Part shown: piece by piece, positions 1-32,715 of the stretch | Layout: each line of letters opens with the position of its first letter | How positions within the stretch are numbered: position 1 is the first letter of the stretch | Origin: Halorubrum persicum | GTDB taxonomy: Archaea > Halobacteriota > Halobacteria > Halobacteriales > Haloferacaceae | Length of the DNA stretch: 32,715 nucleotides | Direction of reading: 5' to 3' | NCBI RefSeq assembly: GCF_002727125.1 | Contig: NZ_NHOA01000145.1 | Coordinates: forward strand, 1-32,715 | Position numbers and translations under genes: made by a program | Notes under the pieces: model-generated | What the model saw: only the letters and a program-made list of their open reading frames with translations | Told to the model about the DNA's origin: nothing | The model's database searches: none

Positions 1-585
1 CTTAGTCTTTTGCTATTCTTTAATCAATCAATCTCTTAGCGATCCGTCTATCCTCTTAGAGACTAAACTGAATGACTCTCTTAGCGTTTTCTCTGCTAAA
101 GGTACAAAACCACTTACCTACCTGAAAGACGCGAGAGAGGGTAATCTAATAGCACTATATCCATGTGAGAGGTAAGAGAGTGTATCAGCTAGGCTCTGAA
201 TGAGAAATGAGCTTCAATCGCTCTGGATAACGATCTATCCCCCTATCCCCCTACCCTTCAATCAGAGCGATCCACCTTCGACGTGATTCAGATAGATTTT
301 GCTTATCTTGTGTTATCCTCATCAACATAATACCTGTAATTTGGGTTTGTCTCTGATATGTGATACTATCCTAGTCATTTGTAGGCTATTTTTTACGTAA
401 TAAAGTATGGATATATCCGTTATCCCCCTGCCATATGGTGATTTTAGGGTGAAATAGAATGTGGTACTAGGATTTGGAAATAAGATTACTTATCTCACTC
501 TGTGGTACTAGACGGTATTTTGTCCTTACTGTAGCAACTAATCAGAGAGGCTGTTTTTACTTATTGAACGTTAAAGCATACCAAA
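1..585. other. AT-rich non-coding segment, probable end of an inserted element
   Basis: This stretch has much lower GC than the rest of the window and no convincing reading frame on either strand. It abuts a gene that is cut at codon 41 (minus strand, 571-708), so it is probably the inner end of an inserted or recombined element whose other end lies before base 1. It carries short repeats: TATCCCCCT at 236-244, 244-252 and 421-429; TGTGGTACTAG at 460-470 and 501-511; TCTCTTAGCG at 32-41 and 77-86. An inverted repeat ATCGCTCTG/CAGAGCGAT sits at 217-225 and 263-271. Small palindromes lie at 393-400, 409-418 and 431-438. No transposase, integrase or terminal repeat can be seen. Confidence 0.55.
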
Positions 586-708
586 GTGCGCCTTATGCAT
601 CCACGTGTCGTCGGTGTCGAACAGGACCGCGTCGAGCCCGTTCTTGCCCGCGAACAGTCCCGCGCTGAGCCCGGCCGGTCCGCCGCCGACGATTGCAACG
701 TCTGACAT
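571..708 (-). pseudogene. Truncated FAD/NAD(P)-dependent oxidoreductase (thioredoxin reductase-like), N-terminus only
   Basis: The minus strand encodes MSDVAIVGGGPAGLSAGLF and on to WMHKAH, then leaves the family pattern (FGML) and stops at TAA 571-573, 45 residues in total. GGGPAG at residues 8-13 is the dinucleotide-binding Rossmann fingerprint of thioredoxin reductase-like flavoproteins, normally around 200-330 residues in haloarchaea. Homology appears to end at codon 41 (586-588), exactly where the AT-rich segment begins, so the rest of the gene has been removed or displaced. The start is the ATG at 706-708. The remnant cannot make a working flavoprotein. Confidence in the family is high; the cause (insertion versus deletion) is inferred. 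Confidence 0.8.
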
Positions 709-824
709 GGTAGTAACTCTCATTATAGGTTCATAAGCGTTGGCGGAACCGGTGACGCGGGTGCGGTACTCAGTACGCGCGTCGTTGCCGACGGTACAGT
801 TTCCGAGACGGAGACCGCCGAGAG

Positions 825-1733
825 CTACGACGAGAAGTCGGAGAGCGACCCGCGCGAGTCGTCGGCGTCGTTCTGATCACTCTCGTCGGCATCGTCTCGG
901 TCCGCCTCGTCGGTGTCGTTTCGATCACTTCCGTCGGCGTCGTTTTTGTCCGCCTCGTCGCCGATCTGCTCGGGCTCGTGCCACGGGTCGTCCGGGTCGA
1001 CGGGCTCGACCGCGCGGTCGAGCTCGGCCGCGTCGTAGTCGCGCTCGTCGTCGAGGAGCATCGCGAGGCGCTGCCAGCGGGCGCTGTGCTCGCCCTCGCC
1101 CTCCGGGCCGACCCGCGCGCCGCGGGTCTTGAAGAAGCGCGTGCCGCGCCCCAGCTTCGACCCCTCGCCGGTGTGGCCGTCGAAGATCGCGTCGAACTCG
1201 CCGCCGGGTTCGAGGTCGCCGACGGGGAAGTCGTGGGCGGGCTCCTCGCCGCGCTCGCGGGCCTCCGCGCCGACATCGGCGACGGCTCGGAAGTACTCGT
1301 CGGCGTTGGGCCCCTCGCGGGTCGACTGCGCACGGGCCGCCGCCAGCGCGGCGTGGATCGCGCAGAGCCGTCCCTTCCACTCGGCGGGCTCCCAGCGCTC
1401 GGTGGCGAGCTCCTCGTAGCGCTCGATCGTGAGCGCCACGTCGCTGCCCGCGCGGAGGTCCTCGACGACGTAGAGGTTCAGGCGGTCCCAGAGGTTCCAC
1501 GCGTAGCCGGAGCGGGCCAGCTCCCACGCGGCCCACGCGGCGACCTCCTCGTCGGAGCGGCGCACCGCCTTCTGGAGGAGGCTGGAGACGACGTACCGGC
1601 TGTAGCCGCCGTCGGTCTCGTTGGCCGCCTTCTCCTCGCCGAAGTCGTTCTCGCCGGTCGCGTCCGGCGTCGTGTCGGTCTCCAAGCTCCCGTCCGACCC
1701 GAACGTCGCCTGTCTGTCGTCGCCGTCGGCCAT
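825..1733 (-). CDS. Orphan MgsA/RarA C-terminal-domain-like protein with acidic repeat tail
   Basis: 302 residues from ATG 1733. Residues ~1-42 are an acidic, low-complexity leader. About 43-220 form a helical domain beginning YSRYVVSSLLQKAVRRSDEE and containing HDFPVGDL and GHTGEGSKLGRGTRFFKTRG. This resembles the C-terminal helical/tetramerisation domain of RarA/MgsA-type AAA+ ATPases and the stand-alone proteins built from it. No Walker A or B motif is present, so it is not an ATPase by itself. It may be a partner or regulator in replication-fork maintenance (inference). The tail holds four 8-residue repeats of type D-x-N/D-D-x-D-x-x (residues 262-293). The gene is monocistronic, between the truncated oxidoreductase and tRNA-Tyr. 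Confidence 0.7.
   Translation of the reverse strand: MADGDDRQATFGSDGSLETDTTPDATGENDFGEEKAANETDGGYSRYVVSSLLQKAVRRSDEEVAAWAAWELARSGYAWNLWDRLNLYVVEDLRAGSDVALTIERYEELATERWEPAEWKGRLCAIHAALAAARAQSTREGPNADEYFRAVADVGAEARERGEEPAHDFPVGDLEPGGEFDAIFDGHTGEGSKLGRGTRFFKTRGARVGPEGEGEHSARWQRLAMLLDDERDYDAAELDRAVEPVDPDDPWHEPEQIGDEADKNDADGSDRNDTDEADRDDADESDQNDADDSRGSLSDFSS
855..950 (-). repeat. Four imperfect 24-base tandem repeats inside the MgsA_C-like gene
   Basis: Four consecutive 24-base units encode DKNDADGS, DRNDTDEA, DRDDADES and DQNDADDS (residues 262-293). They form a highly acidic, probably disordered tail. Copy number is likely to vary between strains because the unit is in frame and repetitive. Confidence 0.7.
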
Positions 1734-1831
1734 ACCCTCGCTCCCGCCGCGAGCGACTTAAAAACCGCGCGAGACGGGGGTGGCACGGGGCACCGACCCG
1801 TCCGCGGTACTGCGGATCACACTCGGTTTGA

Positions 1832-1848
1832 AAGGGAACCCTTAAGTC
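1832..1848 (+). promoter_or_regulatory. Promoter of tRNA-Tyr
   Basis: A purine-rich BRE-like stretch GAAAGGGAA is followed by CCCTTAAGT, a TATA-like box centred near 1844. This is about 28 bases before the tRNA 5' end at 1874. The box overlaps an interrupted palindrome AAGGG-AA-CCCTT. Confidence 0.5.
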
Positions 1849-1873
1849 GAATCCGGCGGGTAGAATACGGTAA

Positions 1874-1947
1874 CCGCCCTTAGCTCAGCTTGGTAGAGCA
1901 GTCGACTGTAGATCGACTTGTCCCCCGTTCAATTCGGGGAGGGCGGA
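1874..1947 (+). tRNA. tRNA-Tyr (GTA anticodon)
   Basis: The sequence folds into a full cloverleaf. The acceptor stem is CCGCCCT (1874-1880) pairing with AGGGCGG (1940-1946), with discriminator A1947. The D-arm stem is GCTC/GAGC. The anticodon stem is GTCGA/TCGAC around loop CTGTAGA, giving anticodon GTA (tyrosine). The T-arm is CCCCG-TTCAATT-CGGGG. The first pair is C1-G72, the archaeal and eukaryotic tyrosine identity pair. No intron is visible and CCA is not encoded. tRNA 3' ends are common integration sites, and palindromes and repeats follow directly downstream. Confidence 0.97.
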
Positions 1948-1951
1948 CTGA

Positions 1952-1983
1952 AATCAACCGTTGATTCCGGGTGTACACCGGAA
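1952..1983. repeat. Two adjacent palindromes just downstream of tRNA-Tyr
   Basis: The first is a perfect palindrome AATCAAC-C-GTTGATT (1952-1966), starting five bases after the tRNA. It runs into a second, TTCCGGGTGTACACCGGAA (1965-1983), whose halves pair except for one extra G. They could be a tRNA transcription end or processing structure, or sites for an integrase or regulator. Nothing in the sequence decides between these. Confidence 0.55.
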
Positions 1984-1998
1984 TTAGCGTTCTTGGAC

Positions 1999-2039
1999 TT
2001 CAGAAGACGTGAGACGGGAGTCCGCGTTTTCAGAAGACG
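1999..2039. repeat. 11-base direct repeat in spacer after tRNA-Tyr
   Basis: TTCAGAAGACG occurs at 1999-2009 and again at 2029-2039, 30 bases apart start to start. It lies in the non-coding spacer between tRNA-Tyr and the small ORF at 2120. Its function is not known. Confidence 0.5.
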
Positions 2040-2119
2040 CCTCGAAAAACCGGAGTGCAACGAGGCTGCCAACGACCCCCTCACAGTCATGCGAATTTTG
2101 TAGTGCAAGGAGGTGCGGC

Positions 2120-2260
2120 ATGAGTGCCGAGCGCGACAGCGACGAGGAGATCGCGATCGCTGTCGACGTGGAAGGCGACTCGGTCGAGATCGAGCGCGAG
2201 CGGACCGATTGCTCTGCAAACCCGGCAACATGTTCTCCAATTTCTTACATACCTATTTAA
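2120..2260 (+). CDS. Small acidic ORF, hypothetical
   Basis: 46 residues starting MSAERDSDEEIAIAVDVEGD. It is preceded by a strong Shine-Dalgarno-like GGAGGT at 2109-2114, five bases before the ATG; this is unusual here because most genes in the window look leaderless. The first ~30 residues are acidic and typical of haloarchaea. The end (CSANPATCSPISYIPI) is unlike that and coincides with a drop in GC, so this may be the start of a gene whose 3' part has been lost. The stop codon at 2258-2260 lies inside the TATA box of the next gene. No family recognised. Confidence 0.4.
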   Translation: MSAERDSDEEIAIAVDVEGDSVEIERERTDCSANPATCSPISYIPI

Positions 2261-2263
2261 TAT
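2252..2263 (+). promoter_or_regulatory. TATA box of the 2286-5463 operon
   Basis: CCTATTTAATAT in a locally AT-rich stretch (about 2210-2285), centred ~28 bases before ATG 2286. This is the expected spacing for a leaderless archaeal transcript, and it is the clearest promoter for the operon. Confidence 0.65.
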
Positions 2264-2285
2264 CTATTACGTTAATTAGTTAAGA

Positions 2286-2813
2286 ATGTCTGTAGGACAG
2301 GAGCTACTCGACGTACCGTTCCCTGAGATGATCGCGAGTATGGGTCAGGGTATCGCGGACGCACAGAACCAGTTGGACATGAACTCGGTCGAGGTGGCGA
2401 AAATCCTCGCCGAGACGGAGATCGAGGTCGTGCCGGCGATCACGCGCACGATCGACTCGCAGGGCGAGGTCACCTACTCCTCCGCGACACCGATCGACGT
2501 CTCGCTGCTGCAGGCCGGGCTGTTCCCGACCTTCTACCAGTTCTCGGAGGCGATCATCGAGGTCGAGATGGACATCAAGACGACGAGCGAGCGCGAGACG
2601 AACATCGACGTCAGCGCCGAGGCGCACGCGGGGTTCGGCCTGTGGGGCGGGAGCATCCAGACCGACGTGAGCCACAACCGGAAGTTCGGCAAGGAGGTCC
2701 ACGGGACGAGCAAGCTGAAGACCACGTTGGTTCCGGTCCCGGAGCCGCCGTACCTCTTCCCGGAGGTCGAGACCGTCGACCAGCGACAGACCGACGACGA
2801 GGAGACGGAGTGA
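2286..2813 (+). CDS. DUF2589-like protein, first paralog
   Basis: 175 residues, first gene of the 2286-5463 operon, leaderless start. Residues ~11-42 form an amphipathic helix containing GQGIADAQNQLD. Next come LAETEIEVVP and TRTID, then IDVSLLQ and YQFSEAIIEVEMDI (84-97), a glycine/serine-rich middle (GFGLWGGS) and a final strand LKTTLVPVPEPP. This N-terminal helix followed by paired beta strands recalls DUF2589 proteins, whose function is unknown. The next gene is clearly a paralog and the one after a distant one. There is no signal peptide, membrane segment or catalytic motif, so a cytoplasmic structural or binding role is more likely than an enzyme (inference). DUF assignment is from memory. 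Confidence 0.6.
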   Translation: MSVGQELLDVPFPEMIASMGQGIADAQNQLDMNSVEVAKILAETEIEVVPAITRTIDSQGEVTYSSATPIDVSLLQAGLFPTFYQFSEAIIEVEMDIKTTSERETNIDVSAEAHAGFGLWGGSIQTDVSHNRKFGKEVHGTSKLKTTLVPVPEPPYLFPEVETVDQRQTDDEETE

Positions 2814-2833
2814 TCGGACCCGCCGCGCTCCGC

Positions 2834-2875
2834 GCGTGCGTCTTCGCACGCATCCGCACGGCGGACGGAGTGCGG
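2834..2875 (+). other. Tandem hairpins between the first two operon genes
   Basis: A perfect 7-bp hairpin GCGTGCG-TCTT-CGCACGC (2834-2851) is followed by CCGCAC ... GTGCGG (2854-2859 with 2870-2875). Both lie in the 73-base gap between the stop at 2813 and ATG 2887. No T-run follows, so a terminator is not obvious. They may tune expression of the downstream genes or mark an RNA processing site. Confidence 0.5.
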
Positions 2876-2886
2876 CACCCAGACCC

Positions 2887-3483
2887 ATGCCATTACGAGC
2901 ACATCACCTACCACCGCGCAGTATCGCCCCCGCTCGGTCGGGCCGACGGGAGGTGGCCGACCTCCCGTTCGACGACCTCGTCTACCTGCTCGCGGAGGGC
3001 GTCGCCGACGCCCAGACCGCGCTCGACGCCCACGCCGCGGAGACGCTCACGACGCTCGCAGAGACGGAGGTCGACGTCGCGCCGACGCTGACTCGCACCG
3101 TCGCGCCGGACGGAACGGTCACGCCGGACGGAACGGTCACGACGGACACCGCGACGGCGGAGCGGCGATCCCTGCTCGACGTCGGACTGACGCCTGCCCG
3201 GTACCAGTTCAGCGACGCGACGATCGAAGTCGAGGTCGACGTTCGCACCACCGAACGCAGTCAGTCGGACCGAGCCGAACCGGAATCCGAGCATGCCGCG
3301 GGGGGATTCGGTCTCAGAGCGGGCACGCAGTCCGTGATCGATCGCCGGACCGTCGACCGCGAGGCCGGCGCGAACGCCCGCCTCACGGCGCGGCTCGAAC
3401 CCACCCCGATGCCGGCGGCGACCGGATCCGCGGAGACGGGGTCAGCGACCGACGGGGCCGACGGAGGCGAACGTGCCGACTGA
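2887..3483 (+). CDS. DUF2589-like protein, second paralog
   Basis: 198 residues from ATG 2887. It aligns by eye with the previous gene: GVADAQTALD matches GIADAQNQLD, LAETEVDVAPTLTRTV matches LAETEIEVVPAITRTI, and YQFSDATIEVEVDVRTT matches YQFSEAIIEVEMDIKTT. GGFGL and a terminal ARLEPTPMP are also shared. An 18-base unit is perfectly duplicated at 3104-3121/3122-3139, giving PDGTVTPDGTVT in the loop between strands. The last ~15 residues are disordered. The start is uncertain: the ~22 residues before VADLPFDDL look basic and non-homologous, so a GTG near 2953 is possible. It overlaps the next gene by 11 bases, so the two are probably translationally coupled. Confidence 0.6.
   Translation: MPLRAHHLPPRSIAPARSGRREVADLPFDDLVYLLAEGVADAQTALDAHAAETLTTLAETEVDVAPTLTRTVAPDGTVTPDGTVTTDTATAERRSLLDVGLTPARYQFSDATIEVEVDVRTTERSQSDRAEPESEHAAGGFGLRAGTQSVIDRRTVDREAGANARLTARLEPTPMPAATGSAETGSATDGADGGERAD
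3104..3139 (+). repeat. Perfect 18-base tandem duplication within second paralog
   Basis: The unit CGCCGGACGGAACGGTCA occurs twice in direct succession (3104-3121, 3122-3139) and keeps the frame. It adds six residues (PDGTVT) to a predicted loop. A recent slippage event is likely because the copies are identical. Confidence 0.7.
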
Positions 3484-3865
3484 CGAGTGGCTTGCGCGAC
3501 CGCTCAAGGAGTTCATCCGGACGGTCGCGTTCTCGGTCGCCGAGGGGCAAGAGGAGCTCGACCGCCGGTCGATGGCCGTCCAGCGGTCGATCGAACGCGA
3601 CATCGAAGACGGGAGCCTCGCGTACGACCTCGACGCGTCGTGGCTCAGGTTCGCCGACGTGGAAGCCGACCTGGAGATGACGCTGTCGATCGAGGGGCAG
3701 GAGGTCCGCGATCCGGAGACCAACGAGGTCCGCGCGTACAAGCCGACCGTGACCGCCGTTCCGCTGAACCACCGCGTCAGCGACGAGTACGACGTGGACG
3801 CCGAGATCGCCAGCGAGGTGCGGCTCCGCATCGCCCCCGTCCCGCCGGAGTCCCGTAACCCATGA
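3473..3865 (+). CDS. Distant DUF2589-like paralog, third gene of the operon
   Basis: 130 residues from GTG 3473, which overlaps the previous stop by 11 bases. It keeps the helix pattern (RTVAFSVAEGQEELDRRSM versus ASMGQGIADAQNQLDMNS), the strand WLRFADVEADLEMTLSIEG in the place of the YQFS strand, and a terminal VRLRIAPVPPES like VPVPEPP. It is therefore a shortened, diverged member of the same family lacking the glycine-rich middle. Its stop overlaps the next start (ATGA at 3862-3865). No enzyme motif or export signal. Function unknown; conserved pairing with its paralogs would suggest a hetero-oligomer. Confidence 0.55.
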   Translation: MPTDEWLARPLKEFIRTVAFSVAEGQEELDRRSMAVQRSIERDIEDGSLAYDLDASWLRFADVEADLEMTLSIEGQEVRDPETNEVRAYKPTVTAVPLNHRVSDEYDVDAEIASEVRLRIAPVPPESRNP

Positions 3866-5164
3866 GCGATCGCGACCGCTCCGCGTTCAACGCCGACACG
3901 GCGCGATTCGCGGAGACGTTCCAGCTCGAAGAGCTACCGCAGGTCGACGCCGCCAAGTTCGAGACGGTCGAGCGGGCGGCGGTCGAGCGACTGGTCACGG
4001 ACCAACAGGAGTCGCTCGTTCGCCTGCAGACCGACGTGTTAGCGGTTCAAAGCGAGCGGACCGCCCTGGAGCGCCGGCTCTCGAAGGTCGAGGCACAGCG
4101 GGAGGCACTCCGAGAACGCGTCGGTGAACTGGAGGCGCAGCGCCCGGCGGTGGAAGCCGAAGCAGGTCTTCTCGAACCTCGGCGCGGCGCTCCAAGAGGT
4201 GGACGACGACCTGCAGAGCGAGCGCTACCGCGTCGACGACGTGGACTTCACGCTCAAGACGAACGTGATCCAGACCGACGAGGGGATCCGGATGCACCTG
4301 CCGTCGCTGGACGAGTCGTCGGCGTCGGCGAATCTCAGCGAGGTCTCCTTCCGACTGCGTGCGCCGCGAGGGGAGCCCGAGGACGCCGCGACGACGTACG
4401 GCGACGTGCCGGACCTCGGGGGGCTGTCGCACGAGACCGCGGCGCGCCGGCTCGCCGCGGCCAATCTGTCCGTCGGCGTGGTCGAGCGCGTCGTCGAGCC
4501 GGCGACCGCACCGGGCACCGTCGTCGAGCAGTTCCCCGACCCCTACGCGGTCGCCGAGCCCGGAGCGCCGGTCGATCTCGTGCTCTCCGCGGCGTCGAGC
4601 GAGGAGGCAGGAACATCGGACGGGGAGACAGGCGCATCGGGCGAACCGGATTCATCCGGTGAATCGGAGTCACCGAGCGACCCCGACTCTCCGAACGAGT
4701 CCGACGCGGCGCCGACCCCGGACCCGGACGACGACACCGCCCCCGCGGAGTCGCCCGAGCCGGAAGACGAGCGGGCCCGCATGGAGGCGTTCAGACGGGC
4801 GATCATCGACGTCGCCCCGGAGAACGGCGCCGCGGTGGTCGAGCGACTCCGCCGCGCGGGCGTGACCGACCTCGAATCGCTGGTCTCGCTCGATCCGGAG
4901 GCGATCGCGGCGGAGCTGTCGCTACCGGTCGAGCAGATCGCCGCGCTCCAAAAGCGGCTCGGCGCCCGCGGCGAGCCGGTCGCGCTCGAAGAGGTGTCCG
5001 GGATCGGGCCGACGTACGCGGACCGACTCCGCGAGAAGGGCGTCAGAAACGTCGCCCAGCTGGCCGCACTCGACCCGGAGGTCGTCGCCGACATCACCCG
5101 TGCGTCGACGAGCCGGACCGAGGGGTGGATCGAGGAAGCGACCCGGATGGCGGGTGACCCATGA
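3862..5164 (+). pseudogene. Coiled-coil / PASTA / tandem helix-hairpin-helix protein, interrupted by a +1 frameshift
   Basis: Frame 1 runs from ATG 3862 through a long coiled coil (VQSERTALERRLSKVEAQRE) to about base 4161. The family-like sequence then continues one base over (QVFSNLGAALQEVDDDLQ) and ends at 5164. Read together, with one base of GAAGCAGG at 4159-4166 skipped, it is ~433 residues. Residues ~1-150 are coiled coil; ~105-175 are strands like those of the three upstream proteins. A PASTA domain spans ~182-243 (VPDLGGLSHETAARRL ... VVEQFPDP ... VDLVLS). An acidic Ser/Asp/Pro linker follows, then two helix-hairpin-helix-type segments, the second with EEVSGIGPTYADRLREKGV. There is no signal peptide. 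The stop overlaps the next start (ATGA at 5161). This could be a true pseudogene, a sequencing error or programmed +1 shifting. Confidence 0.6.
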
Positions 5165-5463
5165 GCGTCGCGGAGCGGTTCGGTGCGTCCATCGAGGTCG
5201 CCGGACCGGACCCCGAGTCGGAGGGGTTCTTCTTCGTGAAGCGGCGGGACGGGGTCGCCCACGAGGCGTTCGTTACCGGACTGCTCGGGCTGGTCGGCAC
5301 GGCGGGCCGGCTCGTGCTCCACCATCAGTCGGGGTTCGCCATCGTTCGCCTCCCGCACGGCCGCGCCCGGCGACTCGGTCGGCTCCCGTGGATCGACACT
5401 GTCGGCGGCATCCGGTTCGATCCGGAGCAGTTCGCGGCGGTCACGGGCGTCCCGATGGGGTGA
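5161..5463 (+). CDS. Small protein resembling an I9-type (subtilase propeptide-like) domain
   Basis: 100 residues, ATGA overlap with the previous gene, last gene of the operon. The order GFFFVKRRDGVAHEAFV, then SGFAIVRLP, RRLGRLPWIDTVGGIRFDPE follows the beta-alpha-beta layout of I9 inhibitor/propeptide domains (strand, helix, 'GFA' strand, helix, 'V..V..D'). That is a pattern judgement, not a measured match. In this family such domains act as chaperones or inhibitors of subtilisin-like proteases, but no protease gene is nearby. No signal peptide. It may instead be a small adaptor for the operon's other products. Function is not known. Confidence 0.5.
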   Translation: MSVAERFGASIEVAGPDPESEGFFFVKRRDGVAHEAFVTGLLGLVGTAGRLVLHHQSGFAIVRLPHGRARRLGRLPWIDTVGGIRFDPEQFAAVTGVPMG

Positions 5464-5535
5464 CGGCGCCTCCGATTCTCAGTCGCGTCAGTCGCACCGA
5501 CAGCGTATTCATCCTCCGTCCGCAACCCTCCGGAC

Positions 5536-6009
5536 ATGACTCTCGTCGTGGTGCCGGTCCGGTTCCCGCCGTCGTCACACTCGGAGGCGACGCTGCGGGA
5601 GGCCGTTCGCGTCGCCGAGGAGCGCGACGCCGACTTGACGATCCTCCACGTTGACCTCTACCAGAACTCCGGTGGGGTCTCCCGAAGCGACCTGAAACGG
5701 GCCGTCGAAGAGCGGATCGGCCGGCTCGACCGCGCGCGGTACGTCGTCCGCCGGGGGTTCCTCGTCGAGGAGACCATCCTCGAAGAGGTCGTCGCCGAGG
5801 GCGCCGACGTGGTCGTCATCGGCTCGAAGCAGGCCGGGCGGTGGCGCCGCATGGTACAGAAACTCCTCTCCGACCCCGACATCGACGCGTACCTCCGCGA
5901 CGAGCTCGACTGCACCGTCATCACGGTCGACGCCGACGGCGACACCACGACCAACGAGGCCGGCGACGGCACCGACGATCCGCCGCTCCCCGAGGACGGC
6001 GGCGACTGA
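5536..6009 (+). CDS. Universal stress protein (UspA family)
   Basis: 157 residues. The N-terminal strand MTLVVVPVRFPP, the helix SEATLREAVRVAEERDADL, the strand TILHVDLY and the later ADVVVIGSKQAGRWRRM ... LDCTVITVD reproduce the alpha/beta UspA fold. The ATP-loop signature G-x2-G-x9-G-S/T is only loosely kept (GSKQAGRW...), so nucleotide binding is uncertain. The last ~25 residues are an acidic tail. A TATA-like CGTATTCATC at 5504-5513 gives a leaderless start. Transcribed alone; convergent with the DJ-1 gene. Confidence 0.85.
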   Translation: MTLVVVPVRFPPSSHSEATLREAVRVAEERDADLTILHVDLYQNSGGVSRSDLKRAVEERIGRLDRARYVVRRGFLVEETILEEVVAEGADVVVIGSKQAGRWRRMVQKLLSDPDIDAYLRDELDCTVITVDADGDTTTNEAGDGTDDPPLPEDGGD

Positions 6010-6045
6010 CCGACCCCGTCGGCGCGGCCCGCGCTCCGCTCCGGC

Positions 6046-6708
6046 TCACTCCGTGTCGGCGATCTCGTAGCGGCGCTCGTACTCCATGACGGTCGCGACG
6101 CGGTCGGCGATCGCTTCGCCGAACTCCCGCTCGACGAGGTACAGCGCCAGGTCGATCCCCGAGGTCACCCCGCCGGCGGTGAGCAGGTCGCCGTCGTCGA
6201 CGACGCGCGCGTCCACCACCGCGGCACCCGACTCGCGGAGTTCGTCGACGGCCGAGGCGTGAGTGACCGCACGCCGACCGTCGGTGATGCCCGCCTCCGC
6301 GAGCAGCATCGCGCCGGTACAGACGGCTGCGGTGCGGACGCCGGCGGCGTGGTACTCGTCGAGCGCGCGCGGTACGTTGCCCTTCTGCGCCTCCGCCCAG
6401 GCGCTCGCGTCCTCGTTGCGCGCGGACCAGCCACCGCCGGGGACGACGAGCAGGTCGGGTGCGTCGCCGCCGTCCGGATCCGGGAGTACCCCGTCGACGC
6501 CGACCCGCGTCCCGTGGCTCGCGGTGACCCACTCGCGCTCGTCGAGGGTGACGTACCGGACGTGCCCGGATCGCTCGGCGGCGGTCGCGCCGTCCGCATC
6601 GTCGCTCGCCGCCTCCGCGGCGTAGCCGAGCGCGTAGTCGAACACCTCGTACGGGCCGATCCCGTCGAGCTCGTCGAACCCGTCGTACAGCAGAATATCG
6701 ATGTGCAC
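6046..6708 (-). CDS. DJ-1/PfpI family protein
   Basis: 220 residues from GTG 6708. The start is chosen because the domain begins HIDILLYDGFDELDGIGPYE; sequence further upstream in frame looks non-coding. VPGGGW and VCTGAMLLAEAG mark the DJ-1/PfpI (class I glutamine amidotransferase-like) fold, with the likely nucleophile Cys130 in the elbow A-V-C-T-G. Members include chaperones, glyoxalases/deglycases and AraC-like sensor domains; the layout with 'DELDGIGPYEVF' is close to the isonitrile hydratase/AraC-sensor type. No DNA-binding domain is attached. It follows the regulator gene (start 7380) on the same strand with a 168-base gap. Confidence 0.82.
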   Translation of the reverse strand: MHIDILLYDGFDELDGIGPYEVFDYALGYAAEAASDDADGATAAERSGHVRYVTLDEREWVTASHGTRVGVDGVLPDPDGGDAPDLLVVPGGGWSARNEDASAWAEAQKGNVPRALDEYHAAGVRTAAVCTGAMLLAEAGITDGRRAVTHASAVDELRESGAAVVDARVVDDGDLLTAGGVTSGIDLALYLVEREFGEAIADRVATVMEYERRYEIADTE

Positions 6709-6876
6709 TGTCGTCGACCTACGCTCCCCGTCATCATGGGCGTTTCCCCGGACTCCGTCGCCCCCGGCGGAAGCCGTGCGATCGCCCGAGAAGTCGCCCT
6801 CGATCGCAACCGCGTCACTCGTCGGCGAACGCCTCGACGGCGCGAGCGCCCCCGTCGGCAACCGAGGGCCACCCGC

Positions 6877-7380
6877 TCACTCGAACAGGCTGTCGACGGT
6901 CCGGATGAAGCGGTCGACGATCCGATCCGGGAGCGACGACGACACCTCGTCGAGCAGCGCCGCGGTCTGCTCGGGCCGCGCGAGCGAGAGCCGCATGGGT
7001 CGGTCATCCGACTTCTCGATGATCCCGCGTTCGACCATGTTCGAGACGTGCCACGAGACGGTGCTGCGCGCGAGGTCGAGGTCGTCGGCGAGCGTCGCCG
7101 GCCGCGTCGGGCCGCCGGCGTGGAGGCGGACGAGGATCCCGCGAGCGGTCTCCCGCCGGAGGAAGGCGAGCGCCCGCCGCTCCCACGGGTCGAAGGACGG
7201 GTCGAAGTAGTGAGCGCGCCCGCCGATCCGCTCGACCGCGACCTCGTCGTCCCGGACGAGCCGTCGGAGGTGGTACTGCGCCTGTCCGGTGGCGATGTCG
7301 AGGTCGCGGCTCACCCGGTTGAAGTGGACGCCCGGCGTGTCGCGGACGTGTCGGCGGACCCGGGATCTGGTGTCCGGCAT
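6877..7380 (-). CDS. Two-domain winged-helix transcriptional regulator (ArsR-like)
   Basis: 167 residues. Residues ~1-60 are a first winged helix (VRRHVRDTPGVHFNRVSRDL ... GQAQYHLRRLVRDDEV ... YFDP). About 70-135 are a second (ARGILVRLHAGGPTRPATLA ... STVSWHVSNMVERGIIEKS). This paired layout is common in haloarchaea. No sensor domain or metal-binding cysteines are visible. It is divergent from the small membrane protein gene at 7494 (113-base gap), a probable partner or target. Confidence 0.82.
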   Translation of the reverse strand: MPDTRSRVRRHVRDTPGVHFNRVSRDLDIATGQAQYHLRRLVRDDEVAVERIGGRAHYFDPSFDPWERRALAFLRRETARGILVRLHAGGPTRPATLADDLDLARSTVSWHVSNMVERGIIEKSDDRPMRLSLARPEQTAALLDEVSSSLPDRIVDRFIRTVDSLFE

Positions 7381-7493
7381 GGGTGCTCACCCCGATCTAC
7401 CGGGGCGCTGTTTAAAACCGCCGCGCGCGTTCTCTTCGAGCGGGAGCGTCCGGGGATGTATTCTTATCGCTCGCTGCCTTACGAGTCGACAGC

Positions 7494-7841
7494 GTGAATC
7501 CGATCCTTGCGAGCGCGACCGCCGGAGGGTGGGGCGTAGAGGGGTCGCTACCGCTGCTCGCCGTCGTGGCCGTCGCCGGCCTCGGCACCGGGGTCCTCTT
7601 TCTCGTGAGCCTCGTCGCGTACCACCGCCGTCGGAGCGGGCAGTACGCGCTCATCAGCGTCGCCGTCGGCGCGCTGCTCGGCCGGTCGGTCGTCGGCGCG
7701 GGCACCGTTCTCGGCGTCGTGCCGATGCCGGTTCATCACTTCCTCGAACACAGCCTCGACTTCCTGATCGCCGCGGTCGTCCTCTACGCGGTGTACGCGC
7801 ACGCTCCGGGCTCCGTCGGAGACGACGCCACCTCAAAGTGA
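7494..7841 (+). CDS. Small integral membrane protein (possibly DUF7471)
   Basis: 115 residues from GTG 7494, with a TATA-like TATTCTTATC about 30 bases before it. Three hydrophobic segments are visible: ~20-42 (LLAVVAVAGLGTGVLFLVSL), ~52-75 (ALISVAVGALLGRSVVGAG) and ~85-105 (HSLDFLIAAVVLYAVYA). A conserved-looking MPVHHFLEHSLD precedes the last span, with three histidines that could bind metal or haem (inference). Divergent with the winged-helix regulator, an arrangement I recall from other haloarchaea. No function known. Confidence 0.7.
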   Translation: MNPILASATAGGWGVEGSLPLLAVVAVAGLGTGVLFLVSLVAYHRRRSGQYALISVAVGALLGRSVVGAGTVLGVVPMPVHHFLEHSLDFLIAAVVLYAVYAHAPGSVGDDATSK

Positions 7842-7890
7842 GTAGGAAGGCGGTGGGGTCGGAGTGATCGGAGGGCCGGTGGAATCGGGA

Positions 7891-7966
7891 CGATCGAGGG
7901 TAGTCGGAGCGATCGAGGGTAGCCGAAGCGATCGGGGGAGGCCGAGACGACCGAGAGAAGCCGGGA
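7891..7966. repeat. Four 19-base imperfect tandem repeats between convergent genes
   Basis: Units begin at 7891, 7910, 7929 and 7948, with consensus near CGATCGAGGGTAGCCGAAG; divergence rises along the array. A partial related unit may precede it near 7866. The array fills most of the 134-base gap between the convergent ends at 7841 and 7976, so it is in the 3' region of both transcripts. Confidence 0.75.
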
Positions 7967-7975
7967 GGGTCGCTC

Positions 7976-8839
7976 TCAGTCCCCGATCCCGCTGCGAACG
8001 CGCTCGATGGCCGCATCGACCTGACTCCCGTACGCCAACGCTGTACCCGCAACGACGGCGCCGAGGAGCGTCCAGCCGACGAGCGAGCCGACCGCGCGGC
8101 CCGTCGCGATGAACTCGCCCTCCGGCGCGAAGGCGACGCCGATCACGTGTTCGAAGACGAGCCCGCGGAACGCCCCGTTCGGCGTGAGCGCGAGCGATCC
8201 CGGGATCGTCGCCGGAGACGCTCCGGCACCGAGCGAGCGGAGCAGGAGGAGGTCGCCGCCGAGCACCCCCGCGACCAGCGCGAGGACCCCGAGCGCGATC
8301 GCGCTCCGGCGGTTCGCGGCGAGCGCGGAGACCGCGGCCGCGAGCGACACGTACGCCGCGCCCAACAGGAGGACGAACGCGAGGAACCGGAGGTACAGCA
8401 GCGGCGAGTCGATACCGGTGTGGGTCGCGAAGATGCCCGTGTCCGGCGCCGCGGTCAGCCAGACCCCGACGCCGACCGCGGCGTACGGAGCGCCGACGAC
8501 CCCGACGAGCGCGACCGTCCGCGCCAGCAACACTCCCGCGACGTACTCGCCGACGCGCACCGGATACGTCCGGATCACCGCGAGCTCCCCGCTCGCGCCG
8601 TCGGCGAGCAGCGAGCGGTAGCCCAACACCACCGCGGCGAGCGGGACGAGCGCCTCCGTCGGGAGGAGCAGGTCGACGATCGCCGGCACGAATCCCGTGG
8701 CGCCCCCGCCGCCCGCCGCGAGGAGGCCGCCGACGGCGGCGAGCAGCCCCACCGCCAGCACGCCGTAGCCGGGGGTCCGGACCACCGTCGCGAGTTCGCG
8801 CCGGAACACCGTTGCGACCCCGATGAGCGGTCCGGTCAT
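7976..8839 (-). CDS. nosY: ABC-2 type permease, NosY-like
   Basis: 287 residues. It opens with VATVFRRELATVVRTPGYG, the usual cytoplasmic start of NosY-type permeases, then about six hydrophobic segments. It is the membrane half of the NosFY exporter that works with NosD in assembling the copper centres of nitrous oxide reductase on the outer face of the membrane. The start overlaps the nosF stop by four bases (8836-8839), so translation is coupled. Function is assigned from family and operon order nosD-nosF-nosY. Confidence 0.85.
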   Translation of the reverse strand: MTGPLIGVATVFRRELATVVRTPGYGVLAVGLLAAVGGLLAAGGGGATGFVPAIVDLLLPTEALVPLAAVVLGYRSLLADGASGELAVIRTYPVRVGEYVAGVLLARTVALVGVVGAPYAAVGVGVWLTAAPDTGIFATHTGIDSPLLYLRFLAFVLLLGAAYVSLAAAVSALAANRRSAIALGVLALVAGVLGGDLLLLRSLGAGASPATIPGSLALTPNGAFRGLVFEHVIGVAFAPEGEFIATGRAVGSLVGWTLLGAVVAGTALAYGSQVDAAIERVRSGIGD

Positions 8840-9693
8840 CGCTCCGACACCCCCGTGACGTGAACGTCCGGCTCCGCATCGTCGCCGTCACGCTCCTCCT
8901 CGTCGCTCCCCGTGTCCCCGTCGCCGTCACCTCCCTCCTCGTCGCTCCCCGTGTCCCCGTCGCCGTCACCTCCCTCCTCGTCGGATCGCTCGGCGCCGGT
9001 CCGCGCTTCCGCCGCCGTCACGGCGCGGTACAAGCCGCTCACGTCGTCGACAGCGTGGTCGTCGAGCAGGCGGCCCACCGGCCCGGCGGCGGCGACGCCC
9101 CCGCGGCGGAGAAGCACGACGCGGTCGGCGTGGTCGTCGACGAGGTCGAGCGCGTGCGACGAGATCACGACGGCCGTGTCGCGGTCGGCCCGCTCGGCCG
9201 CCGCGCGGAAGGCGCGTTCGCGCATCCCCGGATCGAGACCGCTCGCCGGCTCGTCGAGGGCGACGAGGGTCGGGTCGCCCAGGACCGCCTGCGCGATCCC
9301 CAGCAGGCGTCGCATCCCGCCCGAGAGCGCCTCGACGCGCCTGTCGCCGGCGTCGGCGAGCCCGACCTGCTCCAGCGCCGCGTCCGGGTCGTCGCCGACG
9401 AGTCGGGCGTAGAACGCGAGCGTCTCGCGAGCCGTAAACCCGTCGCGGAACGGCACCCGCTGTGGCAGGTAGCCGATCGGCTTCGGGCCGGTCGCGCCGG
9501 GGTGCCGGACCTCGCCGGTGGTCGGCGCCGTCGCGCCGACCAGCAGCCGGAGCAGGGTCGATTTCCCGGAGCCGTTCGGGCCGATCACGGCGGTAACGCC
9601 GGGATCGATCGCGAGCGAGATCGAGTCCAGCACCGGCACGCCCCCGTACGTCCGGGTGACATCCGAGAGGGTCGAGACGGGCTCGTCAGGCAT
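8836..9693 (-). CDS. nosF: ABC transporter ATP-binding protein, NosF-like
   Basis: 285 residues. Walker A GPNGSGKST is at residues 38-46, followed by the Q-loop region GYLPQRVPF, signature LSGGMRRLLGIAQ, Walker B VALDEPASGLD and H-loop ISSHALDL, so the ATPase is complete. The C-terminal ~60 residues are an acidic low-complexity tail with a perfectly duplicated 13-residue unit. Start overlaps the nosD stop by 8 bases; the end overlaps nosY by 4. It powers the NosY permease in copper-site maturation. Confidence 0.9.
   Translation of the reverse strand: MPDEPVSTLSDVTRTYGGVPVLDSISLAIDPGVTAVIGPNGSGKSTLLRLLVGATAPTTGEVRHPGATGPKPIGYLPQRVPFRDGFTARETLAFYARLVGDDPDAALEQVGLADAGDRRVEALSGGMRRLLGIAQAVLGDPTLVALDEPASGLDPGMRERAFRAAAERADRDTAVVISSHALDLVDDHADRVVLLRRGGVAAAGPVGRLLDDHAVDDVSGLYRAVTAAEARTGAERSDEEGGDGDGDTGSDEEGGDGDGDTGSDEEERDGDDAEPDVHVTGVSER
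8902..8979 (-). repeat. Perfect 39-base tandem duplication in nosF
   Basis: Bases 8902-8940 are repeated exactly at 8941-8979, adding one 13-residue unit (E-E-G-G-D-G-D-G-D-T-G-S-D) in the acidic tail of the ATPase. A third partial copy (8881-8901) lies beside it. Identity of the copies suggests recent slippage. Confidence 0.8.
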
Positions 9694-11827
9694 CGGCGGC
9701 CCCCTCCGTCGCCGCGGTGTGAGCGTCGATAACCGACGTGCGCGCGCCGGCGCCTGCCGATGCGGTCTCGGCGGCGACGCGCTTCGTTTCCGGCCCGATA
9801 CCCCCGCCCGTCGCGTTGCGATGGCGTGCGTTCATGGCTGCGTCCTCGTCTCTGTCCCCCCGCTGGTCGGCCAGTTCCGTGCGCCAGTCGGCGCGGGCCG
9901 GGCCCGCGTTCGGGGCGAGCGCGGCGTCAAGCCTGTCCGGCGAGTACGGCGCCGCCGCCGGCGCCGGGTCGATGATGCTTCCCGAGCGCGCGCCGGGGAC
10001 GGTCCCGCGGAGGCGGTCGAGGAGGGCGACCGCGGGCGACTCGCGCACCGCGACGGCGGCGACGTGCCGGTGGAGCGCGCCGTCGACCGGAGAGGTGGGG
10101 CGATACGCGCGCTCGCCGGGGTCGTGGGGGCCGACGTTCGCCCCCTCCCAGTAGTTCCCGCGGTCGCCGTCGGCCCAGACGCGGAGCGCGCCCGCGCCGG
10201 CGGTCGCGTGCTCCGCGTTCCCGACGAAGTCGTTCGCGACGACCCGGCTCGACGGGACCACCGTGGTCGCGCGCGCCCCGAGGTCGTTGTTCGCGGCCAC
10301 GTTGCGCTCGTACAGCGACCCTCGCGAGCTGGTCGAGAAGCCGAGTTCGTTGCCGACGAGGGTGTTGTACCCGATGTACGCCCGGGTCCCCGAGGCTTGG
10401 ACCCCCGCGCTGGAGTTCCGAACGTCGTTGCCGACGATCGCGTTGCCCGACGGCCGCGTCATCACCGTGATACCGGCGTACAGCTCGTCGCGGAACGCGT
10501 TGTCGGCGAGCAGCGCGTCGCTCGTGTACATGAGGTGCACCCCGTAGCGGTTGTCCGCGAACGTGGAGTTCCGGACGACCGAGCCGTCGGCGCGGTGGAG
10601 GTAGATGCCGTCGCGGCCACCCTCGAACCTGCTGTCCGTCACCGTCACCCGCGACTGCATCCCCGTGATCCCCATAAATCCGTCTTGCCACTCCTCCGTC
10701 CCGTTCACGCGGAGATCCCGGATCACCGCGTGGGAGCCCTCGCGGAGGAGTATCCCGCTCGCGTTCGCCTCGACCGTCACGTCGTCGACGACGAGTCCCG
10801 GCGCGCCGATCGCGCGGATCCCGGCGTCTCCGTGGCCGTAGCCGAGCTGGATGTTGGTGTCCCACACCTCGCTTTCACCCTCCCTCTCGCGACCCGCGCG
10901 CGCCGCCTCCGGGTCGCGCGTCTGCCCCCCGCTTCCGGCGACCGTGATCCCGGTGATCGCCACGTCGGGCGCGCGCACCGTGATCACCGAGCCGTTGCCG
11001 TCGCCGCGGATCCGCGCGCCCTCGCCGGCGACCGTCACCGACTCGTTCACCGTCAGGGTCTCGTCGTAGGTGCCCGTGGGGACGACGACGGTCGTGTTCG
11101 GCGGCGCGGCGGCGACCGCCGCCCCGATCGTCGGTGCGTCCTCACCGACGACGACCGAGACCGGTCGGTCGGCGCGGCGCTCGGCGGCCGCGATCCGCCC
11201 GTCGGCCGCGTCCCACCGCGCGGGAGCCATCGCCCGCACCGTCGCCGCCGAGTCTGTGTCGAACGACAGGCGCCGGACCGTCTCCCAGTCGACCACCCGC
11301 CCGCCGTGGTCGGCCGCGAACGCCTCGGCGGCGCCCCGCTCGCGGAAGGGGACGATCGTCTCGCCCGCCGGGCTCCGGGCGTCGCTCTCGACGACGTAGA
11401 GCGCCGCCGCCGCCGGCGTCCACTCGCCGCCGGACTCGGACTCGAACAGGCCGGTCTCGGTCGTCTCGGGCCGCGCGTCGTCGAACGTCTCGACGTAGGC
11501 GGCAATCGGGTAGCCGAACTGCCGTTCCGTCTGGCCGTCCTCGAGGGCCGCCGCGAACGACTCGACGCCGTTGTACCCGACGACGTACTGCAGCTGCGAG
11601 TAGAAGACTTGGGTCCGCGGGATCCGCGCCGAGCCGGTCATCAGCGCGTCCGTCTCGGAGGAGAGCCCGAGCTCGACCACGTCGTCGTAGGGGACCGGCG
11701 AGGGCGCGGCGGCCTCGGGGTCGGCGGCGAACGCCCCGGCCGTCGCGACGACGGCGACGAGGAGGAGGACGCCGAGCGCGATCCAGAGCGCCCGAGACGG
11801 ATCGCCGTACGGGTCGGAAACTGCCAC
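9686..11827 (-). CDS. nosD: NosD-like copper-site maturation protein with N-terminal NosL-like region
   Basis: 713 residues. Residues ~13-35 are a hydrophobic signal/anchor (ALWIALGVLLLVAVVATAG). About 50-200 resemble the C-terminal half of NosL (EWTPAAAALYVV ... GETIVPFRERGAAEAFA ... DHGGRVVDWETV) but without NosL's cysteines. About 235-560 are a right-handed beta-helix with repeated 'N-S-T-F-x-x-N' turns (VRNSTFADNRYGVHLMYTSD), the NosD/CASH fold. The C-terminal ~110 residues are low complexity. Located outside the membrane, it acts with NosF/NosY in building the copper centre of N2O reductase. Divergent from nosL with a 105-base shared promoter region. Confidence 0.88.
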   Translation of the reverse strand: MAVSDPYGDPSRALWIALGVLLLVAVVATAGAFAADPEAAAPSPVPYDDVVELGLSSETDALMTGSARIPRTQVFYSQLQYVVGYNGVESFAAALEDGQTERQFGYPIAAYVETFDDARPETTETGLFESESGGEWTPAAAALYVVESDARSPAGETIVPFRERGAAEAFAADHGGRVVDWETVRRLSFDTDSAATVRAMAPARWDAADGRIAAAERRADRPVSVVVGEDAPTIGAAVAAAPPNTTVVVPTGTYDETLTVNESVTVAGEGARIRGDGNGSVITVRAPDVAITGITVAGSGGQTRDPEAARAGREREGESEVWDTNIQLGYGHGDAGIRAIGAPGLVVDDVTVEANASGILLREGSHAVIRDLRVNGTEEWQDGFMGITGMQSRVTVTDSRFEGGRDGIYLHRADGSVVRNSTFADNRYGVHLMYTSDALLADNAFRDELYAGITVMTRPSGNAIVGNDVRNSSAGVQASGTRAYIGYNTLVGNELGFSTSSRGSLYERNVAANNDLGARATTVVPSSRVVANDFVGNAEHATAGAGALRVWADGDRGNYWEGANVGPHDPGERAYRPTSPVDGALHRHVAAVAVRESPAVALLDRLRGTVPGARSGSIIDPAPAAAPYSPDRLDAALAPNAGPARADWRTELADQRGDRDEDAAMNARHRNATGGGIGPETKRVAAETASAGAGARTSVIDAHTAATEGAADA

Positions 11828-11902
11828 GGCGTACGTTCAACCTACTGGGGTTTAGCCGATCTGGTTTGTTCCTCGAACGGCAGACTGAATCGGTCCAGAG
11901 GA

Positions 11903-11931
11903 GCTAATACGGTTGTTTCGTAACTATTACG
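11903..11931 (+). promoter_or_regulatory. nosL promoter with interrupted palindrome
   Basis: GCTAATACG (11903-11911) lies about 26-28 bases before ATG 11933 and is a plausible TATA box. A perfect interrupted palindrome CGTAA-CTA-TTACG occupies 11919-11931, between the box and the start codon. A protein bound there would block a leaderless nosL transcript, so repression is the natural guess. Confidence 0.5.
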
Positions 11932-11932
11932 C

Positions 11933-12502
11933 ATGACTGAACACCAGCGCCCGTCGGCGTCGCGTCGGCGGCTGCTCGCCGGAGTCGGTGTGGGGCTCTC
12001 GCTCGCCGCCGCCGGCTGTCTCGGCGACGAGAGCGCGTCTATCACCCCGATCTCGCTCGACGGGGAGCGCGCGTGCGACCAGTGCGGCATGATCATCGAG
12101 GACCACCCCGGCCCGGTCGGGCAGGTCCACTTCGAGGACGACGAGCCGGAGGGCGGGCGGCCGGGGCAGTTCTGCAGCAGCACCTGCACCTACACCTACC
12201 GGTTCGACGCCGAGGACGCGGGACGGACCCCGCTGGCGACGTTCCTCACCGACTACTCGCTCGTCGATCAGGAGGTGTTCAAGGAGGGGTCCGACACGAT
12301 GTTCTCCTCGCACGTCGAGAGCGAGGCGTTCTCGCAGACGACCGAACTGACGGTCGTCGCGCGCAGCGAGGTCGTCGGCGCAATGGGGCCCGAGCTGATC
12401 CCGTTCAGCGACGACGACGACGTCGACGCGTTCGTCGACGAGTACGGCGGCGAACCGATGCCGGCCGAAGACGTCGAGCGCTCGACGCTCGAGGCGCTGT
12501 AA
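11933..12502 (+). CDS. nosL: NosL-like copper-binding lipoprotein
   Basis: 189 residues. A twin-arginine type signal (SRRRLLAGVGVG) leads to a lipobox A-A-G-C with Cys29, so it is probably Tat-exported and lipid-anchored. CDQCGM at 48-53 and FCSSTCTY carry the Cys/Met set expected for the Cu(I) site of NosL. VGQVHFEDDEP and the later DYSLVDQEVF fit the NosL fold; the last 30 residues are acidic. It is thought to deliver copper to NosZ. Divergent from nosDFY. Confidence 0.88.
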   Translation: MTEHQRPSASRRRLLAGVGVGLSLAAAGCLGDESASITPISLDGERACDQCGMIIEDHPGPVGQVHFEDDEPEGGRPGQFCSSTCTYTYRFDAEDAGRTPLATFLTDYSLVDQEVFKEGSDTMFSSHVESEAFSQTTELTVVARSEVVGAMGPELIPFSDDDDVDAFVDEYGGEPMPAEDVERSTLEAL

Positions 12503-12535
12503 GGCCCGCCGCGAATCGCGAACGCCGTCCGTGGA

Positions 12536-15500
12536 CTACTCCGCGGCGCCCCACTTCTCGACGCGCTTCGGCCGGTCGGAGACGGCCATCACGTCGAGGT
12601 CGTCGGCCTTGTGCTCGATGGCTTCGAGCGCCGCCTTCGCCGAGGCGTGCGTCGAGAAGTAGGTGATCTCTTCCTCCACCGCGACCTCGAGCAGCTCGCG
12701 CTGGCGCGAGACGATGAGGTCGATCTCGTCGCGCTTCGCGGCCTCGATCAGGTCCGTCGCCTCGCTCAGCTCGAAGTGCTCGGCGTACCCCGCGACGAGC
12801 GCCTCGCCGGCCTCGGTGTCCGGGTCCGGGAACTCGTCGGCGGAGAGGTCGACGACGGCGGTGCCGGACTCCGGGATCGGCTTGTTCGTCGCGTCCTGCG
12901 CCTTGTCGTACGCCTTGCCGAACGAGCGGGCCGTCCCCATCACTTCGCCGGTCGACTTCATCTCCGGGCCGAGCCGCGGGTCCGAGCCCGGCAGGCGGTC
13001 GAACGGGAGCACGACCTCCTTCACGCTGCGGTGCTCCGGGATCTGCTCGTCGGCGTCGAGGTCGGAGAGCGAGAGGTCGTCGGTCATCACCTTCGCCGCG
13101 AGCTTCGCGATGGGAACGCCCGTCGCCTTCGAGACGAACGGGACCGTCCGCGAGGAGCGCGGGTTCGCCTCCAGCACGTACACCTCGCTTTCGGCGTCGT
13201 CGCCGACGCCCGTCACCGCGAGCTGGACGTTGAGCAGGCCGACCGTGTCGAGCGCGCGGGCGATGTCCTCGGTGACCTCGCGGACCCGGCCGAGCGTCTC
13301 GTCGTCGAGCGAGCGCGGCGGAATCATGCAGGCGGAGTCGCCCGAGTGGACGCCCGCGCTCTCGACGTGTTCCATCACGCCGCCGAGCAGCACGTCCTCG
13401 CCGTCCGCCACGGCGTCGACGTCCAGTTCGACCGCGTCGTCGAGGAACTGGTCGACGAGGATCGGCTTGTCCGGCGAAACCCGGACCGCCTCCTCGATGT
13501 ACTCTTCGAGCTCCGCGTCGCTCTCCACGACCCGCATCGCGCGTCCGCCGAGGACGTAGGAGGGGCGCACGAGCACCGGGTAGCCGATGTCGTGGGCCAG
13601 CTCGAGCGCTTCCGCCTCGCTCGTCGCGGTGCCGCCCTTCGGCTGCGCGACGCCCATCTCGTCCATCAGGACGTTGAAGCGGTCGCGGTCCTCGGCGAGG
13701 TCCATCGCCTCGACGCTCGTCCCCATGATCTCGCAGTCGAGCCCGCGGCGCCGGAGCTCGTCTTCCAGCGGTTCGCCGATGTTCACCGACGTCTGCCCGC
13801 CGAACTGGACCATCACGCCGTCGGCGCCGGTCGCCTCGGCCACGTCGGCGACCTCCTCGGCGGTGATCGGGTCGAAGAACAGCCCGTCGGAGGTGTCGTA
13901 GTCGGTCGACACCGTCTCGGGGTTGTTGTTGACGACGTGCGCCTCGATGCCGAGCTCGCGGAGGGCCTGGATCGCGTGGACCGAACAGTAGTCGAACTCC
14001 ACGCCCTGCCCGATCCGGATCGGGCCGCCGCCCACGACGACCACGCTGTCGACGCTCTTGTCGACGACCAGCTCGCCGGCCGCGGCGTCCCCCTTCAGCG
14101 GCCCGCGCTCGAACTCGGCCTGGCGCGCGGAGTAGTAGTACGGGGTCTCGGCGGCGAACTCGCCCGCGCAGGTGTCGACCTGCTTGTACGTCCGGCCGGG
14201 AACGTCGGCCTCCACGGCGTCGACGTCGGTCCCGCCGCCGGCGAGCGCCGCGATGTCGGCGTTCGTGTGCCCCGCGGTGGCCGCCTGCGCGAACTCGCCG
14301 TTCTGGGCGGCCTGCGCGGAGTCGCTGACGCGCTTGAACCGTTCGAGGTACCACGTCTTGATCCCGGTCAGCTCCTCGATGTCCGCGACGGTGTAGCCGC
14401 GGTCGAACGCCTCGAACATCGCGTACGGGCGGTCCGGCGAGGGGCGCTCGAGGTACTCGCTCTCCAAGGCGTCGTCGTCGACCGCCTCCCAGTCGACCGC
14501 CGGGTCGTACTCCGACGACCGGAGCGACTTCAGCAGGCTCTCCTCGAAGTTCCGGCCGATGGCCATCGCCTCGCCGGTGGACTTCATCGCGGTCCCGAGC
14601 TCGAAGTCCACGTCGTCGAACTTGTCGATGGGCCAGCGCGGCACCTTCGTCACCACGTAGTCGATGGCGGGCTCGAACGCGGCCGTCGTCTCCCCGGTGA
14701 TCTCGTTGTCGATCTCGTGGAGCCGCTTGCCGAGCGCGACCTTCGCCGTCACGCGGGCGATCGGGTAGCCGGTCGCCTTCGAAGCCAGCGCGGAGGAGCG
14801 GGAGACGCGCGGGTTCACTTCCACCACGCGGTACTCGCCGCCGGGAGTGCCGTCGTCGTGCCACGCGAACTGGATGTTACAGCCGCCCTGAATGCCGAGG
14901 TCCCGAATCACTTCGAGCGCGGCGTCGCGCATCTCCTGATGCCCGTCGTCGGGGATCACCTGCGAGGGGGTGACGACCGTCGACTCGCCGGTGTGGATCC
15001 CCATCGGGTCGATGTTCTCCATGTTGCAGATGATGATACAGGAGTCGTCGGCGTCCCGCATCACCTCGTACTCCAGCTCGACCCAGCCCGCGATGGACTC
15101 GGTGATGAGCACCTCGCTGTTCCGCGAGAGCCGGAGGCCCTTGCGGACGCGCTCGACGAGCTCCTCGAACTCGTCGACGACGCCCGAGCCGGAGCCGCCG
15201 AGCGTGTACGTCGTCCGGGCGATAACGGGGAGCCCGCCGACCGCGTCGACCGCCCCCTGGACGCGCTCACGGAGCGCCGCCTCGTCGAAGTCGGTGACCG
15301 ACTCGCCCTCGTCCAGCGAGATGGTGGTCGACTTCGGCACCGGCTGGCCCAGGTTCTCCATCCGCTGGCGGAACAGGTCCCGGTCCTCGGTCGCGTAGAT
15401 GGTGTCGAGCGGCGTCCCCATGACCTCCACGTCGAACTCGTCCAGAATGCCCTCCTCGGCGAGCTCGGCGGTGACGTTGAGCCCGGTCTGGCCGCCCAGC

Positions 15501-15757
15501 CCCGCGATGACGCCGTCGGGCTCCTCGATCCGGATGACCTCCGAGATCGCCTCCGGCGTGATCGGCTCGATGTACACCCGGTCCGCGGTCTCCGGGTCGG
15601 TCATGATCGTCGCCGGATTCGAGTTCACCAGGACGACCCGCGCTCCCTCCTCTTGGAGGGCGCGGCACGCCTGCGCGCCGGAGTAGTCGAACTCGGCCGC
15701 CTGTCCGATCTGGATCGGTCCGCTACCGATGAGTAGTATGGTCCGGTCCTCGCTCAT
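12536..15757 (-). CDS. carB: Carbamoyl-phosphate synthase large subunit
   Basis: 1073 residues, full length for the family. It begins [20 protein letters not shown]. Two ATP-grasp halves are visible (~1-400 and ~550-930; the second starts [20 protein letters not shown]), with an oligomerisation region between them and a C-terminal MGS-like allosteric domain (~930-1073). It makes carbamoyl phosphate from bicarbonate, ATP and ammonia delivered by CarA, for pyrimidine and arginine synthesis. carA is not adjacent in this window. TATA-like CTTATTAC at 15781-15788 gives a leaderless start. An inverted repeat at 15821-15835 is a candidate operator. Confidence 0.96.
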   Translation of the reverse strand: [1073 protein letters not shown]

Positions 15758-15780
15758 TACCGCGACCGAGTGCGCTCATC

Positions 15781-15789
15781 GTAATAAGG
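15781..15789 (-). promoter_or_regulatory. carB TATA box
   Basis: On the minus strand CCTTATTAC ends 23 bases before ATG 15757, the spacing of leaderless haloarchaeal promoters. Confidence 0.5.
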
Positions 15790-15820
15790 TCGGCGATAGA
15801 ATACGAATCTCGCAGCGACT

Positions 15821-15835
15821 TTGCGATTTTCGCAA
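15821..15835. promoter_or_regulatory. Inverted repeat in the carB / S66 peptidase divergent promoter region
   Basis: TTGCGA-TTT-TCGCAA is a perfect 6-base inverted repeat with a 3-base centre. It lies ~64-78 bases before carB and ~80-95 before the peptidase gene, upstream of both TATA boxes. It is a candidate activator or operator site for one or both genes. The cognate regulator is unknown. Confidence 0.55.
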
Positions 15836-15882
15836 GGTAGTCCTGCCCATGGTGAGTGATACATCGTGACACGAACGCGGCC

Positions 15883-15891
15883 GATTTATCT
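15883..15891 (+). promoter_or_regulatory. TATA box of the S66 peptidase gene
   Basis: CGATTTATC is about 25-33 bases before ATG 15916, supporting that start and a leaderless mRNA. Confidence 0.45.
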
Positions 15892-15915
15892 GGGCGCCGG
15901 CCGCAGTACGCCGCG

Positions 15916-16953
15916 ATGGAGTTCACCACGCCACCGGCGCTCGACGACGACCAGGCCCTCGCGGTCGTGGCGCCCTCCCGACCCGCCGACGCGACGCGGC
16001 TCCGCGTCGGCCGCGAGCGACTCGCCGCGCTCGGGGTCGAGACGCGCGTGCTCCCGACCGCGGACCCCGACCGCGACGAGCCGGCGTCACCCGCGGCGCG
16101 GGCGGCCGACATCGAGGAGGCGTTCGCCGATCCATCGATCGGCGCCGTCATGGCGTACACCGGCGGCGACGACCAGATACGGGTCTTGCGGCATCTGGAC
16201 GGGGAAATCCTCGCCGCGAACCCGACCCGGTTCTTCGGCTACAGCGACAGCGACAACCTCCGGCTGTTCCTGTGGAATCGCGGGATCGTCAGCTATGGGC
16301 TCGGCGTCCACCCCGACCTCGTCTGTGACGCCGAGCTCAGTCCCTACACCGAGCGGTACCTCAGGCGCGCGCTGTTCGAGGAGTCGATCGGAGCGGTCGA
16401 ACCGGCCCCGGAGTGGACCGACGAGTGGTTCGACTTCGAGACGCGGGAGCCGCGGACGTGGCGGGAAAACTCCGGGCCGACGACGTGGGTCGGTCCGGCC
16501 GCCGCCCCCGATGAACCGGTCAGCGGTCGGGTGTGGGGCGGCTCCTTCGCGATACTGAAGTGGCACCTCCAAACGGATCGATACCTCCCGGACCCCGAGC
16601 GACTCGACGGCGCCGTCCTCGCGCTGGAGACGTCCGAGGACGTCCCGCCGCCGCGCGAGGTCGGCTACACGCTCCGCGCGATGGGCGAGCGCGGGCTCCT
16701 GTCGCGGTTCGACGGCGTCCTCGTCGGTCGGCCGCGGACGAACGCCCCGCCGCTGGCGTGGGACCCGGACCCCGACGAGTACCCCGCGGAACTGAGGGGC
16801 GTCGTCACTCGCGAGCTCAGTCGGTACGCGCCGGACGCGGCCGCCGGCTTCGGCTACGACTTCGGCCACACCGACCCGTCGTTCCCGCTTCCCCTCGGCG
16901 CTGTCGCGACGCTCGACCCGGCTGACGGCGCCCTGCGGTTCGAGTCGGGGTGA
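15916..16953 (+). CDS. S66 family peptidase (LD-carboxypeptidase / MccF-like)
   Basis: 345 residues from ATG 15916; the TATA box spacing and the domain start ALAVVAPSRPAD fix this start. The Ser-Glu-His triad of the S66 family can be placed: Ser110 in GYSDSDN, Glu238 in ALETSED and His318 in GHTDPS. The 'LETSED' motif is typical of the MccF branch, which cleaves microcin C-like peptide-nucleotides. Archaea lack murein, so a muropeptide substrate is unlikely; detoxification or peptide turnover is the better guess. Cytoplasmic (no signal peptide). Divergent from carB. Confidence 0.88.
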   Translation: MEFTTPPALDDDQALAVVAPSRPADATRLRVGRERLAALGVETRVLPTADPDRDEPASPAARAADIEEAFADPSIGAVMAYTGGDDQIRVLRHLDGEILAANPTRFFGYSDSDNLRLFLWNRGIVSYGLGVHPDLVCDAELSPYTERYLRRALFEESIGAVEPAPEWTDEWFDFETREPRTWRENSGPTTWVGPAAAPDEPVSGRVWGGSFAILKWHLQTDRYLPDPERLDGAVLALETSEDVPPPREVGYTLRAMGERGLLSRFDGVLVGRPRTNAPPLAWDPDPDEYPAELRGVVTRELSRYAPDAAAGFGYDFGHTDPSFPLPLGAVATLDPADGALRFESG

Positions 16954-16978
16954 CTCCGCGTGCTCCCTCGAACGGCCC

Positions 16979-17194
16979 TCAAGTCACCAGTCGGTACCGG
17001 TAGGGCCGGTCCGCGATGACCTCGATGTCGCCGCGTTCGGCCCACCGGCCAAGCACCGTGGCGACGCGGTGGGGACTGTCGATCTCCTCGCACTCGCCGG
17101 CGAGCGCGAGAATCTCCCGCGCCGTCAGCGGCTCCTCGGCCTCGGCGAGCACGCCGCGGATTCGGTCGTACCGGTCGTATTCACCGGTTCTCAT
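16979..17194 (-). CDS. Small winged-helix protein
   Basis: 71 residues. EPLTAREILALAGECEEIDS and HRVATVLGRWAERGDIEVI ... PYRYRL form a compact winged helix with recognition helix and wing. It has no other domain. ATG 17194 is supported by CCTATATGT (17217-17225), ~27 bases upstream. It may be a transcription factor or a DNA-binding subunit; no target is evident. The neighbouring S66 gene is convergent. Confidence 0.7.
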   Translation of the reverse strand: MRTGEYDRYDRIRGVLAEAEEPLTAREILALAGECEEIDSPHRVATVLGRWAERGDIEVIADRPYRYRLVT

Positions 17195-17337
17195 ACGTCT
17201 TACGTACGGTCCCCGGACATATAGGGTTCAGTGAGACAAGAGTCGGACATTCGTCTGACAGGAGCGCTCTGCGGCTCGTTCTCGGCGGTTTGAGCGCCGA
17301 TCGGCAGCCGGGTTCGACCGGCGCCGGGGGGCCGCGC

Positions 17338-17871
17338 TCAGGCGTACGGGTCCTCGGCCTCGAGGTCGCGCTCGGCGCGGTACTGCTCGACGAACTCGCT
17401 CACGTCGAACTCGACCATCTCCGCTTCGAACGCCGAGAGCGCCTCGTCGTCGTCGGCGTGGCTCACGGCGTGTTCCATCAGCTCGACGACGAGCTCGACG
17501 ACGATCTCGTGGAGCCGGCGCGAGTCGAAGTCGGTCACCCACGCCATCGCGTACCCCACGTCGGCGTTCTCGCTGGCGTCGTACGCGACGACGGCCTCCG
17601 GGAACTCCTCTAACACGACGCCGAGGAGGTGGGGCGTGTCGAACTCCGGCATCTCCTCGCTCGTGGTCTCGATCGCCTCGCGGAGCACCTCGACGAGGAA
17701 GTCCGGGAGGAACCGCTCCGGGGGATGCACGTCCATCACGACCGCGTGCGTCTCGCCGCAGTCGCACTCGAACTCGCGCATCCCCAGGTCCAGCTCGCCG
17801 GCCGCGATCGTCTGTCCGCACGGCAGCTCCAGCGAGTTCTCGTCACCGCCGGGGACGCGCGGCTGGGACAT
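17338..17871 (-). CDS. Haloarchaeal conserved protein (possibly DUF5815)
   Basis: 177 residues. Near the N-terminus LPCGQTIAAG and FECDCGETHAVVMDVHPPER contain three cysteines and a histidine that look like a small metal site. The rest is helical and acidic (HEIVVELVVELMEHAVSHAD). No catalytic motif or signal peptide. TTTTAACC (17895-17902) sits ~27 bases before ATG 17871. The upstream neighbour on the same strand is cdc48 (77-base gap). The DUF number is from memory. Confidence 0.6.
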   Translation of the reverse strand: MSQPRVPGGDENSLELPCGQTIAAGELDLGMREFECDCGETHAVVMDVHPPERFLPDFLVEVLREAIETTSEEMPEFDTPHLLGVVLEEFPEAVVAYDASENADVGYAMAWVTDFDSRRLHEIVVELVVELMEHAVSHADDDEALSAFEAEMVEFDVSEFVEQYRAERDLEAEDPYA

Positions 17872-17948
17872 ACCCGTCGTTGGTCGCTGTCGGGGTTAAA
17901 AGACGCGGAACGAGACGGGGAGCGGGTCGCTGCGCGCGCGGGCCCGAT

Positions 17949-20171
17949 CTACTGGAACCCGATCTTGCCGCCGGTGTCGCGGATCGCGTTGCCGCTGCCG
18001 CCCTTGAACTGCTGTTCGACCTCCTCGTAGTACGAGAGGATGTCGTCGGTGATCGTGGGGCGCACCGACTCCATCGCGCGCCGGAAGTGTTTCATCTCGA
18101 CCTCCTCGGCGTCGTCGTCGTCGCGCAGCGCCTCGATGGCGGCCTCGCGGGCGATGCCCTCCAGGTCGGAGCCGACGTAGCCGTCCGTGATCTCGGCGAT
18201 CTCGCGGAGGCTCACGTCGGGCGCGAGCGGCGTGTCCTGCGTGTGGATGTCGAGGATCTGCTCGCGGCCCTCCTGGTCCGGCTGCCCGATCATCACGAGC
18301 CGGTCGAACCGGCCCGAGCGCAGCAGCGCGGGGTCGATCATGTCGGGGCGGTTGGTGGCGCCGATCACCATCACGTCGCCCATCTCCTCTAACCCGTCGA
18401 GCTCGGTGAGCAGCTGGTTGACGACGCGCTCGGAGACGTTGTTCCCCATCTCCTGGCCGCGCGACGGCGCGAGGCTGTCGAGCTCGTCGAAGAAGATGAC
18501 GGTCGGGCTCACCTGCCGGGCCTTCCGGAAGGTCTGTCTGATCGCCTTCTCCGATTCGCCGACCCACTTCGAGAGCAGCTGCGGCCCCCTGACCGAGATG
18601 AAGTTCGCGTTCGTCTCGTTGGCGACCGCCTTCGCCATCAGCGTCTTCCCGGTGCCGGGTGGGCCGTACAGCAGCACGCCCTTCGGCGCGTCGACGCCCA
18701 TCCGATCGAACTTCTCGGGCGAGGTGAGCGGCCACTCGACCGACTCCTGCACCTGCTCTTTGGCGCTGGAGAGCCCGCCCACGTCGTCCCACGAGATCTT
18801 CGGGAGCTCGACGAGCACCTCGCGCATCGCGGAGGGCTCCACCTCCGTCAGCGCCCCGGAGAAGTCGTCGCGCTTGACGATCATCCGGTCGATCAGGCTC
18901 GGCGGGACCTCCTCGTCGTCGAGGTCGATCTCGGGGAGGTAGCGCCGGAGCGCCTTCATCGCGGCCTCCTTGGTGAGGCTCTCGATGTCGGCGCCGACGA
19001 ACCCGTGGGTCTCGTCCGCGAGGTGATCGAGGCTCACGTCGTCCGAGAGCGGCATCCCGCGGGTGTGGATCTGGAGGATCTCCTTGCGGCCCACCTCGTC
19101 GGGGACGCCGATCTCGATCTCGCGGTCGAACCGCCCGGGGCGGCGGAGCGCGGGGTCGACGCTGTCGACGCGGTTGGTCGCCCCGATGACGACCACCTGA
19201 CCGCGGGTTTCGAGCCCGTCCATCATCGTCAGGAGCTGCGCGACGACGCGGCGCTCGACCTCGCCCGTCACGTCCTCGCGCTTGGGCGCGATCGAGTCGA
19301 GCTCGTCGATGAAGATGATGCTCGGGCTCTCCTCCTTCGCGTCCTCGAAGATCTCCCGGAGCTGCTGTTCGGACTCGCCGTAGTACTTCGAGATGATCTC
19401 CGGCCCGGCGATCGAGAAGAACGACGCCGAGGTCTCGTTGGCGACGGCCTTCGCGAGCAGGGTCTTCCCCGTGCCCGGCGGCCCGTGTAAGAGGACGCCC
19501 TGCGGCGGCTCGATCCCGAGCTTCGAGAAGATCTGCGGGTGTTTCATCGGCAGCTCGACCATCTCGCGGACGCGCTGGATCTCCGACTGGAGGCCGCCGA
19601 TGTCCTCGTAGGTGATCCCGCCGCCCGTCTTCTCGAACCCGGAGATCGGCTCCTCGCGGAGCTCGACCTCGGTGTCCTCGGTGATCAGGCAGACGCCGTC
19701 GGGCTCGGTCTCGACCGCGATCAGCGGGATCGCCTGTCCGGGCGACCGCATGAACGGGTGGTTCGTCGACGACATCACGGGGACGATGTCGCGCTCGACG
19801 ACCGGCCGCTTGAGGATCTGGCGTTTCACCATGCCGGCGGCGTCGGAGCCGAACTGGACCGACGCCTCCTCGGGCGGGGCCAACACGAGCTTGTCGGCCT
19901 TCTCGGCCTCCGCCTTCCGTATCGTCACGCGCTCGCCGATGCCCACGTCCGCGTTCTGGCGGGTGAACCCGTCGACGCGGACGGTGTCGGTGTTCCAGTC
20001 CTGGCGGTCCGCGCGCCAGACCTTCGCGGCGGTGGTCTCCGCGCCCTCGATCTCGATGATGTCGCCGGGCGAGAGCTTGAGGTGCAACAGCGTGTCGGGG
20101 TCGAGTCGGGCGATGCCGCGCCCCGAGTCGTTCGGGTACGCCTTCGCCACTTCGAGTTGGACTTCGTTCAT
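17949..20171 (-). CDS. cdc48: Cdc48/VAT-type AAA+ ATPase
   Basis: 740 residues. Residues ~1-190 are the N-domain (double-psi barrel plus a second subdomain, [20 protein letters not shown]). The D1 Walker A GPPGTGKT is at 230-237 and the D2 Walker A at 503-510, each with a D-E-L-D-S Walker B and an arginine-finger region ([25 protein letters not shown]). It unfolds proteins, feeding the proteasome or remodelling complexes. The C-terminus ends GGKIGFQ rather than with a proteasomal HbYX motif. The upstream region (20172-20379) contains TTTAAATA on the minus strand near 20307-20314, which implies a ~110-base leader, longer than for most genes here. Confidence 0.96.
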
Positions 20172-20283
20172 GGTTCCTCGCGGGGGTTATCCGTAACTGC
20201 ACCCGGTTCGGGAATAAGCCTGTTGCCCCTGTCGACGCCGCCGGTTCCCCCGAGCGATGCGGGGGGCCCGGCGATCTGTGCCA

Positions 20284-20316
20284 TCATATAGCATGGTATG
20301 ACACCCGTATTTAAAA
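20284..20316 (-). promoter_or_regulatory. Probable cdc48 promoter region
   Basis: Read on the minus strand, TTTTAAATACG lies near 20305-20315 and a second TATA-like GCTATATGA near 20284-20292. Between them TCATA (20284-20288) and TATGA (20297-20301) form a short inverted repeat. Both boxes are over 100 bases from ATG 20171, so cdc48 may have a leader. The assignment is tentative. Confidence 0.35.
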
Positions 20317-20379
20317 CGCCGTCGCATGGGCGGGTTTTCGCCGTCTTCGCCGAGCGCGCCGGGGCGCCGGGTTTCTGCC

Positions 20380-21540
20380 TCAGGCGATCTTCATCATCCG
20401 CGTCTCGAACTTGCCGACGCGGACGCGCACCCACCCCGCGAGCTCGGCGTCGAGGTCGGGGTCGTCGGTGTCGACCCGGAGCGCCCGCACGTCGTCGAGC
20501 TTCGTCCGCGAGGCGACGATCCGCAGGTCACACCGACGGATCACCGCCGGCGACAGCTGCGGGTTCCCGCGACCGAAGACGAACCCCTGCCCGCCGATCG
20601 GCGAGACGACGATCACGTTCTCCTCGCCCAGCGCGTCGAGAATCTCCGCCTCGGTCCCGTCCCGGACGAGGACCTCGCCGTCGCGCCACACGTCGACGCC
20701 GATCGGCGACGGCTCGAAGCCCAGTTCCTCCTTGATCGCGCCGACGGTCGACCCCGGACCGAGCACGTAGGTGACACCCGCTTCGTCGCTGGCGCGGATG
20801 TCGTCCGCGACCCCCTCCGCCAGCGACTCGACGGTCCCGCTTGCGGTCTGTTTCGACGACTGGAGGTCGTCGGCGACCGGGACGCGCGCGACCGCGCGGA
20901 GTTCGGGGTGGACCTCCCCCTCGCGATAGGCGTCCTCGTCGATGTCCATCACTTCGCGGCGCTCGGTGCGGGAGAAGGAGGCCGCGACCTCGGCGGCGTC
21001 CTCGGGCGAGACGGCGAACACGGACGAGTACACCTTCACGCCGGCGGGGACGCCGAGCATCGGGACCGCGGATCCGGTCCGTTCCAACGCCGTCGCCACG
21101 TCGGTCGCCGTGCCGTCGCCGCCGACGAACAGGACCAGGTCCACGGGCTCTGGAGCGTCCGCGGACGCTGGATCGCCCGCGGAGTCCCGAGCGTCCGTGG
21201 AGTCTGACCCGGCGCCACCGACGAACCCCTCGACGACGCGCGCGGTGTGTTCGGCCGTCGTCTCCGTGGCGTCGGGCGCCGCGCCGTCGAACGGGTCGAT
21301 CACGCGGACCGGTTCGAAGCCGGCGTCGCGGACCAGCCGCTCACCCATGGGGTCGGCGGCGGTCGTGACGCGCGCCGCGGACGCGATCGCCGCGAGCCGA
21401 TCCAGCGCCCGACGCGCGCGGTCGGGGGCGCGGGGTTCCGCGCCGCGGGCGACCGCCTCCGCCACCTTCCCGTCGGTGCCCTTGAGCCCGACGCGACCGC
21501 CCATCCCGGCGACCGGGTTCACCACGAATCCGACGTGCAT
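20380..21540 (-). CDS. ATP-NAD kinase-like protein (AcoX-type)
   Basis: 386 residues. VGFVVNPVAGMGGRVGLKGTD and the GGDGTATD motif are the NAD kinase/diacylglycerol kinase fold signatures; later PAGVKVYSSVFAVSP and GPGSTVGAIKEELGF fit the long 'ATP-NAD kinase' (AcoX-like) branch found in archaea. That branch is less studied than classical NadK, so the substrate is not certain. An acidic insert of ~30 residues (GSDSTDARDSAGDPAS) precedes the GGDGT strand. Divergent from the 37-residue membrane protein gene. Confidence 0.83.
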   Translation of the reverse strand: MHVGFVVNPVAGMGGRVGLKGTDGKVAEAVARGAEPRAPDRARRALDRLAAIASAARVTTAADPMGERLVRDAGFEPVRVIDPFDGAAPDATETTAEHTARVVEGFVGGAGSDSTDARDSAGDPASADAPEPVDLVLFVGGDGTATDVATALERTGSAVPMLGVPAGVKVYSSVFAVSPEDAAEVAASFSRTERREVMDIDEDAYREGEVHPELRAVARVPVADDLQSSKQTASGTVESLAEGVADDIRASDEAGVTYVLGPGSTVGAIKEELGFEPSPIGVDVWRDGEVLVRDGTEAEILDALGEENVIVVSPIGGQGFVFGRGNPQLSPAVIRRCDLRIVASRTKLDDVRALRVDTDDPDLDAELAGWVRVRVGKFETRMMKIA

Positions 21541-21595
21541 GTCCGGACGTTCGGCGGCGAGCCCTTAAGCGGGCCGCGTCTCGCCGCGGGACAAT

Positions 21596-21605
21596 CAATA
21601 CTTAA
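21596..21605 (+). promoter_or_regulatory. TATA box of the 37-residue membrane protein gene
   Basis: AATACTTAAG ends ~25 bases before ATG 21631. This favours 21631 over the ATG at 21607, which would overlap the promoter. Confidence 0.5.
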
Positions 21606-21630
21606 GATGCCCCCAGAACAAGCGCGAACC

Positions 21631-21744
21631 ATGATCCTGGAAGCCGCCCCAGTCGAGCCGCTCCCGATCGACGCGACCGCCACCGCCGTGCTCGTCGCGA
21701 GCCTCGTCGTCACCGCGATGTGGCTCGCGTACCTCTACCGCTAG
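21631..21744 (+). CDS. 37-residue single-span membrane protein
   Basis: MILEAAPVEPLPIDATATAV is followed by a single hydrophobic span (VLVASLVVTAMWLAYLY) and a final Arg, 37 residues in all. The promoter spacing fits a leaderless start at 21631. I recall near-identical tiny proteins in other haloarchaea, which would mean strong conservation, but this needs a search. Its size suggests a subunit or regulator of a membrane complex. An alternative upstream ATG at 21607 would add eight residues. Confidence 0.7.
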   Translation: MILEAAPVEPLPIDATATAVLVASLVVTAMWLAYLYR

Positions 21745-21761
21745 ATCCCCGCGTTCTGGGC

Positions 21762-22457
21762 TCAGTTCTCCGCGTCGACCAACACGGAGCGCTCCCGCAC
21801 CCACTCGGCGGCGCGCTCGGCCTCGTCGGCGGTCGTCGCCGTGATCTTCACGCGGACGCTCTCGCCGGGATACGATCCGACGCTCACGTCGAACGCCTCC
21901 TGTAGCTCCGTGAACCGCTCTAACAGCGCGCTCTCCGGCTCGTCGACGTCGACGACGACGGTGTGGGTCCGGGTCCCCTCGAACTCCTCGGCGACCGACT
22001 CGAACATCGCCTTCATCTCGGTCGGGACGCCCGGCAGGACGTACACCGACTCGACGACCGCGCCGGGCGCGACCCCCGCCTCGTTGGAGAGGGGCCGGCA
22101 GCCGGTCGGAAGGTGGGTCGTTTCGGCGACGAGGTCGTCCGCGCTGTACCCCTGTTCCGCGAGCCAGTCGGCGGCCTGGTCGTTGGCGGCGAGGTCGCGT
22201 CCGAAGGCGGCCGCGACCGCCTCCATCGTCACGTCGTCGTGTGTCGGTCCGAGCCCGCCGGTGACGAGCACGGCGTCGTACTCGGCGTGGTACTCGTTGA
22301 CGACGCGCGCGATCTCGCCGACCTCGTCGGGGACGACCGTCACCCGACGGACCGTCACGCCGCGGTCGGCGAGCCGGCCGCAGAGCCACGTCGCGTTCGT
22401 GTTCTCGGTATCGCCGACGAGGAGCTCGTCCCCGACGGTGACGATTGCGGCGTCCAT
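21762..22457 (-). CDS. CinA-like molybdopterin-binding domain protein
   Basis: 231 residues from ATG 22457. AIVTVGDELLVGDTENTNA and VLVTGGLGPTHDDVTMEAVA are the signature of the MoCF/CinA N-terminal domain. VYVLPGVPTEMKAMFES follows as in CinA. The C-terminal nicotinamide-nucleotide amidase domain is absent, as is usual for archaeal stand-alone versions, so the reaction may be nucleotide pyrophosphatase-type or unknown. It lies 68 bases downstream of the lipoprotein gene, possibly in the tfe operon. Confidence 0.85.
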   Translation of the reverse strand: MDAAIVTVGDELLVGDTENTNATWLCGRLADRGVTVRRVTVVPDEVGEIARVVNEYHAEYDAVLVTGGLGPTHDDVTMEAVAAAFGRDLAANDQAADWLAEQGYSADDLVAETTHLPTGCRPLSNEAGVAPGAVVESVYVLPGVPTEMKAMFESVAEEFEGTRTHTVVVDVDEPESALLERFTELQEAFDVSVGSYPGESVRVKITATTADEAERAAEWVRERSVLVDAEN

Positions 22458-22525
22458 ACCCGCACAAGGCGTCGCGCACTGAAAAAGGGCGTCAGTCGAC
22501 GGGGCGGCCCCCGCCGGCGGTCGGC

Positions 22526-23293
22526 TTACTCCTCGTCGTCCTCGTTCACGCCCAACCCCATCTGCCGGCGTCGCTCGCGGAGCGTCTCCAGCTGTCGCCG
22601 GAAGTACGCGGTCCCGACGATCGCGGCGATCGCGGCGATCACGAGGATCACCCCGAAGACGAGCAGGTCGGTCTCCCGGTACGACTGGACCACGACCGAC
22701 CCGCTCGTGACGGAGTCCCACGTGATCCGGTCGCGGCCGTCGACCATCTCGATCTCGTGGGCGCGCGGCGACACGTGCCCGACGATCGGCATATCAGTGC
22801 TGAACCCGGGCGGCAGCGTCACCGCGTACGACCCCTCGACGTAGGTGAGCGTGGAGAACCGGCGGGGCGACCCCGTCGCCGAGAGGGCCATCCGTCCGCC
22901 CTCCATCTCCTCGCCGAACCGGACCCACGTCTCGTCGGGGGTGCGCTCGATCTCGCCGCCGCGAGCGCGGAACTCGGTCCCGTTGACCACCTCGCCGTCG
23001 GCGTACTGGTACCGGAACGCCTCGAACTCGAACGGCTGGTCGCCCGCGTACGGGGTCTGCCGATAGAACCGGATCTCGTCGACGCCGGAGACGTTGTACA
23101 CGACGGTGTACTGCGTCCCCGTCGACAGGTTGATCGCCGCGTCGCGGTTGGTCTGGAAGTCGTACGCGTGGGGCGGCTCGGCGTCGAGCGTCTCGTTCGC
23201 GACGTCGCCGCCGTCGTTGACGTAGGTGAGACAGCCGGCGCTGACGGCCAACAGCGCGACGACCGCGATCGCGAGGGCGAAACGTCGGTTCAC
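22526..23293 (-). CDS. Lipoprotein with C-terminal membrane anchor (possibly DUF5803)
   Basis: 255 residues. Signal LAIAVVALLAVSAGCL with lipobox S-A-G-C (Cys21) indicates a lipid-anchored exported protein. The body is a beta-rich extracellular domain (YTVVYNVSGVDEIRFYRQ). A membrane span LLVFGVILVIAAIAAIVGTA (~210-230) and a basic/acidic cytoplasmic tail follow, so it is anchored at both ends. Three bases separate it from the DUF2110 gene, suggesting one operon with tfe. DUF number from memory; function unknown. Confidence 0.7.
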   Translation of the reverse strand: MNRRFALAIAVVALLAVSAGCLTYVNDGGDVANETLDAEPPHAYDFQTNRDAAINLSTGTQYTVVYNVSGVDEIRFYRQTPYAGDQPFEFEAFRYQYADGEVVNGTEFRARGGEIERTPDETWVRFGEEMEGGRMALSATGSPRRFSTLTYVEGSYAVTLPPGFSTDMPIVGHVSPRAHEIEMVDGRDRITWDSVTSGSVVVQSYRETDLLVFGVILVIAAIAAIVGTAYFRRQLETLRERRRQMGLGVNEDDEE

Positions 23294-23296
23294 GGG

Positions 23297-23992
23297 TCAG
23301 ACGACGCAGCGCATCTCGGCCGGGAGGTACGAGCCGATCGCGGCCAACAGCCCCGGCGGGTCGGTGTTCTCGGTGCAGACGACGCTCTGCTCCAAGAGCC
23401 CCAGCCGCTCGACCGTGACGATGTCCTGCGCGTGGCCCGCGCGGTTCACGGTCGCGCGGACCTCGCCCCGCGTCGCCGAGTTGACGTTGAGGCGGCCGTC
23501 GCCGCGCTGCCAGTCGTACAGGCGGTCGCGCTCGGCGTCGGCCAGCCGACTCGGCTCGGAGTCGGGGTCGCCAACGTCGCCGCCGTAGACGAACCCCACG
23601 GGGAGGTGTTGGACCAGCCCGAAGCGTTCGACGACCTGTTCGGGCGACCCCCGCCCGAGGCCGATCTCGTCGGCGGGGATCCGTACGTCGACGCCGGCGT
23701 CGACGACGAACCCGTCGCCGTCCCACGATTCGAGGGTACCGACGTACTCCTCACCGGCCGTCAGTCCCTCGTCGTGGGCGACGATCTCGCCCCACGTCTC
23801 CGCGAGGACGTTTCGGGCGACCGCGGCGTCCTCGCCGCTCACGTCCGCCTGCACGAAGTCGTCGTCGCGGACGCCGACGTGCCAGTCGACGTCGAGCTCG
23901 CCGATGTCGTTGGCGACCAGCGAGTGCATGCCGTCGAGCGCTCGGTCGCGGGCGTCGCCCTCGACGTAGCACTTTGTTGCGAGGACGACCAT
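23297..23992 (-). CDS. DUF2110 family protein
   Basis: 231 residues. It begins MVVLATKCYVEGDARDRALD. The central part GEEYVGTLESWDGDGFVVDA and RIPADEIGLG looks like a small OB/S1-like beta barrel, followed by an acidic region and VNSATRGEVRATVNRAGHAQ. I recall the family as DUF2110, conserved in archaea next to tfe, as here. The ATG overlaps the tfe stop by one base (TGATG), so translation is coupled. A link to transcription or RNA binding is inferred from context only. Confidence 0.75.
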   Translation of the reverse strand: MVVLATKCYVEGDARDRALDGMHSLVANDIGELDVDWHVGVRDDDFVQADVSGEDAAVARNVLAETWGEIVAHDEGLTAGEEYVGTLESWDGDGFVVDAGVDVRIPADEIGLGRGSPEQVVERFGLVQHLPVGFVYGGDVGDPDSEPSRLADAERDRLYDWQRGDGRLNVNSATRGEVRATVNRAGHAQDIVTVERLGLLEQSVVCTENTDPPGLLAAIGSYLPAEMRCVV

Positions 23993-24516
23993 CAGCCCGT
24001 CACGTCCGCGTTGAGTTCGTCACGAAGCTCCTCGACGCGCTGACCCATCGCCTCGCGGAGCCGGTCGTTGTCCATCGACTCCAGCGGGGAGCCGCACTCC
24101 GGACACTCGAACCCGAAGTCCATCGCCTCGCCGAACTCGAAGCGGATCGAACACACCTCACAGAGGTAGAACTCGTGGGTGCGCTCGTACTCCTCGCGCT
24201 CCTCTAAGGCGTCGAGCAGGCGGTACATCTCCTCCTCGAGGTTCTCCGGGATGTTGTCGTAGTGGAACGTCCAGAGGTACGTGAGCCACCCCGAGTCCTC
24301 GTCGCGCACCCGGCGGTAGGTGGCGAGGTCGTTCTCGTACAGGATGAACAGCGCGCGTCGGACGTCGTTGAGCTCCAGTCCGAGCTCCTCCGCCAGCTCC
24401 TCGTCGGTGACCTCGCCGTCGGGCGGCGCGGCCGCGACCGGCATCCCCGTCGGCCCCACCAGCTCGTGGAGGTACTTCTGGATGACGGGGTCGTTCAGTA
24501 GATCCTCAAAAGCCAT
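23992..24516 (-). CDS. tfe: Transcription factor E alpha subunit
   Basis: 174 residues. Residues ~1-90 are the extended winged helix (DPVIQKYLHELVGPTG ... EELGLELNDVRRALFILYEN). A linker helix leads to a zinc ribbon with Cys119, Cys122, Cys138 and Cys141 (CEVC ... CPEC). TFE binds the RNA polymerase clamp and helps open promoters, like the TFIIE alpha subunit. GCTTTTAACC (24541-24550) on the minus strand is the TATA box, ~27 bases before ATG 24516. First gene of the run tfe-DUF2110-lipoprotein. Confidence 0.95.
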   Translation of the reverse strand: MAFEDLLNDPVIQKYLHELVGPTGMPVAAAPPDGEVTDEELAEELGLELNDVRRALFILYENDLATYRRVRDEDSGWLTYLWTFHYDNIPENLEEEMYRLLDALEEREEYERTHEFYLCEVCSIRFEFGEAMDFGFECPECGSPLESMDNDRLREAMGQRVEELRDELNADVTG

Positions 24517-24654
24517 TACGTGGATCTGATGGAGGAACCGGGTTAAAAGCTCCGAAAGGTGCGGTCATCGGTGTCCACGATCGCCTCCGTAGAAACCGGA
24601 TTGCGCTATCGCCTCCGGCAAAGCTTTACCCCGCGTGTGACACGACACGGTCGT

Positions 24655-25716
24655 ATGACAGCGACCGGTGATACGGGGGACGAGTCCGGCTCACCGGCGG
24701 GGTCGTCGGGATCCGGCGAGCCGGCCGCCCCGAACGCCCCGGACGAGACCGGCTCCCGGCCGCCGAAAACGCGGATCCGTCGGGCCGTCGGCGCGCTCGC
24801 GCTCCTCTCGGTTCCCGTCCTGCTCGCCGCAGTCCCGCTGGTTCCCGTCGCCGCCCTCCTCGGGCCCGCCGGGCTCAACGTCGCGGGTCCGGGGGCGGTC
24901 GGGGGGCTCCTCGCCGCCGTCGTCGTCGGCCTCGGGGGCTCCGCGCTCTGCGGTCCGATCGTCGTGGACCGCCGGATCGCGCGGCTCCCCGAGTCCGAGC
25001 TCGACGACCGCCCGGCCGACTTCGTCGCAGACCGCGTCGCGACCCTCGCAGGCGAGGTGGGCGTCGACGCCCCCGACGTGACGGTCGTCCGCGCCGACGC
25101 CGCCAACGTCGCCGTCGCCGACGGGTATCGCGGGGCGCGGCTCGTCGTCTCGACGCGGCTGCTCTCGCTGCCGAAAGCCGACCGCGACGCCGCCCTCCGC
25201 CACGCGCTCGTCCGACTCCGGACCCGAGAGGCGCTCGTCGCGACCGCGCTGCTCCCGGCGCTCGGAGCCGTCGAGACGATGGCCCTCCTCGCGACCCTGC
25301 TCGTCGGGCGGCGCGGCGAACGGACCGCGGCGGACCGCCGGGTCAACCGGATCCACGGGTACGAGCCGGAGCGAGAGCGGATCCCGTCGTGGGCGTACGC
25401 GATCGCGGGGGTCGCGCTCTGGATCCTCCTCCTGCCGGCGTGGATTCCGGCCGCCGTCGGCGACCGCCTCTACGTCGCGGGCGGGCGCCGGGACGCCGAC
25501 GGCGCGGTCGCGCGGGCCGGGGCGCCCCAGCGCGACGGGCTCGGCAACGCGGTCGCGTTCGCCAGCGACGCCGCCGGCGCCGCCGACTGGCCGCCGCTCC
25601 TCGATCGCCTCTCCCTCGTCTCGATGGCGGACGCCGAGACGGGCCGCGTGCGGGGAACGAGCCGGCAGGAGGCGCGGGTGCGTCTCGCGCGGCTCCGGTC
25701 GAAACGGACGCTGTAG
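24655..25716 (+). CDS. HtpX-like (M48) membrane protein lacking the zinc site
   Basis: 353 residues from ATG 24655 (AAGCTTTACC at 24621-24630 is a fitting TATA box; sequence upstream is not protein-like). After a ~40-residue acidic leader come two membrane spans (~45-105), then the M48/HtpX core: VGVDAPDVTVVRADAANVAV, RLVVSTRLLSLPKADRDAAL. The expected H-E-x-x-H helix is RHALVRLRTRE: His183 is kept but Glu is Ala184 and the second His is Arg187. Further spans follow (LLPALGAVETMALLATLLVG and ALWILLLPAWIPAAV). It therefore cannot be a zinc protease and may have a regulatory or structural role. The reading frame is intact, so it is not a decaying gene. Confidence 0.72.
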   Translation: MTATGDTGDESGSPAGSSGSGEPAAPNAPDETGSRPPKTRIRRAVGALALLSVPVLLAAVPLVPVAALLGPAGLNVAGPGAVGGLLAAVVVGLGGSALCGPIVVDRRIARLPESELDDRPADFVADRVATLAGEVGVDAPDVTVVRADAANVAVADGYRGARLVVSTRLLSLPKADRDAALRHALVRLRTREALVATALLPALGAVETMALLATLLVGRRGERTAADRRVNRIHGYEPERERIPSWAYAIAGVALWILLLPAWIPAAVGDRLYVAGGRRDADGAVARAGAPQRDGLGNAVAFASDAAGAADWPPLLDRLSLVSMADAETGRVRGTSRQEARVRLARLRSKRTL

Positions 25717-25739
25717 CCCGGGGTCGGCGACGCGCGCGG

Positions 25740-27224
25740 TCAGGGATGCGCCGGGACGGTCATCCGGAGAAGCGTTCCGTTCCCCTCGGACGACTCCACC
25801 CAGAACTCCCCGCCCGCCTTGTTCACGACCCAGTACATCAGCCAGATCCCGAGCCGGTCCGCGTGCTTCAGCGAGGTCTCGCCCCGGTCGAGGACGTGCG
25901 TCTCGTGTTCCGGGATGCCCGGTCCGTCGTCTTCGATCTCGATCTCGATCCACTCCTCGTCGCGGCGCTCGACGCGTATCCAGACGGTCGGGTTCGGGCC
26001 GTCGTTGTGCTTGACCGCGTTCTCCACGGCCTCCTCGATGGCCGTCTGGAGCCCCACCACGCTCACGGAGAGGGAGTCGTCGTCGGGGAGCGAGAGCTCG
26101 AACGTCGCGTCCGGGTACTGGTCGGCCATCTGGCTGAGTAGCTCGGAGAACCGGTCGCGTAGATCGACCTCCGCCTCGCCCAGTTCGGATCCCGAGAACG
26201 TGTGTTCGATCTTCCGCACCGCCTCCGCGATCCCCATCAGGTCGTCGGTCGTCTCCCTGATCACCTCGAGCGACTTCTGTCGCTGTTCCTCGTCGGGGTC
26301 GCCCCGCAACAGATCCGTGTACCCCTCGATGAGGTTCATCTTGTTCCGGAGGTTGTGGTTGAGCACCCGGCTCATCACCTCCAGCCGTCGCTCCCGGATC
26401 TTCCGGTCCGTGATGTCCATTTGGAAGCCGACGAACCGGGTCACGTCACCGTCCTCGTCGTGGATCGGCGCGACGATGAGCCGGTTCCAGAACTTCTGTC
26501 CGTTCGCGCGGTAGTTCAGGATGTCGGTGGAGATCGGGCGCTCGTCGTCGATCGCCTCGCGGATCGCCGCCGTCGTCGCGGGGCTCGTCTCCTCGCCCTG
26601 CAGGAATCGGCAGTCCTTCCCGAGCATCTCCGGGCCGTAGCCGGTGAGCCGCTCAAACTCCTCGTTGACGTAGGTCAGCGGGTTGTTCTCCTCCCCCGGA
26701 TTCGCGAGGGTAATGCCCATGGGCGCCTCGTCCATCGCCTGCTCCTTCTTCCGGAGCTCCTCGATGGCGGCCGACAGCCGCTGTTCGCGGTTGGCGAGTT
26801 GGAGGGTCGTGTACCGTCGCTCGATGAGATTCCCGATCCGGGTTCGGAGCGCCCGCCTGCGCACCGGGAGCTCGATGATGTCGTCGACGCGGTCCCACGC
26901 GGCCTCCGTCGTCTCCCGGGCGGTGTCGCCGCTCGCCAAGAGCACGAACGGGAGAAACGCCGGCGACGCGCGCTCTCGTCGCGCTTCGATCGCTTCGGCG
27001 ACCCGCACGAACGTCTCGGTGTCGAAGATACAGCAGTCGAACGCCGACTCGACCGCCGACGGCTCGACCCCCGTCTCGATCTGATAGCGTTCGCCGAGCG
27101 CATCGGCCACCAGGTCGCGGTCGCGCCCCGGTTGCATGAACAGCAGGATCCGGACCTCCTCGTCCGGTTCCAGCGGTTCGCCGGAGGGGGCGCCGGTGGC
27201 GGTCCCCACAGGGCCAGGGGGCAT
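25740..27224 (-). CDS. LOV-domain histidine kinase
   Basis: 494 residues. Residues ~22-140 are a receiver-like domain (RILLFMQPGRDRDLVADALG ... FDCCIFDT) plus a helical linker. About 155-270 are a PAS domain of LOV type: GKDCRFLQGEETSP with Cys205 at the photo-adduct position, LNYRANGQKFWNRL and FVGFQMDIT keeping the flavin-contacting Asn, Asn and Gln. The H-box VLNHNLRNKMNLIEGY has phospho-acceptor His290. The HATPase_c part (~385-494) has ENAVKHND, DDGPGIPEHE and GIWLMYWVV. It is probably a blue-light-sensing cytoplasmic kinase with no membrane span. Divergent from kaiC-like 27314 with a 7-base inverted repeat between. Confidence 0.88.
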   Translation of the reverse strand: MPPGPVGTATGAPSGEPLEPDEEVRILLFMQPGRDRDLVADALGERYQIETGVEPSAVESAFDCCIFDTETFVRVAEAIEARRERASPAFLPFVLLASGDTARETTEAAWDRVDDIIELPVRRRALRTRIGNLIERRYTTLQLANREQRLSAAIEELRKKEQAMDEAPMGITLANPGEENNPLTYVNEEFERLTGYGPEMLGKDCRFLQGEETSPATTAAIREAIDDERPISTDILNYRANGQKFWNRLIVAPIHDEDGDVTRFVGFQMDITDRKIRERRLEVMSRVLNHNLRNKMNLIEGYTDLLRGDPDEEQRQKSLEVIRETTDDLMGIAEAVRKIEHTFSGSELGEAEVDLRDRFSELLSQMADQYPDATFELSLPDDDSLSVSVVGLQTAIEEAVENAVKHNDGPNPTVWIRVERRDEEWIEIEIEDDGPGIPEHETHVLDRGETSLKHADRLGIWLMYWVVNKAGGEFWVESSEGNGTLLRMTVPAHP

Positions 27225-27226
27225 GT

Positions 27227-27258
27227 CTCTTAGAGGGACGCCACGCGACCACTAAGAG
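27227..27258. promoter_or_regulatory. Inverted repeat between the LOV kinase and KaiC genes
   Basis: CTCTTAG (27227-27233) and CTAAGAG (27252-27258) are perfect 7-base inverted repeats 18 bases apart. One arm lies three bases before the kinase ATG (27224) and the other at its expected TATA position, so a bound protein would cover the kinase promoter. For kaiC the site is 55-87 bases upstream of the start, an activator position. Confidence 0.5.
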
Positions 27259-27281
27259 GTATCCATTGAACGCCTTCCAAC

Positions 27282-27290
27282 CCATTAACT
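27282..27290 (+). promoter_or_regulatory. TATA box of the KaiC-like gene
   Basis: CCATTAACT is ~24-32 bases before ATG 27314, which supports that start and a leaderless mRNA. Confidence 0.5.
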
Positions 27291-27313
27291 ACCCTCCGTC
27301 CGGAGTGGGCCGT

Positions 27314-28828
27314 ATGTCAACGCCACTCGCCGAGCGCGCCTCGACCGGTATCGCGGGGCTCGACGAGGTGCTGTCGGGGGGCCTCGTTCCGGAGCGGAGC
27401 TACATGGTCCGCGGGCAGGCCGGGAGCGGAAAGACGATGTTGGGCTTTCACTACCTTCAGCAGGGGATCGACGAGGGGGAGACGGCGCTCTTCATCAACC
27501 TCGAAGAGGACATCCGCGACCTGAAGGAGAACGCCGCGGCGCTCGGCTTCGACACCGACGCGATCGAGTTCCTGGACCTGAGTCCGAGCGCGGACGTGTT
27601 CGTCGACGACGACTCGTACGAGGTGTTCGAGGCCGCCGAGGTCGAGCGGGAGCCGCTGACCGAGAAGATCGTCGACGGCGTGACCGCGGTCGATCCCGAC
27701 CGCGTCGTCGTCGACCCGTTGACGCAGCTCCGCTTCCTGTTGTCCGACGACTACCAGTTCCGAAAGCAGGTGGTCGGGTTCATGCGGTTCCTGAAAGACC
27801 AGGAGGTGACGGTGCTGTTCACCGTCCAGAACACCCCGTCGCTGCCGACGGACGACCTCGAGTTCATCACCGACGGGACGATCCAGCTCGACGCGGCGGA
27901 GTACGGCAAGACGGTCCGCGTTCCGAAGTTCCGCGGGTCGTCGACGCAGAGCGGCGACCACGCCTACCGGATCACGGACGCGGGCATCGAGGTGTACCCC
28001 GCGCTCCAGCCCGGGACGCGGGACGGGACCCTCGAGTTCGAGCAGATCTCGTCGGGGATCCCGGAGGTCGACGAGCTGCTTCACGGCGGGATCGAACGCG
28101 GCACCGTCACCATCGTGAGCGGACCGACCGGGGTCGGAAAGACGACCCTCAGCACGCAGTTCATGAAGGAGGCCGCGGGGCGGGGAGAGCGCTCGGTCAT
28201 CTACCTGTTCGAGGAGAACAGGGAGACGTTCCTCGCCCGGTCGCGGGCGGTCAACATCCCCGTCGACGAGATGCTGGCGAAGGGAACGCTTCAGGTGACG
28301 GAGGTGGAGGCGTTAGAGCGGTCGCCACAGGAGTTCGCCCGCATGGTCCGCGACGAGGTCGAGGAGGAGGGGGCCGACATCGTCATGATCGACGGCATCT
28401 CCGGGTACCGGCTGACGCTGCGCGGCGATGAGGAGCAGATGCTCCAGCAGATGCACGCGCTCGGTCGGTACCTCAAGAACGCGGGCGTCACCGGCATCTT
28501 CGTCGACGAGACGCGGAACGTGACGGGGGAGTTCCACGCGACGATGGAGAACATCAGCTACCTCGCCGACAACATCGTCTTCCTCCGGCACCTCGAGGTC
28601 GGCGGCGAGCTCCGCAAGGCGATCGGGGTGTTGAAAAAGCGAACGAGCGACTTCGAGCGGACGATCCGCGAGTTCCGGATCACGGAACACGGGATCACCG
28701 TCGGCGAGCCGATGTCGCGGCTCCGCGGTATCCTGAGCGGCACGCCGGAGATCGTCGATCGAGAGCCGGAGCGGGAGCCGGAGCGGGAACCGGGGCGGCG
28801 GTCGAGGCGGCGCGACGCCGACGAGTGA
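27314..28828 (+). CDS. Two-domain KaiC-like ATPase
   Basis: 504 residues from ATG 27314. Two RecA/KaiC domains are present. CI has Walker A GQAGSGKT (34-41), catalytic NLEED and Walker B-like RVVVDPLTQL. CII has Walker A GPTGVGKT (270-277), YLFEENRET and DIVMIDGISGY. FRITEHGITVGEPMSRLRGI closes CII, and a charged tail (EREPEREP repeats) follows. Haloarchaeal KaiC homologs (Cir proteins) change expression with light/dark; no kaiA or kaiB is present, as is usual in archaea. Divergent from a LOV-domain histidine kinase, a likely functional partner. Whether it autophosphorylates cannot be told from sequence alone. Confidence 0.9.
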   Translation: MSTPLAERASTGIAGLDEVLSGGLVPERSYMVRGQAGSGKTMLGFHYLQQGIDEGETALFINLEEDIRDLKENAAALGFDTDAIEFLDLSPSADVFVDDDSYEVFEAAEVEREPLTEKIVDGVTAVDPDRVVVDPLTQLRFLLSDDYQFRKQVVGFMRFLKDQEVTVLFTVQNTPSLPTDDLEFITDGTIQLDAAEYGKTVRVPKFRGSSTQSGDHAYRITDAGIEVYPALQPGTRDGTLEFEQISSGIPEVDELLHGGIERGTVTIVSGPTGVGKTTLSTQFMKEAAGRGERSVIYLFEENRETFLARSRAVNIPVDEMLAKGTLQVTEVEALERSPQEFARMVRDEVEEEGADIVMIDGISGYRLTLRGDEEQMLQQMHALGRYLKNAGVTGIFVDETRNVTGEFHATMENISYLADNIVFLRHLEVGGELRKAIGVLKKRTSDFERTIREFRITEHGITVGEPMSRLRGILSGTPEIVDREPEREPEREPGRRSRRRDADE

Positions 28829-28835
28829 GAGGCGG

Positions 28836-29426
28836 TTAGTCGCGGTCCGCGGTCGTCGGACCGCCGTCCCCGGGTTCCGAGCCGTCGTCTCCGGCGTCGA
28901 CCACCGTCTTCCCGGTCGCTTCCGGCATCACCCGACGGTCGGCGTCCTCCCACTCGCGGTCGAGCTCCGCGCCCTCGAACAGCCGGTCGAGGAAGACCGC
29001 GAGCCCGGCGACCTCGGAGTGCGGCTGATTCGTCACGCCCACGTTGAAGTCGGCGCGCTCGTACAGCTCCCACGGCACCTTCTCGCCGCCCACCACGACG
29101 AGGAGGTCGCCGCCGCCGGCGACGGCCTCGCGAACGTCCCCCTCCACGTCCTGGACGCGCTCGCCGTACATCGTGAGGTGCGCGACCGTCCCCTCCCAGT
29201 TCCGAACGATCGCCGTCTGGTCGTCGCGCAGTTCGACCCCGAACGGGCCGCCGAACCGGTCGGTGATGTCTCGCACCGTCTCCGCCGACTGCCCGGCGTT
29301 GTCGGGAAACACCACCCGGTCGGCACCGAGCGCCCGGGCCGTGAGCCCGACGTGCGTCGTCATGCGGTCGTCGCGTCCGGGACGGTGGCCGTACCGGAGG
29401 ACGACGACCTCGCGCGCATCGTTCAT
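28836..29426 (-). CDS. trm56: tRNA (cytidine-56-2'-O)-methyltransferase
   Basis: 196 residues. VVVLRYGHRPGRDDRMTTHV is the aTrm56 signature; GLTARALGAD, VVVGGEKVPWELYERAD and NVGVTNQPHSEVAGLAVFLD give the SPOUT knot that binds S-adenosylmethionine. It methylates the ribose of C56 in the T-loop of archaeal tRNAs. The last ~25 residues are an acidic extension. Convergent with the KaiC-like gene (7-base gap) and divergent from purC. Confidence 0.94.
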   Translation of the reverse strand: MNDAREVVVLRYGHRPGRDDRMTTHVGLTARALGADRVVFPDNAGQSAETVRDITDRFGGPFGVELRDDQTAIVRNWEGTVAHLTMYGERVQDVEGDVREAVAGGGDLLVVVGGEKVPWELYERADFNVGVTNQPHSEVAGLAVFLDRLFEGAELDREWEDADRRVMPEATGKTVVDAGDDGSEPGDGGPTTADRD

Positions 29427-29544
29427 GGTCGGTCGTGCGCCCGCGAACGGCGTGGTCCTTTCGATGCGACCGCGGCGCCCGAGAGGCGACGCCGACCCGA
29501 GACGAGCGCGACCGTACTCGCGGACGTTCTACAACACAACCGTG

Positions 29545-29568
29545 GATCGTTTTTGCTGAAACGCGATC
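29545..29568. promoter_or_regulatory. Imperfect inverted repeat upstream of purC
   Basis: GATCGTTT (29545-29552) can pair with AAACGCGATC (29559-29568) with a two-base bulge. It lies 54-77 bases before purC and ~120 bases before trm56. A possible operator for purine control, weakly supported. Confidence 0.3.
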
Positions 29569-29621
29569 GAGGTGACCACGTAAGTGAAAGATTCATGGGG
29601 GAGGCGGTCGCCGGATGAGGT

Positions 29622-30665
29622 ATGACGAGCGTCAAGGAGTTCCGCGTCGACGACCCCGCGACCGCCGGCTCGCTCGGCCGCGGCCGGTTCGTCTTCACCG
29701 ACGCCTACTCGGTGTTCGACTGGGGACAGATGCCGGACGCGATCCCGCGAAAGGGCGCGAGCCTCTGTACGATGGGCGCGTTCAACTTCGAACTGCTGGA
29801 GGCGGCGGGCGTCCCGACGCACTACCGCGGCGTCGCGGATCCCGACTCGGGCGAGATCGTCTCGCTCCCCGACGCGTCCGCCGCGCCGGCGGAGATGGCG
29901 ATCGACCTGACGCAGGTCCCCGACCTCCCGTACGAGGGGCCCGACGCGGGGTACGACTACGACGCTTTCCACGCGGCGGGCGGCGAGAACTACCTCGTCC
30001 CGCTGGAGATCGTCTTCCGGAACCGGGTTCCGGTGGGGTCCAGTCTGCGGCGGCGCACCGATCCCGCCGACTTCGGGCTCGACGCGGCGCTCGGGCTCGA
30101 CGACTGGCCCGACGAGCCGGTCGATCTCCCCGAGCCGGTCGTGGAGTTCTCGACGAAGTACGAGCAGCAGGACCGCTACCTCACCCGAGACGAGGCCGAC
30201 CGGATCGCCGGCGTCGCCGAGATCGACGCCCTCGAATCGCTCGCGCGCGACGTGAACCGGATCGTGACCGAGCGCGCCGACGACGCGGGGTTCGTCCACG
30301 AGGACGGGAAGATCGAGTGCCTGTACGTCGACGGGGAGCTCCGCGTCGCCGACGTGGTCGGCACCTTCGACGAGAACCGCTTCTCCTACGGCGGGCGAGG
30401 GATCTCGAAGGAGGTCGTCCGGCAGTGGTACAAGACCAACGACCCCGCGTGGGTCGAGGCCGTGAAAGAGGCGAAAGCGGCGGTCGCCGACCGCGACATC
30501 GACGACTGGCGCGAGCTCTGCGAGCCCGACCCGGACCCGCTTCCGCCGGCGGTCGTCGACGCCGTCGCCGACCTGTACGCGGCCGGCACGAACGCGTACA
30601 CCGACCGTGAGTGGTTCGACGCCCCCGACATCGACGCGGCGCTCGACGCGGCCGACGGAGTGTAG
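29622..30665 (+). CDS. purC: Phosphoribosylaminoimidazole-succinocarboxamide synthase
   Basis: 347 residues, longer than bacterial PurC (~240), as in other haloarchaea. [20 protein letters not shown] and [20 protein letters not shown] match the ATP-binding start of SAICAR synthase (family motif D-R-x-S-A-F-D). [20 protein letters not shown] and [20 protein letters not shown] give the active-site strands. It joins CAIR and aspartate with ATP in purine synthesis. No other pur gene is in the window. Confidence 0.94.
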
Positions 30666-30738
30666 TCCCGACGAGAGGGTCGCCGATCGCCCGGAGAACG
30701 CCCGGGAGAACCCTCACGATCGACGAAACGCGAGAGAA

Positions 30739-30748
30739 ACTCTTTACC
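30739..30748 (+). promoter_or_regulatory. TATA box of the DUF47 gene
   Basis: ACTCTTTACC preceded by purine-rich GAGAGAA (BRE-like) lies ~23-32 bases before ATG 30771. It supports that start over the GTG at 30759. Confidence 0.5.
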
Positions 30749-30770
30749 GCCGACGCGCGTGGGTCGCCAC

Positions 30771-31487
30771 ATGTCCACCGACGCAAGCTTCGGGGAACGG
30801 CTCGAAACCCAGACGGTCGCGTACCTCGACCAGATCGACGACTGCGTCGCCCTCCTTCCGCGGGCGCTCGACGAGTACGCGAGCGACGACGAGTTCCGCG
30901 AGACGGTCGACGAGATCGCCGCGCTCGAAAGCGAGTGCGACGACCGGGTCCGGGAGATCAGGGGGACGATCACCGACGCCGGCCCCGACGATATCGGCCT
31001 GCTCAACACCCGAATCAACTTCAACGAGTCGGCGCTGCTCGACTTTTACAACGAGCTCGACGTGGTTCCGAACCACACCGAGCGGATCGTCCAAGAGATC
31101 GCGATGATGCGCCCCGACGCCGCCGTCCCCCCGTTCCGGGACATGCGCGAGATGGCCACCCGTATCGCCGAGATGACGGTGATCCTCGGCGACGTGGTCG
31201 AGGGGTTCGTCCGCGGGCTCGCGCGGAGCGACGCCACCGCGACGCTCACCGAGGGGATAGCGCGGATCCGCGCGCTGGAGAGCGAGTGCGACGAGCTCCG
31301 CAACGCCGCCATCGAGTCCGCGTTCGCGGAGGACGCGGTCGATCAGCCGCTCGTCTACCGCGAGATCGCGATCCTCTTTGACGAGCTCGCGAACACGATC
31401 GAGGACCTCACCGACCGGATCGTCGTGATCGCCAGCAAGGAGCCGGGGATCGTCGCCGAGCGGAGCCCCGAAACGGACGAGAACTGA
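30771..31487 (+). CDS. DUF47 family PhoU-like protein
   Basis: 238 residues from ATG 30771. All-helical, with two PhoU-like repeats each carrying an E-x-E-C-D motif: LESECDDRVREI (~47-58) and LESECDELRNAAIES (~170-184). These acidic motifs bind metal clusters in PhoU proteins. DUF47 proteins (Pit accessory proteins) usually sit beside a pitA phosphate transporter gene; none is present here, so this one is unpaired. A regulatory role in phosphate uptake is inferred from the family. Confidence 0.85.
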   Translation: MSTDASFGERLETQTVAYLDQIDDCVALLPRALDEYASDDEFRETVDEIAALESECDDRVREIRGTITDAGPDDIGLLNTRINFNESALLDFYNELDVVPNHTERIVQEIAMMRPDAAVPPFRDMREMATRIAEMTVILGDVVEGFVRGLARSDATATLTEGIARIRALESECDELRNAAIESAFAEDAVDQPLVYREIAILFDELANTIEDLTDRIVVIASKEPGIVAERSPETDEN

Positions 31488-31499
31488 TCGGCGAGTCGC

Positions 31500-32715
31500 T
31501 CACCGCCGCGCCCAGTCGAGCAGGCGCTCGTAGAAGGGCTCCGAGGCGAGCGCGTCGGCGTCGCCGACCAGCGTCAGCTGCTTTTTCGCCCGCGTGAGCG
31601 CGACGTTCATGCGCCGGTGGTCCTCGAATATCGGCCCGTCGAGGCCGCCGGTCGCGACCAGCGAGACGACGATCACCTCCTTCGAGGAGCCCTGGAAGCG
31701 GTCGACCGTGTCGACGGTGACCGCGGTGCGCCGGCCGATCTCGGCGACCTGCGCACGGAACGGGGCGATCACGCCGATGTCGTCCGGGTCGACGCCGGCG
31801 GCGACGTAGGCGTCGACGATCGCCGCGACGCGCTCCGCTTCCCGGACGTTCCGGTTGCCGTCGCGGCTCCCGTCGGGATCGACGAAGTCGACGCCGCCGG
31901 CGAGTTCGGGCGCGAGGGAGTCGAGGTCGACGCCGAGGTCGCCGAGGGTCTGCCCGGCCACCTCTGGCGTCGCCGGGCGGAGCGCGCCGTCGTAGAACTC
32001 CGCGGAGGCGAACGCCTGAATGCGCTGGCTCATCCGGTACTGGCGGTCGAGCATGACGCTCGCGTCGGGGTACGTCTCGATGAGCCGCTGGAACAGCGAT
32101 GTCTGGAGGTCGTTCTCCGCGCGCACGACCGGCGGGAGCTGCTCGTGGTCGCCGACGAGCACGAACCGGTCCGCGCGGTTGATCGCGGCGTGGGTCCCCG
32201 GCTCCGTGAGCTGGGAGGCCTCGTCGACGAGCGCCACGTCGAACTCGCACTCGCGGAGGACGCGGGAGCCGCAGGCGGCGGTGGTGGCGGCGACGACCGG
32301 CGCGTCGCGTAGTTCGGCGGCCTTCGCGTCGGGGTCGCCGCGCTGGACGAGCCGCACGTCCTGCATGTCGCCGCGGACGCCGGTCTCGGTCCCGACTCGG
32401 AGCACGTCGTCGAACCCCTGATCGCGGAGCGCCTCGAGGGCGTTGTCGACCGCGCGGTTGGTGAACGCCGAGAGCAACACCCGGTTCCCCTCGGCGACCA
32501 GCGCGCGGATCGTCCGGGCGATGGTGTACGTCTTCCCGGTACCCGGCGGACCGTGGATCAGCGCGCAGTCCTCGGCGTTGACGGCGAGTTCGACGGCCTC
32601 GTTCTGCGCGCCGTTGTTGTCGATGTAGGCGTCGGGGGCGTCCGCGGGGCGGTCGTCGGGGTCCCGGAACGCCGGCTCGCGCCGCCCGAACAGCACGTCC
32701 TTGCGCCGCTCGCTC
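31500..32715 (-). CDS. Upf1/Dna2-like superfamily 1 helicase, C-terminal part (runs off the window)
   Basis: At least 405 residues are visible; the frame stays open to base 32715 (reading S-E-R-R-K-D-V-L-F at the edge), so the N-terminus lies outside. Superfamily 1B motifs in order: Walker [23 protein letters not shown] (Ia), VDEASQLTEPG (II), GDHEQLPPVV (III), DRQYRMSQRIQAFA (IV), DTVDRFQGSSKEVIVVS (V), NVALTRAKKQLTLVGD (VI). They mark a Dna2/Upf1/Hcs1-type 5'-3' helicase. An N-terminal nuclease or OB domain may exist beyond the window. Convergent with the DUF47 gene (12-base gap). Confidence 0.92.
   Translation of the reverse strand, partial: SERRKDVLFGRREPAFRDPDDRPADAPDAYIDNNGAQNEAVELAVNAEDCALIHGPPGTGKTYTIARTIRALVAEGNRVLLSAFTNRAVDNALEALRDQGFDDVLRVGTETGVRGDMQDVRLVQRGDPDAKAAELRDAPVVAATTAACGSRVLRECEFDVALVDEASQLTEPGTHAAINRADRFVLVGDHEQLPPVVRAENDLQTSLFQRLIETYPDASVMLDRQYRMSQRIQAFASAEFYDGALRPATPEVAGQTLGDLGVDLDSLAPELAGGVDFVDPDGSRDGNRNVREAERVAAIVDAYVAAGVDPDDIGVIAPFRAQVAEIGRRTAVTVDTVDRFQGSSKEVIVVSLVATGGLDGPIFEDHRRMNVALTRAKKQLTLVGDADALASEPFYERLLDWARR

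Follow-up and report, generated by a model that had tools for sequence, protein, structure and literature searches.

A five-gene set shared by haloarchaea and bacteria and its possible role as a self-assembling cytoplasmic structure

The window analysed here is the whole stretch of 32,715 nucleotides from Halorubrum persicum (contig NZ_NHOA01000145.1). Near its beginning it carries a set of five genes, all located on the + strand, and the features of the set and of its surroundings are the following.

1874..1948, + strand: tRNA-Tyr, a neighbour outside the set (ARAGORN)
2245..2263, + strand: promoter elements TTACATAC and TATA-like TTTAATAT, upstream of the gene 1 ATG
2286..2813, + strand: gene 1, 175 aa, DUF2589-like (profile match to DUF2589, 93-96%)
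2319..2414, + strand: gene 1 residues 12-43, predicted amphipathic helix (AlphaFold2 model; helical moment p 0.004)
2532..2738, + strand: gene 1 residues 83-151, two predicted strands (83-98, 137-151) flanking the conserved segment 99-136 (single-chain model)
2822..2876, + strand: stable RNA hairpin in the gene 1/gene 2 interval (folding energy)
2887..3483, + strand: gene 2, 198 aa counted from the ATG at 2887, paralog of gene 1 (profile comparison, identity)
3473..3865, + strand: gene 3, 130 aa, GTG start, diverged paralog with a Trypco2-like counterpart in bacteria (profile comparison)
3862..5164, + strand: gene 4, with coiled coil, helix-strand module, PASTA, linker and helix-hairpin-helix (the two frames align with adjoining stretches of a single protein in relatives)
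3976..4155, + strand: gene 4 coiled-coil part (weak matches to DUF7310 and other coiled coils, below cut-off)
4160..4381, + strand: gene 4 helix-strand module, common to bacterial gene 4 (profile comparison)
4406..4588, + strand: gene 4 PASTA domain (PF03793, 38.6 bits, cut-off 23.2)
4985..5140, + strand: gene 4 helix-hairpin-helix domain (PF14520, HHH_5, 43.6 bits, cut-off 27)
5161..5463, + strand: gene 5, 100 aa, propeptide/I9-like fold (predicted structure)

The layout proposed by the sequence-only reading, i.e. five genes of one strand with the last three junctions overlapping, agrees with these coordinates: genes 2 and 3 share 11 bases, the gene 3/4 and gene 4/5 junctions are each an ATGA overlap, and genes 1 and 2 are separated by 73 bases without overlap. 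The single clear promoter claimed at the same time is borne out by comparison with six other Halorubrum loci, five of which (L031-L035) conserve both TTTAATAT (2256-2263, about 26 bases 5' of the gene 1 ATG) and TTACATAC (2245-2252) at identical spacing; the sixth, L036, retains TTACATAC but not TTTAATAT. The promoter position is consistent with a leaderless gene 1 transcript. The hairpin between genes 1 and 2 has a folding energy of -42.3 kcal/mol (z -3.53, with none of 200 shuffles equally good) and is present in a minority of relatives. As a strong hairpin standing 3' of gene 1 in the window, it would favour an excess of the gene 1 product, and it can be regarded as a possible control of stoichiometry.

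Genes 1-3 are, judged by profile comparison, members of a single superfamily, with values of 100% for genes 1 and 2, 96.6% for genes 2 and 3 and 94.1% for genes 1 and 3, against a background of 0.2% for gene 5 versus gene 1, versus gene 3 and versus the bacterial gene 4 module. Between genes 1 and 2 the identity is 41%, and the kinship to falling degrees that had been read from the letters is thus upheld. Gene 1 itself may be described, on the evidence of profiles, as a remote relative of DUF2589 (PF11655), because its profiles reach 93.1-95.6% across 138-140 columns while reversed controls give 0.5-1.4%; the values fall to 42.3% for gene 2 and 5.2% for gene 3. The proposal that genes 1-3 are DUF2589-like therefore stands for gene 1 by profile, but no direct Pfam match to this family was obtained for any of the three window genes at E up to 1, and of 93 gene 1/2 relatives four gave one (E up to 0.5, best 2.7e-4). 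DUF2589 genes of other archaea can be aligned with gene 1 over about 138 columns. Four DUF2589 operons (L119-L122) consist, similarly to the set, of two related tandem genes followed by a third short protein, which hits the gene 4 profile in two of the four (E 4e-5, 9e-4). In contrast, the loci L123-L125 have a single DUF2589 gene each, and a gene 5 match below E 0.7 is absent from the 12 regions searched.

Gene 1 is conserved far better than genes 2-5 (mean identity 71% versus 54, 33, 29 and 30%). The exact means from the 29 complete bacterial sets are 0.711, 0.535, 0.332, 0.286 and 0.303 for genes 1 to 5, the gene 4 value being computed on the C-terminal 110 residues. Between this haloarchaeon and bacteria, gene 1 identity amounts to 57-64% in 34 of 41 loci and to 37-54% in the other seven. 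The single-chain AlphaFold2 model of gene 1 is moderate (mean pLDDT 69) and leaves residues 101-136 unplaced (pLDDT <50). The segment 99-136 is nevertheless conserved at >=90% in 16 of its 38 columns, and residues 104-130 show the alternating pattern of an amphipathic strand (beta moment p <0.001). It could be supposed that gene 1 and its paralogs are pore formers, inserting this segment into a membrane as an amphipathic beta hairpin under the control of the other genes. Such insertion would account for the strong alternation and for the unplaced segment, and in the haloarchaeal four-gene relatives (one subunit of gene 1/2 type together with genes 3, 4 and 5) a glycine-rich hydrophobic insert was noticed by eye in the same region. 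However, the alternation also suits a soluble sheet to which a neighbouring subunit adds the missing strands, comparison with solved structures revealed no pore former and no killing context was seen; pore formation is quite unlikely. The proteins of the set have no membrane helix or export signal detectable by hydropathy (top 19-residue mean 1.44), and no enzyme family exceeds the Pfam cut-off for genes 1-3 and 5; the first inspection of the sequence had seen neither an export signal nor an enzyme motif.

Gene 4, counted as one gene in the sequence-only reading, is not a single open frame in this assembly: near 4155 its reading frame changes, whereas relatives encode gene 4 intact in one frame. 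The PASTA and helix-hairpin-helix parts assigned to it were recovered, both above the Pfam cut-off. Its helix-strand module corresponds to the C-terminal module of bacterial gene 4 (94.6% in profile comparison). The idea that gene 4 repeats the coiled coil/strand theme of the preceding genes holds weakly for gene 3 (32% with the archaeal module, 7% with the bacterial one) but not for genes 1 and 2 (0.1-0.4%). A PASTA domain above cut-off, present both in the window's gene 4 and in that of L034 (H. saccharovorum), and the weak matches of the coiled coil to SMC-like families could be taken to indicate an envelope or division scaffold tethered via this protein. Against that, PASTA ligands are expected in bacteria, and L043, the sole bacterial gene 4 scanned with Pfam, has no PASTA match; considering also the export signal absent by hydropathy, a scaffold of this kind seems very unlikely. 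As a separate observation, the C-terminal piece of the gene 4 product gives a PADLOC match to PD-T4-6 along its PASTA stretch (E 3e-4).

The predicted structure of gene 5 has a fold of the I9/subtilisin propeptide type. In this sense the I9-like label given to it earlier is retained for the predicted fold but not for the sequence: none of the 29 gene 5 proteins scanned hits peptidase inhibitor I9 (PF05922) at E up to 0.5, Pfam gives no match for gene 5, and in a sequence comparison with solved structures the subtilisin E propeptide ranks second with a non-significant E of 0.88. A further difference from I9/subtilisin propeptides is that the set contains no protease gene.

One genome scan delivered 53 loci, labelled as 13 bacterial phyla and archaea, of which 52 have gene 1, 52 gene 2, 48 gene 5 and 45 gene 4 (32 of bacterial and 13 of archaeal form). 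An intact set is carried, for example, by Sphaerotilus sulfidivorans (EWH46_RS19865 to RS19845). The bacterial gene 3 profile matches in 35 of the 53, archaeal gene 3 being detected via the gene 2 profile and not via this one. The same gene types stay together across bacteria and archaea, although the gene order of bacterial sets differs from that of haloarchaeal ones. The joint recurrence in distant genomes, which the sequence-only reading had named as support for its account, was thus observed, and it can be said that the five-gene finding is real and broader than first described. A loose chance run of unrelated genes, which the lack of a shared known function might have suggested, is refuted by this recurrence and opposed by the homology of genes 1-3, so that its probability is practically negligible. 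Viral or phage relatives of the set were not found, and each family among 121 flanking proteins occurs in at most four of them.

The second family of interest is Trypco2 (PF19631), for which profile comparison yields 70.9% with gene 3 (0.2% when reversed), 47.6% with the module of bacterial gene 4 and poor matches with gene 1 (31.7%) and gene 2 (1.0%); Trypco2 and DUF2589 show no direct match (1.0%). What Trypco2 has in common with gene 3 and with the module of gene 4 is a helix followed by strands. Window genes 1-3 have no Trypco2 match at E up to 1; among relatives (E up to 0.5), matches were given by 5 of the 33 gene 3 proteins (best 8.9e-6) and by 24 of the 93 proteins of gene 1/2 type (best 7.6e-4). 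The Pfam cut-off of 24.2 is exceeded by gene 3 of L060 (27.6) but not by gene 4 of L067 (21.0). According to PMC7159879, Trypco1/2 owe their name to the trypsin-like peptidases beside which they occur in VMAP ternary systems, and PMC10907252 terms them adapter domains. This kinship, together with the patchy distribution and with a predicted gene 5 fold known from protease propeptides and inhibitors, would suit a conflict (defence-like) module in which genes 1-3 serve as Trypco1/2-like adaptors and gene 5 restrains a cellular protease until infection or damage. It is, however, an unlikely explanation, as neither a trypsin-like partner nor any other peptidase appears among the 25 most frequent of 104 families matched by the 121 flanking proteins, genes 1, 2, 3 and 5 match nothing in PADLOC at E up to 0.1, and the commonest PADLOC family in the flanks is matched by two of the 121 proteins (best 25 of 35 families). 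Conflict proteins tend towards fast evolution, and gene 1 is very conserved.

The best explanation, given somewhat less than even confidence, is that the five products come together in the cytoplasm as a self-assembling protein structure whose main subunit is probably gene 1. The hetero-oligomer or scaffold suggested by the sequence-only reading likewise keeps the rank of a proposal. Polymerisation of gene 1 would rely on its helix and on long amphipathic strands, segment 99-136 would become ordered only upon contact with a neighbouring subunit, and genes 2 and 3 would be minor subunits at defined places, e.g. ends or caps. Gene 4 might dock by its helix-strand module and extend outward by its coiled coil, in archaea additionally through the PASTA and helix-hairpin-helix parts, and gene 5 could guard or guide assembly by holding a strand, in the way propeptides act on their proteases. 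In favour of such assembly were counted the kinship of genes 1-3 with one another and with DUF2589 and Trypco2, the co-occurrence, the conservation gradient, the lack of an enzyme family, membrane helix or export signal, the unplaced amphipathic segment and the gene 1/2 hairpin, as well as the simpler relatives of similar logic (DUF2589 operons and the haloarchaeal four-gene form). Gas vesicle gene sets offer a comparison limited to the way of working: they too combine a small, almost invariant structural protein and its divergent paralogs with coiled-coil and small alpha-beta accessory proteins. In contrast to them, the five-gene set has no ATPase, and none of the five genes matches a gas vesicle family, GvpA-type included, in Pfam at E up to 1. 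A more daring proposal, rather doubtful in its full extent, is that the cassette represents a new class of cytoplasmic self-assembling structure common to archaea and bacteria: a gene 1 polymer, shell or ring whose subunits would swap amphipathic beta hairpins, with paralogs as caps, gene 4 as tether and a chaperone of propeptide fold. DUF2589 and Trypco2 proteins would then be like subunits. The 57-64% identity of gene 1 with 34 of 41 bacterial loci, its lack of a Pfam match in the window and its near-constant partners point to a conserved machine, and no description of the five-gene set was found in the literature searched. DUF2589 and Trypco2, families without assigned function, come within reach of one structure determination.

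The tRNA-Tyr announced as the neighbour of the set was located at its expected side. Its interpretation as an accessory-island position is partly right: within Halorubrum the set is patchy (11 of 52 genomes), and tRNA-Tyr lies 0.3-2.5 kb upstream of it in the window and in four of the six other loci. Outside the genus a tRNA gene accompanies 3 of 20 loci scanned, and tRNA-Tyr none. One plasmid occurs among the relatives.

The window is of haloarchaeal origin, and the closest gene 1 among named records, at 96%, comes from Halorubrum kocurii. In the window, the set and its putative promoter are arranged as follows:

upstream of the TATA-like element, TTACATAC
about 26 bases 5' of the gene 1 ATG, TATA-like TTTAATAT
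2286-2813, plus strand, gene 1
2887-3483, plus strand, gene 2
3473-3865, plus strand, gene 3
3862-5164, plus strand, gene 4
5161-5463, plus strand, gene 5

Of six other Halorubrum loci, five keep both promoter elements the same distance apart, an arrangement that would suit a single leaderless transcript. Gene 4 of the window lies in two frames with a change near 4155, which may be genuine or an error of sequencing, and both pieces align to adjoining parts of one unbroken protein in relatives. Among the 25 most frequent families listed for the flanks of the set, no Pfam family accounted for more than 4 of 121 flanking proteins and no PADLOC (anti-phage) family for more than 2 of 121. A 302-aa frame with Asp-rich repeated units at its C-terminal end occupies 825-1733 on the minus strand of the window.

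The gene 1 protein search gave at least 946 matches at E 1e-3 or better among 1000 candidates, and the 120 matches listed, named bacteria included, showed 59-92% identity. A match was present in 18 of 292 genomes of the window's class and in 11 of 52 of its genus. A search for viral or phage relatives found none. The titles of the rows in the gene 1 tree name 13 bacterial phyla and one archaeal phylum. Some cross-phylum joins are well supported, the main archaeal clade does not include Salinigranum and Halobaculum, and long branches were flagged. Metagenome bins make up many of the bacterial rows, and errors of binning may therefore contribute to this pattern. In Sphaerotilus sulfidivorans the set is borne by a 303-kb plasmid as five adjacent genes annotated 'hypothetical protein' (L140:8643-11422), with a transporter/oxidoreductase run on one side and ilvD on the other.

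One pattern scan of species genomes yielded 53 loci, with genes 1 and 2 present in 52 each, gene 4 in 45 and gene 5 in 48; the bacterial gene 3 profile had a match in 35. Gene 5 is missing from L031, L080 and L082, where a contig end cuts the locus, is matched weakly in L081 (2e-3) and was not found in L067 despite room on both sides. Genes 3 and 4 were unrecognised by profiles in L075 and L077-L079, gene 4 of L075 giving a weak match (3e-3). The order 5-1-2-3-4 is that of most bacterial loci; 1-2-3-4-5 occurs in L032-L039 and L045, 1-5-2-3-4 in L040 and L041, and 3-4-5-1-2 in Salinigranum and Halobaculum.

Genes 1-3 form one superfamily: profile comparison gave 100% for genes 1 and 2, 96.6% for genes 2 and 3 and 94.1% for genes 1 and 3, and 0.2% for gene 5 against each of gene 1, gene 3 and the C-terminal helix-strand module of bacterial gene 4. 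By the same method DUF2589 reached 93.1-95.6% with gene 1 over 138-140 columns (reversed controls 0.5-1.4%), 42.3% with gene 2 and 5.2% with gene 3. Trypco2 reached 70.9% with gene 3 (reversed 0.2%), 47.6% with the bacterial gene 4 module (reversed 3.5%), 31.7% with gene 1 (reversed 0.2%) and 1.0% with gene 2 (reversed 0.8%). The two families gave no direct match (1.0%), hence they are tied solely via genes 1-3. With the Pfam Trypco2 model, gene 3 of L060 scores above the cut-off and gene 4 of L067 falls short of it. At E up to 1, genes 1-3 of the window match neither the DUF2589 nor the Trypco2 model of Pfam and are thus regarded as superfamily relatives, not members.

Across 29 complete bacterial sets, pairwise identity averaged 71.1% for gene 1, 53.5% for gene 2, 33.2% for gene 3, 28.6% for the C-terminal part of gene 4 and 30.3% for gene 5. 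One small protein that hardly varies, accompanied by helpers and by paralogs that diverge, would be expected of a structural assembly, the comparison case being gas vesicle gene sets. The predicted structure of gene 1 comprises a long helix (12-43) and long strands (83-98 and 137-151). The prediction leaves the segment between these strands without a position. Even so, across 74 rows conservation reaches at least 90% in 16 of the segment's 38 columns, and residues 104-130 show amphipathic-strand-like alternation (p under 0.001), which suggests that the segment folds within a membrane or onto a second subunit. The predicted hairpin 3' of gene 1 could raise gene 1 output. Where the gap between genes 1 and 2 measures at least 45 bases, 8 of 17 other loci fold at z -2.4 or lower; it is shorter than 45 bases in 32 of 49 loci. 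No description of the set was found in the literature searched, which takes in a minority of subscription journals and no bioRxiv preprints.

Simpler relatives also occur. In five haloarchaeal genomes of the window's family there is just one gene-1/2-type gene, with genes 3 and 4 after it, and gene 5 came next in all three of these loci examined further. This four-gene form is seen in the haloarchaeal loci L141, L142 and L143, whose gene-1/2-type protein has, by eye, a glycine-rich insert at the hairpin region; gene 4 of L141 apparently has more than one PASTA-like repeat, also by eye. In other archaea, L119-L122 combine two DUF2589 genes with a third short protein, which matches the gene 4 profile in L119 (4e-5) and L122 (9e-4) and not in L120 (0.27) or L121 (0.68); L123-L125 have one DUF2589 gene each. 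The DUF2589-related AF0414-AF0417 of Archaeoglobus fulgidus are reported as up-regulated on lactate (PMC3949148). Parerythrobacter lutipelagi has a true DUF2589 tandem pair (L089:6687-8148) about 9 kb from its five-gene set (L053) on the same contig. Some Halorubrum genomes hold a separate DUF2589 pair and then a third short gene (L090:6404-8536), with a strand motif similar by eye to genes 3 and 4. In a set-bearing Chlorobium genome, a separate Trypco2 gene follows another gene (L130:93-1977), presumably, from its appearance, one for a formylglycine-generating/sulfatase-modifying protein, and the pair is reminiscent of described ternary systems.
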